Shown: positions 1 through 64,000 of the stretch, piece by piece
How the letters are laid out: the number at the start of each line of letters is the position of its first letter
Numbering within the stretch: the stretch's first letter is position 1
Source: Flavobacterium aquidurense
GTDB lineage: Bacteria > Bacteroidota > Bacteroidia > Flavobacteriales > Flavobacteriaceae
Direction of reading: 5' to 3'
Assembly (NCBI GenBank): GCA_900107365.1
Contig: FNPS01000002.1
Location: 496,001-560,000 of the forward strand
DNA: 64,000 bases
Notes under the pieces: model-generated
Seen by the model: the letters and a program-made list of their open reading frames with translations, nothing else
What the model was told of the DNA's origin: nothing
Databases searched by the model: none
Translations under genes and position numbers: made by a program

Positions 1-635
1 AACTAATTGCATTTCCTGAAATGTCTATTACAGGTTACGAAAGAGAAAATGCTCAAAAACTGGCTTTCAAAAAAGACGATTCGCGACTGGATCATTTGAA
101 AAAACTGGCTTCTGAAAATAATATTATTATTGTTGCCGGAGCAGCAATTCAAATTGAAGATCAAATGTTTATCGGAGAGTTTGTTATTGCTCCGGATAAT
201 TTGGTCTCCATTTATACAAAACAATTTTTGCATGAAGGCGAAGACAAATTTTTTCAATCTTCATTTAATTATAATCCCATGATTACTATTAAAGATCAAA
301 AGATTTCATTTGCCATTTGTGCTGATATCGATAATCCGTTACATCCGGAAAATGCCTGTAAAAGAGCAACTGATATTTACATCGCCAGTATTTTCTTTAC
401 ACCAAACGGGATTCCGAATGCATATCGCGATTTGCAAAGTTATGCTGAGAAACATACAATGAATATTTTGATGTCAAATTTCAGTGGAGAATCCTGGGGT
501 TATCCTTCAGCGGGACAAAGTGCATTTTGGAATAACAAAGGAGAATTAGTTGGACAAATGAATGATTCAGATTCCGGATTATTATTGGTCGAAAATAAAA
601 ATGATAATTGGACAAGCAAAGTTGCGAAGATTTAA
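1..635 (+). CDS. Carbon-nitrogen hydrolase (nitrilase superfamily), 5' end outside window
   Basis: The reading frame is open from the window edge, so the gene starts upstream; 210 residues are visible. The first visible residues include FPEMSITGYE, the usual block around the catalytic Glu of nitrilase-superfamily amidases (Glu codon at 18-20). The catalytic Lys is probably the K of YTKQFL (near base 219) and the nucleophile the C of FAICADID (near base 318), giving the full Glu-Lys-Cys set. The family hydrolyses C-N bonds of small amides or nitriles in the cytoplasm; the substrate cannot be told from this part. An ATG at 21 lies inside the conserved block and cannot be the true start. The gene is followed by a repeat-rich gap before trpA. 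Confidence 0.85.
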   Translation, partial: LIAFPEMSITGYERENAQKLAFKKDDSRLDHLKKLASENNIIIVAGAAIQIEDQMFIGEFVIAPDNLVSIYTKQFLHEGEDKFFQSSFNYNPMITIKDQKISFAICADIDNPLHPENACKRATDIYIASIFFTPNGIPNAYRDLQSYAEKHTMNILMSNFSGESWGYPSAGQSAFWNNKGELVGQMNDSDSGLLLVENKNDNWTSKVAKI

Positions 636-647
636 AAAAAATAAACC

Positions 648-859
648 CACAGATTGCACAGATTAAAAGATTTTTTTCACGCAGATCTGGCAGATTAGAG
701 CAGATTAAATTAAAAAGATCTGCGCAAATCAGCTTAAATCTATTTTAAATCTGCGTGAAATATATTTCCAGCAATAATCAGTGAAAATCTTTTACCCCGA
801 TAGTTATCGGGGGTGGCAAAGAAATAACTTATAAATACCCACAAGGTTTGAAAACCTTG
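648..859. repeat. Cluster of short inverted and tandem repeats upstream of trpA
   Basis: Three different repeats sit side by side. At 648-757 there are 8-9 base units built on CAGATT/GCAGAT, with CACGCAGAT at 678-686 facing its reverse complement at 749-757. At 795-812 there is the palindrome CCCCGATA-GT-TATCGGGG. At 842-859 CAAGGTTT faces AAACCTTG around a 2-base loop. No gene is visible between 636 and 881. The GATAACTATCGGGG-type and CAAGGTTT-type palindromes look like dispersed intergenic hairpins; whether they terminate, attenuate or stabilise RNA is not evident because none is followed by a clean T-run. Confidence 0.7.
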
Positions 860-881
860 CAGGAGAAAAACATAAAAAAAA

Positions 882-1643
882 ATGAACAGAATAACTCAAA
901 AATTACAAGAAGATAAAAAAATACTTTCTATCTATTTTTCTGCCGGATATCCTAACTTAAACGATACGGTTCAGATTATTCAGGATTTAGAAAAAAATGG
1001 CGTTGACTTAATCGAAATTGGTTTGCCTTTTAGCGATCCTTTGGCCGATGGACCAACGATTCAGGCGAGTTCAACCACGGCACTTCATAACGGAATGACG
1101 ACTCAAATTCTTTTCGATCAGCTGAAGAACATCCGCGAAAGCGTAAAAATTCCGTTGATTATTATGGGATATTTCAACCCGATGTTGCAATACGGAGTTG
1201 AAGCATTCTGTAAAAAATGTGCCGAAATTGGTATCGACGGTTTAATTATTCCGGATTTACCTGTTGATGTGTATGCAGATGAATACAAAGCTATTTTCGA
1301 AAAATACGGATTAATCAATGTCTTTTTGATTACGCCTCAAACTTCAGATGAACGTATTCGTTTTATTGACAGCGTTTCAAACGGATTTATTTATATGGTA
1401 AGTTCTGCAAGTGTTACGGGTTCTCAATCTGGTTTTGCAAATGTTCAGGAAGATTATTTCGAAAGAATTGCAAACATGAATTTGAAAAATCCACAAATTA
1501 TTGGTTTCGGAATTTCGAATAAAGAAACTTTTAATCAAGCTACGAAATATGCAAAAGGCGCTATTATTGGAAGTGCTTTTATTAAGCATTTAAGCGAAAG
1601 TGGTAGTGGGAAGATTTCGGAATTTGTTGGGGAGATCCGATAA
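882..1643 (+). CDS. trpA: Tryptophan synthase alpha chain
   Basis: The alpha subunit cleaves indole-3-glycerol phosphate to indole and glyceraldehyde 3-phosphate; indole is channelled to the beta subunit (TrpB). At 253 residues it is normal length for this TIM barrel. The catalytic pair is visible in IEIGLPFSDPLADGP (Glu45, Asp56). Other family blocks are GLIIPDLPVD, TPQTSDERI, MVSSASVTG and the phosphate-binding GFGISN and GAIIGSAF. The ATG at 882 is the only sensible start. No trpB is visible next to it: the upstream gene is an unrelated C-N hydrolase, so trpA is separated by at least that gene from any trp operon partner. Codon use and composition look native. Confidence 0.97.
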   Translation: MNRITQKLQEDKKILSIYFSAGYPNLNDTVQIIQDLEKNGVDLIEIGLPFSDPLADGPTIQASSTTALHNGMTTQILFDQLKNIRESVKIPLIIMGYFNPMLQYGVEAFCKKCAEIGIDGLIIPDLPVDVYADEYKAIFEKYGLINVFLITPQTSDERIRFIDSVSNGFIYMVSSASVTGSQSGFANVQEDYFERIANMNLKNPQIIGFGISNKETFNQATKYAKGAIIGSAFIKHLSESGSGKISEFVGEIR

Positions 1644-1690
1644 ATAAAAACTTTATAATTATTTCGTACATTTGAATAAACTCAATTATC

Positions 1691-1933
1691 ATGGATTTAG
1701 AAGCTCGCAAAATATCTTTCGTTCAGGAATTTCTAAGACTTGAAAGCGAAGAAATAGTCACTCATCTTGAAACAATACTTCACAAACAAAAAGTAAAGTT
1801 ATTTGACCAGGAAATGAAATCGATGAGTATTGATCAATTTAATAAGGAAATTGATCAATCACTTGATGATGCAAAAAAAGGTAGAATAATCTCTGCAAAA
1901 GACTTAAAATCTAAAATTAAAAAATGGGATTAA
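1691..1933 (+). CDS. Antitoxin-like small protein of a type II toxin-antitoxin pair
   Basis: An 80-residue, highly charged, mostly helical protein without clear sequence motifs. Its C-terminal half (MSIDQFNKEIDQSLDDAKKG) resembles the short antitoxins paired with ParE toxins in Bacteroidota. The assignment rests mainly on position: its 3' end overlaps the start of a RelE/ParE-like toxin by 10 bases, the usual translationally coupled arrangement. A TACATTTG box at 1667-1674 is a plausible -7 promoter 16 bases before the ATG. A function as a DNA-binding antitoxin is inferred, not shown; no typical helix-turn-helix is obvious. Confidence 0.7.
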   Translation: MDLEARKISFVQEFLRLESEEIVTHLETILHKQKVKLFDQEMKSMSIDQFNKEIDQSLDDAKKGRIISAKDLKSKIKKWD

Positions 1934-2241
1934 CAGTTTATTGGACACAATTTGCCGAAGATAAACTTGATGACATTTTTGAATATTACAAATTTAAAGC
2001 AGGGATTAAAGTTGCTCAAACTTTAGTAAATGGAATAGTCGATATTTCATTTACGTTAGAATTCAATGCTTACGGCGGACAAAAAGAGGAATTATTATCA
2101 AAAAGAATTGAAGATTTTAGATACTTAGTTTATAAGAATTATAAAATTATTTACTGGATCGACGAACTTACGCAAATTGTATATGTCTCTAATATCTTTG
2201 ATACTAGACAAAATCCACTAAAACTCATTCTGGAAAAATAA
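1924..2241 (+). CDS. RelE/ParE family toxin
   Basis: A 105-residue protein with the layout of RelE/ParE toxins: an N-terminal strand (LTVYWTQFAED), a helical hairpin, a central basic stretch (RIEDFRYLVYKNYKIIYWID) and the C-terminal VSNIFDTRQNP, typical of the family's last strand. ParE members poison DNA gyrase and RelE members cut mRNA on the ribosome; which applies here cannot be decided by eye. It overlaps the upstream antitoxin by 10 bases, so the two are made from one transcript. The frame is intact, unlike the second toxin at 10533-10828, to which its C-terminus (DTRQ) is related. Confidence 0.85.
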   Translation: MGLTVYWTQFAEDKLDDIFEYYKFKAGIKVAQTLVNGIVDISFTLEFNAYGGQKEELLSKRIEDFRYLVYKNYKIIYWIDELTQIVYVSNIFDTRQNPLKLILEK

Positions 2242-2319
2242 TTTTTTCTAACTCATTTAATCAAAATATTAACATAAAACTACCACATCCTTTTATGTTA
2301 ATTTTTTGTTAAAATAAAA

Positions 2320-2357
2320 TTAAACAACTGTTTAATTTAAACGCTTGTTTAATTTTG
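2320..2357 (+). promoter_or_regulatory. Tandem TetR-type operators over the efflux operon promoter
   Basis: Two 16-base inverted repeats lie one base apart: TTAAACAACTGTTTAA at 2320-2335 (7-base arms, perfect) and TTAAACGCTTGTTTAA at 2337-2352 (one arm mismatch). The second runs into TAATTTTG at 2350-2357, a perfect Bacteroidota -7 box, so a bound repressor would cover the promoter. The regulator is almost certainly the TetR protein encoded immediately downstream (inference from position and operator geometry). A TTG inside the -7 box is in frame with tetR but is part of the promoter, not its start codon. Confidence 0.75.
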
Positions 2358-2378
2358 TACCCGATTAGAAAAACGACC

Positions 2379-3008
2379 ATGTCAAACATCGAATTAAACG
2401 ATAAAAAAATTCAGATTCTGGAGGTTGCTGAAAAGCTATTTTCTGAGAAAGGATTTGAGGGTACATCGATACGGGATATCTCAAAACATGCAAAAATTAA
2501 TATTGCAATGGTCTCGTATTATTTTGGTTCAAAAGAAAGACTACTGGAGGCTTTAATTCTTTACAAAACATCTGATTTAAAATTACAACTCGAAAATTTA
2601 TTACAAGAAAATCTCGAACCTCTTGAAAAAGTCAATAAATTAATCGAAATTTACATTAATAGAATCAGTTGTAACAAAGGTATTTTCAGAGTTTTACATT
2701 TTGAAATCAATTCAGAAAAGAGAGAAAAAAGCATGATTGCCTTTACCGAATTGAAAAAAGGAAATCTTAAATCGGTTGAAAGTATTATAGCACAAGGTCA
2801 GGCAAAAGGCGTATTTAGAAAAGATATTATAATTCCGCTGCTTACACCGACCATAATCGGAACCTTTTTTCACTTTCATATGAATAAATCCTTTTTCGTG
2901 GAATTATTGAATTTAAACACAGAAGAAATGTATAATAATTACATTAAAACCAGTCTTACAAAGCACATTCAACAAACTATAAAAGCGCTACTTGTTTATG
3001 AAAATTAA
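2379..3008 (+). CDS. TetR/AcrR family repressor of the efflux operon
   Basis: A 209-residue TetR-type repressor. The N-terminal helix-turn-helix is clear (AEKLFSEKGFEGTSIRDISK followed by NIAMVSYYFGSKERLLEAL); the C-terminal two thirds would be the ligand-binding and dimerisation domain. ATG 2379 is chosen because the longer frame would start at a TTG that belongs to the -7 box at 2350-2357. It is the first gene of a tetR-tolC-emrA-emrB unit and overlaps the next gene by about 11 bases. Tandem palindromes over its own promoter suggest that it represses itself and the pump, with induction by a pump substrate (inference). Confidence 0.92.
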   Translation: MSNIELNDKKIQILEVAEKLFSEKGFEGTSIRDISKHAKINIAMVSYYFGSKERLLEALILYKTSDLKLQLENLLQENLEPLEKVNKLIEIYINRISCNKGIFRVLHFEINSEKREKSMIAFTELKKGNLKSVESIIAQGQAKGVFRKDIIIPLLTPTIIGTFFHFHMNKSFFVELLNLNTEEMYNNYIKTSLTKHIQQTIKALLVYEN

Positions 3009-4329
3009 TCCATTATTGCTCTTTGGTATTTTCTTCATTGGAATCTCATCAATAGAAGCACAAGAAAAAACAAGTTTAACCTTAGACGAAGCCGTAAAAC
3101 TGGCTTGGGAAAAAAGTAACGAAGTTACGCTTGCCAACACTAAGGTAAACTCAAAAAAATACGAACTACAAGAGGTTAAAAACAATCAATATCCAGATAT
3201 TAAAATTTCTGGCCAATATCAAAGATTGACAAAAGCTTCAATCGACCTGCATAATAATAGCAGTGATCAGGCAAGTGCTGAGCCAATGCCATCTCCGGAT
3301 CAGGCGTTATTAGGTATGGCAACGCTAAGTTTGCCAATATTTTCCGGATTTAAAATTCAGAACAGCATTAAAGCATATGATAATTTGTATGAAGCTGAAA
3401 GTGCTTATGCTGCCAAAACAAAAGAAGATGTCGCTTTGCGTGTAATCACTTATTATACTGCCTTATACAAAGCTCAAAAAACATTGGATCTTTTAAACGA
3501 AAATCAAAAACAAGCCAAACAGCGTGTTACTGATTTTACCGAATTAGAGAAAAACGGAATCATTCCAAGAAATGATTTATTGAAATCACAATTATTGGTT
3601 TCAAAAACGCAATTATCTATCGATGAAGCCAATAACAACATCAATAATATTAACTTTTACCTGACTACTTTACTTAAGTTAGATCCAAGTGTAAAATTGG
3701 TCGTTAACGAAGGCGATTTCTTTAGCTTAAAAACAAGCAATGCACCATCATCTGATGCCGTTGCGCTTGAAAACAGAAAGGATTTAGAGGCTATTCGTTT
3801 GCAACAAAAAGCGAGCGAGGCTAATATCAAAATAGCAAAAGCAGGTTATTATCCTTCACTTGCCTTATTAGGTGGTTATACAGCACTGGATCTTAAAGAT
3901 TTTATTACTGTAAAATATGCAATGAATTTTGGACTTGGTTTGTCATACGATATTTCAGGACTCTATAAAAACAGTGCACATGTAAAAGTTGCCGAAAGCC
4001 AGGCTTTAGAAACAAAAAGTTCAGAAGCAATTTTGACTGATCGTATTAAAAATGAAGTTCAGAAATCTATTGAAGATTACGATTTAGCCATTAACCAAAG
4101 TGTGGTTTATGACGAAGCACTTCAACAAGCATCTGAAAACTACAGACTTGTAAAAGATAAATTTGATAATGGATTGTCTGACACCAATGACTTGGTTGAG
4201 GCTGATGTAGAGCATTTAAATGCTAAAATTAATACTGCTTTATCTAAAGCAACCATTATTCAAAAATATTACGAATTACTTTCAGTATCAGGCCAATTAT
4301 CTCAATCATTCAATCTTTCTAAAATATAA
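2998..4329 (+). CDS. TolC-family outer membrane efflux protein
   Basis: Outer membrane exit duct of a tripartite efflux pump. A signal peptide (MKINPLLLFGIFFIGISSIEAQ) precedes two OEP repeats beginning near SLTLDEAVKLAWEKSNEV and in the C-terminal half (RKDLEAIRLQQKASEANIKIAKAGYYPSLAL), rich in coiled-coil heptads as expected for the periplasmic barrel. Length 443 residues is typical. ATG 2998 is preferred over a TTG two codons upstream since it starts the signal peptide directly; it overlaps the tetR stop, indicating coupled translation. The partners are the adaptor and MFS pump genes downstream. Confidence 0.94.
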   Translation: MKINPLLLFGIFFIGISSIEAQEKTSLTLDEAVKLAWEKSNEVTLANTKVNSKKYELQEVKNNQYPDIKISGQYQRLTKASIDLHNNSSDQASAEPMPSPDQALLGMATLSLPIFSGFKIQNSIKAYDNLYEAESAYAAKTKEDVALRVITYYTALYKAQKTLDLLNENQKQAKQRVTDFTELEKNGIIPRNDLLKSQLLVSKTQLSIDEANNNINNINFYLTTLLKLDPSVKLVVNEGDFFSLKTSNAPSSDAVALENRKDLEAIRLQQKASEANIKIAKAGYYPSLALLGGYTALDLKDFITVKYAMNFGLGLSYDISGLYKNSAHVKVAESQALETKSSEAILTDRIKNEVQKSIEDYDLAINQSVVYDEALQQASENYRLVKDKFDNGLSDTNDLVEADVEHLNAKINTALSKATIIQKYYELLSVSGQLSQSFNLSKI

Positions 4330-4341
4330 TCGATCGCTCTC

Positions 4342-5421
4342 ATGGAAAAGAAAAAAACAAATACTAAATTCATCATTATACTAACCGTTTTGGTTTTATT
4401 GGGGGGAACTTACGGAATAACAAAATACTTACACGGACAGTCTCACGAAGAAACAGATGATGCTCAGATTGAGAAAAAAATGAATCCAATTATTCCGAGA
4501 GTATCTGGATACATTAGTAAAGTGTATGTAAAAGATAATGATTTTGTAAAAAAAGGAGATACTTTATTTACTATCGATAAAAGAGATTATCAATTGAAGA
4601 TTGACGAAGCAAATGCTGCTTTGTTAGGTGCTGAAGGTCAATACGAAGCTGCAAAAGCAGATATTGGTAGTGCAAATGCAAGCATTTCAGTTTCAGATGC
4701 TCAAATGAGATCTGCAAGTGGTTCTATCGAAAGTGCTAAAATTAGATTGAGACAAATTACTAACGACTACAATCGTTATAATAATCTATACAAAACACAT
4801 ACAATCACTAAACAACAATACGAACAGGCTTTATCTGCAAAAGATGAGGCTGAAAATCAAGTTCGTGTTTTAGAGCAACAACAAAGAGCTAGTTCTTACC
4901 AAAAATCGGTAATTGAATCTAAATCTAAAGCTTCTGACAAACAAACTGAAGTTGCTGCTGCAAACATTAAAAGAGCTAAAACAATGTTGGATGTTGCTCA
5001 TTTAAATCTTACATATACAGTTGTAACAGCTGCAATTGATGGTCAGGTTTCTAAAGTTGATATTCAGCCAGGACAATTGGTTCAGCCAGGACAATCTTTA
5101 TTTTACATCATCAATAACAATGAGGCTTGGGTTGTAGCTAACTTCAAAGAAACACAATTAAACAAAATGATTGTGGGACAAAAAGTAACCTTAAAAGTAG
5201 ATGCTTATCCTAACTATGAGTTTAAAGGAATTGTAACATCATTCTCTCCAGCTACAGGATCTCGTTTTTCATTATTACCTCCTGATAACGCAACAGGAAA
5301 CTTCGTAAAAACAATTCAAAGATTACCGGTAAAAATTAGTTTAGATCCAACGAATGACCCTGAGAAAGTAAAATTATTACGCCCGGGAATGAATGTTGAT
5401 GTAGACGTACATTTAAAATAA
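4342..5421 (+). CDS. HlyD/EmrA-type membrane fusion protein
   Basis: Periplasmic adaptor linking an inner-membrane MFS pump to the TolC-like duct. One N-terminal membrane anchor (about residues 9-26), then the family's TDDAQI start and biotinyl-lipoyl half (IIPRVSGYISKVYVKDNDFV), a long alpha-helical hairpin rich in Ala/Gln/Lys (about 85-210), the second lipoyl half (AAIDGQVSKVDIQPGQLVQ) and a beta-barrel domain to the end. Length 359 residues is usual for EmrA. It lies 12 bases after the tolC-like gene and 4 bases before the emrB-like gene. Confidence 0.94.
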   Translation: MEKKKTNTKFIIILTVLVLLGGTYGITKYLHGQSHEETDDAQIEKKMNPIIPRVSGYISKVYVKDNDFVKKGDTLFTIDKRDYQLKIDEANAALLGAEGQYEAAKADIGSANASISVSDAQMRSASGSIESAKIRLRQITNDYNRYNNLYKTHTITKQQYEQALSAKDEAENQVRVLEQQQRASSYQKSVIESKSKASDKQTEVAAANIKRAKTMLDVAHLNLTYTVVTAAIDGQVSKVDIQPGQLVQPGQSLFYIINNNEAWVVANFKETQLNKMIVGQKVTLKVDAYPNYEFKGIVTSFSPATGSRFSLLPPDNATGNFVKTIQRLPVKISLDPTNDPEKVKLLRPGMNVDVDVHLK

Positions 5422-5425
5422 ATAA

Positions 5426-7015
5426 ATGGCAACAGCAGTACAAGCAGACGACGATTTAGTAGAATACGGTTACAGACGCGTTATTATTACCATTACAGCA
5501 GTACTTTGTGCCTTGCTGGAAATTGTAGATACAACGATTGTAAACGTAGCTCTTACAGACATGCGCGGAAGTCTTGGTGCTACCTTGACCGATGTGGCGT
5601 GGGTAATTACAGCATACGCAATTGCGAATGTTATTGTAATTCCGATGACGAGCTGGTTATCACAGCAATTTGGAAGACGTAATTATTTTGTGGCTTCCAT
5701 AATAATATTTACAGTCTGCTCCTTTTTATGTGGTAACGCAACCAATATTTGGGAACTAGTAGCCTTTAGGTTTGTTCAGGGAATGGGTGGAGGCGCCTTA
5801 CTTGTAACAGCCCAAACCATTATTACCGAAAGTTATCCGATTGCAAAACGTGGTATGGCGCAAGCTATTTACGGAATGGGAGTAATTGTTGGACCAACTT
5901 TAGGGCCACCTTTAGGAGGTTATTTAGTAGATAATTATTCCTGGCCTTATATCTTTTATATCAATATTCCGTTAGGAATTATCGCTACTATTTTGGCTTT
6001 GACTTTTGTTAGAAGCCCGAAATACGGAGAAAAACTAAAAGCGAATCAGGTTGACTGGTGGGGAATTATATTGCTATCGGCTTTTATCGGATCATTACAA
6101 TTCGTTCTGGAACATGGTCAACAAGACGACTGGTTTAATGATTCTCTTATTGTAACATTAAGTGTAGTAACAGTTCTTGGATTGGTACTGTTTATTTGGA
6201 GAGAGCTAACCTATAAACATCCAATTGTAAATCTAAGTGTTTTAAAAGACGGAAATCTTAGAATTGGAACCGTAATGTGTTTTATTCTTGGTTTTGGATT
6301 ATACGGATCAACTTTAATTATTCCGATTTACACACAGTCTATTTTAGGATGGACCGCAACGGATGCCGGATTATTATTGATTCCAGGTTCAATTACCACT
6401 GCGTTCATGATGCCTTTTGTGGGTAACATGATCCAGAAAGGAGTTCCGCAAGCTTATATGGTAGGAGTTGGATTTTTAGTTTTCTTCTTTTTTACCTTTA
6501 TGATGCAAACTCGTATGACACCTGATACTGGTGTAGAACATATGTATTGGCCATTGATTTTAAGAGGAATTGGTTTAGGATTACTTTTTGTACCTATTAC
6601 CACACTTTCACTTTCAACTTTAAAAGGAAAACATATTGGTGAAGGAGCCGCTTTTACCGGAATGATGCGTCAATTAGGAGGTTCATTTGGTATTGCAATT
6701 ATCACCACTTTTATCACTCGTTTTAGTCAGGAACACAGAGTAAATCTAATTAACAATTTAGATCCTGCAAAGTTTGACGTTCAACAACGTATTCAAGGAA
6801 TGCAAAGAGCTTTTATGTCAAAAGGATATAGCGCCGATGTTGCCCTTAAAAAAGCCTATCAGGCTATCGATTATTCAATTATGAAGCAAAGTACCGTAAT
6901 GTCGTACATAGACATTTTTATGTATCTAGGTATTATGTTCTTATGTTGTATTCCAATTATCCTCTTTATCAAAAGAGGTAAAAACAAGATTAATCCTGCT
7001 GATGCAATGCATTAA
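5426..7015 (+). CDS. MFS transporter, DHA2 (EmrB/QacA) family
   Basis: Proton-driven drug exporter of the inner membrane with about 14 predicted membrane helices over 529 residues. The DHA2 signature LEIVDTTIVNVAL appears in helix 1, motif A-like residues (SQQFGRRNYF) in loop 2-3, and the antiporter motif C region (GVIVGPTLGPPLGG) in helix 5. Together with the adaptor and TolC-like genes it forms an EmrAB-TolC-like system able to pass drugs straight across both membranes. Substrates are unknown. It is the last gene of the unit; a strong terminator follows at 7055-7088. Confidence 0.95.
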   Translation: MATAVQADDDLVEYGYRRVIITITAVLCALLEIVDTTIVNVALTDMRGSLGATLTDVAWVITAYAIANVIVIPMTSWLSQQFGRRNYFVASIIIFTVCSFLCGNATNIWELVAFRFVQGMGGGALLVTAQTIITESYPIAKRGMAQAIYGMGVIVGPTLGPPLGGYLVDNYSWPYIFYINIPLGIIATILALTFVRSPKYGEKLKANQVDWWGIILLSAFIGSLQFVLEHGQQDDWFNDSLIVTLSVVTVLGLVLFIWRELTYKHPIVNLSVLKDGNLRIGTVMCFILGFGLYGSTLIIPIYTQSILGWTATDAGLLLIPGSITTAFMMPFVGNMIQKGVPQAYMVGVGFLVFFFFTFMMQTRMTPDTGVEHMYWPLILRGIGLGLLFVPITTLSLSTLKGKHIGEGAAFTGMMRQLGGSFGIAIITTFITRFSQEHRVNLINNLDPAKFDVQQRIQGMQRAFMSKGYSADVALKKAYQAIDYSIMKQSTVMSYIDIFMYLGIMFLCCIPIILFIKRGKNKINPADAMH

Positions 7016-7054
7016 TAGCGTTAATATAATAATTGATTTATAATTTATAATACG

Positions 7055-7088
7055 AAAAAGCCGGGTAATTTATTTTACCCGGCTTTTT
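7055..7088 (+). terminator. Rho-independent terminator of the efflux operon
   Basis: A 14-bp stem with GCCGGGTAA facing TTACCCGGC, a short loop and a T-run to 7089. It sits 40 bases after the emrB-like stop. The flanking A-run lets it also serve the opposite strand, but yaaA (minus strand) ends farther right, so it could terminate both. Confidence 0.9.
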
Positions 7089-7105
7089 TATTTTAATTAG
7101 ATTAC

Positions 7106-7200
7106 AGGGATTGAAATCCCTTTCTACAATATAGATAAAGTCTCCGACTCTCAGGCAAAACCTTAGTATCTTAGAAACTTAGAACCATAGCATCTTAAAA
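7106..7200. repeat. Palindrome plus octamer-period array between emrB and yaaA
   Basis: AGGGATT faces AATCCCT around two bases at 7106-7121. From 7157 to 7200 a degenerate tandem array follows with period 8 (CCTTAGTA, TCTTAGAA, ACTTAGAA, CCATAGCA, TCTTAAAA). The array abuts the last codon of yaaA. It is one of a family of such arrays in this window. Confidence 0.75.
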
Positions 7201-7201
7201 A

Positions 7202-7960
7202 TTATCTCGTAAAAACCAAATGATTTCCTTTAGAAAGATTCGCATCAAACTGATAACCTTCATAATTGAAACCTTTTAAGTCATCAATAGTTTCCGCATT
7301 AGTATCGATAATATAACGTACCATCATACCTCTCGCCTTTTTTGCAAAGAAACTAATCATTTTTAATTTCCCATCTTTGTAATCTTTAAAATCCGGAGTG
7401 ATTACAGGAACTTTTAATGTTTTTACATCAACTGCTGAAAAATATTCGTTACTGGCTAAATTCACAAACAGCTCTCCTTTTGTCAACTCTTTATTCAACG
7501 CTTTTGTAACGGTTGGCTTCCAGAATTCATGTAAGTTTTTGTATTCACCTACTGGCATTTTTGTTCCCATTTCTAAACGGTATGCCTGCATTAAATCCAG
7601 TGGTTTTAAAACACCATAAAGTCCCGATAAAATTCTAAGTTTATCTTGTAATACTTCTAATTTTTCTAACGGAATAGTATAAGCATCCAATCCGGTATAA
7701 ACATCACCATCAAAAGTATAAACAGCCGGGCGTGCATTTTCAGGAGAAAAAGGCGTTTTCCATTTTTGATTACGCTCCCAGTTTAAATCAGACAACTTTT
7801 CAGAAATAGACATTAATTCAGACAATTCTGCTGGTTTTTTAGTCTTTAAAATTTTGTGAACCTGGCGCGCTTCTTTTAAAAAAGACGGTTCAGTATATTG
7901 AGTAGTTGGTAATTCTTTTTCGAAATTCAGTGACTTCGCAGGCGATATAACAATTTTCAT
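7202..7960 (-). CDS. yaaA: Peroxide stress protein YaaA (UPF0246)
   Basis: A 252-residue cytoplasmic protein beginning MKIVISPAKSLNFE, the diagnostic start of the YaaA family. Other conserved blocks include YTFDGDVYTGLDA, LSGLYGVLKPLDLMQAYRLEMG, VNLASNEYFSAVD and FFAKKARGMMVRYI. In E. coli YaaA lowers free iron and protects DNA and proteins during peroxide stress; the fold binds DNA. It is a single gene on the minus strand. CAAAAATA at 7981-7988 gives a TATTTTTG -7 box on the minus strand upstream of the start. Confidence 0.95.
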   Translation of the reverse strand: MKIVISPAKSLNFEKELPTTQYTEPSFLKEARQVHKILKTKKPAELSELMSISEKLSDLNWERNQKWKTPFSPENARPAVYTFDGDVYTGLDAYTIPLEKLEVLQDKLRILSGLYGVLKPLDLMQAYRLEMGTKMPVGEYKNLHEFWKPTVTKALNKELTKGELFVNLASNEYFSAVDVKTLKVPVITPDFKDYKDGKLKMISFFAKKARGMMVRYIIDTNAETIDDLKGFNYEGYQFDANLSKGNHLVFTR

Positions 7961-8069
7961 TTGTACGTTTTTCTATGATTCAAAAATACAAATTGAATTT
8001 TTAAAATACAGCAATACGAATTGATTTGTTTGATAGTTCTATAAGTGAATATGTACTGATCGTTTTTCC

Positions 8070-8749
8070 GCCACGAATTCACGAATTTCTTTTTTTTGAT
8101 TTTGATTTGTGAAATTCAGCGTTAAGTTTTTTGTTTTAATAGAATTTAATCCTAAAAATATGAATTTGTTTAAAAAAGTAAAGATTTGATTGTAAAAGGC
8201 GTGTTCTATGTTGTAAATTTGCAACTATAAAATTCCAAATAACATTTCAATATATAATTGAAAGTTGTATTCTAAATAATGGCCACGAATTAACGAATTA
8301 ACTTTTTAAAAATTAATTAAAAAATTCGTGAATTCGTGGCGGAAAAATTTAGGCAATGACAAAAATATTATATCAACTGGAAAGTTATCAAATAATGGGA
8401 ATTTTATTTGATGTTCATAGAAATTTAGGTGGAGGTTTTTCTGAAATCGTATATAAAGATGCTTTAGAATATGAATTCAAAAAGGCAAATATTCCATTTG
8501 AAAGAGAAAAAGAATATTTGGTAAATTATAAAGACATCATATTGGATCACAAATTTTATGCTGATTTTGTTTTGTTTGATAAAATTATACTTGAAATAAA
8601 ATCAAGTGATTTTCTGCATCCAAAGCACATTTCACAATGTCTAAATTATCTTAAAGTTTCGAAAACACATTTAGCAATTTTAGCAAACTTTAATTCTTCC
8701 TCACTTGAACACAAACGTATTATTTTATAAAAATTACTGAATTCGTGGC
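8070..8749. repeat. CACGAATT-repeat-bounded cassette containing a GxxExxY gene
   Basis: The left edge is GCCACGAATTCACGAATTT at 8070-8088. A near-perfect inverted pair at 8282-8299 and 8323-8340 forms an 18-bp stem (one mismatch) just upstream of the GxxExxY ORF. A further inverted copy, GAATTCGTGGC at 8739-8749, follows directly after its stop codon. The units have period 8 (CCACGAAT, TCACGAAT). So the ORF sits between inverted copies of the same repeat, the outer pair about 680 bases apart. From 7961 to 8355 I see no other credible gene; a TAAATTTG at 8214-8221 is a possible promoter, which would put the hairpin in the mRNA leader. Confidence 0.7.
8356..8730 (+). CDS. GxxExxY family protein
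   Basis: A 124-residue protein with the motif GFSEIVYKDAL that names the GxxExxY family, followed by FEREKEYLVNYKD, the FYADFVLFDKIILEIKSSD block and LNYLKVSKTHLAILANF. The D...EIK arrangement is reminiscent of PD-(D/E)xK nuclease folds, so a nuclease-like fold is possible (inference); no function is established. The gene lies inside a repeat-bounded cassette, with a hairpin ending 16 bases before its ATG and another repeat copy 9 bases after its stop. It sits directly against the cca gene downstream. Confidence 0.85.
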   Translation: MTKILYQLESYQIMGILFDVHRNLGGGFSEIVYKDALEYEFKKANIPFEREKEYLVNYKDIILDHKFYADFVLFDKIILEIKSSDFLHPKHISQCLNYLKVSKTHLAILANFNSSSLEHKRIIL

Positions 8750-10175
8750 TATACAAACAAACTATAAAACAGCTTTACAACATAAAATCTTCGGAGTTAT
8801 TTCGAAAGCATCTCAGGAACTCAACGTTGACAGTTACGTTATTGGAGGCTTTGTTCGTGATTTGCTTTTAAAGCGAGGTTCTAAAAAAGACATTGACGTT
8901 GTTGCCGTTGGAAGCGGAATCGAATTGGCTTTGAAAGTTTCTGAATTACTTCCGAAAAACCCAAAAGTACAGGTTTTTAAAACCTACGGAACGGCAATGC
9001 TTCGTTTTGAAGATACTGATATAGAATTTGTTGGTGCCCGAAAAGAATCGTATAATTTCGACAGCAGAAACCCGATTGTCGAAAACGGAACACTTGAAGA
9101 CGATCAAAACCGTCGTGATTTTACGATCAATGCTTTGGCATTATCATTAAACGAAAAAACATTTGGAGATCTCTCTGATCCTTTTGATGGATTGGCGGAT
9201 TTGGAAAACAAAACTATCAAAACGCCTTTAGATCCAAGTATTACGTATTCCGATGATCCTTTGCGAATGCTTCGTGCCATTCGTTTTGCCAATCAGTTAG
9301 GTTTTGAAATCGAAAAAAATTCCCTCGATGCCATTACGAAAAATGCGGAGAGAATTAAAATCATTTCGGGAGAAAGAATTGTAGATGAATTGAATAAAAT
9401 TCTTTCGACAGATAAACCGTCAATCGGATTTTTACTTTTATACCAAACCGGACTTCTGGATATTGTTCTTCCTGAATTAACAGCTTTAAATCAGGTAGAA
9501 GAAATTGAAGGTCACACCCATAAAAACAACTTTTACCACACATTAGAAGTTGTAGATAATATTTGTCCAAATACAGATGATGTTTGGTTGCGTTGGTCTG
9601 CATTATTACACGATATTGGAAAAGCACCGACAAAACGTTTCACTAAAAAACAAGGCTGGACTTTTCACGGACATGAGTTTCTTGGTGGAAAGATGGCAAA
9701 GAAAATATTTGAACGTTTGCACATGCCATTGAATCACAAAATGAAGTTTGTGCAAAAAATGGTGATTATGAGTTCGCGCCCAATTGTCTTGGCACAAGAT
9801 ATTGTAACGGATAGCGCCGTTCGTCGTTTGGTTTTTGATGCCGGCGAAGATGTGGAAGATTTAATGACATTATGCGAAGCTGATATCACAACTAAAAACC
9901 CAGCAAAGTTTAAGAAGTATCATAAAAACTTTGACATTGTCCGCAAGAAAATCGTTGAAGTGGAAGAGCGTGATCATGTCCGTAATTTTCAACCGCCAAT
10001 TTCTGGTGAAGAAATCATGGAAATTTTCAATTTAAAACCTTCCCGAGAAATTGGAGTTTTAAAAGAAGCTGTAAAAGAAGCCATTTTAGAAGGTGATATT
10101 CCAAACGAATATCAGGCTGCTTATGATTTTATAATCAAAAGAGCTGAAAAAATGGGTCTAAAAAAAGGTGCATAG
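8745..10175 (+). CDS. cca: CCA tRNA nucleotidyltransferase with HD domain
   Basis: Adds or repairs the 3' CCA of tRNAs. The nucleotidyltransferase core shows VIGGFVRDLLLKRGSKKDIDVVA (split here: GGFVRD and the DID metal-binding carboxylates), then RRDFTINALAL and the DPLRMLRAIRFANQL block. A C-terminal HD domain (LLHDIGKAP) is usual for class II enzymes with phosphohydrolase activity. Length 476 residues is normal. No ATG is available near the expected N-terminus; the best start is GTG 8745, which lies inside the CACGAATT-type repeat (minus reading of CCAC). No tRNA in this window encodes CCA, so the enzyme must be essential. Confidence 0.93.
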   Translation: MAIQTNYKTALQHKIFGVISKASQELNVDSYVIGGFVRDLLLKRGSKKDIDVVAVGSGIELALKVSELLPKNPKVQVFKTYGTAMLRFEDTDIEFVGARKESYNFDSRNPIVENGTLEDDQNRRDFTINALALSLNEKTFGDLSDPFDGLADLENKTIKTPLDPSITYSDDPLRMLRAIRFANQLGFEIEKNSLDAITKNAERIKIISGERIVDELNKILSTDKPSIGFLLLYQTGLLDIVLPELTALNQVEEIEGHTHKNNFYHTLEVVDNICPNTDDVWLRWSALLHDIGKAPTKRFTKKQGWTFHGHEFLGGKMAKKIFERLHMPLNHKMKFVQKMVIMSSRPIVLAQDIVTDSAVRRLVFDAGEDVEDLMTLCEADITTKNPAKFKKYHKNFDIVRKKIVEVEERDHVRNFQPPISGEEIMEIFNLKPSREIGVLKEAVKEAILEGDIPNEYQAAYDFIIKRAEKMGLKKGA

Positions 10176-10202
10176 GAACAAAGGCACAAAGCAACAAAGA
10201 TT
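10167..10202. repeat. Octamer-period array (ACAAAGGC type) over the cca stop codon
   Basis: Units GGTGCATA, GGAACAAA, GGCACAAA, GCAACAAA are spaced exactly 8 bases and begin within the last codons of cca, so the stop TAG at 10173-10175 lies inside the array. No strong stem is visible within it. Confidence 0.6.
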
Positions 10203-10260
10203 TAAAACCTTACTTTAAAATTGTAGGAAAATTTACTTAATTTTGTAAAAAAAATAAGTC

Positions 10261-10548
10261 ATGACAACATCCGAAATAAAACTCTATTTAATAAAAAAAA
10301 TAATTGAAACGACTGATATAGATTTATTGCTAAAAATAAAATCTTTATTGGAAGAAAATAATTATGTTTTATCCGACGAAAATCCAACTGAAGTAAATGA
10401 ACCAGCTTTAAAGTATGAAAAAAATATACGCATTTTTTCTCCAGCAGAGCAAAGAAAAATAGATCAGGCATTACGAGAATATGAAAACGGCGAATGTATT
10501 TCTGATGAAGAAGCTCAAAAAGAAATCCAAGCATGGTTAGAAGATTAA
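10261..10548 (+). CDS. Antitoxin-like protein of a broken toxin-antitoxin pair
   Basis: A 95-residue protein. The N-terminal half (LYLIKKIIETTDIDLLLKIK) is helical, and the C-terminal half contains SPAEQRKIDQALREYENGE followed by DEEAQKEIQAWLED, a pattern seen in antitoxins that accompany ParE-type toxins in Bacteroidota. Its last 16 bases overlap the start of a RelE/ParE-like reading frame that is frameshifted. A TAATTTTG box at 10238-10245 is a likely -7 promoter element 16 bases before the ATG. The antitoxin frame is intact, so it may survive as an orphan regulator. Confidence 0.72.
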   Translation: MTTSEIKLYLIKKIIETTDIDLLLKIKSLLEENNYVLSDENPTEVNEPALKYEKNIRIFSPAEQRKIDQALREYENGECISDEEAQKEIQAWLED

Positions 10549-10828
10549 TTTGGTCTATTACTGCTCAAAATTCAAGAAAGAGTATTTTTGATTATTGGAA
10601 TTATCGCAATAATCAAAAATATACAGTAATAAATTAAATCTTATTTTTAATGAAAATTTAAAAATTGTTTTAAAGCTTCCTGAATTTGGTAATTCTGTTG
10701 ATAACGTAGACATAAAATTTATAATTATTAGTCATTTTGAACTAATTTATAAAATAACACCAACTGAAATTATTGTTCTTGATATTTGGGACACTAGACA
10801 ACGTCCTGAAAACTTTCCATTTAAATAA
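10533..10828 (+). pseudogene. RelE/ParE-type toxin broken by a frameshift
   Basis: From ATG 10533 the frame reads MVRRLIWSITAQNSRKSIFD, a toxin-like N-terminus, and stops at TAA 10635-10637 after 34 residues. A second frame picks up at AGT 10625 and runs to TAA 10826-10828, encoding NLIFNENLKIVLKLPEFG and ending LDIWDTRQRPENFPF, a normal RelE/ParE C-terminus. The two frames join with one missing base (or two extra) around 10620-10632. Combined length would be about 98 residues, as in the intact toxin at 1924-2241. It overlaps the upstream antitoxin by 16 bases. Either the toxin is dead or the sequence has an error here. Confidence 0.82.
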
Positions 10829-10854
10829 ATCAAAAAACTAATCCTGAAACTTCA

Positions 10855-10887
10855 GGTAAGTAATTTAGAATCTTAGTCACTTAAAAA
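10855..10887. repeat. Short octamer-period array before heme A synthase
   Basis: GTAAGTAA, TTTAGAAT, CTTAGTCA, CTTAAAAA: a degenerate period-8 array of the TTAGAANC type ending 3 bases before the ATG of the COX15-like gene, so it occupies the whole leader. Confidence 0.5.
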
Positions 10888-10890
10888 AGA

Positions 10891-11916
10891 ATGAAAAAAT
10901 ATTTCCCTACAATCGCAAAAACAGCATTAGTTTTAGTTTATTTAGTAATTGTCGCAGGAGCTTTGGTTCGTATGACAGGATCTGGAATGGGCTGTCCGGA
11001 CTGGCCAAAATGTTTTGGATATTATATTCCGCCAACAGATTTAAAAGAATTGACCTGGGAGCCGAACCGTGCTTTCGAAAAAGGACAAGTGATTATTAAA
11101 GATGAAAGCCTTTTGGTCGCGAAAGATAATTTTACTACTGAAACTTCTTTTGATGCTTCACATTGGGAAAAATATACCAAACACGATTATGCGCTTTTTA
11201 ATCCGTTACACACCTGGATTGAATATATCAACAGACTTTGTGGCGCTTTGGCAGGAATGGCCTGTTTTTTCATGGCAATTGCCTCTTTTAAATTTTGGAA
11301 ACAAAACAAGAAAATCACTTTACTTTCCTGGTTGGTTGTTTTTATGATGGGCTTTCAGGCATGGTTAGGTGCAAAAGTAGTCTACTCTGTATTGAACCCA
11401 ATAAAAATAACGGTTCACATGGTGATGGCTTTGGTAATTGTTGCCGTAATTTTATACATCATCCAATTGGCAAGACCAAAATTAGCAACTGTAAAATACA
11501 ATTCAACTTTTAGAAACGTACTTTTATTTTCACTATTGTTGACTTTAGTTCAGGTAGCGATTGGAACACAAGTACGTCAGTTTGTAGATGAACAAGTGAA
11601 AAACGGATTAACAGCAAGTATTGTTTGGTTACAAAATCCGTCGATTACTTTTTATGTTCACCGCTCTTTTTCTATTTTGGTACTGTTGGTTAACCTGTAT
11701 TTGTATGTTAGAAACACTAAATTTGGCTTAGGATTTTCAAAAATAAACTGGGTAGTTGCCATAATTGGAATTGAAATCCTTACCGGAATGGCAATGGCTT
11801 ATCTTGATTTTCCAATAGGAAGTCAGGCCATACACTTGGTGTTAGCTTCTATATTATTCGGAATTCAGTTTTATATGATTCTGGAGGCTAAAAAACCTAG
11901 CCCAGCCAACTCTTAA
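10891..11916 (+). CDS. ctaA: Heme A synthase, COX15/CtaA family
   Basis: Integral membrane enzyme that oxidises the C8 methyl of heme O to give heme A for aa3-type cytochrome oxidase. Eight membrane helices are expected over 341 residues. The diagnostic N-terminal block RMTGSGMGCPDWPKCFG is present. Likely heme-ligand histidines lie in HTWIEYINR, HMVMALVIV, HRSFSILVLL and HLVLASILF. No cytochrome oxidase or heme O synthase gene is visible nearby. Its last 20 bases overlap the convergent lytR-like gene on the other strand. Confidence 0.94.
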   Translation: MKKYFPTIAKTALVLVYLVIVAGALVRMTGSGMGCPDWPKCFGYYIPPTDLKELTWEPNRAFEKGQVIIKDESLLVAKDNFTTETSFDASHWEKYTKHDYALFNPLHTWIEYINRLCGALAGMACFFMAIASFKFWKQNKKITLLSWLVVFMMGFQAWLGAKVVYSVLNPIKITVHMVMALVIVAVILYIIQLARPKLATVKYNSTFRNVLLFSLLLTLVQVAIGTQVRQFVDEQVKNGLTASIVWLQNPSITFYVHRSFSILVLLVNLYLYVRNTKFGLGFSKINWVVAIIGIEILTGMAMAYLDFPIGSQAIHLVLASILFGIQFYMILEAKKPSPANS

Positions 11917-12664
11917 AATCCTGTACCTTTTCGCGGCTTACAATGACCTCATCTTCTTTATACGAAGGTAAAATTACTTTTAAACGGGAATTGGTATACA
12001 CCTGAATTTCTTTTATAGCCTGAAGTGGTACAATGAATTTTCTGCTTACTCGGAAGAAATCTTTCATGTCTAATTCCTGCTCCAAAATTTCTAAAGTAGA
12101 ATCGATTAAATAATTTCTGTTATCGAAAGTATGGATGTAAGTTCCTTTGTTTTCACTAAAGAAACATTCAATTTCATCGGTAGTAATGACTTTTAAATGC
12201 TGTCCAATTTTTACCGTGAATCGCTTTTTGTAATTTTTCTCAAAAGGATTTGACAGCATTCGGCGTATTTGTTCAAAATCAAGTTGAAGATTTTGATTCT
12301 CTGGATTTGATTTTGGTAAACGTGCCTTAAATTTAGTTACGGCAATTTCCAGATCATCTTCGTCAATTGGTTTTAAAAGATAATCTATACTGTTGAGCTT
12401 AAAGGCTTTTAAAGCATATTCATCATAAGCTGTGGTGAAAATGATAGCACTTTTAATATCTATTTTTTCAAAAATTTCAAACGATAAACCGTCAGACAAC
12501 TGAATATCCAAAAATATCAGGTCCGGATGTTCATTGTTGGTAAACCAATCTACAGATTCTTCTACAGAATGCAACATAGTTTCGACGGCAATCTCTAACT
12601 TTTCAAGTTTTCGCTGCAATAATCTTGCTGCCGGTTTTTCGTCTTCTATAATTAATGTGGTCAT
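11897..12664 (-). CDS. LytTR-family response regulator
   Basis: A 255-residue two-domain regulator: receiver domain (about 1-120) with acidic pocket LIIEDEKPA and phospho-acceptor Asp53 in LIFLDIQLSDG, then a LytTR DNA-binding domain (about 150-250: TVKIGQHLKVITTDEIECFF and FFRVSRKFIVPLQAIKEI). It is the last gene of a minus-strand set that starts with a LytS-type histidine kinase, its probable partner, with five 2TM genes in between. Targets are unknown. Its 3' end overlaps the convergent heme A synthase gene. Confidence 0.95.
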   Translation of the reverse strand: MTTLIIEDEKPAARLLQRKLEKLEIAVETMLHSVEESVDWFTNNEHPDLIFLDIQLSDGLSFEIFEKIDIKSAIIFTTAYDEYALKAFKLNSIDYLLKPIDEDDLEIAVTKFKARLPKSNPENQNLQLDFEQIRRMLSNPFEKNYKKRFTVKIGQHLKVITTDEIECFFSENKGTYIHTFDNRNYLIDSTLEILEQELDMKDFFRVSRKFIVPLQAIKEIQVYTNSRLKVILPSYKEDEVIVSREKVQDFKSWLG

Positions 12665-12701
12665 TTACTAAACTAAAAAATTGAAAAAAAATAGTACAAA
12701 T

Positions 12702-13070
12702 TTACTCCCATTTATTGGTATTTGAAGCTTCTTTATCCATGTATTCCCGGATTTTCTTTTGCTCCCAATCACCGTTAAAAAAAACATCTGGTCCAAACAC
12801 TGTAAAGGCATGAATCACTAAAGCAATACCCCAATAAAATGCTGTTGAATAAGTATGCCAATCTAATAAACCATCTTCCTGAAGGTTCCATCCAAAAAGA
12901 TTTCCATCCAAATTTGAGATAATAATTAGAATATTAATTATAATGTAAACTTTCAAATGTGAGTAAAAACCTTTAATTCTTTTCACTTTTTGATAAGCCA
13001 TTTCAAAGTGCTCGTCATTATTAAATTCTTGCCCATAATCTTCGTACATACGTCTTCTGAACCGTCCCAT
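12702..13070 (-). CDS. 2TM-domain small membrane protein (array copy 5)
   Basis: A 122-residue protein with the 2TM layout: a basic amphipathic lead-in (AYQKVKRIKGFYSHLKVYII), two membrane helices separated by a short Trp-rich loop, then VIHAFTVFGPDVFF, an acidic-basic tail (DWEQKKIREYMDKE) and a terminal W. It is the most divergent of the five small copies, with a longer N-terminus (MGRFRRRMYEDYGQEFNNDE) and Asn-rich first helix. It follows copy 4 after 17 bases and is followed by the LytTR regulator. Function of the 2TM domain is not known. Confidence 0.85.
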   Translation of the reverse strand: MGRFRRRMYEDYGQEFNNDEHFEMAYQKVKRIKGFYSHLKVYIIINILIIISNLDGNLFGWNLQEDGLLDWHTYSTAFYWGIALVIHAFTVFGPDVFFNGDWEQKKIREYMDKEASNTNKWE

Positions 13071-13087
13071 TTTATTTTAATTTAAAA

Positions 13088-13393
13088 TTATTGCCATTTA
13101 CTTTGGTTCTCTTTTTCTTTATCCATGATCTCCCTGATCTTTCTTTCTTCCCAGCCTTTTCCTAAAACCGGAAATACTTCAAAAACTTTCAAACCATGAA
13201 AGAGTACTCCAACTCCCCACCACATTAAGGGCCAATAAAACCACAAATGATTTGGTGTTGTATACAAATTGATAAAAATCAAAACTATATTTACACCAAT
13301 ATAAGATGTCAAATTACTATAAAATCCTTTTATATTCTCGACTTTCTTTTTAGCCAGGTAATATTTATCTTCTTCATTAAAATTTACTTCCAT
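13088..13393 (-). CDS. 2TM-domain small membrane protein (array copy 4)
   Basis: About 101 residues from ATG 13393 (MEVNFNEEDKYYLAKKKVEN). A longer frame begins four codons earlier at ATG 13405, but that start lies inside the previous gene; the chosen one matches the other copies, where the stop codon and ATG are separated by two bases (TAA-TT-ATG). Two membrane helices surround a WYWP-like aromatic loop (HLWFYWPLMWWGVGVLFHGL), then KVFEVFPVLGKGWEERKIRE and a terminal KWQ. Same operon as the kinase and regulator. Confidence 0.87.
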   Translation of the reverse strand: MEVNFNEEDKYYLAKKKVENIKGFYSNLTSYIGVNIVLIFINLYTTPNHLWFYWPLMWWGVGVLFHGLKVFEVFPVLGKGWEERKIREIMDKEKENQSKWQ

Positions 13394-13395
13394 AA

Positions 13396-13725
13396 TTACT
13401 CCCATTTTTGTGTTTTTGTTTTTTTATCTAAAAGGCTTTTCATTTTGCGTTCTTCCCATTCTTCTCCGAAGATCTTATAATACGCAAATAAGTCAATTGC
13501 GGACACTAAAAATACACTGGTCCAGATTATCATTACGATGCTATTCAAATAACGCAACGGAAAGAAATTTAGAGGAAATCCGTAAAATTCTTTTAAAATA
13601 TAAAAAGTTAGTCCGATAGCATAAATAAATGCATGTATATAAAAGGATCTTAGTCTCACTATCTTTTTACTAAAGATCGCTTCAATTTTAAATTTTTCCT
13701 GATCGTAATTGCAATTTGTTTCCAT
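13396..13725 (-). CDS. 2TM-domain small membrane protein (array copy 3)
   Basis: 109 residues: METNCNYDQEKFKIEAIF start, the RLRSFYIHAFIYAIGLTF first helix, a second helix (YLNSIVMIIWTSVFLVSAID) and the family tail EEWEERKMKSLLDK ending KWE. It is the most divergent in the middle: the GWGVGVxxHGLKVF block of its neighbours is replaced, including loss of the conserved HG. It is separated from copy 2 by TAG-TC-ATG and from copy 4 by TAA-TT-ATG. Confidence 0.85.
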   Translation of the reverse strand: METNCNYDQEKFKIEAIFSKKIVRLRSFYIHAFIYAIGLTFYILKEFYGFPLNFFPLRYLNSIVMIIWTSVFLVSAIDLFAYYKIFGEEWEERKMKSLLDKKTKTQKWE

Positions 13726-13727
13726 GA

Positions 13728-14036
13728 CTATTTCCAGGTTTGTTTTTTACTTTCTTTTTCCTTATCTATAAATTCTTTAATTTTTCGTTCTTCCCATTCT
13801 TTATTAAAAAATGGAGATATTCCAAAAACTTTTAATCCGTGAAAAATGACTCCTACTCCCCAACCCACTATGCACCAAATAAACCATAAATATTCTGGTG
13901 AAGTCATTAGATTTATTACAATTAGCAATATAGTTACAAGAATAAAAACTGTTAGATGCTGATAGAATCCTCTTATCTCTTTAACCTTTTTCTGAGCCTG
14001 TTGGTACCGCTTTTCTTCATTAAAATCCTGTTCCAT
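13728..14036 (-). CDS. 2TM-domain small membrane protein (array copy 2)
   Basis: About 102 residues from ATG 14036 (MEQDFNEEKRYQQAQKKVKE). A TTG four codons upstream is in frame but lies within the preceding gene; ATG gives the two-base spacer (TAG-TC-ATG) seen at the other junctions. Consensus 2TM layout: RGFYQHLTVFILVTILLIVI, then LWFIWCIVGWGVGVIFHGLK, then FNKEWEERKIKEFIDKEK and a terminal TWK. Closest in sequence to copies 1 and 4. Confidence 0.88.
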   Translation of the reverse strand: MEQDFNEEKRYQQAQKKVKEIRGFYQHLTVFILVTILLIVINLMTSPEYLWFIWCIVGWGVGVIFHGLKVFGISPFFNKEWEERKIKEFIDKEKESKKQTWK

Positions 14037-14038
14037 GA

Positions 14039-14341
14039 CTATTTCCAAAGTTGTTTATTATTATCTTTTTCCAGGATTTCTTCTATTTTTCTCTGCTCCC
14101 ATTCCTTATTTAAAAAAGGAAAACAGTCAAATGCTTTTAATCCATGTAAAACAATCGCAACTCCCCATCCAAGCAAAGAGAACCAAAAATATAAATAGCC
14201 CGGAGAAGTCATTAGATTTACAGCGATTACAATTGGGTTACAAAGTAAGTATACGGTTAAGTGTGCATAAAAATCTTTAATCTCTTTTACTCTTTTCTGG
14301 GCCTGATAATAACGTTCTGCTTCTGTATAATTTGTTTCCAT
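14039..14341 (-). CDS. 2TM-domain small membrane protein (array copy 1)
   Basis: 100 residues beginning METNYTEAERYYQAQKRVKE. Two membrane helices (FYAHLTVYLLCNPIVIAVNL and YFWFSLLGWGVAIVLHGLKA) and the tail NKEWEQRKIEEILEKDNNKQ ending LWK. It follows the kinase gene after TAA-TC-ATG and its own N- and C-termini closely match the 2TM domain fused to that kinase (METN start, NNKQxWK end), suggesting they are the most recent duplicates in the array. Confidence 0.9.
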   Translation of the reverse strand: METNYTEAERYYQAQKRVKEIKDFYAHLTVYLLCNPIVIAVNLMTSPGYLYFWFSLLGWGVAIVLHGLKAFDCFPFLNKEWEQRKIEEILEKDNNKQLWK

Positions 14342-14343
14342 GA

Positions 14344-15702
14344 TTACTTCCAGCTTTGTTTGTTATTTTCTTTTTCCAAAATCTCTCTGATTTTTCGTTC
14401 TTCCCAATCTGAGCTGTATCCGAAAACTTTAAAAGCATGCATTACAACTCCAAATCCCCAGCCTAAAGCAGAAAACCAAAACCATTGAAAGCCAGGAGAA
14501 TATCTCAAATTTATAAAAATTAAAAACGGAATTACGCAGCAATACGAAATTATATTTCCGTAAAATCCTTTTAGTTCTTCTACTCTTTTTTTAGCTCTGA
14601 AATAAGCTTTATTCTCATCGCTATAGTCTGCATTTGTTTCCATAACTGTTATTTGTTTCGTTAAAACCGGAATCTTAACGGTGAATGTTTTTTCATTTTG
14701 TTCAATCAATACTTTTCTGTTGGTTACAATTCCGTAGCGATTTACGATATTTTGCAATCCAACTCCTTGTCTGTCTTGTAAAACTTCTTTTTTCTGAAAA
14801 TCATTTTGAATTGCTAAATAATCCCCTTCAATAAAAATTCTAATATGCAATGGCTTTTGTTCGCTTACTACATTATGTTTTACCGTATTTTCAAGTAAAA
14901 GCTGTAATGATAAGGGAACCACTTTGGCATCAGGGTTAATTGCTGTCGTTGGCAATTCATAAAACAGACTATTTTCAAAGCGCATTTTAAGCAGATTCAT
15001 ATACGTTTTTGCAAACGCCAATTCATCTTCAACAGAAACCAATTCTTTGTCTTTTTGCTCTAAAACGTAACGATATATTTTAGACAAAGAAGTGGTAAAT
15101 CGTTGCGCATTATCGGGATTTTCTTCAATCAAAGAACTTAAGACATTTAGGCTGTTAAAAAGAAAATGCGGATCGATCTGATTTTTTAAACTTTCGAATT
15201 TGGCATTTGCCGTTCCTGCAATAATCTTTTGTTGTGTTATTTCAAATTTTGAGGCCTGTTTCCATTTTACCATAAAACTTCTCGCTTGCATAAAAGTCGA
15301 AACTCCAAGCGATAAAATGATGTAAAAAAGATGCACCCAGATCATTCTTTCGCCAAAAAAATTACTTAAAGGCATATTTTGTATTACTACAAATACAACA
15401 TAATTTACCGCTAAGACGGCTGGCACTGTATATAAAACTGTGGCTAAAATTCCGAAATAAACCCGCAGATTCGTCTGCTCCAGCCAATCCCATTTTTTAT
15501 CTAAAAGAACGTTGATAAAACCATTTCCGAAACCTAAACCGAAAGAATACAGGCAGCTTAAAAAGAATGTTATTAAAACATTTTCGAAAGTAAGATCCGC
15601 ACCTAAAAAAACTGAAAATATAACGGTAAAGACCATAGAAATCTTGAAACATGCGATTGTTCCACTTTTTAAATTCGCAAATGTATTTCTATTATCTTTC
15701 AT
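14344..15702 (-). CDS. LytS-type sensor histidine kinase with C-terminal 2TM domain
   Basis: 452 residues. About four N-terminal membrane helices (residues 15-140) form the sensor. The His_kinase domain has the phospho-acceptor in NQIDPHFLFNSLNVL, and the ATPase part has LLLENTVKHNV (N box) and GVGLQNIVNRYG (G box). After the ATPase domain a complete 2TM domain is fused (about 354-452). Residue 354 is a Met (ATG 14643-14641) beginning METNADYSDENK, exactly like the starts of the small 2TM genes, so the domain could also be made separately from an internal start. Partner regulator: the LytTR gene at 11897-12664. Confidence 0.92.
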   Translation of the reverse strand: MKDNRNTFANLKSGTIACFKISMVFTVIFSVFLGADLTFENVLITFFLSCLYSFGLGFGNGFINVLLDKKWDWLEQTNLRVYFGILATVLYTVPAVLAVNYVVFVVIQNMPLSNFFGERMIWVHLFYIILSLGVSTFMQARSFMVKWKQASKFEITQQKIIAGTANAKFESLKNQIDPHFLFNSLNVLSSLIEENPDNAQRFTTSLSKIYRYVLEQKDKELVSVEDELAFAKTYMNLLKMRFENSLFYELPTTAINPDAKVVPLSLQLLLENTVKHNVVSEQKPLHIRIFIEGDYLAIQNDFQKKEVLQDRQGVGLQNIVNRYGIVTNRKVLIEQNEKTFTVKIPVLTKQITVMETNADYSDENKAYFRAKKRVEELKGFYGNIISYCCVIPFLIFINLRYSPGFQWFWFSALGWGFGVVMHAFKVFGYSSDWEERKIREILEKENNKQSWK

Positions 15703-15726
15703 TTATTTCCTGGCTTAAATTAGTTT

Positions 15727-16350
15727 TTATTTTTTGCAATTTTTTTGAGTTTCCAAAGCTCTTTCTAATCCCCATTTTGGAGAAAAAGGTGTTTCTGGTT
15801 TAAAAGTAGCAAAAAGTTCGATAGCTTTATCAACTTGTGCGCAAAGGGGTTTTGTATCAACACCTGACCATTTTGCACCTCCGATTTGATAATCTGCTTC
15901 TCCAAAAACAATTCTTGGATTGTTTGGATCGATTGCCTTTCCTTTTGCATAAGCTTCCATTACTTTAGCCGAATATTTCATTCCGTTTGTCATTGGATCT
16001 GCAACAACCCAGGCTGTATAAATCAAAGCCTGCATCGCATATAATTCTGCATTATTCTGATCTTTAATAAATTCAACGTCTAAGGCATCTTGTGCTTTTG
16101 TCAGTAACAAGTCGATTTTAGTTTTATCTTTTTCTGAAAAAGCCGATGTAGTGTTGATTAAAGCTACATAATAATTTGGCAAATAACTTGTTTTTTCTGC
16201 TGCTGCAATTCTTTCGAACATTGCCGAAGCTTCAGCATTTTTTCCTTCTTTCCAAAGCCCAAAAGCTTTCCCCATTCCTTGTTCAAATTGTGTTTGTGCA
16301 GATAATAAACTGCAAATAAATAGCGTGGTAATTGTAATAATTTTGGTCAT
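15727..16350 (-). CDS. Secreted TPR-like protein of unknown function
   Basis: 207 residues with a cleavable signal peptide (MTKIITITTLFICSLLSAQ). The rest is helical with TPR-like spacing (FGLWKEGKNAEASAMFERIA, NYYVALINTTSAF, AELYAMQALIYTAWVV, AYAKGKAIDPNNPRIVFGEA). Such proteins are common in Flavobacteriia and are exported to the periplasm; the partner is unknown. It shares the strand of the kinase set but starts 25 bases upstream of the kinase stop-start region, so it may be its own unit or the first gene of that operon. Repeat arrays fill the region before its start. Confidence 0.8.
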   Translation of the reverse strand: MTKIITITTLFICSLLSAQTQFEQGMGKAFGLWKEGKNAEASAMFERIAAAEKTSYLPNYYVALINTTSAFSEKDKTKIDLLLTKAQDALDVEFIKDQNNAELYAMQALIYTAWVVADPMTNGMKYSAKVMEAYAKGKAIDPNNPRIVFGEADYQIGGAKWSGVDTKPLCAQVDKAIELFATFKPETPFSPKWGLERALETQKNCKK

Positions 16351-16362
16351 GATTTTTTTTTT

Positions 16363-16688
16363 AAAGGTTCTAAGATTCTAAGTTACTAAGGGTCTAAGTT
16401 TTTTTTATATTGATGATTAAAACTCTATTGTTATTGTTATTGTTATTGTTATTGTTATTTCTAATTATACTTCAAAAGTAAGTTGGATTTTAATCTTTTA
16501 AAATTAAATGATACTGAGTTGTCGAATATGGTGACTGAATTGTTTTTTTTGAGGTTCTGAGATACTAAGGTTCTGAGGTTCTAAGGTTTTTCTATACTAT
16601 TTCTCTCTTTGTATCTTTTATAATTTCCAGAATTCGAGTTACTAAGAAAAAACCTTAGCAACTTAGCATCTTAGACCCTTAGTCCCTT
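16363..16688. repeat. Repeat-filled gap: octamer arrays and a hexanucleotide microsatellite
   Basis: The gap between the TPR-like gene and the TonB receptor holds no gene. It contains a period-8 array at 16363-16400 (TTCTAAGA, TTCTAAGT, TACTAAGG, GTCTAAGT), a TTATTG microsatellite at 16426-16459 (about 5.5 copies), a second period-8 array at 16551-16592 (GGTTCTGA, GATACTAA, GGTTCTGA, GGTTCTAA) and its inverted counterpart at 16653-16688 (CCTTAGCA, ACTTAGCA, TCTTAGAC, CCTTAGTC). The last two could pair into a stem of about 35 bases with a 60-base loop, downstream of the TonB gene. Confidence 0.75.
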
Positions 16689-16690
16689 TT

Positions 16691-18856
16691 TTACAAGTTT
16701 TTCAACTGATTCTCATTCTTGTTTTTACTGATCGTCCAGAAGAAGCCTACGAAGAAAAATCGATCTGCGGTTGGTACAACAGCTTGTCTTTGATACACTC
16801 CGCTGGCATCTGGAAGTTTTGCGTAATCATATCCGAAAATATTTTGAGTTCCTAATACATTTGAAACAGAGAAATACAAGATTTTTTGTGTTGTCAATAA
16901 ATAGGCCCAGTTAAAACTCAAGCTATTGTATGATTTCGTTTTACCATTCATAAACTGCGTTTGATTTGGATCATTGTAAGGTCTTCCTGAACTGTAACTA
17001 TTTGTGAAACCTACTTGTGATTTCCAATCGGTAATGAAATATTTGGTTACAACAGACAAACTGTGATTGGCTACAAAACCAGGCGTTGCCATGGTTGGGA
17101 AATTTTTATATTGTCTTTCTGAATCGATGTAAGAATACGAAACCCAATACTCTAAGTTTTTAAGGAGATTGCTGTCTCTCCAAAATAAATCCAATCCTTT
17201 TGCATATCCGGAACCGTTATTGTTGAAAACCGAGTTATAAGCAATGTCTCTTGTATTGTACTGAACCAGGTTGCTGTAATCTTTATAATACGCTTCGGCT
17301 CTAAAAGTCTGACCTGGTTTTGTAAATTGATAATTCAAAATATAATGCCTTGCCTTTTCGCTTTCGAATTGATGGTATTTTGAAAACTTAATATAATCAA
17401 CTACAGGAGTCTGACTGAAATCTCCGTATGCAAATGAAAACTGGCTACTTTTTGAAACTTTGTACGCGATAGATGCTCTTGGTGCAATATTGGTTTCGTT
17501 TAACAAACTGTTATTTGAAAGTCGGAAACCTACTTTTGCTGCTAACTTTTTCGAGAATAAAATATCTCCCTCAGTATAAAATGCTGCAATGTTTGAATCA
17601 TAGCCATTTGCCACCTGAATATTTACATTATCATTAAAATTCTCATTGAATTTGGTAATAAAATAATCAGCTCCAAAAGATAATTTAAAGTAGTTAGAAA
17701 TGTTTTTTCTTAACTTTAATTTCAGCTGTGCAGCATTTTCTTTGGTATCAACATCATTAATATCGTATTTAACTTTATTATTACTGTAACCATAACTAAT
17801 TCCTGATGTTAGTTGCCAGCCTGTTCCAAAATCTCCTTTATATGAGGCATTCAAATAAAAGTTATTATTGTTTAAATCGGTTCTGATCGGGTTTTCGAAA
17901 TTTATATTTTTCTGATTTAAATCAAATTTCTCCGAATCAAAAGCAGCGTATAATTTAAAAATTCCTCTTTCAAAATGGTAGCGATAAACAGCTTCACCTC
18001 CCAAAGATTGATAAGGACTATTCCAGTCTACATTTTGAGGAATTACAGCCTGATAAGGTGCCAGATTAATATAATTGGTATTAATACTAAAAGAGCTTTT
18101 TTTCCATTTTTGAGTATTTCCAACTCCTAAACCTACCGTCATTAAAGCGATATCTGTTTTATTCATGTCAGGTTCATCTTGTGTATTCAATAATAAAACA
18201 CTTGACAGCGCTTCACCATATTCGGCTGAATATCCTCCCGTAGAAAAAGCAATTCCGCTAAACAAAAAAGGCGAAAATCGGCTCCTTGTTGGTAAATTAT
18301 TAGTAGTTGCACCATAAGGTTGCGCTACACGAAGTCCGTCGACAAAGGTTTGCGTTTCACTCGCTTCTCCTCCACGTACAAACAAACGTCCGTCCTCACC
18401 TACTGTTTGTGTTCCCGGTAAAGTTTGCAAAGCGGCAATAATATTTCCAGCAGAACCTGCCGTGGTTACGATATCTAAAGGTTTTAAAACGGAGACTCTT
18501 GCTTTATCGCCAGATTCTAAAGTTCCGGCGGTGATTACAACAGCATCAAGTGCATTTACATTTTCTCTTAATTTTACCGTTTGATCTTTAAAATTGGTAA
18601 CATCAATTTCTGTTTTAAATGTTTCATAAAGTAAGAAACTAACAATTATATTTTGATTTCCTGTTGCAGTTGTTTCAAAAGAAAACTCCCCTGTTTCAGA
18701 ACTTGTAGCTCCATCATAAGTTCCGTCGATGTAAATATTAGCGCCCGGAACCGGTTTTCCTTTTTGGTCAACCACTTTTCCTGAAATGGTGTTTTGTGCA
18801 AAAATGAATGCTGTTAAAAATAAAAAGGTAATTGTAAAAAGTATTTTGGTTTTCAT
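16691..18856 (-). CDS. TonB-dependent outer membrane receptor with carboxypeptidase-like domain
   Basis: 721 residues. Signal peptide (KILFTITFLFLTAFIFAQ), then a CarboxypepD_reg-like domain (GKVVDQKGKPVPGANIYIDG), a plug domain (LPGTQTVGEDGRLFVRGGEA, TFVDGLRVAQPYG) and a 22-strand barrel to the end. It takes up a ligand using TonB energy; the ligand is unknown. No SusD partner follows, so it is more like a stand-alone receptor (siderophore, vitamin or peptide) than a polysaccharide SusC. A TACATTTG -7 box lies on the minus strand at 18877-18884, about 20 bases before the ATG. Confidence 0.93.
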   Translation of the reverse strand: MKTKILFTITFLFLTAFIFAQNTISGKVVDQKGKPVPGANIYIDGTYDGATSSETGEFSFETTATGNQNIIVSFLLYETFKTEIDVTNFKDQTVKLRENVNALDAVVITAGTLESGDKARVSVLKPLDIVTTAGSAGNIIAALQTLPGTQTVGEDGRLFVRGGEASETQTFVDGLRVAQPYGATTNNLPTRSRFSPFLFSGIAFSTGGYSAEYGEALSSVLLLNTQDEPDMNKTDIALMTVGLGVGNTQKWKKSSFSINTNYINLAPYQAVIPQNVDWNSPYQSLGGEAVYRYHFERGIFKLYAAFDSEKFDLNQKNINFENPIRTDLNNNNFYLNASYKGDFGTGWQLTSGISYGYSNNKVKYDINDVDTKENAAQLKLKLRKNISNYFKLSFGADYFITKFNENFNDNVNIQVANGYDSNIAAFYTEGDILFSKKLAAKVGFRLSNNSLLNETNIAPRASIAYKVSKSSQFSFAYGDFSQTPVVDYIKFSKYHQFESEKARHYILNYQFTKPGQTFRAEAYYKDYSNLVQYNTRDIAYNSVFNNNGSGYAKGLDLFWRDSNLLKNLEYWVSYSYIDSERQYKNFPTMATPGFVANHSLSVVTKYFITDWKSQVGFTNSYSSGRPYNDPNQTQFMNGKTKSYNSLSFNWAYLLTTQKILYFSVSNVLGTQNIFGYDYAKLPDASGVYQRQAVVPTADRFFFVGFFWTISKNKNENQLKNL

Positions 18857-18995
18857 GGTATTGGTTTTTGATGAGGCAAATGTATTTTAACAATACTTGT
18901 TAAAAAATATTAAATAACCCAATTGTAGAATTTCGGGGATGAGTTGTAAAATACTTATTTGTATCTTAGCTAAGATGTTTCAAAAACTATAAATT

Positions 18996-19454
18996 ATGTC
19001 AGAAAGTAAAAGAGTTTCAAATTTATATCAATCCATTTATAATGGAAATCCGTGGTTGGAGGTTACCTTGGCAGATACCTTAAAAGATGTTACTGCAGCT
19101 CAGGCCTATAAAAAAATAAATCCAAATTTAAACACGATTTGGGAAATTGTTAATCATCTAATACAATGGAGAAGGAATATTTTAAGACGTGTACAGGGTG
19201 AAATAATTACAACTCCCGATCATAATTATTTTGTACCTATTTTAGATTCATCTGAACCAGCCTGGGAACAATCACTGCAAAGTCTTGCAAAATCTCAGGA
19301 ATTATGGAGTGCTTGTTTGAGCGATTTTAAAGATGCAGATTTCGAGAAAATAGATCAAAATAATAACCATAATTTTTATGAAGATATTCACGGAATCATT
19401 CAGCATGACGTTTATCATTTAGGACAGATTGTGATTTTGAAGAAATTACTTTAA
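18996..19454 (+). CDS. DinB-family metal-binding helical protein
   Basis: 152 residues with the four-helix DinB/YfiT-like layout. Likely metal-ligand histidines are in EIVNHLIQWRRN, and in QHDVYHLGQIVIL, the signature HxxxH near the C-terminus. The family includes bacillithiol-S-transferase-like enzymes; a thiol-transfer role is plausible but unproven. It is the first of four closely packed genes (gaps of 10, 8 and 3 bases) with a YciI-like protein, an acetyltransferase and a VOC protein. Confidence 0.85.
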   Translation: MSESKRVSNLYQSIYNGNPWLEVTLADTLKDVTAAQAYKKINPNLNTIWEIVNHLIQWRRNILRRVQGEIITTPDHNYFVPILDSSEPAWEQSLQSLAKSQELWSACLSDFKDADFEKIDQNNNHNFYEDIHGIIQHDVYHLGQIVILKKLL

Positions 19455-19464
19455 TATATTTTAC

Positions 19465-19923
19465 ATGAAAAAAACAATACTAATAATTGGATTTTTATTT
19501 GTAGGTATACTTGGATTCTCACAGGAAACGGAAACAAAATATGATGAAAATCTTGCCAAATCCCTAAATGCAGAGCCTAACGGAATGAAAAAATATGTGT
19601 TCTGTCTGTTAAAAACAGGAACGAAAACAACTGCTTCAAAAGAAGAAACTCAAAAATTATTTGAAGGTCATATGGCAAATATTAGCAAATTAGCTAAAGA
19701 AGGAAAGCTGGTTGTTGCTGGTCCTTTTATGAAAAACGATCGAAATTACAGAGGCATTTATATTTTTAATGTTGAAACTGTTGAAGAAGCACAAAAGCTT
19801 GTAGCCACAGATCCGGCAATTCAGGCTAAACTTCTTGAAGCCGAATTAACACCGTGGTATTCGAGCGCCGCATTGCAGGAAACAGTAAAAATTCATGAGA
19901 AGATTTCTAAGAAAAAAATGTAG
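19465..19923 (+). CDS. Secreted YciI-like protein
   Basis: 152 residues with an N-terminal signal peptide (ILIIGFLFVGILGFSQE) and a YCII domain: KKYVFCLLKTGTK, FEGHMANISKLAKEGKLVVA and GPFMKNDRNYRGIYIFNVE, then AEEAQ-like DPAIQAKLLEAELTPWYSS. YciI domains have a ferredoxin-like fold with an active-site His (the H of EGHMANI); their chemistry is largely unknown. An exported version is a Bacteroidota trait. Second gene of the four-gene unit. Confidence 0.87.
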   Translation: MKKTILIIGFLFVGILGFSQETETKYDENLAKSLNAEPNGMKKYVFCLLKTGTKTTASKEETQKLFEGHMANISKLAKEGKLVVAGPFMKNDRNYRGIYIFNVETVEEAQKLVATDPAIQAKLLEAELTPWYSSAALQETVKIHEKISKKKM

Positions 19924-19931
19924 TCCCTTAT

Positions 19932-20504
19932 ATGAAAACAGAAAAAGAAAAAATGATCTCCGGCGAATATTATAATGCTTTTGATCCTGAATTAGTAAAA
20001 GGCCGCCGAACAGCAAAAAATCTTTTGCATAGTCTGAATGTCAAAGAATATAGAGTAACCAAAAGAGCCAAAGAAATTTTAAAAGAATTAATTCCAAATA
20101 CAGGATCTGGTTTTTATATTGAACCACCTTTTCATTGTGATTACGGATACAATATTAGCTGTGGAGAAAACGTTTATTTCAATGTCAATTGTGTGGTTTT
20201 AGATTGCGCTCCCGTAACTATTGGATCAAATGTATTTATTGCGCCTAATGTTCAAATCTATACAGCATCTCATCCGCTTGAAGCCGAATTGCGAAAAACA
20301 TTAGAAAATGCTTTGCCGATTTCTATTGGAGATGATTGCTGGATTGGAGGAACCTCCGTAATTTGCCCGGGAGTAACTATCGGAAAAGGCTGTGTTATTG
20401 GCGCGGGATCTGTTGTTACAAAAGACATTCCGGACAACTCGTTAGCCGTTGGAAATCCGGCAAAAGTAATTAGAAAATTAAATCAGGAACCTGAATCAAA
20501 ATAA
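19932..20504 (+). CDS. Sugar O-acetyltransferase (maltose/galactoside acetyltransferase type)
   Basis: 190 residues. The N-terminal Mac domain (KEKMISGEYYNAFDPELVKG) is followed by a left-handed beta helix of hexapeptide repeats (ITIGDDCWIGGTSVICPGVT-type turns) and the conserved AVGNPAKVIRKL end. The catalytic His is in IYTASHPLEAELR. Transfers acetyl from acetyl-CoA to a hydroxyl of a small sugar, in the cytoplasm. It may serve detoxification of non-metabolised sugars. Third gene of the unit. Confidence 0.93.
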   Translation: MKTEKEKMISGEYYNAFDPELVKGRRTAKNLLHSLNVKEYRVTKRAKEILKELIPNTGSGFYIEPPFHCDYGYNISCGENVYFNVNCVVLDCAPVTIGSNVFIAPNVQIYTASHPLEAELRKTLENALPISIGDDCWIGGTSVICPGVTIGKGCVIGAGSVVTKDIPDNSLAVGNPAKVIRKLNQEPESK

Positions 20505-20507
20505 ATA

Positions 20508-20897
20508 ATGCTTACCTTAAATAAAGTTCACCACATTGCCATTTTATGCTCCGATTATCAAAAATCTAAAACTTTTTATACGGAAGTTTTGGGATTGACG
20601 ATTATTAGGGAAATTTACCGCGAAGAACGCCAGTCTTATAAACTCGATTTAGCCTTAAATGGCACTTATGTAGTCGAATTATTTTCATTTCCAAATCCGC
20701 CGAAACGCCCGTCAAGACCAGAAGCTGTTGGCTTAAGACATTTGGCTTTTGAAGTCATTAATTTAGAAGAAACCATTGCATTCCTGGATTCAAAAAACAT
20801 AGAATCAGAACCTATAAGAATTGATGAAACAACTGAAAAACGATTTACTTTTATTGCTGATCCGGATGAATTGCCAATTGAGTTTTATGAGCGATAA
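20508..20897 (+). CDS. VOC/glyoxalase-like metalloprotein, YaeR/SMU1112c type
   Basis: 129 residues, a single vicinal-oxygen-chelate domain. Metal ligands are suggested by HHIAILCSDYQKS (His), VVELFSFPNPP (Glu), LRHLAFEVINLEE (His) and PIEFYE (Glu). The SFPNPPKRPSRPEAVGLRHL block is diagnostic for the YaeR subgroup, which is related to glyoxalase I but has no proven substrate. It starts three bases after the acetyltransferase stop, so it is translated from the same message. Confidence 0.9.
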   Translation: MLTLNKVHHIAILCSDYQKSKTFYTEVLGLTIIREIYREERQSYKLDLALNGTYVVELFSFPNPPKRPSRPEAVGLRHLAFEVINLEETIAFLDSKNIESEPIRIDETTEKRFTFIADPDELPIEFYER

Positions 20898-20911
20898 CTA
20901 AGTTTTTTTTT

Positions 20912-20985
20912 GCCACGAAGACACGAAGTCACAAAGTTATTTTTAAAATTAATGAGAGAACTTAGCGCCTTAGTGTCTTTGTGGT
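20912..20985. repeat. Hybrid octamer-period inverted repeat after the VOC gene
   Basis: The left arm (20912-20938) has units CCACGAAG, ACACGAAG, TCACAAAG. The right arm (20959-20985), read on the other strand, has CCACAAAG, ACACTAAG, GCGCTAAG. The arms pair over 27 positions with 21 matches. The right arm mixes the CACGAAG and CTAAGG unit types, linking two repeat flavours in one structure. It probably acts as a 3' end hairpin for the four-gene operon. Confidence 0.72.
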
Positions 20986-21095
20986 ATTCCTTTAAGTAAA
21001 ATAATTTTCCTGTTTTAGTAATTTTAACAAATTATAAAGACCGTTTATTATTAAAAAACAGATTTGATTGCCTAATTTTGTGAAATCGCAAATAA

Positions 21096-22403
21096 ATGTC
21101 GCGATCTACAAATCCACATCTGATGAACAAAACGGCGCAAATCAAAAAAAATCATCAATTTATTAAGTTCCGAAAATTAGTTATTGTTTCTATTTTAATT
21201 GGCTTTCTTTCAGCCTTTCTCGGAATCTCACTTAAAAAGATAACCGAATATTACGAAGAAATCTTCTTTCATGAAGTTTCGGTAAATCCGATTTTTTATA
21301 TCATTTTTCCTGTTTTTGGATTATCCGTAATTTATTTTCTAAGACAATATCTTTTCAAAAAGAAAGAAAACAAAGGTATCAAAGAGGTTTTCGAAAGTAC
21401 CAAATCAGCTTCAAAAAACCTGCCTTCTTATAAAATTCCATCCCACTTTATAAACGGATTATTAACTGTTATTTTTGGAGGATCAACCGGAATCGAAGTT
21501 TCTACCGTGGTTGCCACTGCTACCATTGGTTCTGTAGCACAACAAAAAGAAAATGTTTTTCGTCAATACAAAACCGAATTAATATGTGCGGGTGTTGCAG
21601 CCGGAGTTACAGCGTTATTCAGTAGCCCGATTGCCGGAATTTTGTTTGCCTTAGAAGTTATTTCGCGAAAAGTTACACGCGCTTTTATCATATCCAATGT
21701 AATTGCCGTTTCTATTGCTTATGGTTTGCTTTCTATTTTAAAAGAAGAACCTTTATTTACAGTTTCAATCACAACCTGGCATCTAAAAGCGATTCCATAT
21801 TTTATTCTTTTGGGAATTTTAGCCGGAATGAATTCTGTTTACCTAACAAAATGCGTTTTGTTTTTTAAATCTCAATTCGGAAAAATAGACACTCATTATT
21901 ATAAAATCATTTTAGGATCAACGGTTTTAAGTATTTCACTTTTCGTTTTTCCACAATTATATGGAGAAGGATATCACGCTATAAAAGGAATTTTTGCTAA
22001 TTCTTCAGAAATTCCCTTAACTGTAACATTAGCTTTTACCTTTATTGGAATCTTACTTTTAAAACCAATTGTAACTTCAATTACATTGGCTTCTGGAGGA
22101 GATGGGGGCGTCTTTGCACCTAGTCTTTTTATTGGAGCATTTTTAGGATTATTACTAGCTTCAATCTTAAATACTTTTTTCCATGTAAATGTGATTCCCG
22201 TTAACTTTATGATTATCGGAATGGCAGCGGTTTTAAGCGCCAGTATTCATGCACCTTTTACAGCAATATTTTTAGTTTGTGGCTTAACAAACGATTACAC
22301 TTTGTTTTTACCCATTCTTGTTGTCTGTTTAATTTCTAAATACACCGCAAAAATGATTTATCCATATACGGTTTATTCTTATTCTCCGAGCTTAGTAAAA
22401 TAA
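21096..22403 (+). CDS. ClC-family chloride channel/transporter
   Basis: 435 residues, about 10-12 membrane helices. ClC motifs: IFGGSTGIEVSTVVATATIG (the GxEGP position, with the gating-type Glu but VS in place of GP), GVAAGVTALFSSPIAGILFALEV, and GGDGGVFAPSLFIGAFLG (GxFxP). The first motif GSGIP is replaced by NKGIKEV. Whether it is a channel or a Cl-/H+ exchanger is unclear. A TAATTTTG box at 21073-21080 is only 15 bases before ATG 21096, so ATG 21123 (MNKTAQIKKN) is an equally good start. An HPP-family gene follows after 9 bases. Confidence 0.92.
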   Translation: MSRSTNPHLMNKTAQIKKNHQFIKFRKLVIVSILIGFLSAFLGISLKKITEYYEEIFFHEVSVNPIFYIIFPVFGLSVIYFLRQYLFKKKENKGIKEVFESTKSASKNLPSYKIPSHFINGLLTVIFGGSTGIEVSTVVATATIGSVAQQKENVFRQYKTELICAGVAAGVTALFSSPIAGILFALEVISRKVTRAFIISNVIAVSIAYGLLSILKEEPLFTVSITTWHLKAIPYFILLGILAGMNSVYLTKCVLFFKSQFGKIDTHYYKIILGSTVLSISLFVFPQLYGEGYHAIKGIFANSSEIPLTVTLAFTFIGILLLKPIVTSITLASGGDGGVFAPSLFIGAFLGLLLASILNTFFHVNVIPVNFMIIGMAAVLSASIHAPFTAIFLVCGLTNDYTLFLPILVVCLISKYTAKMIYPYTVYSYSPSLVK

Positions 22404-22412
22404 AAATACCAC

Positions 22413-23012
22413 ATGCCTGTTCAAAAAATAAAAAGAGGATATCGCAAAACACGATACATTCTTTATAAAGAAACTTTAGTTGATTATAAAGAACATTTTT
22501 GGTCATTTTTAGGATCATTCGTCGGAATTGGTATTTTGGCTTATCTGGAATCTATTCACTTTTCAGGAAGTGACATGGTTTATTTAATTGGATCATTTGG
22601 AGCATCAAGTGTATTAATTTATGGTATCATTCAAAGTCCGTTCTCGCAGCCTCGAAATTTAATTGGAGGACATTTAATCTCAGCATTTATTGGTGTTACT
22701 GTAAATAAATTAGTTCCGGATATTGTTTGGATCGCTGCTCCATTGGCAGTTTCTCTTTCAATTATAGGTATGCAAATTACCAAAACTTTACATCCTCCTG
22801 GAGGTGCAACTGCTCTTATTGCTGTTACCGCTTCAAGTCAAATAAAAGATTTGGGTTATATGTATGTTATTTCGCCCGTTTTAGTTGGAGTTTTAATTTT
22901 ATTTCTCACCGCTTTAGTTTTTAATAATATGACTTCGAGCAGAACTTACCCGAGTCATAGTACGTATCATAAACATTATCATAAGATTAGAAAACGCTTA
23001 TCAGGGAAATAG
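22413..23012 (+). CDS. HPP-family integral membrane protein
   Basis: 199 residues with four or five membrane helices and the name-giving HPPGGATALIAV at about residue 127. Other blocks: GSFGASSVLIYGIIQSPFSQ, PRNLIGGHLISAFIGV. Some plant and cyanobacterial HPP proteins transport nitrite. Adjacent to a ClC anion transporter with a 9-base gap, so an anion-transport role is a reasonable inference. The basic, His-rich tail (YPSHSTYHKHYHKIRKRL) is notable. Confidence 0.9.
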   Translation: MPVQKIKRGYRKTRYILYKETLVDYKEHFWSFLGSFVGIGILAYLESIHFSGSDMVYLIGSFGASSVLIYGIIQSPFSQPRNLIGGHLISAFIGVTVNKLVPDIVWIAAPLAVSLSIIGMQITKTLHPPGGATALIAVTASSQIKDLGYMYVISPVLVGVLILFLTALVFNNMTSSRTYPSHSTYHKHYHKIRKRLSGK

Positions 23013-23108
23013 ATTTTAGCAATTAAAATCTTTTCAACAAATCACAATTCCTAATTCGTATTTCGTTTTTTATATTTTACCTTTGACCTTTCAATAAAAA
23101 CAAAGATT

Positions 23109-23648
23109 ATGGTTTATAAATTTAGAGTAATTCTAGACGCCGAAGAAGATATTTTTAGAGACATTGCAATTCTTGAAGACGATACTCTTGAAGATTTACA
23201 CAATGCGATCTTCAATGCTTTTGGTTTTGACGGAATGGAAGTAGCTTCGTTTTATACCTGCGATGAAACTTGGAATCAGGAAGATGAAATTGCACTTTTT
23301 GATACCGGTGATGTTCCTGGAGAGCAAAGAACCATGAGCGATTATAAATTATCTGATCTCCTGGACGAGCAAAACACCAAAATTATTTATGTATATGATT
23401 TCATCAACATGTGGACATTCTTAGTTGAATTGGCTGCTATTGAAGATCAAATTGCTGGAGCTCCATACCCTGAAACATTATTCTCTCACGGAGAAATGCC
23501 AGATGAAGCAGGCGAAAAAAGCTTTGAAGCCGATATGCATGACGATATCTACGGTGAATTTGAAGATGATTTAGACGAAGAAGATCTTGACATGTTTGAA
23601 GGCGATGACAGTTTTGAAGATTTTGGGTTTGAGGAGAATTGGAATTAG
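23109..23648 (+). CDS. PRiA4 ORF-3-like protein
   Basis: 179 residues: MVYKFRVILDAEEDIFRDIAI, then LEDLHNAIFNAFGFDGMEVA and FYTCDETWNQEDEIALFD match the plasmid pRiA4b ORF-3-like domain. The C-terminal 70 residues are extremely acidic (DDLDEEDLDMFEGDDSFEDF). The family is widespread in Bacteroidota chromosomes and has no established function; the related passenger proteins of IS elements give it a misleading name. Nothing around it suggests a mobile element. Confidence 0.85.
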   Translation: MVYKFRVILDAEEDIFRDIAILEDDTLEDLHNAIFNAFGFDGMEVASFYTCDETWNQEDEIALFDTGDVPGEQRTMSDYKLSDLLDEQNTKIIYVYDFINMWTFLVELAAIEDQIAGAPYPETLFSHGEMPDEAGEKSFEADMHDDIYGEFEDDLDEEDLDMFEGDDSFEDFGFEENWN

Positions 23649-23651
23649 TTT

Positions 23652-24152
23652 TGAGATTCTAAGGTTCTGAGATGCTAAGGTTCTAAGGTTTTTTATTTTG
23701 AGGGTTTTTTCTTATATTTTAATTAATTTTATCAAATTAATTAAAATATATAAAAATGAGCAATTTTAGAAGCCTCCTTATCTGGCAAAAATCAATGGCC
23801 TTGACCACAAAAATTTATTTTTCAACCAATAATTTCCCAAAAGAAGAAATCTTTGGATTAACTTCACAAATTAGACGTAGCTCGATATCTATTCCCAGCA
23901 ATATTGCAGAAGGATTTGGAAGAGAAAGTGATAAAGAACTTTTAGGCTTTTTAAACATTTCTGTTGGATCTTTATTCGAAATGCAAACACAATTAGAAAT
24001 CGCAAAAAACATATCTTATTTAAAAGAATACGATTTTAATAACTTATACGAGGACAGTCGCGAAGTAGAAAGAATGTTAGTTTCTTTCATTAAAAAAATA
24101 AAAGATCGAAACTAAACCTCAGTACCTTAGCATCTCAGAACCTCAGTACCTA
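23652..24152. repeat. Inverted-repeat cassette enclosing a four-helix-bundle gene
   Basis: The left arm (23655-23692) is a period-8 array (TTCTAAGG, TTCTGAGA, TGCTAAGG, TTCTAAGG). The right arm (24115-24152) is its inverted counterpart. Aligned over 38 positions they match at 33, with a shared 19-base core AGGTTCTGAGATGCTAAGG. The enclosed 420 bases hold one gene, that of the four-helix-bundle protein. In RNA the arms would form a long stem with the gene in the loop, as known for intervening sequences in 23S rRNA. The left arm starts just after the upstream PRiA4-like stop; the right arm ends 8 bases before the next ATG. Confidence 0.8.
23756..24115 (+). CDS. Four-helix-bundle protein (23S rRNA intervening-sequence protein family)
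   Basis: 119 residues. The family start SLLIWQKSMALTTKIYF, the signature SSISIPSNIAEGFGRESDKE and the GFLNISVGSLFEMQTQLEIA helix are all present, so this is a clear member of the IVS/S23 family. First found in intervening sequences inside bacterial 23S rRNA genes, homologues are also common elsewhere in genomes; their function is unknown (a pentameric RNA/DNA-binding role has been suggested). Here there is no rRNA: the gene sits alone between inverted octamer arrays. The stop codon touches the right arm. Confidence 0.93.
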   Translation: MSNFRSLLIWQKSMALTTKIYFSTNNFPKEEIFGLTSQIRRSSISIPSNIAEGFGRESDKELLGFLNISVGSLFEMQTQLEIAKNISYLKEYDFNNLYEDSREVERMLVSFIKKIKDRN

Positions 24153-24160
24153 AAAAAAAT

Positions 24161-25219
24161 ATGATCAACCTTTTCAACACCCACATCGAGACGCTTGCGA
24201 TACACCGCGTAGGAAACAAAAGCAGAAACGAAGCGATTTTTTTATCGGAACAGCCTTTTAATTTGAATGATGAAATTGTGCCTCTGATAAAAGAGTACTT
24301 TTTTAAACCTTTTAGAGAGAAAGAAGAAAACTATTATCAGTTTGCGCACGAAGTCGATTTGGACTACAACGACATGTTTAAGTATGCGACTGAGATTTTT
24401 ACCAATCCGGCGAATTTACAAGAGATCTCAAAAAAAATTACAACACATTTATTTGAGCAGTCGAATCATCCGCATATTAAAAACGGAGAGGTTTATGTAA
24501 CGTACTTAACTAATTTAAGTATTGATAACAATGTTGTTGATGCTATCGGAATTTTTAAAAGTGAGTTGCAAGCTGACTTTTTACAATTTGAAGAAAAAGA
24601 CAGCAACCTGGAAATGATTTTACAGCAAGGTATCAACCTGAGTAAATTAGATAAAGGATGTTTGATTTTTAACTATAAAAAAGAAGAAGGGTATAAAATT
24701 CTAACTGTTGATAGTAACCGTTATGATGCGCGTTACTGGTTAGAGCACTTTTTATCTGTTGATGCTTTTGAAGATGAAAACTTCATCACTAAAAAATATT
24801 TAAAATTCTGCCAGAACTTCGCAAAAGACGTGGTTTTACCTGCAGAAGACAAGAAAGAGGAAGTAATGTTTATGAACCGATCTGTGAATTATTTCGCTAA
24901 AAATGATCAGTTTGAAGAACAAAATTTCCTGAATGAAGTATTAGACAATCCTGACTTAATTCCTGAATTTAAAAACTATAAGGTTGATAAAGGAGAAAAA
25001 TACAGCATCGAAGATGTAACCTCATTCCCTATTGCCAACGCAGCAGTTTCTGACGCCAGAAAATCGATTAAAAACGTTATTAATCTGGATACTCATATTC
25101 AGATTAAAATGGATTTTATCAATCCTGAAAGTGCAGAAAAATTTGTTGAAAAAGGCTGGGATGAAGAAAAACAAATGTATTACTACTTAGTGTATTTCAA
25201 TAAAGAAGAAAAAAGCTAA
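24161..25219 (+). CDS. Nucleoid-associated protein, YejK/NdpA family
   Basis: 352 residues. Conserved blocks include ETLAIHRVGNKSRNEAIFLS, the GEVYVTYLTNLSID region, LEMILQQGINLSKLDKGCLI and SFPIANAAVSDARKSIKNVI. In E. coli the homologue YejK is found on the nucleoid and interacts with topoisomerases. The product is cytoplasmic. It starts 8 bases after the right arm of the four-helix-bundle cassette. A TTAC tandem repeat and a terminator follow. Confidence 0.88.
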   Translation: MINLFNTHIETLAIHRVGNKSRNEAIFLSEQPFNLNDEIVPLIKEYFFKPFREKEENYYQFAHEVDLDYNDMFKYATEIFTNPANLQEISKKITTHLFEQSNHPHIKNGEVYVTYLTNLSIDNNVVDAIGIFKSELQADFLQFEEKDSNLEMILQQGINLSKLDKGCLIFNYKKEEGYKILTVDSNRYDARYWLEHFLSVDAFEDENFITKKYLKFCQNFAKDVVLPAEDKKEEVMFMNRSVNYFAKNDQFEEQNFLNEVLDNPDLIPEFKNYKVDKGEKYSIEDVTSFPIANAAVSDARKSIKNVINLDTHIQIKMDFINPESAEKFVEKGWDEEKQMYYYLVYFNKEEKS

Positions 25220-25237
25220 GAAGTCATTCATTTTCTA

Positions 25238-25263
25238 TTACTTACTTACTTACTTACTTACTA
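25238..25263. repeat. TTAC tetranucleotide microsatellite
   Basis: Six exact copies of TTAC and two further bases, between the nucleoid-associated gene and its terminator. Noncoding. Confidence 0.9.
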
Positions 25264-25270
25264 CAAAAGA

Positions 25271-25302
25271 AAACGGCAGATACAAATTGTTATCTGCCGT
25301 TT
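25271..25302 (+). terminator. Rho-independent terminator
   Basis: AAACGGCAGATA (25271-25282) pairs with TATCTGCCGTTT (25291-25302), 9-base loop, followed by T-run. Flanked by A and T runs, so it can serve the nucleoid-associated gene on the plus strand and the TetR gene on the minus strand. Confidence 0.9.
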
Positions 25303-25327
25303 TTTTATTTAAAATGCTTTCCTGACC

Positions 25328-25909
25328 TTAAAATAACGTAAACATCGCTTTAAGAATATCATCGTAAACTTGTTTGTCTTTCTCTCCGGCACGAGCTAAA
25401 ACACGTATACCCGAATAGGTATTAAAAATAAACCTCGCCAATAAACGTGCCTCATTTTTGGTTGAAATTTGTCCTGCTTCCTGTCCTTTTTTAACGGCGG
25501 CATAAAACACTTCTTCCATTACCTTCTGATTACTACTAACTATTTTAGCAATTTCTTCATCGTGCATGGCGAGTTCTACAGCAGAATTAACCATAAAACA
25601 ACCTTTTGTAATGCGGTCTTCCAGACTTTCGACTACCGCCAGTTTAAAAATCACAGTCAGCGTTTCTTTAACGTTAGACGTTGTTTCAAGTAATTCTTTG
25701 ATCTTAACGTAATTATCGCTTTGATACTTGTTTAAGGCTTTTGAAAAAAGTTTTTGCTTATCGCCAAAAGTATCATACAAACTGGAACGGCTTAAACCTA
25801 AGTGCGTTACTAAATCCTGCGCCGAAGTTCCATTATATCCTTTGTGCCAAAATATTTCAATCGCTTTGTCTAAAGCCTGATCTTCATTAAATTCTTTTGT
25901 TCTAGCCAT
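25328..25909 (-). CDS. TetR/AcrR family repressor (SDR locus)
   Basis: 193 residues. HTH region ALDKAIEIFWHKGYNGTSAQ then LVTHLGLSRSSLYDTFGDKQ; the C-terminal domain has the LmrA/YxaF-like pattern (GCFMVNSAVELAMHDEEIA). The gene lies 73 bases after the SDR gene, with its own operator-like site at 25950-25966 and a TATCTTTG box on the minus strand at 25933-25940. A perfect palindrome with the same GGAAC core is found before the SDR gene, so this protein very probably represses both. Inducer unknown. Confidence 0.93.
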   Translation of the reverse strand: MARTKEFNEDQALDKAIEIFWHKGYNGTSAQDLVTHLGLSRSSLYDTFGDKQKLFSKALNKYQSDNYVKIKELLETTSNVKETLTVIFKLAVVESLEDRITKGCFMVNSAVELAMHDEEIAKIVSSNQKVMEEVFYAAVKKGQEAGQISTKNEARLLARFIFNTYSGIRVLARAGEKDKQVYDDILKAMFTLF

Positions 25910-25932
25910 AACTTCAAAATTAAATTACTTTA

Positions 25933-25966
25933 CAAAGATACAAAAAATACGGAACAATCATTCCTG
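25933..25966 (-). promoter_or_regulatory. Promoter and operator of the tetR gene
   Basis: On the minus strand TATCTTTG (25940-25933) is a -7 box; immediately upstream CGGAACAATCATTCCTG at 25950-25966 matches the SDR operator core in most positions of both half-sites (GGAAC and TTCC). This is a weaker copy than the SDR site. Confidence 0.65.
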
Positions 25967-25982
25967 AATTGTTGTAAAAAAA

Positions 25983-26735
25983 TTATAATACTGTGTTTAC
26001 AGTAAGTCCGCCATCAACGACAATTTCAGCTCCTGTAATGAATGATGCATCATCTGAAGCAAGAAAACTAACTGTTTTCGCAACCTCAGAAGCTTGTCCA
26101 AAACGTTTCAATAAAATTTTTCCTCCTAAAGCAGCTCCTAAACCTTCAACTTCTTCTTTTTCTAAACCCACTTTACCATATAAAGGTGTTTCGATTGGAC
26201 CAGGAGAAACCGCATTTACTCTGATTTTTCTTGGTGCTAATTCTGCAGCAAATATTCTGTTTAGTGATAAAACCGCCGCTTTACTTGCTCCATATACACT
26301 TGAACCCGGCATTCCTAATTGAGCATTTACAGAAGTATTAAAAATAATAGAACCTCCATCGTTCAATATTGGCAGTACTTTCTGAACTGTAAAATAAACG
26401 CCTTTTACATTCACGTTCATAATGCTATCATAATGATCTTCTGAAGCAGAATCCACTGGGGCAAAAGCAGCAATTCCAGCATTTAAAAACAAGATATCTA
26501 CTTTCCCGAATTTTGCTTTTACTTCTTCTACTAAAGCATCAATAGATTTCAAATCAGATTGATCTGCAACAATTCCTGTTACGCCTAACTCGATTTCGGC
26601 TTTTGCCAAAGCTTCTTTGTTTCTTCCTGTTACAATTACTTTTGCACCCTTAGCAACTAATTCTGCTGCTGCTGCATATCCAATTCCGCTGTTTCCTCCA
26701 GTTACTATTGCAACTTTGTTTTCTAAATTTTTCAT
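25983..26735 (-). CDS. Short-chain dehydrogenase/reductase
   Basis: 250-residue classical SDR. Cofactor motif VTGGNSGIGYAAA, then NAGIA, the catalytic Ser-Tyr-Lys in NTSVNAQLG and VYGASKAA, the VSPGPIETP loop and the usual C-terminal FITGAEIVVDGG. The Arg after VTGRNKE suggests NADP preference (inference). Substrate unknown. The next gene on the same strand is a TetR regulator, and a 26-base palindrome overlies the promoter, so expression is probably induced by a small molecule. Confidence 0.93.
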   Translation of the reverse strand: MKNLENKVAIVTGGNSGIGYAAAAELVAKGAKVIVTGRNKEALAKAEIELGVTGIVADQSDLKSIDALVEEVKAKFGKVDILFLNAGIAAFAPVDSASEDHYDSIMNVNVKGVYFTVQKVLPILNDGGSIIFNTSVNAQLGMPGSSVYGASKAAVLSLNRIFAAELAPRKIRVNAVSPGPIETPLYGKVGLEKEEVEGLGAALGGKILLKRFGQASEVAKTVSFLASDDASFITGAEIVVDGGLTVNTVL

Positions 26736-26777
26736 TTTTATTTGTTTTAAGTTATTGATTCTTCAATTATTATGGTA

Positions 26778-26812
26778 CAAAGATACAATAACGGAACGAT
26801 CGTTCCGTTATT
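26778..26812 (-). promoter_or_regulatory. Perfect palindromic operator and promoter of the SDR gene
   Basis: A perfect 26-bp palindrome (26787-26812), centre ACGGAACGATCGTTCCGT. Directly downstream on the minus strand TATCTTTG (26785-26778) is a -7 box. The palindrome thus covers the spacer of the promoter, fitting repression by the TetR protein of this locus. Confidence 0.8.
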
Positions 26813-26961
26813 ATTGTTGTTAAAATTTAGTTAAAATAATTATATGCTTTAAAAACCCAGCAAACACAATGGTTTTATCTATGAAACAATAAATGAAAGA
26901 AATCGGAAATTGCTAAATATTCTTAATTTATGCTTAATTTTGTGCTCTAAATCAAAATCAG

Positions 26962-29328
26962 ATGGATATTCATTTGTTCAACGAAAGTCCCTTTAAAACA
27001 ATCATCTCATTTCATAAGTTAATTGAATCCTTCGAAGAAATTGCCTTATCAGATGTAGATTACCGCTCGAATTATGCCAAAGCAATTTTAAAGCAAATTG
27101 AGTCTATTCCGGAACTAAAAACAGGAATTGAGGATTATTCGATCATTAAAAATAATGAAGCTTTAATAAAAAATATACTGGCCGATTTATTTCCAACTGC
27201 TTTAACCCAAAATGAAATAAAAGCAGTTACGATTCCTTTTCAGAATATATCTTTTAATTATACAGAACGTTTCAAAAAAATCCTGCGAAATGCCGGTGAT
27301 GAGTTTTATATGGAAATTCGTGATTTTGATGATCATCAATTCTATATTAATAACTGTTGCTTAATTCTAAGCAGTTATTACAAACAACACATCGACTTTA
27401 ACAGGCCTTTTTTCTATGATATTCCGGATGAAGAAGGCATCGAAAAACATTATCGAATTTTGTATAACGCAGATTTTATGGAAATTACTCCAACCGAAAA
27501 TGCTATACAATTAACTCAGGATGATATTGATAATTTGATCGACAACTACGATGATCTTGAACTTTGGAAATCTAAATTTCCAAAGGGAAGCTGGATATTA
27601 AAAGGTTTCGGAATTGTTTCTTTGTTTGATGCGACTACAGAAAGTTCTATTTCAAATTTAAAAAGTAATTTACTTAAGCCCGACACAAAATCAGTCACTA
27701 CTACTGAAATTGTATCCAATATTTTTAAGTCAATATTTAAAATTCCGGATTTAAGAGTCGGTTTCATTATATACAATACTGATGAAGAAAAATTCATCAA
27801 ACATACCAAATCAGAAAGTCAGTTACAGAGTTTCTTGCTTTCACACGATCAGGAAATAGATTGTAAAAATGCTTTTTTTGGATGTTCATTTGAAAATTTA
27901 CTGAATAACAAAGAACCCTTTGTGATTTCAAATGTTAAGAAATTTATTGAAGAATCTGCAAATAAAAAACTGGGTGAACATTTGTTACGACAAAATATTC
28001 AAAGCTGTGTTTTTGCTCCGGTAATTAAAGACGACCATTTACTGGGTGTTTTAGAATTGGTTTCTTCCCATTCGAGAGCTTTAAATAGTGTAAACGCTCA
28101 AAAACTTGAATTAGTTTTACCGTATTTAACAGATACTATCGATCGTTACAATACAGATATGCAACACCAGATTGAAGCGATCATTCAACGAGAATACACC
28201 ACAATACATCCGAGTGTTTATTGGAAATTCAGAAAAGAATCTCAAAATTATTTTCAAAACAATAATCCAACAAAAGATTATATTTTTAAGGAAATTGTCT
28301 TTAAAAATGTATATCCTTTATATGGTCAAATCGACATTAAAGGTTCCTCTGAGCATCGAAATGAAACTGTAAAAAGAGATTTAAAAAGTCAGCTGAATAC
28401 CCTTTTAGAAATTTTTGAAAACCAGGAACCAAATACCAATCTGGTGCTGCTGGAACAAAGAAAATTTGAGTTGGAGTCACTTCGAAACGAATTGGATTTT
28501 CCGCTTAAGGCAGACACAGAACAGCACATTCAAAGATATATAGAAGACGAAATTCACCCGATTTTAAAGAATACAAAAGGTTCTGCTAAAAATGAAAAAC
28601 TAGAAGAATTGTATTTTGAAAATCTCGACGAAAAAACAGGCTTGTTTTATCAGGAAAGAAAGAAATTTGATAATGCAATGTCTATCATCAACAAGAAACT
28701 AGCTGCTGTTTTAGATAGAAAACAATTGGATGCCCAGCAAATTTATCCTCATTATTACGAACGTTTTAAAACGGATGGTGTTGAGCATAATTTGTACATT
28801 GGAGCTTCTATTGCACCAACAAAACCTTTTGATATTATGTACCTGCACAATTTACGTTTGTGGCAGTTGCAGACCTTATGCGAAATGGAATTAGAACATC
28901 ATCAGCTTAAGGAATCGCTTCCGTATGAATTGGATGTGACTTCTTTAATTTTGGTTTTCAGCGCACCGCTTTCTATTCGTTTTAGAATGGATGAAAAACG
29001 TTTTGATGTCGACGGAACTTACAATGCCCGATATGAAGTCGTGAAAAAACGAATTGACAAAGCAAATATCAAAGGCACAAAAGACCGAATTACAGAAAAA
29101 GAAAAAATCACAATTGTTTATTCTCAGAATAACGAAGAAACGGAATACTTGAAATACATCAAATATTTACAGCACAAAAAAATTCTGGAACCTGCTATCG
29201 AACAATTTGAAGTTGAAGATCTTCAGGGTGTTTCAGGCTTGAGAGCTATACGTGTTAAAGTAATCAACAATACTGCAAGTCCTGCAAAAAAGATTACCTA
29301 TCAGGATTTATTAGATGAGCTCAATTAA
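26962..29328 (+). CDS. Large GAF-domain protein of unknown function
   Basis: 788 residues without signal peptide or membrane helices. A GAF-like domain lies at about residues 265-400 (FVISNVKKFIEE and QSCVFAPVIKDDHLLGVLEL). The flanking N-terminal 250 and C-terminal 380 residues match no family I recognise; the C-terminal part is charged and helical. Conserved large GAF proteins of this kind are common in Flavobacteriia. Role probably in cytoplasmic sensing of a small ligand (inference). A TAATTTTG box at 26935-26942 lies 19 bases before the ATG. Its 3' end overlaps its own terminator. Confidence 0.75.
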   Translation: MDIHLFNESPFKTIISFHKLIESFEEIALSDVDYRSNYAKAILKQIESIPELKTGIEDYSIIKNNEALIKNILADLFPTALTQNEIKAVTIPFQNISFNYTERFKKILRNAGDEFYMEIRDFDDHQFYINNCCLILSSYYKQHIDFNRPFFYDIPDEEGIEKHYRILYNADFMEITPTENAIQLTQDDIDNLIDNYDDLELWKSKFPKGSWILKGFGIVSLFDATTESSISNLKSNLLKPDTKSVTTTEIVSNIFKSIFKIPDLRVGFIIYNTDEEKFIKHTKSESQLQSFLLSHDQEIDCKNAFFGCSFENLLNNKEPFVISNVKKFIEESANKKLGEHLLRQNIQSCVFAPVIKDDHLLGVLELVSSHSRALNSVNAQKLELVLPYLTDTIDRYNTDMQHQIEAIIQREYTTIHPSVYWKFRKESQNYFQNNNPTKDYIFKEIVFKNVYPLYGQIDIKGSSEHRNETVKRDLKSQLNTLLEIFENQEPNTNLVLLEQRKFELESLRNELDFPLKADTEQHIQRYIEDEIHPILKNTKGSAKNEKLEELYFENLDEKTGLFYQERKKFDNAMSIINKKLAAVLDRKQLDAQQIYPHYYERFKTDGVEHNLYIGASIAPTKPFDIMYLHNLRLWQLQTLCEMELEHHQLKESLPYELDVTSLILVFSAPLSIRFRMDEKRFDVDGTYNARYEVVKKRIDKANIKGTKDRITEKEKITIVYSQNNEETEYLKYIKYLQHKKILEPAIEQFEVEDLQGVSGLRAIRVKVINNTASPAKKITYQDLLDELN

Positions 29329-29340
29329 TTGAGCTCATCT
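29313..29340 (+). terminator. Perfect palindromic terminator overlapping the stop codon
   Basis: A 28-bp perfect palindrome whose arm is AGATGAGCTCAATT. The last codons (DELN) and TAA stop of the GAF gene lie inside it; a T-run follows. On the other strand there is no T-run of equal quality immediately after it, so it mainly serves the plus strand. Confidence 0.85.
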
Positions 29341-29350
29341 TTTTTTTATA

Positions 29351-30529
29351 TTAAATGGATTTAAAAGCAATCACAAACGCAATTACCGTTACGATTAGTC
29401 CAACCATGAAAATATTGTAGGCAATTCGCAATAAATTATATTTGCGTTGTAAAACTAATCCCAGATAGTACAAATCTTTGATCATGGTTGAATACAGGTA
29501 ATCACGATCTTTCATCATTTCGTTCATTGCCCAATCGTATTCTTCCAATGGCATTTTGTAGAAATTCCCAAAAAACAGTAAATTAATCTTCTTTGCTTCG
29601 ATGTCTTCTCGTGTAAAAACACCGGTAGTTACTTTTGGTCGCGTCGAAAGAATGGCAAAAATAATAGTCGTCACACTAGAAATCAGCATAATAAAAGTCG
29701 GAATCACCAAATGCGCATTTTTTGGACTGTCTAGTTTTGGAATAATAGACGAAAGGGCAATCGAAATAATAATAGCATTTACAGACAACAAAATATTAGC
29801 TTTACTATCCGCAATGCCACTTAATCGTGTATGATTTCCTAAAGTTACGCGAAATAAAGTATCAACACCACGGTCCGGTTTTTCGATTTTATCTTTCTTT
29901 TTATTCTCTTCTTCCATTTTATCAGCCTCTTTCTTTTCTTGTTTTTCAATTCTTTTCTGTACCAGAAGTATATTTCTTTCTTTGAGAGGCTGCCATTTTT
30001 TTAATGCAAAATCAGTATAAAAACGATGTTTGTTCATTAAAAAACTCATATTCTCTTTTGCCCATTCAGCATTTGAAAAAGAAACATTAAAGGCATTTTT
30101 TAGTTCCAGACGTAACAATTCACAGGTAATTTCGTATTCCGTACCCATAAGATGCGCATAATCGGCATCTTTTATAATTTTTTCAAGATGTGTTTTCGGA
30201 ATATATTCTTTAACAGTCGCTAAAATTAGATTGGATACTTTTTCTATAAACGCATCAGATTGGTCTTTCTCTTTCAAAAAAGCAGTTGCAATTTTTACAC
30301 TTTCCTTTTCATGATTTTCAAAACCAACAATATATCCAGTATCATGAAACCAAGCTGCCACAAGAAGAAGCTCTTTTTCTTCTCCCTTCACTTCTTCTTT
30401 TTTGCATAACTCTTTTACAGCACTTACAACTGTTAAAGTATGATTGAGATTATGATACGAATATAAATTAGAAAGTTTATCTTTGAGTAAATTACTGACG
30501 AAATCTTCGGATTGTTCTATAAGATTCAT
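29351..30529 (-). CDS. HD-domain phosphohydrolase fused to a PycTM membrane effector-type domain
   Basis: 392 residues. The N-terminal HD domain shows HNLNHTLTVVSAV (His30), WFHDTGY (His62-Asp63), ENHE (His73) and KDADYAHL, a complete metal site. A charged linker (about 185-220) leads to a domain with the PycTM (DUF5706) signature GNHTRLSGIADSKANILLSV, and helices near residues 240-265, 275-300 and 360-390. PycTM domains are membrane effectors in Pycsar antiphage systems, activated by cyclic pyrimidine nucleotides. No cyclase gene is nearby, so this is probably a stand-alone protein. HD may hydrolyse the ligand or another nucleotide (inference). Confidence 0.87.
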   Translation of the reverse strand: MNLIEQSEDFVSNLLKDKLSNLYSYHNLNHTLTVVSAVKELCKKEEVKGEEKELLLVAAWFHDTGYIVGFENHEKESVKIATAFLKEKDQSDAFIEKVSNLILATVKEYIPKTHLEKIIKDADYAHLMGTEYEITCELLRLELKNAFNVSFSNAEWAKENMSFLMNKHRFYTDFALKKWQPLKERNILLVQKRIEKQEKKEADKMEEENKKKDKIEKPDRGVDTLFRVTLGNHTRLSGIADSKANILLSVNAIIISIALSSIIPKLDSPKNAHLVIPTFIMLISSVTTIIFAILSTRPKVTTGVFTREDIEAKKINLLFFGNFYKMPLEEYDWAMNEMMKDRDYLYSTMIKDLYYLGLVLQRKYNLLRIAYNIFMVGLIVTVIAFVIAFKSI

Positions 30530-30555
30530 TGAGAATATTTTTATACCACTAAATT

Positions 30556-33500
30556 ATGAAATTGTTTTTGTATAACCATTTTATTACGAAGATTAAAACT
30601 TTTTCTTTTGTAACAACCTTACTGCTTTTACTTAATTCCTGTGCGACACACAAAGCGCAATATGGTAAAAATGTAAGCGCGCACGAAACGGAAAACGCAA
30701 CAGACACCATAAAAATTGCACATACTCTCTATTTAGTAGGAGATGCAGGAAATGCAGATGAAGAACAAGCGCAGCAAACATTAGAATTACTGCACGAAAA
30801 GCTAAAGAAAGCCAATAAGAAATCGACTTTGGTTTTCCTGGGAGATAACATTTATCCGAAGGGCTTTCCTGCTGATAAAAATGATTCCCAAAAAGCTTTA
30901 GCTGAAACCAAACTGACCAATCAATTAAAATTAACCAAGGGATTTAAAGGGAAAACGATCGTAATTCCGGGAAATCATGATTGGTATAGCGGTATAAAAG
31001 GTTTAGAAAATCAATCTGATTTTGTTACCAAATACCTTAATGATAAAAAAGCATTCCTTCCCAGAAAAAGCTGCCCTATAGAAGATGTAAAAATTGACAG
31101 TACAGCTACATTAGTTACTATTGACAGCGAATGGTTTCTGGAAGATTGGGACAACCATCCAACAATTAATGACAATTGTGATATTAAAACACGTGAAGCT
31201 TTTTTTGAAGAGCTCGAAAGTATCTTAAATAAAAACCAGGAAAAAACAGTGATTCTGTTAATCCACCATCCTTTATTAAGCAACGGATCGCACGGAGGAC
31301 AATATTCGTGGGAGAAACAATTGTTTCCGTTGGAGAAAAAAATTCCCTTACCTGTAATTGGCTCCTTCATCAATTTACTCCGAAAGACCTCAGGTGTAAG
31401 TCCGCAGGACCTTCAAAACAAACAATATACGATTTATGCCAAGCGAATTAAAACACTTTTGCAAGGCCAGAAAAATGTCATTGTAGTTTCCGGACACGAT
31501 CATAATTTGCAATATATAAATAACGAAAATATCACACAGATTATTAGCGGTGCAGGATCAAAATCTGAGGCAGCACGGGCAATAAATCCAAATGATTTCT
31601 CGTATGGCGGAAATGGATATGCAACGCTGACTTTGTTTAAAAGTGGTGATGCAAAAGTAAATTTCTTTGGAAATGAAAACAATCATGAAAAAATGCTTTT
31701 TGAACGTGAAATCATAAAAGCCAAGGAAATTAACTGGGCTGCAGATATTCCGAATAAATTTCCACCAACAGTTACTACTTCTATTTATTCCGCTAAGATG
31801 ACGGACAAAGGCATCTTTCATAAATTCTTATTCGGGCAACATTACAGAAAATATTACAGTATGCCTATTGAAGCCAGAACCGCTACTTTAGATACTTTAA
31901 TGGGTGGCTTAAAACCTATTCGCGAAGGCGGAGGGCATCAATCTGTTTCGTTAAGAATGTCTGATCCAAAAGGAAGAGAATATGTAATGCGTGCGATGAA
32001 AAAAAGCGCTACCGTATTTTTACAGTCTGTTGCTTTTAAAGATCAATATGTTGTCAATGATTTTGAACAAACCTATGCCGAAGATTTTCTTTTAGATTTT
32101 TATACTACAACACATCCTTATACCCCTTTTGCAATTGCCAGTTTATCTGATCAATTGGGACTTTTGCATACCAATCCGGTTTTATATTATATTCCAAAAC
32201 AAGAAGGTCTGAAAGAATTCAATTCAAATTTTGGAGATCAATTGTACATGGTTGAAGAAAGACCTGCAGACAATCATCTTGACGGAAAGAACTTTGGAAA
32301 CCCAACTGATATTATTAGTACAGACGATATGATGGCCAATCTTCATAAAGACGAGAAATATTCAGTTGACGAAAAAGAATATATAAAAGTTCGCTTATTT
32401 GATATGCTTATTGGCGATTGGGACAGACATAGTGATCAATGGCGTTGGGCAGAACACAAAATTGGCGATAAAGTAGTTTACAAGGCTATTCCGCGCGATC
32501 GTGATCAGGCTTTCCCTAAATACGACGGAACTTTACTTTCTATCTTAATGAACGTTCCAGCGATTCGTCATATGCGAACTTTTAAAAACAAAATTGATAA
32601 TGTAAAATGGCTTAACAGAGAACCTTATCCATTAGATTTGGCTTTCTTAAAAACTACTGAAGAAAAAGACTGGATTGAACAGGCCAAATATATTCAGGAA
32701 CATTTATCAGACAGCGATATTGACAAAGCATTTAAAAACTTACCGAAAGAAGTTCAGGACGGAACGATTGAAGACATCAAGCGAAAACTAAAAAACAGAA
32801 AAAAGGAACTTCAAAAATATGCTTCAGAATATTCAGATGTTCTTAGCAAAACGGTAATGATTGCCGGAACTGACAAAAAAGACAAATTTGTTTTAAATCA
32901 TAACGCCAAAAAAAGTATTGAAATTCAGGTTTACAGAATGAAAAAAGAGGGCGATGAATTGATTTACACTAAAAAAGTAACCGACGACAAAACTAAAAAT
33001 CTATGGATCTACGGACTAGACGATGCTGATGTTTTTGAGGTTACCGGAAAACAAAAATCAGACATTAAAATTCGATTGATTGGCGGTCAAAACAATGACA
33101 CTTATAACATTGAAAACGGAACAAAAGTTATTGTTTACGATTTCAAATCAAAAGAAAATACGTACAATCTGGATTCTAAGACAAAAACGGAACTTACAGA
33201 TGATTATGATGTAAATTTATATAATTATGAAAAACCAAAATACAATGTAATTTCAGGTCTTCCTAACATTGGCTACAATCCTGATGACGGTGTAAAAGTG
33301 GGTATTAATGTAAATTATACGGTGAATAATTTTAAACAAAATCCGTATACACAAAGACATATTTTTAATGCCTTTTACTATTTTGCTACTGGCGGTTTAG
33401 AATTTAATTATGCTGCACATTTCCCCGGTTTATTAGGTAAATGGGTTATTGATGTTGAATCCTTATATACAACACCAAACTTTGCGATGAACTATTTTGG

Positions 33501-34290
33501 ATACGGAAATGAGACCGTAAATAATGATGATGAACTAGGCCTAGATTATAACCGTGTTCGTATCAGAAAATTTAATGTTTCAGGTGCAATCAGGCACGTT
33601 GGTCGCTATGGAAGCGAGTTTAGCGTACAACCAATTTTCCAGAGAATGACAGTTGAGGAAACCGAAAACAGATATATTAACATTCCAAACATTGTAAATC
33701 CGGCCGTTTTTGAGAGCCAGAATTATGGTGGTTTAAAAGTAAAATATCTTTTTAAAAATTCCGATTTTGTCGCAAAACCAACTCTAGGAATGGCCTTTAT
33801 GTTGGCAGCTACTTGGACAACGAACTTAAACGAAACCAAACAAAATTTCCCTACACTGGAAAGTATTCTTGGATTTACCTATAAACTGGATAAAAATGGA
33901 AAGTTCGTTCTGGCAACCATTTTAAAAGGAAAAACTATTTTAAACAACAATTATGAATTTTATCAAGGTGCCGCTTTGGGTGGGGATACTGATTTACGTG
34001 GTTATAGAAACGAACGTTTTTTAGGAAATTCGTACTTCTCCCAGAGTTCTGATTTGAGATTTAGCATTGGTAAAATTCAACGAACGGTTGCACCTTTGAC
34101 CTATGGTATTTTAGGTGGGTTTGACTACGGAAGAATTTGGCTTGATGGTGAAGATTCTAAGAAATGGCATCAGGATTACGGAGGCGGGCTTTGGTTAAAT
34201 GCAATCAATGTGATTACCGCAAGAATTTCTTATTTTCAATCTCCTGACGAAAAAGGACGTGTTATTTTTGGAGCGGCATATAGCTTTTAA
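30556..34290 (+). CDS. Lipoprotein: metallophosphoesterase, kinase-like region and Omp85-type barrel
   Basis: 1244 residues. A lipobox (LLLLLNSC) follows the signal. About residues 55-375 form a calcineurin-like phosphoesterase: LVGDAGNADE, VFLGDNIYP, IPGNHDWYSG, LLIHHPLLSNGSHGG, VVSGHDHNLQ, so all metal ligands are present. Residues about 440-750 hold FDMLIGDWDRHSDQWRW and KAIPRDRDQAF, which resemble the catalytic and metal loops of secreted CotH/FAM20-like kinases (inference). About 870-1244 is a surface-antigen (BamA/TamA-like) barrel with DTDLRGYRNERF. A phosphatase/kinase-like pair on an outer membrane barrel is striking; substrate unknown. Confidence 0.8.
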   Translation: MKLFLYNHFITKIKTFSFVTTLLLLLNSCATHKAQYGKNVSAHETENATDTIKIAHTLYLVGDAGNADEEQAQQTLELLHEKLKKANKKSTLVFLGDNIYPKGFPADKNDSQKALAETKLTNQLKLTKGFKGKTIVIPGNHDWYSGIKGLENQSDFVTKYLNDKKAFLPRKSCPIEDVKIDSTATLVTIDSEWFLEDWDNHPTINDNCDIKTREAFFEELESILNKNQEKTVILLIHHPLLSNGSHGGQYSWEKQLFPLEKKIPLPVIGSFINLLRKTSGVSPQDLQNKQYTIYAKRIKTLLQGQKNVIVVSGHDHNLQYINNENITQIISGAGSKSEAARAINPNDFSYGGNGYATLTLFKSGDAKVNFFGNENNHEKMLFEREIIKAKEINWAADIPNKFPPTVTTSIYSAKMTDKGIFHKFLFGQHYRKYYSMPIEARTATLDTLMGGLKPIREGGGHQSVSLRMSDPKGREYVMRAMKKSATVFLQSVAFKDQYVVNDFEQTYAEDFLLDFYTTTHPYTPFAIASLSDQLGLLHTNPVLYYIPKQEGLKEFNSNFGDQLYMVEERPADNHLDGKNFGNPTDIISTDDMMANLHKDEKYSVDEKEYIKVRLFDMLIGDWDRHSDQWRWAEHKIGDKVVYKAIPRDRDQAFPKYDGTLLSILMNVPAIRHMRTFKNKIDNVKWLNREPYPLDLAFLKTTEEKDWIEQAKYIQEHLSDSDIDKAFKNLPKEVQDGTIEDIKRKLKNRKKELQKYASEYSDVLSKTVMIAGTDKKDKFVLNHNAKKSIEIQVYRMKKEGDELIYTKKVTDDKTKNLWIYGLDDADVFEVTGKQKSDIKIRLIGGQNNDTYNIENGTKVIVYDFKSKENTYNLDSKTKTELTDDYDVNLYNYEKPKYNVISGLPNIGYNPDDGVKVGINVNYTVNNFKQNPYTQRHIFNAFYYFATGGLEFNYAAHFPGLLGKWVIDVESLYTTPNFAMNYFGYGNETVNNDDELGLDYNRVRIRKFNVSGAIRHVGRYGSEFSVQPIFQRMTVEETENRYINIPNIVNPAVFESQNYGGLKVKYLFKNSDFVAKPTLGMAFMLAATWTTNLNETKQNFPTLESILGFTYKLDKNGKFVLATILKGKTILNNNYEFYQGAALGGDTDLRGYRNERFLGNSYFSQSSDLRFSIGKIQRTVAPLTYGILGGFDYGRIWLDGEDSKKWHQDYGGGLWLNAINVITARISYFQSPDEKGRVIFGAAYSF

Positions 34291-34292
34291 GA

Positions 34293-34452
34293 AAGGTGCT
34301 AAGGGACTGAGGTTCTAAGATTTTTTTTTATTAGGTTCAAAGTTACAAAGGTTTTTCAGCCACGAATTCACGAATTTTTATTACAAATAATTCGTGAATT
34401 CGTGGCTAACTTTTTTCTTAGAACCTTAGCACCTCAGCATCTTAGAACCTTA
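34293..34452. repeat. Nested hairpin of two octamer-period repeat types
   Basis: Outer arms are TTAGAACC-type arrays: GGTGCTAAGGGACTGAGG onward (34296-34325), then inverted units at 34417-34450 (TTAGAACC, TTAGCACC, TCAGCATC, TTAGAACC, exactly period 8). Inside sits a CACGAATT-type pair: a 19-bp perfect stem between 34358-34376 and 34389-34407. It separates convergent genes, so it may act as a two-way terminator. Confidence 0.8.
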
Positions 34453-34454
34453 AA

Positions 34455-35315
34455 TTATTTTAGTTTAAATTCATAAACGTTTCCTCCTACTTTATTTGTT
34501 TTTTCATCGGCTATAAGCAAGGTATTGTTGTCTTTAAAAACTATGGCTTCTTTTTGGGAGAAGTGATTTAGTTTTATTTCGGTTTGAGTGCCTTTATGAA
34601 ATAAATCACCTTTAAAACCTTTAAACAAGACAATTTTGTCATGGCTTAACAAGACTACTTTTTTACCATCTGGACTTATTGTTGCACTTGTTAACACACA
34701 ATGATTGTAATTATTGCAAGTTTTAAACTCACCAATTTTAATTGCTTTTTGAGTCCCAGGCTTATTTGCTATTTTATAAATAAAAGCCGTTCCATCAAAA
34801 CCTTTACTTCTGTTTTTTGTGAATAAATAAAAATAGTTTTGATATTCAAAAAAACCTTCAACATCATAAAACAGCTCTTTTTTCTTTGGAGGAAATTCTG
34901 TTTGTTCAGGATATGAAAATGAAATTTTATATTCGGCGGAAGCCTGATCTTTATTCAATTCATTTTTGGCCACTTTATAAATACATAAATCTTTACGGGT
35001 ATTGTCGTTGTTGCCAAAATCTCCAATATAAATATTTCCGTTTTTATCTTTGGTAATATCTTCCCAATCTATATTTTTTGCATTTGAAACTGTAATAGTT
35101 TTAGCTAATTTTCCTTCTTGATTTATAGCATAAATAGCATTTTTATTACCGCTATCTTCCAAGGTATAAATTAGTTTCGAATCAGGGAAATAGGTTATTC
35201 CGGAAACTTCTTTTAATTTCTTAGGAAGGGAATAAAGCGTTTTAAAATCACTATCTGATTGCTGTTGACAAGCTAATAAAAAAACAGAAGCTACCAATAG
35301 GAGAGACTTTTTCAT
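34455..35315 (-). CDS. Lipoprotein with beta-propeller-like fold (SdiA-regulated-like)
   Basis: 286 residues. Signal and lipobox (LLVASVFLLAC) then a series of strands: LKEVSGITYFPDSKLIYTLE, NIDWEDITKDKNGNIYIGDF, KKELFYDVEGFFEY, TSATISPDGKKVVLLSHDKI and KEAIVFKDNNTLLIADEKT. This repeats a propeller pattern, with EGI/EAI-type motifs seen in esterase-like or SdiA-regulated families. It would sit on the outer membrane or periplasmic face. Two Cys in FKTCNNYNHCVLT may form a disulfide. No partner gene is evident. Confidence 0.75.
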   Translation of the reverse strand: MKKSLLLVASVFLLACQQQSDSDFKTLYSLPKKLKEVSGITYFPDSKLIYTLEDSGNKNAIYAINQEGKLAKTITVSNAKNIDWEDITKDKNGNIYIGDFGNNDNTRKDLCIYKVAKNELNKDQASAEYKISFSYPEQTEFPPKKKELFYDVEGFFEYQNYFYLFTKNRSKGFDGTAFIYKIANKPGTQKAIKIGEFKTCNNYNHCVLTSATISPDGKKVVLLSHDKIVLFKGFKGDLFHKGTQTEIKLNHFSQKEAIVFKDNNTLLIADEKTNKVGGNVYEFKLK

Positions 35316-35417
35316 AAATATTTTAGTTTAATTAAACCTTTCTAAACTTAAAGTTAAGCATTTCAAATAATAGCTTTGCGAGCTTCGACTAAATCTTAGC
35401 AAACTTTGCTGTTAATT

Positions 35418-35540
35418 TTACCGCAAAGCACGCAAAAGTTTTTTATTGGTATGTTTAGAATTGCTTTAATAAGTTTGCAAAGCTATGTGAATAAAACTTT
35501 GCGCACTTTGCGTAAACCCTTTGCGGCCTTTGCGGTTAAT
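35418..35540. repeat. CGCAAAG-type repeat array with inverted halves
   Basis: The left arm holds CCGCAAAG, CACGCAAA (35418-35442). The right arm (35493-35540) holds the complement (CTTTGCGCACTTTGCG, then CTTTGCGGCCTTTGCGG). Units recur every 8-9 bases. The array is adjacent to the stop codon of the gene at 35541 and to the start side of the lipoprotein. The region 35316-35540 contains no gene. Confidence 0.7.
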
Positions 35541-36593
35541 TTAAATCAGGTTTGTATTTTTAAAGTTACGCGTAATAAATTCAAATGCCGCGAACATAAT
35601 ATGTCCCATTGATTTGGCATTTTTAAATTTCATATCATTGGTATAACGGTACAATTCCATTTTTAGTTGATTCAAATGATCTTCTGTCGAAATGGTATCG
35701 TGGCACATAATGTTTAATAACTTTTTAATTCTATTTTCTGCAGAATGAATACGTTTTGCCAAAATAGCTCTTTCTTCATCTTTATACTGAATAATCGAAC
35801 GATCTTCTAATTTATCTTTTATGAGTTTAATCATCGGATAATTTTCTTTAAAAAATTGCGGGCGATAGACTTTAAAATTCCCTTCATAACATTGTTGGTC
35901 AAAATCAATTGGGCGAATTTTATAAACTACCTGATCAAAATCATGAATTGGAACAATTACATAATTGTACGCGCGCATATCGCCTAAAAGACGAATCATA
36001 CAGCGTTCATTGAATTTTACAAACTCTTTTGCGATCTGGGATTTTTCGGTTTCGGTACAACTATCCAATAAAGTATCCATGAAAACATCACCCGGAATTC
36101 CAATAATGTGCTCTTCGATTAAAGTATCTTTAAAAACTAAAAAGTTGATTTTATCAGGCGAAAGAATATCTTCTAATTCCAATCCGTAAATTCTGGAAGC
36201 ATCTGCTTTTTTAATATAAAAATGAACGTAATTGTCATTGAGAATATTTCGGACTTTAATTCGGAAAGGTTTTGAGTTTCCGAAAGTACAATAATCAATA
36301 GCGTCAATATTTAAAAACTGAATAATCTCACTGTTTCCATCAGAATGCAAAAGCGAATAGATTTTTTTCAGATTTAAATCTATTTCATTTCTTTCAAACT
36401 CGCTGTAATAAACACGAATCCATAAAGTATCCGTTTCATTTTTATCATACACATTTATAGAACCTGCAAATCGCAATAAATCATCATAGAACACAGATAC
36501 TTTCGAGATACGTTCGTAGCGTTCTAAATAACTTAAAAGGGATGGTGTTAAAGGATAAGACGGTTTTTTTAAAACCATTAAAGGTTCGCTCAT
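35541..36593 (-). CDS. Conserved protein of unknown function, possible kinase-like fold
   Basis: 350 residues, no signal peptide or membrane helix. I recognise no family by name. In the middle, RLLGDMRAYNYVIVPIHDFD followed by VYKIRPIDFDQQCYEGN has the order (GD...N...IDFD) of the catalytic and metal-binding loops of protein-kinase-like or HipA/FAM20-like folds; this is suggestive only. The C-terminal 100 residues are helical. It starts divergently from the ABC-transporter genes at 36703. Confidence 0.65.
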   Translation of the reverse strand: MSEPLMVLKKPSYPLTPSLLSYLERYERISKVSVFYDDLLRFAGSINVYDKNETDTLWIRVYYSEFERNEIDLNLKKIYSLLHSDGNSEIIQFLNIDAIDYCTFGNSKPFRIKVRNILNDNYVHFYIKKADASRIYGLELEDILSPDKINFLVFKDTLIEEHIIGIPGDVFMDTLLDSCTETEKSQIAKEFVKFNERCMIRLLGDMRAYNYVIVPIHDFDQVVYKIRPIDFDQQCYEGNFKVYRPQFFKENYPMIKLIKDKLEDRSIIQYKDEERAILAKRIHSAENRIKKLLNIMCHDTISTEDHLNQLKMELYRYTNDMKFKNAKSMGHIMFAAFEFITRNFKNTNLI

Positions 36594-36702
36594 TTTTTGA
36601 ATATCTTTAGTACAAATTTACATCAATCGTATGATATAAATAAATTTAGCGTAACAATATACAAGTTGGATCGTCATACTAAAAACTAAAACCGAAATAA
36701 AT

Positions 36703-37614
36703 TTGGAAACCATACTTACCATTGAAAATCTTAGTAAAAGATACGGGCGTATTCAGGCCTTAAAAAATGTATCTTTTGAAATACAGAAAGGCCGCGTTTA
36801 TGGCATTTTGGGCCCTAACGGAAGTGGAAAATCGACTACTTTAGGAATTGTACTTAGTGTTGTAAACCGAACTTCAGGCGATTATCGTTGGTTTAATGGA
36901 CAAATGCAAACCCATGAAGCTTTAAAAAAAGTAGGAGCAATTATAGAAAGACCCAACTTTTACCCTTATATGACGGCTGAAGAAAACCTAAAACTGGTTT
37001 GCAAAATAAAAAACATCAATTATGCTAAAATCAATGAAAAATTGGATTTGGTGGGTTTAACCGAAAGAAAAGGCAGCAAGTTCAGCACTTTTTCATTAGG
37101 AATGAAACAACGTTTAGCTATTGCATCTGCACTTTTAAACGATCCTGAAATTCTAATTTTAGATGAACCTACAAACGGTTTAGATCCGCAGGGAATTCAT
37201 CAGATTCGTGATATTATTAAAAAAATTGCCTCACAAGGAACTACCATTTTATTGGCATCTCATTTATTGGATGAAGTAGAAAAAGTATGTTCGCACGTCA
37301 TTGTTTTAAGAAAAGGCGAAATTTTATATTCCGGTTCTGTTGACGGAATGTCTGCAAATGAAGGTTTCTTTGAAGTTCAGGCCAATGATAATTTACTTTT
37401 AAAAACAGCCTTACAAGATCATCCTGCGATAGACAGAATCGCTGACGAAGACGGAAAAATTTTGGTGTATTTAAAATCCGAATTATCAGCTTCAGAACTA
37501 AATCAGTTTTTATTTTCTAGAAACATCATTTTAAACCATTTAGTAAAACGCAAAAACAGTTTAGAAGCTCAATTTTTAGAATTAACCAAAAACGCTACCA
37601 TCCAAAAAAACTAA
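36703..37614 (+). CDS. ABC transporter ATP-binding protein
   Basis: 303 residues. Walker A GPNGSGKSTT, signature FSLGMKQRLAIASALL, Walker B ILILDEPTNGLDPQG and the switch His in LLASHLLDEVEK are intact, so the ATPase should be active. The C-terminal extension fits the CcmA-like exporter subfamily. The start codon is TTG 36703 (TTGGAAACCATACTTACC); no in-frame ATG precedes it, and the N-terminus METILTIENLSKRYG has the expected form. The permease is encoded 3 bases later. Likely an exporter of unknown substrate. Confidence 0.95.
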   Translation: METILTIENLSKRYGRIQALKNVSFEIQKGRVYGILGPNGSGKSTTLGIVLSVVNRTSGDYRWFNGQMQTHEALKKVGAIIERPNFYPYMTAEENLKLVCKIKNINYAKINEKLDLVGLTERKGSKFSTFSLGMKQRLAIASALLNDPEILILDEPTNGLDPQGIHQIRDIIKKIASQGTTILLASHLLDEVEKVCSHVIVLRKGEILYSGSVDGMSANEGFFEVQANDNLLLKTALQDHPAIDRIADEDGKILVYLKSELSASELNQFLFSRNIILNHLVKRKNSLEAQFLELTKNATIQKN

Positions 37615-37617
37615 ACC

Positions 37618-38439
37618 ATGAAAAGACTTATCTCTATAGAACTTCAAAAAATCTGGAAAAATAAAGCCAGTCGTATTCTTACTTTAACCTATTTCATACT
37701 ACTTTCATTTATTGCCTTACTTGCATCTATAAAGTTTGATATTGGTCCTTTTAAATTTCAGGCCGCTGAAATGGGCATTTTCAACTTTCCTTTTATCTGG
37801 CATTTCAATACTTATATGGCCGCGTGGCTTAAGCTTTTCCTTGCTATTGTTATTGTATATATGATGGCAAACGAATACAGTTATGGAACTCTAAAACAAA
37901 ATTTAATCGATGGATTAAGCAAAAAAGAATTCATTTTATCAAAGTTTTTAACCGTCGTACTTTTTGCATTGTGTTCTACCGTTTTTGTTTTTGTAATGAG
38001 TTTGATTCTCGGTTTATCTTTTTCATCTTATAATGAATTTGATGTTGTTTTCCTTGACTTGAGTTACCTTTTAGCATTTTTTGTAAAACTAACGGGTTTC
38101 TTTTCCTTCTGTCTTTTCTTAGGCATTTTAGTAAAACGCTCTGCTTTTGCATTAGGTTTTTTATTGGTGTGGTTTATTGTTGAATGTTTTTTAAAATTTA
38201 GTATTTTTCCAAGACTCAATATGGACTATTTTACGCAATTACTTCCGCTGGAAGCAATGTATAATTTAATCATCGAACCTTTTACAAGATTATCTGTAAT
38301 TAGAAACATCGGAAATCAAATAGGACTCGAAAATATAAAAGATTATACAGTTCATTATTCATCAATTTTGATTGTTTTAGTCTGGACATTTTTATTCATT
38401 TACTTCTCCTACAAATTATTAAAAAATAGAGATTTATAG
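37618..38439 (+). CDS. ABC-2 type permease
   Basis: 273 residues with about six membrane helices: FILLSFIALLASI, LFLAIVIVYMMA, then VVLFALCSTVFVFVMSLILG and three more, ending IVLVWTFLFIYFSYKLLKNR. The N-terminal ISIELQKIWKNKASR is typical for ABC-2 exporter permeases such as those of CcmA-type ATPases. Immediately after the ATPase gene (3-base gap), so they form one transporter. No binding protein; the T9SS surface genes follow. Confidence 0.92.
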   Translation: MKRLISIELQKIWKNKASRILTLTYFILLSFIALLASIKFDIGPFKFQAAEMGIFNFPFIWHFNTYMAAWLKLFLAIVIVYMMANEYSYGTLKQNLIDGLSKKEFILSKFLTVVLFALCSTVFVFVMSLILGLSFSSYNEFDVVFLDLSYLLAFFVKLTGFFSFCLFLGILVKRSAFALGFLLVWFIVECFLKFSIFPRLNMDYFTQLLPLEAMYNLIIEPFTRLSVIRNIGNQIGLENIKDYTVHYSSILIVLVWTFLFIYFSYKLLKNRDL

Positions 38440-38452
38440 TATATTTGTTACT

Positions 38453-40792
38453 ATGAATTATATGAAGTTTTTTTTTGTTCCATTATTTATATGCTGCTTA
38501 TCTGTGAAAGTAAATGCGCAATATATATCTATTAATGATCAAAAAACACCGAAGCAGCTCATCGAGGATATTTTAGTTAATAGCTCGTGCGCTGCTGCTT
38601 CAAATTCAACTGGTAAAGGGGATGATTTTAGACCCGGAAAACAAAGTTTTGCTTATTTTAACAGAAACGGAAGCAGTTTCCCATTTGAGGAAGGAATTGT
38701 TTTGGCAACATCAACTGGTCAAAGTGCGATTGGACCATTTGTTAGTGAGTTGATCAGTAGCGACAGTCCTAATTGGATTGGCGACAGTGACCTGGATCAA
38801 ATATTAGGAATTCATTCTATAAATGCCACAGCAATTGAATTCGATTTTATTGCTTCTGCAAACTCACTCAGTTTCAATTATATTTTTGCCTCTAATGAAT
38901 ATCAATATGATTATCCTTGCAACTATTCAGATGGTTTTGCTTTTTTAATCAAAGAAGTTGGAACTTCCGATCCTTATAAAAACTTAGCAGTATTACCCAA
39001 TACAAAAACACCTGTTTCGTCTGTAAATATTCGTCCAAAAATTGAGCCCGGAACCAGACCTGGAGGTATTTCTTATACAGGATGCGAGGCTTCAAACTTA
39101 AGTTATTTCAATGGCCTGAATAGTAGTACAAGTCCCGTAAATTATGCAGGGCAAACTGTAGTAATGACTGCTCAAAGTGATGTAACTGCAGGAAAAACAT
39201 ATCATGTCAAACTGGTAATTGCCGATGATCAAAACAGACATCTGGAGTCAACAATTTTCCTTGAAGCAGGAAGTTTTGCTTCAAAAATTATTCTTGGAGA
39301 AGATCGTACAACTGCCAACAACAATCCTGCTTGCTTTGGAGAAAAAATAGAACTGGATAGTAAACTAAAGGCAACAGATTATACCTTCAAATGGTATAAA
39401 AAAGATAATCCGACTGCAATTCTAGGAACAAATTCAACTTTTGAAGTCAGAGAAACCGGAAATTATAAAGTTGATGCTACAGTTATTGGCACGACATGTA
39501 TATTATCCGGAGAAATTAAAATCGATTATGCTTCTGAAATTCTTTCAACAAATACTCCCCTGCTTCAATGTGACGATGATGCAGATGGAATTTCAATTTT
39601 TGATTTAAGCAAAGTAAATAATACTGTAAAAAATAATATTTCGACTATTACAAATGAAGGATATTATGAAACCTCAGTCGATGCTCAGGGTAAAACAAAT
39701 AAAATTGCAACGCCAAATCAGTATCGCAACAAAGCAAACAATCAGATTGTTTATTCCCGACTTGAAAATGAATTTGGGTGCTTTAAAATTGCTGAAGTAA
39801 CATTACAAATTGCAAATACAACTATAGCAAATCAAAATCCAATAGAAACATGTGACGCAGATGAAATTCAGGATGGTTTTTATCAATTTGATTTGAATAC
39901 GGAAGTAACCCCTCAAATCATTTCCGGATTACCAAATGGACTAACTGTACAATACTATCTAACTGCGATTGATGCGGTGACAGAAACCGGTGCAGTTCCA
40001 AATATCTTTAAGAATACAACCGCTTTCAACCAGACCATTTATGCCAGAGTTATAAATGGCCCTGATTGTTATGATATAACCCCTGTCCCACTTGTTGTAA
40101 ATATTTTTGACCCGCCAAATTTTGAAGAAGAAACGCAATATTTATGCGAAGATGGTGAAATTACTTTAACTGTGGCACCAGGTTTTAATAGTTATTTATG
40201 GAATACAGGAAGCACAGAAAACTCAATACCAGTAGATACTGCAGGTGATTACGAAGTAACTGTAACCAATAATAACGGTTGTAAAAAGACTAAGAAATAC
40301 AAAATAATTCTATCAGAAAAAGCAAAGATAACCGCAGCAGTTATAAAAGATTTTTCTGCTAATGAGAATTCGGTTTTATTGGAATATGCAGGAAATGGCA
40401 GCTATGAATTTTCATTAGACGGGATTTACTTTCAGGATGAACCCCTATTTTCACCAGTAACTCCAGGGATTTACAATGCCATCGCAAGGGACAAAAATGG
40501 TTGCGGACTTTCCAATTCTTATCAGGTAATTGTTTTAGATTACCCTAGATTTTTTACGCCAAACGGAGATAGCTATAATGATTTATGGTACATTAAAAAT
40601 CTGGATCAGCTTCCTGATTATACGATTTCTATTTTTGATCGCTACGGAAAATTATTAAAACAAATGAATCAAAATAGCAGTGGCTGGACAGGTTTGTTTA
40701 ACGGGCAACAATTGCCTGCAGATGATTATTGGTTTAATTTACGTTTTACAGATGGTCGAATTGTTAAAGGACATTTCAGTTTAAAAAGATAA
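38453..40792 (+). CDS. T9SS type B surface protein with choice-of-anchor L domain
   Basis: 779 residues. ATG 38453 opens the frame, but a TATATTTG box at 38440-38447 is so close that ATG 38462 (MKFFFVPLFICCLSVKVNAQ, signal peptide) may be the real start. About residues 30-275 form a choice-of-anchor L domain (LIEDILVNSSCA, FASNEYQYDYPCNYSDGFAF). Ig-like and CHU-type repeats fill the middle. The C-terminus, RFFTPNGDSYNDLWYIKNLD to KGHFSLKR, is a T9SS type B sorting domain (gliding-motility associated). Exported through PorU/SprA machinery and attached to the cell surface. First of three related genes. Confidence 0.9.
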   Translation: MNYMKFFFVPLFICCLSVKVNAQYISINDQKTPKQLIEDILVNSSCAAASNSTGKGDDFRPGKQSFAYFNRNGSSFPFEEGIVLATSTGQSAIGPFVSELISSDSPNWIGDSDLDQILGIHSINATAIEFDFIASANSLSFNYIFASNEYQYDYPCNYSDGFAFLIKEVGTSDPYKNLAVLPNTKTPVSSVNIRPKIEPGTRPGGISYTGCEASNLSYFNGLNSSTSPVNYAGQTVVMTAQSDVTAGKTYHVKLVIADDQNRHLESTIFLEAGSFASKIILGEDRTTANNNPACFGEKIELDSKLKATDYTFKWYKKDNPTAILGTNSTFEVRETGNYKVDATVIGTTCILSGEIKIDYASEILSTNTPLLQCDDDADGISIFDLSKVNNTVKNNISTITNEGYYETSVDAQGKTNKIATPNQYRNKANNQIVYSRLENEFGCFKIAEVTLQIANTTIANQNPIETCDADEIQDGFYQFDLNTEVTPQIISGLPNGLTVQYYLTAIDAVTETGAVPNIFKNTTAFNQTIYARVINGPDCYDITPVPLVVNIFDPPNFEEETQYLCEDGEITLTVAPGFNSYLWNTGSTENSIPVDTAGDYEVTVTNNNGCKKTKKYKIILSEKAKITAAVIKDFSANENSVLLEYAGNGSYEFSLDGIYFQDEPLFSPVTPGIYNAIARDKNGCGLSNSYQVIVLDYPRFFTPNGDSYNDLWYIKNLDQLPDYTISIFDRYGKLLKQMNQNSSGWTGLFNGQQLPADDYWFNLRFTDGRIVKGHFSLKR

Positions 40793-40996
40793 AAAGTCAG
40801 GTACTATCCAATAAAAAGCCTTCTTTATTCCCGTTACTTTTTTATCATTTTTTGGGGTCGCTCAGTCAAAAAAAATCAAAGAATCTTAATTTCAAATATT
40901 TAGGAAGAAAAAATAGTATATTTTTCAAAGAAATTAAAATAAAACTTATTTTTGATTTAGGTGAATCAATCCATGATATTGCCATTACCCGAGCCA

Positions 40997-43900
40997 ATGA
41001 AAAAAACATTACATTTCATGTTGTTTTTGTTTTGCACTATAAATTGTTTCTCACAATTTAGTAAAACACATTACATACCACCATTAATTTCTGTTGCAGG
41101 ATTTGCTGCCGATCAATACCTGTACATCTCGACTCCCAGTCTTACCAATGTGAATTTTAAAATCATAGCAAATGGAGGAAGTGTAGTTAGCGGAACCGTT
41201 AATAGTAATAACCCCTATCGATTTTATATTGGAACAGGGCTTAACACCCAACTTTTTACACCTTTAATCAATACCGGAGTGATATCCGGCCGCGGATATA
41301 TTATTGAGGCTGAAGACCTGATTTATGTAAGTGCCAGAGTCAATGCAGGACTGACCATTGATGGTTCTTATAATCATGCAGGAGGACTAGTTTCCAAAGG
41401 AAACAGCGCCCTTGGTACCACTTTTAGATTAGGTGCAATGTTAAATCCGCTTTATGATGAAAGCTTATTGAACTTTGCTTCTATTATGGCTACTGAAAAC
41501 GGTACCCAAATCACGATTTCAAATATTCAAGACGGAACCCAACTTTTGAATGGAACAATTATATCCGGGCCAATAACCATTACCCTAAACAAAAATGAAA
41601 GCTATGTGCTGGCCTTAAAAAACTATAATGACGGTAAGGCTATATCAAATAGTTCTAAAATAATTGGAGCATTGGTTACTTCAGATAAACCTGTGGCGGT
41701 TAATGCAGGCTCCTTTGGAGGAAGCAACAGTACATTATTAGGTACTAATCAGAATAATAGTACTGCTCCTTTGGGAAGAGATGTGGGTTTTGACCAAATT
41801 GTTTCATTAGAAAAAACAGGAAAAGAATACGTATTTATAAAAGGTCTGGGTACAGATGAATTGGAACGTGTTTTATTAGTAGCTCATTACGATAACACAG
41901 AAATATTTCTAAACGGCTCTTCTACTTATTATACGACACTTAACAGTGGTGAATACATTGCAATTGATGGAAGCCAATTTAGAAATGGAAGTTTATATGT
42001 AAAAACATCTGCTAATGTATTTGCTTATCAAAGTATTGGAGGAAAAACTAATCCTGCGAATCAGAACTTATTTTTTGTCCCTCCTATAAATTGTGCTACA
42101 CCAAATACAGTAGACAACATTCCTCAAATACAATCAATTGGAAATAATGCTTTTAACGGATTTCTAAACATTGTCACCGAAACAGGTGCTACTGTTTTAT
42201 TGAACAATGCTCCTATTACGGCTACACCCCTACCAATCGAAGGTACCACAGCTTTTGTACGCTTTAATGTACCGGATTTATCTGGAAATATCGCAGTCAA
42301 ATCAACGAAGCAAGTATATGTTTCTTATTTTGGAACAAATGGAGCTGCAACCTATGGAGGTTATTACTCAGGTTTTGATTTAAAACCTGAAATTGTAAGT
42401 GGTAAAATCGCATTGACTAACTCTTCTTGTATTCCTAATGTATCATTAAAAATCAATTCTTTGTCCTCTTACGACACCTTTCAATGGTACAAAAACGATG
42501 TTATTATTCCGGGTGAAAATAAAAACAATTTCACCCCAACCCAACCTGGTTTTTATCAGGTAAAAGGAAGTATCTCCGGATGCGTAAGCGATATTTTCTC
42601 AGACAAAATTCCAGTAAGCGAATGTCCCATTAATCTGGACAATGACCTGGTAAACGACAATATAGACATTGATTACGACAATGACGGACTAACCAACTGT
42701 ACTGAATCTTATGGAGATCTGCCTCTCAATATCTCCAACCCAAATTCAGGTTTGGTAACAACTGGAACGTATTCTAATTCATTTTTAGGTACTATTACCA
42801 ATACAACACCTGCCGCCGCTGTTCCTTTTGCCGGAAATACGGATGGAAGTTTTGTGACCGAAGTCATGGGTGGAAAAGGTTTTTCCGTAAGCTATAAATT
42901 GAATTTTGCCCAACCTATAAATCTGAGTTTAGAATATATCACCAATGCAAATACATCCGATTTACTAAATTCTGATTCCGAATACATTATCAATTCAGAC
43001 ATTAATAAAACTGTCACCGTACTTAATCCTACGAATCAATTATTAATCGACACCAATTATGACGGCGTATATGAAAGTGGCGTTACGCAATTCTCTTCTT
43101 TCGAAATTCGCTTCCGATTAAATGGGAATATCCCTTTACAACCGGGAACAGGTACGTTCAAATTCCAGTCTTATCAAACCCAATCGTTTAAAATTACCCA
43201 TAAAAATCTATTGGATGCTACCGGAAACAAATCAACTTTCAGACTAATTACCACTTGTATACCAAAAGACACTGATGGTGACGGAATTCCTGATCAGTTA
43301 GATTTGGACTCAGACAATGATGGCATACCCGATGTCGTGGAATCACAAACAAAACCAATAGCTTTATCTAAGACTGATATGAATTTAGATGGATTAGATG
43401 ACATTTTCAACCCCTCCGCAACACCACTTGATACCGATAATGATGGTATTCCAAATTATCTTGATTTGGATAGTGACAATGACGGTATATATGATTTGAC
43501 GGAGTCAGGAAGCAATGCTCCGGATCTTAACAAAGATGGAATTATTGACACAATAGTTTTCGGGACCAATGGATTATCAAATTCATTAGAAACAAATCCT
43601 GACAGTAATATCTTAATATATACTGTTTTAGATTCTGATGATGATGGGATAAAAAACTACACAGAGATTGATAGTGATAATGATGGCTGTAATGATGTTA
43701 TAGAAGCTGGTTTTTCAGATCCAAATTCTGACGGACAATTAGGAAACATACCTACGACAGTAAACTCTGTCGGAATTGTAACCAGCAAGATCGATGGCTA
43801 TACAACTCCTAATGGCAACTACCTCATAGCAACTCCAATTTTAATTACCAGACAACCCGAAAATCAAATTGTTTGTGAATTGCAAAAAGCAACTTTTAGC

Positions 43901-45493
43901 ATCGATTCCAATGCTGATACTTTTCAATGGCAGCTTTCAACAGATAACGGAAATACGTGGAATGCCCTCACTGACAATAGTATTTATTCGGGAACCAATA
44001 CGGCCACTGTAACAATCCAAAAAACAAGTCTGACAATGAATGGCTACCATTATCGTGTTTTATTAAATCGAAATAATAATGCCTGTGGATTAACTTCTGC
44101 TAATACTGTAAAACTAATTCTTTTGGCTTTGCCAATTTTAAATTCTCCCATTACTATAGTCCAATGCGATGATGATACTGATGGTATTTCCAACTTTAAT
44201 ATAACCGAAAAAAACAGTTTTATTTCTGTCAATTCCAGTAATGAAACGTTCTCTTATTATACTACTTTAGCGGGAGCGAGCAGTAAAGATCCTGCTGCAC
44301 AAATTTCAAATTCGCTAGCGTTTTCAAGTAGCAACAAAACGATTTGGACAAGAGTTGAAAATGCAAACGGATGTTTTTCGACTGCTCAATTAAACCTGGT
44401 GGTTTCAACAACACAAATCAATTCTGATTTTAAAAGATCATTTAATGTCTGCGATGATTTTATCGATACTGCAAACAATGATAAAGATGGGATTGCAGCA
44501 TTCGATTTTAGCAGTGTGACAAATGATATTCAGGCTATGCTTCCATCTTCACCTGCAAATTATTCTATAAAATATTATGCAAATGAAGCTGATGCCCTGG
44601 CAGAAATCAATACAATTACAAATCCTTCAAACTACAGAAACACAATACCAAACCACCAAGAAATTTGGGTGCGTGTTGATAGTAATCTGGACAATGCTTG
44701 TTTTGGATTAGGAGCTTACATCACACTTACTGTAAACCCAAAACCTGATATTGACACCAACAGTAATCAGGCCGGTAATAAACTAGTTTGTTCTAATTTA
44801 CCCTCATTTTTTGTCAAACTCGACGCAGGAATTATAGGCAATACTGTTCCCAGTACTTACAACTACGTCTGGTCAAAAGACGGAAGTCTAATTCCTGGCG
44901 AAACCAGCGAAACTTTAGATGTAAATGAAGAAGGAAAATACACCGTCGAAGTTTTTACAAAAGGAGAAAACAGCTGTAGCAGAACCCGAATTATTACTGT
45001 AACAGCCTCTGATATTGCCTTTCTCGACTCTGTTACGATTTCAGACTTATCCGATTACAACACTGTTGAAGCAAATGTTTCCGGAACTGGAAATTATGAG
45101 TATAGTATTGATGATCACAACGGTCCTTTTCAGGAATCCAGTTTCTTTGAAAATGTTGTTCCGGGAATACATGATCTTTATATCCATGATAAGAACGGTT
45201 GTGGAACAATTTCAAAAACTATTGCAGTTCTGGGAATTCCGAAATTTTTCACTCCTAATAATGATGGTTACAATGACTACTGGAACATCAAAGGAATAAA
45301 TGACACTTTTAATCCGGGGGCAAAAATTCTTATTTTCGATCGGTATGGCAAGCTAATAAAGCAAATTACCGCTTTAGGCAATGGCTGGGACGGTACCTTC
45401 ACTGGCAGTCCAATGCCCGCAGATGATTATTGGTACACCATAAAACTTGAAGACGGACGCGAAGCAAAAGGTCATTTTAGTTTAAAAAGATAA
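40997..45493 (+). CDS. T9SS type B surface protein with IgGFc-binding-type N-terminus
   Basis: 1498 residues from ATG 40997 ([20 protein letters not shown]), preferred to a GTG 12 codons upstream because it begins the signal peptide; TATTTTTG at 40947-40954 is a plausible -7 box. N-terminal ~390 residues resemble the IgGFc-binding domain. Then Asp-rich thrombospondin-3-like calcium repeats ([20 protein letters not shown] and others), Ig-like modules and a repeated CDD-module ([20 protein letters not shown]). The end [20 protein letters not shown] to GHFSLKR is the type B sorting domain. Function probably adhesion or ligand binding at the surface. Confidence 0.88.
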
Positions 45494-45516
45494 AATTCTT
45501 TTGCTATTTTTATCGA

Positions 45517-48500
45517 ATGAAAAAAACTACTTTCCTACTCTTTTTTTTGTTATCAATAACCAGTTTTGCACAAATAAGCAAAACAGATTCAACTAAAAAA
45601 ATAAATAAAAATACTGCGTCAGTTTCAAACATCCAGTTAATTTTTGGAAAAGTAGACAGCTCGAAACCATCGTGCCTACCAAATACCATACTTACAGTAG
45701 CCAACCCTTCTGGTTTTGGTTCTTATCAATGGTACTATGAAAACACGGCAATTCCATTGGCAACCACAAATAGCTACTCCCCAACTCAAGCAGGATATTA
45801 TCATGTTACAGCAATACATTCTTCATCAGGAACAACTGAACACTCAAATGATGTTCCGGTAAGTATTTGTCCATTAGACACTGATAATGATGGAATAAAT
45901 AACAATGTTGACGTAGATTTAGATAATGATGGAATTCACAATGGCTTCGAAGCTGGCGGCCCGCTTTTAAACCAATCTAATCCTCTTAGCGATTATCAGT
46001 ATACAGGTTCCGTTACCGGAACAGGAACTATAGAAGGAAAACCCTATTACGGATTTGTTTCTGAAATTGCTGCCGGAAGAGCAGAATATGTAACTTATAA
46101 TCTTCAATTGACTTCGCCAACAAATGTTAAATTACAAAATTTACCTATTGAAAATCAAGGAAGTATACAAATAGCAGATCCATCAGAATACTTAAATTCT
46201 ACCGGAGACTTTATTGTTAAAGTTCCTTTAAATAGAACTTTGACAATTTTAAACCCAAATAATGTATTATTAATTGATACCAATTACGATGGAATGTATG
46301 AAAGCGGGGTTACAGAATTTTCGTCATTTGAGATCAGATTTAGATTAAATGGTACTACTCCATTAAAGCCAGGAATACCATTTTCTATTTCAAGTTATCT
46401 TACTGATTTTATTTCTTATACACATCACAATCTATCTGACACAAGTGCTAACAAAGCTTCTTTTGCATTTGTTTTACCGTATTTATTTGACAGGGATTCT
46501 GATGGAATTCCTGATTTATTGGATTTAGATAGCGACAATGACGGAATACCGGACCAAATTGAAATGCGAGGGAAAGATATCAGAATATATTCTGGTATAG
46601 ATACAGATAAAAACGGATTAGATGACGCCTTTATGCCAATTTTTGCAGGCATAGATTCTGACAACGACAATGGGACTATAAGCCCTATTGACAGAGTAGA
46701 TTTAGACAGTGATAATGACGGAATTTATGATTTAGTTGAATCAGGAAGCAATGCAGTCGATTCTAATAATGATGGTGTAATTGATGGAAGCCCTGCCTCT
46801 TTTGGCACTAATGGTTTGCATGATAGTCTGGAAACATTTCCTGACAGTGGAATTCTTAACTACACAATTGCAGATACTGACGGCGACGGAACATCAAATT
46901 ATATTGATCTTGACAGTGATGGAGACTCTTGCAATGATGTAACCGATGCCGGATTTACAGATCCTAATAACGATGGCCAACTTGGTGACGCTCCAATATC
47001 ATCTAATTCTAACGGTCTTGTTACAAGCAGAATCAATGGATACACAACTCCTGACCCTGCCTATTTAAGTGCAGCTAAAATTATAATAAACACACAGCCA
47101 GCAAATCAATCTAACTGTGAATTACAAAATGTAACATTTACAATTGCAACAAACCTGGTAGATAGTTATCAATGGCAATTATCTACAAATGGCACGCTTT
47201 GGACAAATATTTTAGATAATAGCAATTATTCCGGAAGCTTAACAAACGCTTTGCTGATAAAAAATCTTGCACTAAACATGCAAAATTATCAATATCGTGT
47301 AGCATTAAGTAAAAATGGAAATCTTTGCGGAATAACCTCAAATGCAGCAACTTTATCAGTGTTACCAATTCCGACAATAACATCCCCTGTCACCTTAATA
47401 CAATGTGACGATACTGCTGGCGGATTATCAACTTTTAATTTAACAGAGAAGAATAATTTCTTGTCAACCAATTATAGAGATGAGTTATTTACGTATTACA
47501 CTTCTGCTGCTGCTGCAAATACAAAAGATACTGCATTCCTCATCAACAACCCTATTAGCTATTCCAGTACATCCGGTTCAGTTTGGATAAGAGTCGAAAA
47601 TTCGAACGGTTGTTTTTCAGTTGCCGAATTAAGTCTGATTGTATCAGTTACAAAAATACCTAACACTTTTAATCGCACTTTCTCAGTCTGCGATGACTAC
47701 TTAGATCGTACAAATGATGATAAGGACGGAATTACATCATTTGATTTTACAAGTGTTACAAATGATTTAAAATCTATTTTACCCGCTCCGTCTTCATTAT
47801 ATTCTATTACCTATTATAAAACAGAAAGTGACGCTTTATCAGAAATAGATGAAATTACAAACACTTCTAATTACAGAAATATTGGGTCTCCAAATCAACA
47901 AAAAATATGGGTTCGAATTGAAAATATTTTAGACAATTCATGTTACGGGCTAGGAGAACATATCACACTTCAGGTACAACCATTGCCTAATATTGAAATC
48001 ACTGATCCTAATATTAAAACAATTTGTTCTAATCTTTCTTCCTATTACGTGCAATTAGATGCTGGAATTCAAGACAGTACTCCAACTACGGATTATACTT
48101 ATGTTTGGAAAAAAGAAGGAGCAATTTTGACTGGTAAAACATCATCAACTTTAGACGTAAACACTGAAGGACTTTATTCAGTAGAAGTAACTTCTATTTT
48201 TGGATGTTCCAGGATACGTGAGATAAAAGTTGTTTCTTCAAATACTGCACAAATAGAAAAAATTACTTTAAAAAATGTAATTCAAGGAAACATATTAACA
48301 GTCAATGCAACTGTGGAAGCAACGGGTCCCGGCAGTTATGAGTATAGCTTAGACACTTCAAATGGTCCTTTTCAAAATTTCAATCTTTTCGAGAATATTT
48401 CATCGGGAAACCATCAATTATTTGTCAAAGATAAAAATGGATGTGGAATTACCAGTAAACAAATAACTGTTCCAATTCAAATCGCTGCAGACTTCACCCA

Positions 48501-49554
48501 CATTTTCTATAATTGTGATGATTATTTGGATAATGTAAACAATGATACTGACGGCATTTCGAATTTTGACTTTACTAGTATTAAAGATGATTTAATAGCA
48601 CGTTTACCTGCGTCACTATATTCTATAAAATATTATCAAAATAAAAATGACGCTTTATTTGAAAAAAACGAAATCACAAACATTTCTAATTATAGAAACA
48701 CCGGATCTCCTACGGACCAAAAAGTATGGGTAAGAATCCAAAACACCATTGATAATTTATGTTATGGACTTGGATCATTTGTTACCTTACATGTAACAGC
48801 TGTTCCTGATATTGATGCGAATGATAATCACAACGACGATCAATTGGTCTGCTCTAATCTATCATCATTTTTTGTAAAACTTAATGCCGGAATTAAAGAT
48901 AGTAGTTCACCTAACGATTATGCATATATCTGGAAAAAGGACGGTGAAATTTTGAACAATGAAAAACAAGCAACATTGGATGTAAATACTGAAGGACTAT
49001 ATTCTGTAGAAGTTATCTCTCTTTCAGGTTGTAGTAAAATAAGAAATATAAAAGTATCATCTTCAAACTTAGCACAAATAAATAAAATTACGGTTAAAGA
49101 AACAGATGATTCAAATGCCAATACAATTATAGTAGAAACTACCGGTCCAGGCGACTATGAATATAGTTTAGATAATCAAAACGGACCATTTCAATCGTCA
49201 AATATTTTTGAGAATATACCATTAGGAATTCATGATGTATATGTAAATGACAAAAACGGATGTGGTATAATAAGTCAATCAATTGGTATTGTGGGTGCTC
49301 CAAAATTTTTCACACCAAATGCTGATGGTCATAATGATTATTGGAATGTTCTCGGTTTAAATACAGATATGAACAAAAATTCTATTGTTAACATATATGA
49401 TCGATACGGAAAACTTATAAAAGAACTTCGACCTTCAGATTTGGGCTGGGATGGAACTTTTGCAGGAAACCTACTTCCTGCAGATGACTATTGGTATACA
49501 GCTAAATTTGAGAATGGCAAAGAAACAAAAGGACATTTTAGTTTAAAAAGATAA
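45517..49554 (+). CDS. T9SS type B surface protein with duplicated modules
   Basis: 1345 residues. Signal peptide (LLFFLLSITSFAQ). An Ig-like domain, thrombospondin-3-type repeats ([40 protein letters not shown]), Ig-like modules, then a module of about 260 residues present twice in tandem. Copy 1 starts VCDDYLDRTNDDKDGITSFD (about residue 720) and copy 2 [20 protein letters not shown] (about residue 993); both end with KDKNGCGIT/NDKNGCGII. The C-terminus KFFTPNADGHNDYWNVLGLN to GHFSLKR is a type B sorting domain. It follows the previous paralogue after 23 bases. Lacks the IgGFc-type domain. Confidence 0.88.
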   Translation: MKKTTFLLFFLLSITSFAQISKTDSTKKINKNTASVSNIQLIFGKVDSSKPSCLPNTILTVANPSGFGSYQWYYENTAIPLATTNSYSPTQAGYYHVTAIHSSSGTTEHSNDVPVSICPLDTDNDGINNNVDVDLDNDGIHNGFEAGGPLLNQSNPLSDYQYTGSVTGTGTIEGKPYYGFVSEIAAGRAEYVTYNLQLTSPTNVKLQNLPIENQGSIQIADPSEYLNSTGDFIVKVPLNRTLTILNPNNVLLIDTNYDGMYESGVTEFSSFEIRFRLNGTTPLKPGIPFSISSYLTDFISYTHHNLSDTSANKASFAFVLPYLFDRDSDGIPDLLDLDSDNDGIPDQIEMRGKDIRIYSGIDTDKNGLDDAFMPIFAGIDSDNDNGTISPIDRVDLDSDNDGIYDLVESGSNAVDSNNDGVIDGSPASFGTNGLHDSLETFPDSGILNYTIADTDGDGTSNYIDLDSDGDSCNDVTDAGFTDPNNDGQLGDAPISSNSNGLVTSRINGYTTPDPAYLSAAKIIINTQPANQSNCELQNVTFTIATNLVDSYQWQLSTNGTLWTNILDNSNYSGSLTNALLIKNLALNMQNYQYRVALSKNGNLCGITSNAATLSVLPIPTITSPVTLIQCDDTAGGLSTFNLTEKNNFLSTNYRDELFTYYTSAAAANTKDTAFLINNPISYSSTSGSVWIRVENSNGCFSVAELSLIVSVTKIPNTFNRTFSVCDDYLDRTNDDKDGITSFDFTSVTNDLKSILPAPSSLYSITYYKTESDALSEIDEITNTSNYRNIGSPNQQKIWVRIENILDNSCYGLGEHITLQVQPLPNIEITDPNIKTICSNLSSYYVQLDAGIQDSTPTTDYTYVWKKEGAILTGKTSSTLDVNTEGLYSVEVTSIFGCSRIREIKVVSSNTAQIEKITLKNVIQGNILTVNATVEATGPGSYEYSLDTSNGPFQNFNLFENISSGNHQLFVKDKNGCGITSKQITVPIQIAADFTHIFYNCDDYLDNVNNDTDGISNFDFTSIKDDLIARLPASLYSIKYYQNKNDALFEKNEITNISNYRNTGSPTDQKVWVRIQNTIDNLCYGLGSFVTLHVTAVPDIDANDNHNDDQLVCSNLSSFFVKLNAGIKDSSSPNDYAYIWKKDGEILNNEKQATLDVNTEGLYSVEVISLSGCSKIRNIKVSSSNLAQINKITVKETDDSNANTIIVETTGPGDYEYSLDNQNGPFQSSNIFENIPLGIHDVYVNDKNGCGIISQSIGIVGAPKFFTPNADGHNDYWNVLGLNTDMNKNSIVNIYDRYGKLIKELRPSDLGWDGTFAGNLLPADDYWYTAKFENGKETKGHFSLKR

Positions 49555-49605
49555 ACTAACAAATTCCAAATAAAAAATTCCAAATTCTAATAATGAACTT
49601 AAAAA

Positions 49606-49641
49606 AAAATCCCAAACTCCTTAATTGGAATTTGGGATTTT
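49606..49641. terminator. Bidirectional terminator between T9SS gene and typA
   Basis: AAAATCCCAAA (49606-49616) pairs with TTTGGGATTTT (49631-49641), with A and T runs on the two sides. It separates convergent genes. The flanks carry ATTCCAAAT repeats also seen after the response regulator at 53753. Confidence 0.85.
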
Positions 49642-49661
49642 AAATATTGAAAATTTAAATA

Positions 49662-51458
49662 TTAGATTTTAAATCTTTTTCTATCAGTTTCAGTCAAATA
49701 AATTTTTCTCAAACGGATTGATTTAGGAGTAACCTCTACATATTCATCTTTTTGAATATACTCTAAAGCTTCTTCAAGAGAGAAAATAATTGGTGGAATA
49801 ATTCTCGCTTTTTCATCATTTCCAGAAGAACGAACGTTAGATTGTTTTTTCTCTTTAGTTACGTTTACACACATATCATCACCACGAGAGTTTTCTCCAA
49901 TTACCTGTCCTTCGTAAATTTCAGCATTTGGTTCAACAAAAAACTTACCACGATCTTGTAATTTATCGATAGAATAAGGAATAGCTTTTCCTTTTTCCAT
50001 AGAAATCAATGAACCTTTGTTACGTCCGGCAATTTCTCCTTTGTAAGGTTCGTATCCTATAAAACGGTGTGCCATAATAGCTTCACCAGCTGTTGCAGTA
50101 AGTAATTGATTACGCAATCCAATAATTCCACGTGATGGAATATTAAATTTTACAATCATACGCTCCCCTTTAGTTTCCATAGAAAGCATTTCACCTTTAC
50201 GCAAAGTAACGAACTCAACCGCTCTACCTGAAAGATTTTCTGGTAAGTCGATTGTTAATTCCTCAATTGGCTCACATTTTTTACCATCAATTTCTTTGAT
50301 GATAACTTGTGGCTGACCGATTTGTAACTCATACCCTTCTCTTCTCATTGTTTCAATAAGAACAGATAAGTGAAGTACACCACGACCAAAAACCATGAAT
50401 TTATCAGCAGAATCAGTTTCACCTAACTTCATAGCTAAGTTTTTCTCTAATTCTTTTGTCAAACGCTCTCTAATATGACGAGAAGTTACAAATTTACCCT
50501 CTTTACCAAAGAAAGGAGAGTCATTAATTGTAAACAACATACTCATAGTAGGTTCGTCGATATCAATCGTTTTTAAACCTTCAGGATTTTCAGAATCAGC
50601 AATAGTATCACCAATTTCAAAACCTTCAACTCCAATGATTGCACAAATATCTCCGGCAATAACTTCTTGCACTTTTTTACGACCAAGTCCTTCGAAAGTA
50701 TGAAGTTCTTTGATACGAGATTTAGATATGGTACCATCTCTTTTTACTAATGAGATTGGCATACCTTCTTTAAGAACTCCTCTTTCCAAACGACCAATAG
50801 CAATACGACCTGTAAAGGCTGAGAAATCTAAAGAAGTAATTAACATTTGTGGTGTTCCTTCAGAAACTTTAGGAGCAGGTACATTTTCAACAACCATATC
50901 CAATAATGCTTCAACATTATCAGTTACGTTTTCCCAATGATCAGACATCCAGTTGTTTTTAGCAGAACCATAAACTGTTGGAAAATCCAACTGCCATTCT
51001 TCAGCACCTAATTCAAACATTAAGTCAAAAACTTTTTCGTGAACTTCTTCAGGAGTACAGTTTTCTTTGTCAACTTTATTAATAACTACACATGGCTTAA
51101 GACCTAAGTCAATAGCTTTTTGTAATACAAAACGAGTTTGTGGCATAGGACCCTCAAAAGCATCCACTAGCAAACATACACCATCGGCCATGTTCAATAC
51201 ACGTTCTACTTCACCTCCAAAATCGGCGTGGCCTGGAGTGTCAATAATATTGATTTTTGTTCCTTTATATTGAACTGATACGTTTTTAGAAGTAATAGTA
51301 ATACCTCTCTCACGCTCTAAATCGTTATTATCAAGAATTAAATCACCTGTGTTTTCGTTGTCACGAAATAATTGACAGTGATACATAATTTTATCAACCA
51401 AAGTGGTTTTACCGTGATCGACGTGGGCAATAATTGCAATGTTTCTAATAGATTCCAT
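49662..51458 (-). CDS. typA: Translational GTPase TypA/BipA
   Basis: 598 residues. G1 [13 protein letters not shown], switch GITITSK, G3 [12 protein letters not shown]4 VINKVDKE and the C-terminal TypA-specific region ([40 protein letters not shown]) identify it. It binds the ribosome and helps assembly and translation in stress or cold. Normal length. TACCTTTG on the minus strand at 51478-51485 is a likely -7 box about 20 bases before the start. Single gene. Confidence 0.97.
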
Positions 51459-51625
51459 CTGTGATTTTTAATGGGTGCAAAGGTACACTTTATTTTGATA
51501 TAAAAAACGTTTCTTTGATAGTTTGCGTATATCCAAGTAATTAGTTCACTGACCAATGTAAATTTAAGTGTCAAATTGACAGCTAATAATTGCTAAATTA
51601 TAGTTAATTTAACTATATTTGAGTA

Positions 51626-53335
51626 ATGAAAAGTAAAACTCTCCAAATTACTCTAATTTATATTATCATTTCGTTATTTATGGCAATAATCTGTCATAAA
51701 TTACTCACTAATTACTTTTCGCCCACAGAAAACTATAATCTATTCCTTATAAAGGATATTTTTTTCATATTAGCCACGGGACTGGTTTTCAAATACATAC
51801 TTTCTAAGAACGAAGTCAGAAACAGATCTGTTTTTGAAAAATTAAAACAGACAAACGAAGAAATTAAAGAATCGAACGAAAAATATGACATTGTTGCTAA
51901 AGCAACAAGCGATACCATTTGGGATTGGAAAATACAAGAAGACAGCCTGAGCTGGAACAGAGGAATCGAAGGTGTTTTTGGATATAACCAAAAAGAAGTT
52001 GGCAAAACCTCAAAATGGTGGTTTGACAAAATTCATCCGGAAGACAGTATTCGAATGTCTATTAAATTATATTCGTTTATTGAGCAAAAAACAGAAAAGT
52101 GGCAGGATCAATATCGTTTCAGATGTGCCGACGGATCTTATAAATATGTTTTAGACAGAGGCTTTTTACTTAAAGATGAAAACGGGAGAGCCATCAGAAT
52201 GATTGGAGCCATTCAGGATATCACAAAGCAAAAAGAAGAAGAACAGCGATTAAAACTTTTAGAAACAGTAATTACACAATCCAAAGATTCAATTTTAATC
52301 ACAGAAGCAAATTCAGTAGATCGCAAAATTCCAAAGATTGTCTACGTAAACCCCGCATTTTCACAAATGTCAGGATATCAGTCTAATGAAATAATAGGAA
52401 AATCTCCAAACATTTTCAAAGGGCCAAAATCAGACTCCGACGAGTTAAAAAAACTTTTACGTGCTATTAAAAACGAAGAAGAATGCCTGATTGAAACCAT
52501 TAGCTACACAAAACAAAAAGAAGAATATTGGGTTCGATTCTCAATGATCCCCATTTTTAATAACGAAGGCGTAATTTCACACTGGATCTCCATACAAAGA
52601 GACATTACAGATGAGAAAAAACTAGAAACAGAAAAAGAACATCTTATTCGCGAACTAACACAAAACAATAAGGATTTAAAACAGTTCTCCTACATTACAT
52701 CACATAATTTGAGAGCCCCATTATCAAATTTAATCGGTCTTTTAAATCTAATAGAAGATATACCTGTTAATAATACTGAGCTTGAAGAAATCATTACAGG
52801 ATTTACAAAATCAACACATTTATTAAACGAAACCATTAATGACCTCGTAAAAGTCATCATTATTAAAGACAACCCTTCAATGCAAAAAGAAGAAGTCTCT
52901 TTAAAAGAAGTATTCGAAAATGTATTTAGCCAACTATCATTTCAAATAGAACTGCACAAGCCAATTATCAAACTTAAATTCGACAGAGTTCCTTTATTAA
53001 ACACAAACAAAGCTTACATAGAAAGCATTTTACTAAACTTACTAACGAATTCTATTAAATACAAATCAGAAAATAGAAAGTTAAAAATATCAATAATGGC
53101 CGAACAAATTGATCACAAAGCCATATTAACCTTTAAAGATAACGGAATCGGAATTGACCTTGAGCGAAATCGCGACAAAGTTTTTGGTCTTTATCAAAGA
53201 TTTCATAATTATCCTGACAGTAAAGGATTAGGACTATATCTCGTAAAATCACAGGTCGAAACCATGGGCGGCACCATAAGCATCGACAGCGAAGTCAACA
53301 AAGGCACCACGTTTACAATAACATTTAAAAATTAA
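51626..53335 (+). CDS. PAS-domain sensor histidine kinase
   Basis: 569 residues. Two N-terminal membrane helices (residues 8-25 and about 40-57), a coiled linker, PAS 1 (about 85-195, with DTIWDWKIQEDSLSWNRG and the PAC end GAIQDITKQK), PAS 2 (about 200-335, KIVYVNPAFSQMSGYQ, SIQRDITDEK), then the HisKA-like H-box SYITSHNLRAPLSNLIGLLN and a HATPase with LTNSIKYKS, FKDNGIGIDL and GLGLYLVKS. All catalytic boxes are present. It pairs with the receiver protein four bases downstream. TATATTTG at 51614-51621 is a likely -7 box. Confidence 0.94.
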   Translation: MKSKTLQITLIYIIISLFMAIICHKLLTNYFSPTENYNLFLIKDIFFILATGLVFKYILSKNEVRNRSVFEKLKQTNEEIKESNEKYDIVAKATSDTIWDWKIQEDSLSWNRGIEGVFGYNQKEVGKTSKWWFDKIHPEDSIRMSIKLYSFIEQKTEKWQDQYRFRCADGSYKYVLDRGFLLKDENGRAIRMIGAIQDITKQKEEEQRLKLLETVITQSKDSILITEANSVDRKIPKIVYVNPAFSQMSGYQSNEIIGKSPNIFKGPKSDSDELKKLLRAIKNEEECLIETISYTKQKEEYWVRFSMIPIFNNEGVISHWISIQRDITDEKKLETEKEHLIRELTQNNKDLKQFSYITSHNLRAPLSNLIGLLNLIEDIPVNNTELEEIITGFTKSTHLLNETINDLVKVIIIKDNPSMQKEEVSLKEVFENVFSQLSFQIELHKPIIKLKFDRVPLLNTNKAYIESILLNLLTNSIKYKSENRKLKISIMAEQIDHKAILTFKDNGIGIDLERNRDKVFGLYQRFHNYPDSKGLGLYLVKSQVETMGGTISIDSEVNKGTTFTITFKN

Positions 53336-53339
53336 CATC

Positions 53340-53753
53340 ATGCTCGAGCAAATTCTATGCATTGACGACGACCCAATCACGTTAATGTTGTGCAAAAAAG
53401 TAATTTCAAAATCGGAATTTTCGAATGAAATTATTACCGCTCAAAATGGCGAAGAAGCACTTCTTCACTTTAATACCTTAAAATACACGAATAACAAAAA
53501 CAAAGTAAATAAAAAACCTGAATTAATTTTTTTAGACTTAAACATGCCGGTAATGGGCGGTTGGGAATTCCTGGATCATTTTACCTCTGGAGATTATGCT
53601 GAATTTAACACCGCAAATGTCATCGTTTTATCTTCTACAATTGATCCTGAAGATTTAGCCAAAGCAAAAAAATACCCTATAATTATCGATTTCCTTTCAA
53701 AACCAATTACCCAACCAATGTTAGAATACCTTAAAAAGAAGATAGATATTTAA
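53340..53753 (+). CDS. Single-domain response regulator
   Basis: 137 residues, receiver domain only: CIDDDP (acid pocket), phospho-acceptor Asp66 in LIFLDLNMPVMGGW, VLSST and the Lys of FLSKP. No output domain, so it is a CheY-like relay. It starts 4 bases after the PAS kinase stop; together they are probably a two-component pair. The RR fold has a short insertion (KYTNNKNKVNKK) before the phospho-site, common in Bacteroidota relays. Confidence 0.94.
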   Translation: MLEQILCIDDDPITLMLCKKVISKSEFSNEIITAQNGEEALLHFNTLKYTNNKNKVNKKPELIFLDLNMPVMGGWEFLDHFTSGDYAEFNTANVIVLSSTIDPEDLAKAKKYPIIIDFLSKPITQPMLEYLKKKIDI

Positions 53754-53770
53754 ATATTCCAAATAAAAAA

Positions 53771-53811
53771 AAGCCAAATCCCAATACTCATTACGTACTG
53801 GGATTTGGCTT
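53771..53811 (+). terminator. Terminator after the response regulator
   Basis: AAGCCAAATCCCA (53771-53783) pairs with TGGGATTTGGCTT (53799-53811), 15-base loop, then T-run. Confidence 0.88.
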
Positions 53812-53851
53812 TTTTTATTTGGAATTTCACCCGGTTTTGTTCTAACAAAAA

Positions 53852-53874
53852 AAAGTCCTCTAAAAGAGGACTTT
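53852..53874 (-). terminator. Terminator of rpsT
   Basis: AAAGTCCTCT (53852-53861) pairs with AGAGGACTTT (53865-53874) with a 3-base loop. On the minus strand an eight-base T-run follows. It lies 25 bases beyond the rpsT stop. Confidence 0.88.
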
Positions 53875-53898
53875 ATATTTTTAGGAAATTGCAATTAA

Positions 53899-54150
53899 TT
53901 ACAATTTAGCAACATGTTTAGTTAATTTAGACTTCAAGTTAGAAGCTTTATTATCATGAATGATGTTCTTTTTAGCCAATTTATCAATCATAGATATTAC
54001 AGTTGATAATTTAGAAGCAGCATCAGATTTTTCAGTAGCTAATCTTAATGCTTTAATAGCATTACGAGTAGTTTTATGTTGGTATCTGTTAAGAACTCTT
54101 CTTTTTTCGTTACTTCTGATTCTTTTTAATGCTGACTTATGATTTGCCAT
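53899..54150 (-). CDS. rpsT: 30S ribosomal protein S20
   Basis: 83 residues, basic and helical: MANHKSALKRIRSNEKRRVL, YQHKTTRNAIKALR and the HDNKASNLKSKLTKHV end are conserved S20 blocks. It binds 16S rRNA in early 30S assembly. Single gene with its own terminator; three tRNA-Glu genes lie upstream on the same strand. Confidence 0.97.
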   Translation of the reverse strand: MANHKSALKRIRSNEKRRVLNRYQHKTTRNAIKALRLATEKSDAASKLSTVISMIDKLAKKNIIHDNKASNLKSKLTKHVAKL

Positions 54151-54304
54151 TTTCTTTTAATTTTAGATGTAATAATTATTATAAATACTAGTTAAAAAAG
54201 AAAAACCTCCCACAATTGCAAAACAATCACTTTGGTTTTAACTAATAAAACAAAAATCGAGACACCAACTTTTATTTTACAAAACTTATTTACAACTAAT
54301 TCAG

Positions 54305-54376
54305 TAGTCTGTAAGGGAATCGAACCCCTGTTACCAGGACGAAAGCCTGGAGTCCTAACCCCTAGACGAACAGACC
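54305..54376 (-). tRNA. tRNA-Glu (UUC), divergent copy
   Basis: On the minus strand a 72-nt cloverleaf: acceptor GGTCTGT/ACAGACT with G1-U72, anticodon stem CCAGG/CCTGG, loop CTTTCGT giving anticodon UUC, T-arm AGGGGTTCGATTCCCTT. No CCA is encoded. It differs from the two other copies in the acceptor and anticodon stems and at position 37 (G instead of A). Confidence 0.9.
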
Positions 54377-54419
54377 ATATCCTTCTAAGTTTTTCTATAT
54401 TTAAATAGAGGTATTATTG

Positions 54420-54491
54420 TAGCCCGTAGCGGAATCGAACCGCTCTTACATGGATGAAAACCATGCGTCCTAACCGATAGACGAACGGGCC
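54420..54491 (-). tRNA. tRNA-Glu (UUC)
   Basis: 72 nt. Acceptor GGCCCGT/ACGGGCT, anticodon loop TTTTCAT (UUC), T-arm AGCGGTTCGATTCCGCT. CCA is not encoded. Identical in sequence to the copy at 54534-54605. Confidence 0.95.
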
Positions 54492-54533
54492 ATTTAATTC
54501 TCAGTATTTCAAGAACATTCGCAGTAAAAGTAG

Positions 54534-54605
54534 TAGCCCGTAGCGGAATCGAACCGCTCTTACATGGATGAAAACCATGCGTCCTAACCGATAGACGAAC
54601 GGGCC
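54534..54605 (-). tRNA. tRNA-Glu (UUC)
   Basis: 72 nt, same sequence as 54420-54491. This is the first of the tRNA array to be transcribed; gaps of about 42 bases separate the three genes. Confidence 0.95.
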
Positions 54606-54683
54606 TGCTTCTCTAATGCGGATGCAAAAATACAACTATTTTTAAGATGTACAATACCTGATGCAAAAAAAAAATAAAAATTT

Positions 54684-56162
54684 TTAATATGCCTTCGCAA
54701 ATAACACTCTTTTTGCCGACGGATTCCCAGTAAGCACACAGATTCCTGCCTCTTCTTTACTATCCAAAGGAACACAACGAATTGTCGCTTTTGTCAAGTC
54801 TTTTATTTTCTCTTCAGTAGCAGCTGTACCGTCCCAATGAGCCGATACAAACCCTGCTTTACCATCTAAAATTTCCTTAAATTCCTCAAAACTATTTACT
54901 TCCGTTATGTGTGTATTACGATAGTCCAATGCTTTATTAAATAAATCAGCCTGAATCTGTTCTAACAAGTCATTTATATAAGTAACGATTCCATCTGCCG
55001 AAACGACTTCTTTTGTCAATGTATCTCGTCTTGCAACCTCAAAAGTTCCATTTTCTAAATCTTTTGGACCAACCGCAATTCTAACAGGTACACCTTTCAA
55101 TTCCCATTCAGCAAATTTGAATCCTGGTTTTTGAGTAGTTCTGTCATCATATTTAACAGAGATTTTTAACTTTCTTAGCTTCGCAGTTAAATCATTAACA
55201 GCAGTTGTAATTTCAGCTAATTGCTCATCTGTTTTATAAATAGGAACAATTACAACTTGTATAGGTGCTAAATTAGGAGGCAAGACTAACCCCTGATCAT
55301 CAGAATGCGTCATAACCAAAGCCCCCATTAATCGAGTTGAAACTCCCCATGAAGTTCCCCAAACATGCTCTTGCTTTCCTTCGGCATTCGCAAACTTCAC
55401 ATCAAAAGCTTTTGCGAAATTTTGTCCTAAAAAGTGAGAAGTACCTGCCTGCAGTGCTTTTCCGTCCTGCATCAAAGCTTCGATACAATAAGTTTCATCT
55501 GCACCTGCAAAACGTTCTGTCTCCGTTTTTATACCTTTTACAACCGGAATTGCCATGAAGTTCTCCACAAAATCAGCATAAACATTCATCATTTTTTCAG
55601 ACTCTTCTACAGCTTCCGCTTTTGTAGCGTGAGCAGTATGCCCTTCCTGCCATAAAAATTCTGCAGTTCTCAAAAACAAACGTGTACGCATTTCCCAACG
55701 CACAACATTAGCCCATTGATTAATCAACAAAGGCAAATCTCTATAAGACTGAACCCATCCTTTATAGGTAGACCAGATAATCGCCTCACTAGTTGGACGA
55801 ACAATTAGTTCTTCCTCCAATTTAGCATTAGGATCAACCATTAATTTTCCGGGTTTATCCGGATCATTCTTTAATCTATAATGTGTTACGATTGCACACT
55901 CTTTTGCAAATCCTTCTGCATTTTTCTCTTCCGCTTCAAACATGCTTTTCGGCACGAACAAAGGAAAGTATGCATTTTGATGTCCTGTCTCTTTAAACAT
56001 TCGATCTAACTCCGCCTGCATTTTTTCCCAAATGGCATATCCGTACGGTTTAATAACCATACATCCTCTAACTCCTGAATTTTCAGCTAAATCTGCTTTA
56101 ACAACCAGTTCGTTATACCATTTCGAATAATCTTCTGATCTTGTAGTGAGGTTCTTACTCAT
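54684..56162 (-). CDS. proS: Prolyl-tRNA synthetase, archaeal/eukaryotic-like short form
   Basis: 492 residues, the short class II ProRS lacking the inserted editing domain. Motif 2 [20 protein letters not shown], the TSE loop in [15 protein letters not shown] and motif 3 region [20 protein letters not shown] are present, then an anticodon-binding domain ([26 protein letters not shown]) and the C-terminal [18 protein letters not shown] zinc-like tail. ATG 56162 is the clear start ([20 protein letters not shown]). It charges tRNA-Pro in the cytoplasm. Divergent from the Gly/Tyr-rich lipoprotein gene; TAGTTTTG (minus strand, 56216-56223) is a possible -7 box. Confidence 0.97.
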
Positions 56163-56225
56163 ATTGAATAGTTTGGCACAAATTTTGTTTTAATAATTTT
56201 AACTAAATAGTTTGACAAAACTAAC

Positions 56226-56233
56226 TATTTTTG
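56226..56233 (+). promoter_or_regulatory. -7 promoter box TATTTTTG
   Basis: Perfect TAnnTTTG match 30 bases before the lipoprotein ATG. It lies next to a minus-strand TAGTTTTG (56216-56223) facing proS, so the two promoters are back to back. Confidence 0.5.
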
Positions 56234-56263
56234 TAATGTGCAACAATAAAAAACACCACAGAA

Positions 56264-57223
56264 ATGAAAACTTCTACTTCTCTCCGCCAAAACTCAAGTC
56301 ATTTTTACTTAATTGGATTATTGAGTTTTCTACTTGCATCGTGTGGTTCTTACCAAAATTCATCTTATCAGGACAATGATGGTGTTTATGGTGGTTCGAC
56401 AAGAACATACGTACAAACAACCAATTCTGCTAACAGCCAATATAAAGATTATTTCAAATCATTACAGGACACTAACGACCAGCCTACAGAAATATTTACA
56501 GATGTAGACAGTTATGGTAATTATGCAGACAGCACTCAAACTGAAGCAAAAGCTTATCCGGCATGGGGAAGCGCGACTTCAGATGTATCTGTAACCGTTT
56601 ATTCTGATCCAATGTGGTCATGGGGAATCGGTTTCGGTTGGGGATATCCATATTATGGATATGGTTACGGTTACGGATGGGGTTATCCTTACTACGGATG
56701 GGGTTACCCGGGTTATTATCCAGGATGGGGCTACCCAGGTTATGGTTATGGCTATAACAACTACGCATATAGCTACGGAAGAAGAGGTTCTGCAGCTTAC
56801 TACGGATCAAGAGGATATTCTACAAGAGGTTCTTATAATAGTACTGGAAGAAATTATGCTGGCAGAGGAAACTATACTACAAACAGAAGTGGTTACACTA
56901 ACAGAAGCACAAATTATTCTGACTTTAGAAGAAGTTCTAACGTAAACGGAAGAAGTTATTCCAGCCCAACTTTTACAAACAGAAGAAGTACAGCAGATGG
57001 TCAAAATAACGGCTATAACTATAACAGATCTGGTTCAACACCTACAAACAGAAGCTACAACAACGCAAACAGCAATTCTTCAAGATCATACTCCCCTAGT
57101 CCATCACGTTCAATGAATAGTGGCGGCGGAAGCATGAGATCATCTGGCGGAGGATCGTATAGCGGCGGTGGTGGCGGTGGCGGAAGATCTTACGGTGGCG
57201 GAGGCGGTGGCGGAAGACGATAA
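56264..57223 (+). CDS. Gly/Tyr/Ser-rich lipoprotein, low complexity
   Basis: 319 residues. Signal and lipobox (LLSFLLASC). The first 100 residues are a normal-looking domain (YKDYFKSLQDTNDQPTEIFT), then about 110-160 is Gly/Tyr/Trp-rich (WGYPYYGWGYPGYYPG), followed by Arg/Tyr/Ser/Asn repeats and a final poly-Gly stretch with RSYGGGGGGGRR. Such proteins are common in Flavobacteriia; function is unknown, possibly envelope structure or adhesion. The DNA repeats make this prone to slippage but the frame is intact. Confidence 0.83.
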   Translation: MKTSTSLRQNSSHFYLIGLLSFLLASCGSYQNSSYQDNDGVYGGSTRTYVQTTNSANSQYKDYFKSLQDTNDQPTEIFTDVDSYGNYADSTQTEAKAYPAWGSATSDVSVTVYSDPMWSWGIGFGWGYPYYGYGYGYGWGYPYYGWGYPGYYPGWGYPGYGYGYNNYAYSYGRRGSAAYYGSRGYSTRGSYNSTGRNYAGRGNYTTNRSGYTNRSTNYSDFRRSSNVNGRSYSSPTFTNRRSTADGQNNGYNYNRSGSTPTNRSYNNANSNSSRSYSPSPSRSMNSGGGSMRSSGGGSYSGGGGGGGRSYGGGGGGGRR

Positions 57224-57265
57224 ATCTTCTTTCACTAATCGATAACTCACATAAAACTTAACCAC

Positions 57266-58765
57266 ATGAAAAAAATACTTTTCCTTTTTATTACAGGACT
57301 AACATTTAGCGTCTCACATTCTCAGGAAGTATCAGATGCCGTTCGCTACGCACAAGACAATTTAACCGGAACTGCCAGATTTAGAGCAATGGGCGGTGCC
57401 TTTGGAGCTGTTGGAGGAGATTTATCTGCTTTGGCTGTTAATCCTGCCGGTTCTGCAATATTCAACAACAATCAGGTTGGAATAAGTTTTAGCAATCAAA
57501 GCATTAAAAATAATTCCAACTATTTTGGAACTCAAACTAGCGAAAAAGAAAACTCTTTTATACTAAATCAGGCCGGTGCTGTTTTTGTTTTTAACAACCC
57601 AAACAACAACTGGAGAAAAATTGCTATTGGAGGAACTTATGAAAATACCAATAATTTTAATGATCAGATTTTTTCAGCAGGAACAAATCCGAGAAACTCA
57701 GTTGATCAGTACTTTTTGACTTATGCAAATGGAATTCCATTAAATGTAATTGACGGATTAGAGTACAGAGACTTATTATACAATCAACAGCAAGCACATT
57801 TAGGATACTGGGGACATGTCATTGATCCTGTTAATGAAAACGATCCAAATAACACACAATATACTTCTAATGTCCCTGCCGGTGGAAATTATTATCAGGA
57901 AAACGAAATTTATACTAGCGGATATAATAGTAAAGCAAGTTTCAATATTGCTACATCCTACAAAGACAGAATTTATTTTGGTGCAAACTTAAATGTCCAC
58001 GTTACAGACTACAGAAGATCCAGCAGCTTTTACGAAGACAACAGCAATCCATTAGAACCAACAGAAACCATATCAAATTTACGTTTTAACAACAATCTTT
58101 ATACGTACGGAAATGGATTTTCATTTCAATTGGGTGCGATTGGCAAAGTTACAGAGGCCTTCAGAGTTGGTATCGCTTACGAATCTAATACATGGTACGA
58201 ACTTTACGACGAAACTTCCCAAAGCCTACAAACTACAAGACAAGCCAACGGAGCAGAACCTATTAACGAGAATATCAATCCAAATGTTGTAAATGTTTAT
58301 GAATCTTATACTTTACAGACTCCTGCAAAATGGACTTTTAGTGGTGCTTTAGTATTTGGAAAATCGGGTTTGATCAGTGTTGATTACGCGATTAAAGATT
58401 ATTCAAACACAAAATACAAACCAACAAGCGATCCAGGCTTCAGCGGATTAAATAGCGACATAAGCAATCAACTAACAACTAATGGTGAATTAAGAATTGG
58501 TGGTGAGTACAAAATAAACCGATTAAGCCTTAGAGGCGGTTACCGATTTGAAGGAAGCCCTTATAAAAACGGATCAACCATTGGGGATTTAAACAGTTAT
58601 TCCGGAGGTTTAGGTTATAGCTTCGGAGCTACTAAACTAGACTTGGCTTATTCTTATTTAGAAAGAAAATCAAATCAGGGATTTTTTGCCACCGGATTTA
58701 CTGATGGAGCAAATATTTCATCGAAACTTAATAATGTTTCTTTGACTTTATTATTTGAATTGTAA
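57266..58765 (+). CDS. OmpP1/FadL-type outer membrane barrel
   Basis: 499 residues. Signal peptide (MKKILFLFITGLTFSVSHSQ), then TARFRAMGGAFGAVGGDLSA and NPAGSAIF, the conserved FadL-type hatch region, and alternating strands to the end (LSLRGGYRFEG, TKLDLAYSYLERK, VSLTLLFEL). FadL-family proteins move hydrophobic compounds across the outer membrane. Starts 42 bases after the Gly-rich lipoprotein gene; the two may be cotranscribed. A weak hairpin with a T-run follows at about 58794-58825. Confidence 0.86.
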   Translation: MKKILFLFITGLTFSVSHSQEVSDAVRYAQDNLTGTARFRAMGGAFGAVGGDLSALAVNPAGSAIFNNNQVGISFSNQSIKNNSNYFGTQTSEKENSFILNQAGAVFVFNNPNNNWRKIAIGGTYENTNNFNDQIFSAGTNPRNSVDQYFLTYANGIPLNVIDGLEYRDLLYNQQQAHLGYWGHVIDPVNENDPNNTQYTSNVPAGGNYYQENEIYTSGYNSKASFNIATSYKDRIYFGANLNVHVTDYRRSSSFYEDNSNPLEPTETISNLRFNNNLYTYGNGFSFQLGAIGKVTEAFRVGIAYESNTWYELYDETSQSLQTTRQANGAEPINENINPNVVNVYESYTLQTPAKWTFSGALVFGKSGLISVDYAIKDYSNTKYKPTSDPGFSGLNSDISNQLTTNGELRIGGEYKINRLSLRGGYRFEGSPYKNGSTIGDLNSYSGGLGYSFGATKLDLAYSYLERKSNQGFFATGFTDGANISSKLNNVSLTLLFEL

Positions 58766-58957
58766 TTAAATTAAAATAGATTAATTTGAAATTTCCGTCA
58801 GGTTCTACTTGGCGGATTTTTTTTTTCCACAATGAAGGACTTTTTTTATTCTCATTACAATTAGGAAAAGCACAGCAGATCTAAAAAATTCAGGAGATCG
58901 CCATCATAAAAATCAGCTAAAAGAAACCGAAACAAGTGGTGTTTGAATAAAAAAGTG

Positions 58958-58965
58958 TAATTTTG
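58958..58965 (+). promoter_or_regulatory. -7 promoter box TAATTTTG of rimO
   Basis: Perfect TAnnTTTG match 20 bases before the rimO ATG. A clear -33 TTG at 19 bases upstream was not found. Confidence 0.5.
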
Positions 58966-58984
58966 CACTCCAATTTATAAAAGT

Positions 58985-60298
58985 ATGAGAACCAAGTCTT
59001 TAAAAAAGAACAAAATTAACGTAATCACTCTTGGGTGTTCGAAGAATGTATATGACAGTGAAGTATTGATGGGACAACTTCGTGCCAATGGCAAAGAAGT
59101 ACAACATGAAGCGCCTGCAGCCGAAGAAGGAAACATCATCGTAATCAACACTTGTGGTTTTATTGATAACGCCAAAGCCGAATCAGTAAATATGATTTTG
59201 GAATATGCAGATAAAAAAGACAAAGGTTTAGTTGATAAAGTTTTTGTAACCGGATGTTTATCTGAACGTTACAGACCAGATTTAGAAAAAGAAATTCCCA
59301 ACGTCGATCAATATTTTGGTACAACTGAGTTACCTCAACTATTGAAAGCTTTAGGAGCCGATTATAAACATGAATTACTAGGAGAACGTTTAACTACTAC
59401 TCCTAAAAATTATGCTTATTTAAAAATTGCCGAAGGCTGCGACAGACCTTGTAGTTTTTGTGCGATTCCGTTAATGCGTGGAAAACATGTTTCGCAAACT
59501 ATTGAAAAATTAGTTAAAGAAACAGAAGGTTTAGCTAAAAACGGTGTAAAAGAATTAATCTTAATTGCTCAGGACTTAACTTATTACGGTCTTGACATTT
59601 ATAAAAAGAGAAATCTTGCAGAACTTTTAGAAGCATTGGTAAAAGTTGAAGGAATTGAGTGGATTCGATTGCATTATGCCTTCCCTTCCGGTTTCCCAAT
59701 GGATGTTCTTGAAGTTATGAAACGCGAACCTAAGATTTGTAACTACATTGATATACCGTTGCAACATATTTCAGATTCTATTTTGAAGTCTATGCGTCGT
59801 GGTACTACACAGGCAAAAACAACGCAATTATTAAAAGATTTCCGTGCGGCAGTTCCGGGAATGGCCATCAGAACGACTTTAATCGTTGGTTATCCGGGAG
59901 AAACACAGGAAGATTTTGAAATTCTGAAAGACTTTGTTCAGGAAATGAAATTTGACAGAATGGGATGTTTTGCTTATTCTCATGAAGAAAACACACACGC
60001 TTATTTATTGGAAGACGATGTTCCGGATGATGTAAAACAAGCCAGAGCGAATGAAATCATGGAATTACAATCTCAAATTTCATGGGATTTAAATCAGGAG
60101 AAAGTTGGACAAGTTTACAAATGTATTATTGACAGAAAAGAAGGCGCACACTTTGTAGGAAGAACAGAGTTTGATAGTCCGGACGTAGACAATGAAGTTT
60201 TGATTGATGCCTCGAAGCATTATGTAAAAACAGGAGAATTTGTTAATATAAGAATAATAGAAGCAACAGAATTTGATTTATACGGAGAACCTGCTTAA
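58985..60298 (+). CDS. rimO: Ribosomal protein S12 methylthiotransferase RimO
   Basis: 437 residues. N-terminal UPF0004 domain with cluster Cys in TLGCSKNVYDSE, NTCGF and TGCLSERY; radical SAM Cys in EGCDRPCSFCAIPLMRGKH; a C-terminal TRAM domain (GQVYKCIIDRKEGAHFVGRT). It methylthiolates Asp88 of ribosomal protein S12 using two 4Fe-4S clusters and SAM. All cluster Cys are present. Single gene, 42 bases upstream of the Gly-rich secreted protein gene. Confidence 0.97.
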   Translation: MRTKSLKKNKINVITLGCSKNVYDSEVLMGQLRANGKEVQHEAPAAEEGNIIVINTCGFIDNAKAESVNMILEYADKKDKGLVDKVFVTGCLSERYRPDLEKEIPNVDQYFGTTELPQLLKALGADYKHELLGERLTTTPKNYAYLKIAEGCDRPCSFCAIPLMRGKHVSQTIEKLVKETEGLAKNGVKELILIAQDLTYYGLDIYKKRNLAELLEALVKVEGIEWIRLHYAFPSGFPMDVLEVMKREPKICNYIDIPLQHISDSILKSMRRGTTQAKTTQLLKDFRAAVPGMAIRTTLIVGYPGETQEDFEILKDFVQEMKFDRMGCFAYSHEENTHAYLLEDDVPDDVKQARANEIMELQSQISWDLNQEKVGQVYKCIIDRKEGAHFVGRTEFDSPDVDNEVLIDASKHYVKTGEFVNIRIIEATEFDLYGEPA

Positions 60299-60340
60299 AT
60301 TTACGCTAAACTATTATCAATTTTAGATAAAAACATTTTT

Positions 60341-60901
60341 ATGAAACCTACACACACACTTTTTATTTTGGTTTTCACTTTATTCTGTTTCAATTCTGTT
60401 TCTGCACAATATGGAAACGGATACAATAATGGCTATGGTGGTGGTGGCTATGGTAGTGGTGGAGGTTACGGAAGAGGGGGCGGAATGGGAATGGACAGAA
60501 GCATGATGGCAGGACCACAAGCCAACACTAGCAAACCCAAAGAAATACCTGCCGAAGAAACAGCAGCTAAAATTGTTGAGCAAATGAGACCAGAGGTAAA
60601 GCTTGATGACTTGCAAGCTATTGCAATTACAAATGTTATTGCTGACAGTATGAGAGAGCAAGGTGTTCTTTTAAAAAATGAAAACAGCAGTCAGGATCAA
60701 AAGATTGAGCAAATTACTGCGTTGAGAGAAAGCACAACTAAAAAAATTACTGCTTTTTTAAATCCTGATCAAATAGAAAAGTACACTACTTTTATGGCTA
60801 ATTTCAAAGAGATCAAGAAACCATCAAAAAACAAAAAGAAAAAAGATTCTGATACAAAAGAAGTAAAAGAAGAAACTGACGCAACAAAAGTTCACGAATA
60901 A
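60341..60901 (+). CDS. Secreted protein with Gly-rich N-terminus
   Basis: 186 residues. Signal peptide (LFILVFTLFCFNSVSAQ), Gly/Tyr-rich stretch (GGGGYGSGGGYGRGGGMGMD), then a helical domain (VEQMRPEVKLDDLQAIAITN, SSQDQKIEQITALRESTTKK, FLNPDQIEKYTTFMANFKEI) resembling Spy/CpxP-like or LTXXQ-type periplasmic helices, and a Lys/Glu-rich tail. The LTXXQ-like resemblance is an inference. Function unknown. Confidence 0.75.
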   Translation: MKPTHTLFILVFTLFCFNSVSAQYGNGYNNGYGGGGYGSGGGYGRGGGMGMDRSMMAGPQANTSKPKEIPAEETAAKIVEQMRPEVKLDDLQAIAITNVIADSMREQGVLLKNENSSQDQKIEQITALRESTTKKITAFLNPDQIEKYTTFMANFKEIKKPSKNKKKKDSDTKEVKEETDATKVHE

Positions 60902-60935
60902 TTGTTTTTAACCTAATCCTAAAATGTAACTAACC

Positions 60936-61841
60936 ATGGCGAAAAAACATTTTTATTATTTGATTTTAGCAATTATAATAACTTCTTGCTCAACAAATCC
61001 TTATAAATCTACAGAAAAAGCCTACGACCAACAGCTTAAAACGTTAGAAAGTCAAATTACAAGCAAAGAAGCTAAACCAATTCCGGCTGTTAGTCCGGTT
61101 ATTATTGATACTTCCTATGCTTCTCAATTGGGAATTGTAAAAGATACTTTATCAAAAACAGGTTCAACTGCTTTATTAAATGGAATTAATACAGAATGGA
61201 TTGGAACGGTTAATTTCAACCTAAGAAAGCCAAGCTTTATTATTATTCACCATACGGCACAAGACTCTGTACAACAAACTATAAGTACTTTTACCAAAAC
61301 AAAAACACAAGTAAGTGCTCACTACATAATTTCTGAAAACGGAAAAGTAGTTCAAATGCTAAACGATTATTTACGAGCCTGGCATGCAGGCGCATCTACT
61401 TGGGGTAAAAACACAGATTTAAACTCCTGCTCTATTGGTATTGAACTTGATAACAATGGTTTTAAACCTTTTACAGAAGCACAAATTAGTAGTTTAGTAG
61501 CACTTTTAACAAAACTAAAAAAGGATTATAATATTCCTACTCAAAATATTCTGGGACATTCTGATATTGCTCCAGGAAGAAAACAAGATCCTAGTGCTTT
61601 ATTCCCCTGGAAAACTTTAGCAGAAAAAGGATTTGGAATCTGGCCAGATCAGGTTTTAGAAGAAGCTCCTTTTGATTTCAAAATTGAACCCGCTTTGCGT
61701 ATTATTGGTTACAACACCAAGAATCTTTCAGCTGCAATTCAGGCTTTTAAATTACACTATATCCAAACAGATACCACATCTGTTTTAGATCGAAAAACAA
61801 TAGATACTATTTATTCGATTTACAAAAAGCAAATTCAATAA
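60936..61841 (+). CDS. N-acetylmuramoyl-L-alanine amidase (Amidase_2), lipoprotein
   Basis: 301 residues. Lipobox LAIIITSC, then an Amidase_2 domain: PSFIIIHHTAQDS (zinc His), SAHYIISENGKV, RAWHAGASTWGKNTDLNSCS, IGIELDNNG, and GHSDIAPGRKQDPSALFPW (second zinc His and the Asp). A C-terminal peptidoglycan-binding-like tail of about 60 residues follows. It cuts the bond between MurNAc and the stem peptide in the periplasm, for cell-wall turnover. A very strong terminator follows. Confidence 0.92.
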   Translation: MAKKHFYYLILAIIITSCSTNPYKSTEKAYDQQLKTLESQITSKEAKPIPAVSPVIIDTSYASQLGIVKDTLSKTGSTALLNGINTEWIGTVNFNLRKPSFIIIHHTAQDSVQQTISTFTKTKTQVSAHYIISENGKVVQMLNDYLRAWHAGASTWGKNTDLNSCSIGIELDNNGFKPFTEAQISSLVALLTKLKKDYNIPTQNILGHSDIAPGRKQDPSALFPWKTLAEKGFGIWPDQVLEEAPFDFKIEPALRIIGYNTKNLSAAIQAFKLHYIQTDTTSVLDRKTIDTIYSIYKKQIQ

Positions 61842-61861
61842 AAAATAAAATTCTAAAATAC

Positions 61862-61899
61862 AAAATGCGTTTCTAAATAATTAGAAACGCATTTTTTTT
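61862..61899 (+). terminator. Rho-independent terminator of the amidase gene
   Basis: AAAATGCGTTTCTAA (61862-61876) pairs perfectly with TTAGAAACGCATTTT (61881-61895) around a 4-base loop, then a T-run. Confidence 0.92.
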
Positions 61900-61907
61900 A
61901 TAAAAGG

Positions 61908-62147
61908 TTGTCATGAATTTCACGAATCAGCACGAATTAAATATTGATACTTGGTCAAGAATAAAAGATTAAAAAATCCATCCCTTTATTCCACTTCAAA
62001 TCATATACTTTACGAATTAAAACCGAAACATATAAATACATTAAACTAAAAAATTAGATAAAACCAGTAGAATTCCTGGTAACAAAAACAATGCAAATAC
62101 TCTTTTAATTCCCGTAATGTGGGCAAATAATCAGGCAGAAACTTCCA
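61908..62147. other. Intergenic stretch with a small CACGAATT-type array; nothing else seen
   Basis: At 61909-61940 there are three units of the TCATGAATT, TTCACGAAT, CAGCACGAAT type, spaced about 9 bases. The rest to the porin terminator shows no gene, RNA or clear signal; it is A/T-rich. Confidence 0.5.
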
Positions 62148-62154
62148 ATAAAAA

Positions 62155-62187
62155 AGCTGCCAAAACATTTACATGTCTTGACAGCTC
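62155..62187 (-). terminator. Probable terminator of the porin gene
   Basis: On the minus strand AGCTGTCAA (62187-62179) pairs with TTGGCAGCT (62163-62155) with one G-U pair, followed by a run of T. A 15-base A run at 62189-62203 lies just upstream on the minus strand (T15). Confidence 0.65.
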
Positions 62188-62218
62188 CAAAAAAAAAAAA
62201 AAATATCAATCTTTATCT

Positions 62219-63292
62219 CTAGAAAGAGTATGTTGTTGCAATTAGTCCAAAGAAAGATCCTCCTGTTGGGTTAGCATCACTATCTAAAAAGATATCTTCT
62301 GATGCAGCATCGTATCTAAACTCAGGAATAATTGTTAATTTTCCAACTTTATAATTTAATGAAACTGTATTTGCAAATACATTAGATCCTGTCAATGTTC
62401 CTAAACTTGGAGCAGCATCTTTAGCATCAAAATATTCCATTCTGTAAGCCAATAACAATGAAGGACTGAATGAATAATTAGCATATCCTACTAATGAAAA
62501 CCAATCACCATCTAAAGTACTGTCAAAATCGTTTGCCGTTTTAGCATAAGTAGCATTAAATCCAAGAGCAAAACTGTCGCTTATTGTTTTAGAAGCTACA
62601 AGGTCAAACTGTGTTTTATTCTCATCAAATGCAGGATTAGCACTTCCTGATGTAAAGTTTAAATACACACTACCTGTTTCACCAATATATCCTAATTGCC
62701 CTATGTAGGTTTTTTGAGAAGAACCAGCATCCATGGCTGATTTAAAATCAGTTGGATTTGTTATACCAAACATAGCGGTAAACTTCCCTGAAGTATATTG
62801 TGCTTTTACCCCAGTATTAAAGAATGGCCCATAAGAGAATGCGTATGACATACTGTAGTTTTTATTACCAACGGCATCAAGTACTTCATAACCAATATGA
62901 GTTCCAAAACTTCCTGCAACTAATTTAAATTTTTCTGTAAGTTGGTAGGTAAAAAATAATTGTTTAATTAAAAATTTTGCATTTATATCTTTATCTGTTG
63001 TTTCATTATATGAAAATTCCCCTGCTCTTTTTCCGAATCCTAAATCTACAAATACAGATGCTTTTCCGAAAGTATGACCTGCATTAATAGATGCCATTCC
63101 TAGTTCAAATGAATCTTGTGAGTTGGTAAAGCTCGTTAATCCATTCATTTGTTTTGAAAAATCATATTTATAATAAGCATCTGCAGATCCTCCCCAAGTG
63201 GTTGCTGGCGGAGTTGCTGCTTCAGTATCATCTTGGGCAAATGCAAAAGAACTCGTTAACATCGCGGCTAAAATGTGTAATACTTTTTTCAT
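62219..63292 (-). CDS. Outer membrane beta-barrel porin
   Basis: 357 residues. Signal peptide (VLHILAAMLTSSFAFAQ), a DDTEAATPPA linker, then strands GSADAYYKYDFSKQ, DSFELGMASINAGHTFGKAS, FVDLGFGKRAGEFSYNE, GSVYLNFTSGS and LSLNYKVGKLTIIPEFRYD to a terminal aromatic (TTYSF). It resembles the putative beta-barrel porins of Bacteroidota that often accompany ammonium transporters and PII proteins; that link cannot be checked here. It follows a 660-base noncoding region on its upstream side. Confidence 0.85.
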   Translation of the reverse strand: MKKVLHILAAMLTSSFAFAQDDTEAATPPATTWGGSADAYYKYDFSKQMNGLTSFTNSQDSFELGMASINAGHTFGKASVFVDLGFGKRAGEFSYNETTDKDINAKFLIKQLFFTYQLTEKFKLVAGSFGTHIGYEVLDAVGNKNYSMSYAFSYGPFFNTGVKAQYTSGKFTAMFGITNPTDFKSAMDAGSSQKTYIGQLGYIGETGSVYLNFTSGSANPAFDENKTQFDLVASKTISDSFALGFNATYAKTANDFDSTLDGDWFSLVGYANYSFSPSLLLAYRMEYFDAKDAAPSLGTLTGSNVFANTVSLNYKVGKLTIIPEFRYDAASEDIFLDSDANPTGGSFFGLIATTYSF

Positions 63293-63852
63293 GTTTTAAT
63301 TGGTTTTTAGTTATTAATTGATTCTGGTTAGTTAATCTTTTATATATGTATATTCTACTATAAGTCTCTTCTATAACCTCTAATCTCCCCTTAAAACCTC
63401 ATCATTTTCATTAGCGAATTTATTAACTTTTGCATGAGTAGAAGAACTGAAATCTATTTTTTTGACGTTTTACAAGCAGAATTATGGATTACAAAAATTA
63501 AATTAACAATAATCGTTATTTGACATTAATACTGAATTAATTTTGAAAAATCCCTAACGTAATTTTAGTAAAAATCAGAAAATTTTTAGGGTTAACAACA
63601 AAAATACAACTACAAACAACCAAAAATAGACCACAAAACGTCATAAAAAATTAATACCCCTATTAAAAACAGGGGGTATTTAATTAATTGATGAAAAATC
63701 AAACAATAAACCGGAAATAGTAAAACGAACATCAAAAATCATCTTTAAAAATTAAAATTCCTACAAAAATATACCTTTAAAAACACGCGCACTGGCTTTA
63801 AACGCTCAATATAATTTTTAAACTAAAAACAAAAAGTTTTACAATTAAAACA
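63293..63852. other. Long A/T-rich noncoding leader upstream of the porin
   Basis: About 560 bases without a credible gene. Visible structure: AATACCCC (63653-63660) faces GGGGTATT (63673-63680) around a 12-base loop without a T-run. CCCTAA near 63553 faces TTAGGG near 63587. The region presumably contains the porin promoter and any regulatory sites; I cannot assign them. Confidence 0.5.
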
Positions 63853-63886
63853 AGAGAGCCTGTTCAAAAAATGAACAGGCTCTTCT
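63853..63886 (-). terminator. Terminator of the gene entering from the right
   Basis: AGAGCCTGTTCA pairs with TGAACAGGCTCT around a 6-base loop at about 63853-63884; on the minus strand a CTTGTTTTAATT tail follows. It lies about 70 bases after the stop of the partial gene at 63955. Confidence 0.75.
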
Positions 63887-63954
63887 TAAGCGGAACTATA
63901 ACAATCTAAGCTTGTGAATTATGTTTTTTAAACTTTACGAACTTGTATTCCGGA

Positions 63955-64000
63955 TTATTTTAAATCTTCTTCTTTCCTTTTTTCTTCATATTGAGCAGAT
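63955..64000 (-). CDS. C-terminal end of an unidentified minus-strand gene
   Basis: Fourteen codons are visible on the minus strand, reading SAQYEEKRKEEDLK and stop (TAA at 63957-63955). Too short to identify; the charged tail and following terminator support a real gene end. The rest is outside the window. Confidence 0.5.
   Translation of the reverse strand, partial: SAQYEEKRKEEDLK

Follow-up and report, generated by a model that had tools for sequence, protein, structure and literature searches.

Genes and repeats between yaaA and cca

The stretch of DNA analysed here (64,000 nucleotides from Flavobacterium aquidurense, hereafter the window) holds a small gene of the GxxExxY family between a yaaA and a cca-like gene, together with copies of the repeat word CACGAATT. 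The features of the locus, with coordinates in the window, are the following:

7202-7960, minus strand: yaaA (PF03883), from the open reading frame and profile
8070-8089, plus strand: left repeat copy GCCACGAATTCACGAATTTC, two 8-base words, read from the sequence
8189-8223, plus strand: probable relic of a Sua5/YrdC gene (match to its 3′ end; identical at 32 of 35 bases to the end of the gene in locus L091)
8281-8340, plus strand: complete CACGAATT hairpin, 5′ of the GxxExxY gene, from sequence and fold
8356-8730, plus strand: GxxExxY gene, 124 amino acids, Cas4/RecB-like PD-(D/E)XK fold, from profiles, model and alignment
8736-8749, minus strand: right repeat copy ACTGAATTCGTGGC, first word eroded (ACTG), second word intact
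8745-10175, plus strand: cca-like gene with poly(A) polymerase head, RNA-binding and HD domains, from the open reading frame and profile

The word CACGAATT occurs 12 times on the two strands of the window, about fourfold above chance (mean 3.09, maximum 9, in 100 dinucleotide-preserving shuffles). The original prediction placed the GxxExxY gene between inverted copies of this repeat, and all three repeat places are indeed present, with slightly adjusted edges. On the upstream side there is one double word and one complete hairpin, the latter (8282-8340) folding as single-stranded DNA with -18.3 kcal/mol (z -7.64), while the downstream side holds one intact word preceded by an eroded one. In order to compare loci, a flank score was used, defined as the best inverted likeness between approximately 250 bases upstream and downstream of a gene, with a cut of 28, which corresponds to the 99th percentile among 428 shifted controls. 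The window locus scores 23 and falls under this cut; with its eroded downstream arm, the window copy has no clean pair of ends. The GTG at 8745, situated within the right repeat copy, opens the cca reading frame as listed, and this right-arm GTG seems to serve as the predicted cca start codon in the clade of the window. A repeat arm may in this way have turned into part of a housekeeping gene.

In regard to the protein, the reading frame at 8356-8730 matches PDDEXK_3 (PF13366; E 3.8e-33, 114.7 bits vs a curated cut-off of 22) and GxxExxY (TIGR04256; E 1.3e-37, 128.7 bits vs a curated cut-off of 35). The active-site acids and lysine, D70, E80 and K82, are invariant in 40 sequences. A sequence search for solved homologues with E up to 1 gave none; the structure model (pLDDT 96) is matched in Foldseek by nucleases of the PD-(D/E)XK fold. 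Among solved structures, 4ic1, titled SSO0001 and taken here to be a Cas4, matches best (Foldseek E 1.5e-4, Z 10.6, rmsd 3.1, 98 residues), and entries titled Cas4, such as 4r5q, rank below it. The model therefore fits a predicted DNA-acting enzyme, sharing its fold with Cas4/RecB-type nucleases. In Cas4, four cysteines hold an iron-sulphur cluster, whereas the GxxExxY protein is shorter (124 amino acids) and has a single cysteine, and thus lacks the four-cysteine site.

The F. aquidurense genome (5.44 Mb) contains 11 GxxExxY matches at ten loci, L010 and L011 being two fragments of a single gene; for one of these genes, the closest named relatives belong to Flavobacterium. A phage or plasmid origin was considered and rejected, since a search with one paralog gave no hit among 50,697 phage records and hits in 6 of the 72,556 plasmid records. 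In Sphingomonas (L237), a GxxExxY gene lies between fabD and fabG, within the fatty acid synthesis cluster.

History of the cca joint

The relic upstream of the GxxExxY gene matches the Sua5 gene end with a score of 55, compared with at most 32 in 500 mononucleotide shuffles, and a similar stretch is visible in the clade. The matched gene, typed as PF01300, precedes GxxExxY in more distant relatives. Because this 35-base stretch matches the end of a Sua5 gene in 32 bases, the ancestral gene order, as read from sequence comparison, was probably Sua5, GxxExxY, cca. Furthermore, GxxExxY adjoins cca in at least 42 of the 147 genus genomes having a cca match (41 full matches, 1 partial). Such adjacency rules out a recent cassette insertion at this site, and the copy in the window is best read as old and vertically inherited, with a downstream arm that has decayed.

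Among the 28 closest genomes, the gene is present at cca in 6 and absent in 22, with 27 of the 28 joints readable and one genome broken by a contig end. Joints of yaaA and cca devoid of the gene, which the original prediction expected in relatives, are therefore found in these 22 genomes, and most of them have kept repeats, in the form of CACGAATT or CACAGATT arms; nearly all retain the right-hand word next to cca. Among L074 and other yaaA-cca joints, one relative has a different palindrome, ATCCCGATAGCTATCGGGA, in place of part of the repeat beside cca; this palindrome also recurs within other hairpins.

A dispersed hairpin family

Genome-wide, the double word CACGAATTCACGAATT was found in 112 copies with at most one mismatch (59 forward, 53 reverse), and its reversed control in none; copy counts come from exact or one-mismatch patterns, which miss diverged copies. 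Considering 100 of these 112 places, 74 make 37 forward-then-reverse pairs with starts not more than 130 bases apart. Fourteen double-word places were inspected: 11 form complete hairpins whose loops leave no room for a gene, and three are single or same-direction copies. The word CACGAATT is thus the mark of one dispersed hairpin family. The original prediction suggested a genome-wide list of the genes between inverted CACGAATT arrays; most copies enclose none (74 of 100 places being short-loop pairs).

As a candidate mover of these hairpins, RAYT was considered and rejected: none of the 11 Y1 transposase loci of the genome holds the CACGAATT double word, single words occur far off in two of them, and the flanks of 10 were inspected. 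Some Y1 transposase genes (L042, L043, L049) are flanked by unrelated palindromes of their own.

Framing of GxxExxY genes across loci

Framing above the cut of 28 is widespread in the GxxExxY family. In a public genome scan, it was found at 55 of 78 usable loci (80 loci, two dropped for short flanks), and in the genus at 52 of 60 loci, chosen by rank as one block of 40 and one of 20, some listed places having been passed over by hand. Of the loci L089-L112 (24), L090, an irregular copy, and L109, which is not beside cca, were left out, and among the resulting 22 cca-adjacent orthologs, examined with shorter flanks, 20 exceed the cut and the remaining two score 28 and 26. Repeats are accordingly present at the GxxExxY genes of relatives, as anticipated. 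In the F. aquidurense genome itself 8 of 10 loci are framed, the others being L010 (28) and the window locus (23). Loci at or below the cut amount to 23 of 78, 8 of 60 and 2 of 22 in the three GxxExxY sets, 14 of 27 for IVP genes (described below) and 3 of 6 for plasmid loci.

Control genes from the same loci and the window exceed the cut in 14 of 308 cases, the 308 including the window gene itself (score 23), and genes next to GxxExxY, kept apart from the controls, do so in 5 of 130. The 14 framed controls comprise 9 IVP/four helix bundle genes, 3 RuvC-like frames, 1 MmcQ/YjbR and 1 doubtful open reading frame, ten of them profile-checked (window gene counted) and the rest named by eye. Outside Bacteroidota, framing was observed in a Gemmatimonadota plasmid record (score 104) and in bins named Pyrinomonadaceae (73) and Leptospiraceae (37), the bin names being possibly wrong.

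The arms differ among loci. At the nine other GxxExxY loci of the genome, inverted arms built of CGCAAGG, CGCAGATT, CACAAAG, TTAAG, CATAG, CACAGATT and other words were recognized by eye. Read from the arms in the same way, the period ranges from about 8 to 11 bases, beyond the period-8 arrays suggested as a trait of the class. The proposal of a cassette class of repeat arms with a small protein is supported in part: the class exists far beyond the window, and CACGAATT is not its mark.

IVP genes as a second framed family

A second repeat-bounded small family had been noticed in the same window, and this was borne out, with arms of a different word:

23649-23689, plus strand: left arm flanking the IVP gene, with words of the CTAAGG type
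23756-24115, plus strand: second framed gene, 23S_rRNA_IVP/four helix bundle protein (PF05635, E 6.9e-39)
24116-24156, minus strand: right arm flanking the IVP gene, directly 3′ of its stop codon

By sequence, the window IVP protein matches the solved structures 2gsc and 2rld. Eight of the 11 IVP matches in the F. aquidurense genome exceed the cut (the lowest score being 20), as do 13 of 27 usable loci in a Bacteroidota sample (2 of 29 dropped), compared with 1 of 107 shifted controls.

Occupancy of orthologous joints and nesting

Two joints were compared across genomes. In the first, between genes that we take from their reading frames to be thiG and thiH, 26 genomes hold a GxxExxY segment with CGCAGATT-type arms (15 genomes), a gene-less CGCAAAG hairpin (10) or nothing (1), and one of the 15 gene carriers, G091, has both the GxxExxY segment and the CGCAAAG hairpin in the part inspected. 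Among the matches listed, pieces matching its arms turn up at numerous further sites of these genomes. The copy in F. aquidurense (G000; locus L002) has one internal TAG, and the frames of 14 relatives are uninterrupted. At the second joint, on contig 8 of G000, 17 genomes hold an exact CACGAATT hairpin (5), nothing (2) or other or mixed words (10). Filled and empty sites thus exist at orthologous places of both joints, the empty ones in 2 of 17 and 1 of 26 genomes. The loop of the contig 8 hairpin runs in one direction in G000 and G057 and in the opposite one in G049, G114 and G052; such reversal of the loop with the arms in place distinguishes L205, L209 and L214 from L024 and L213.

Hairpins are also found one inside another, both at L024 and in the window, where the following structure is present:

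34295-34319, plus strand: left arm of the outer pair, by eye
34359-34406, plus strand: gene-less CACGAATT hairpin, enclosed in the loop between outer inverted arms of the CTAAG type, from sequence and fold
34417-34453, minus strand: right arm of the outer pair, by eye

The words of this outer pair (34295-34453) resemble the arms that frame the IVP gene at 23756.

At one joint ATATTTT flanks both sides, an AT-rich and weak candidate for a target duplication; no clean example was established at the joints compared, and no transposition event was seen there. The joint patterns mean gain, loss or replacement, in either direction.

Matched change of arm words and genome content

In the 22 cca-adjacent orthologs, the arms contain two words, and the lineages carry CACGAATT, CGCAGATT, CACAGATT, CGCAAATT or CACGAATA. 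The observed pairing of upstream with downstream arms at this joint was reached by none of 20,000 permutations, which leave shared ancestry uncontrolled. Inspection by eye indicates that the words within an arm tend to change jointly, which is more than simple stem pairing requires; mixed arms are seen as well, for example CACTGATT next to CACAGATT.

Exact double words of CACGAATT and CRCAGATT were counted in 150 genus genomes and compared with the locus words, assigned by eye, at 23 of the 42 loci adjoining cca, three of which have other words. Genomes with a CRCAGATT locus are richer in CRCAGATT than in CACGAATT in 10 of 10 cases, and those with a CACGAATT locus are richer in CACGAATT in 8 of 10, the exceptions being G026 and G074. 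Among the 28 close genomes, the median number of exact double words is 61.5 in the 6 with the gene vs 11.5 in the 22 without it (p 0.0011, relatedness uncontrolled). For a second word, CCACAGATTAAAAGGATTA, the medians of 27 in 7 gene-bearing genomes and 19 in 21 others do not differ significantly (p 0.088). For a subfamily whose arms are different, p was 0.03, and such copy counts are for this reason noisy. Likeness of proteins and likeness of arms are correlated across 138 framed loci of 170 (32 under the cut left out), with a Mantel r of 0.44 for all pairs (p 0.001) and of 0.13 (p 0.001) once loci with related neighbours are removed. Protein type therefore predicts arm type weakly, and the association is mostly via shared position.

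Interpretation and alternatives

Framing, spread, locus-specific words, matched change of arms, gene-less copies, nesting and varying occupants of joints are all observed. We consider the chances about even that the window locus belongs, as a member with a gene, to a broad class of mobile hairpin elements. According to such a model, an element would consist of two inverted arms, each with two to four tandem words of 8-11 bases, and of a loop that could be short, or hold another hairpin, or one small gene coding either for GxxExxY, Cas4-like with the PD-(D/E)XK fold, or for IVP. The framed protein would act on DNA hairpins of its own word type by cutting them, and repair after cutting would copy the arms or the whole element into another joint. 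The stem formed in RNA could make insertion inside operons harmless, and at the window locus the eroded downstream arm would now supply the start codon of cca. That the proteins drive the movement we infer, with one copy-number test positive and one not significant. We know of no nuclease activity of IVP, and a shared cutting mechanism therefore need not cover both IVP and GxxExxY.

Alternatively, the element could function at the level of RNA, the arms pairing in the transcript so that the gene lies in a stem loop cleavable by RNase III, and the protein having no part in movement. In line with this, GxxExxY lies between co-directional reading frames at 68 of 72 loci vs 148 of 225 control triplets, many of the loci being orthologous and not independent, and arms are near stop or start codons in the cases inspected. 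Moreover, a passage of PMC4990558 describes a Coxiella rRNA intervening sequence with an S23 reading frame in a stem loop cut by RNase III. However, pairing needs complementary arms and not like words within an arm, nor does it require that gene-less hairpins elsewhere share the word, and it leaves the differing occupants at one joint unexplained; moreover, yaaA, the neighbour on the upstream side in the window, has the divergent orientation. We regard this alternative as unlikely.

It could also be that another enzyme moves the arms and that the GxxExxY and IVP genes became trapped between two such arms. Framed genes are far fewer than gene-less hairpins with the same word, and one frame is common to two unrelated protein families, both of which would suit such capture. 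Yet the Y1 transposase genes of the genome, which would be the first candidates, have other palindromes beside them if they have any, and in 0 of 11 cases the CACGAATT double word; a concentration in two families, with IVP making up 9 of the 14 framed controls, would also be unexpected. We find genes as mere captives improbable.

Template switching is known to turn quasi-palindromes into perfect ones, and tandem-word palindromes might grow and stay matched by this process and slippage, acting as terminators, with framed genes as a by-product; as this explains neither the concentration of framing on two gene families, nor words common to unlinked places of one genome, nor differing occupants at one joint, we consider it very unlikely.

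Returning to mobile hairpin elements that carry their own small gene, a wider version can be put forward more tentatively, as a possibility to which we give somewhat less than even chances. GxxExxY and IVP would be alternative resident genes of bacteria-wide selfish tandem-word hairpins, each GxxExxY lineage would recognise, spread and homogenise its own word, and rRNA intervening sequences would be the members that landed in rRNA genes. A single class of framed hairpins would in any case offer one account of two widespread protein families without an assigned role, of large numbers of unexplained hairpins between genes and of how rRNA intervening sequences arose.

Comparison with known systems

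No description of the framing of GxxExxY or IVP genes was found in open papers, including the accessible portions of PMC4990558, PMC3936711, PMC11270868, PMC3733652, PMC12306157 and PMC5524665. Six of the repeat words, as letters, were not found in open papers, and the same is true for the combination of four helix bundle protein, inverted repeats and intergenic position. Palindromes were counted in two Flavobacterium genomes in a study whose available sections do not name GxxExxY or IVP (PMC12306157). IVP genes are reported inside cas operons in part of PMC3936711, and these could alternatively be read as elements inserted between operon genes. The framing of most GxxExxY loci examined, and of IVP genes as well, with words that differ from place to place, points to a widespread, little-described type of mobile hairpin in bacteria.

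Two known systems come closest. The REP/REPIN sequences with RAYT genes (REPtrons, TIRtrons) are dispersed short palindromes with a gene flanked by inverted copies, and their palindrome bears a GTAG tag at one end, as stated in excerpts of PMC3733652. The likeness lies in a gene that stands between copies of a palindrome dispersed in the genome. In contrast, the hairpins described here have no GTAG tag, the complete ones inspected being GCCAC...GTGGC or GTGGT, their arms are tandem words of 8-11 bases, and no Y1 (HUH) transposase was found with the word, the protein being of the PD-(D/E)XK or four-helix bundle type.

The intervening sequences of 23S rRNA carry a small reading frame in the loop of terminal inverted repeats, and their origin is called unclear, both according to passages of PMC4990558. 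Those with S23/IVP resemble the present loci in having a reading frame within an inverted-repeat loop (20 of the 22 cca-adjacent orthologs being above 28, and the window locus, with its eroded arm, at 23), and the IVP genes studied here are likewise framed, at intergenic sites. On the other hand, the window locus is intergenic, between yaaA and cca, and not inside an rRNA gene, its protein is GxxExxY and not IVP, and its arms are tandem words shared with gene-less hairpins. By the features that define them, the framed hairpins belong neither to the REP/RAYT nor to the rRNA intervening sequence family.
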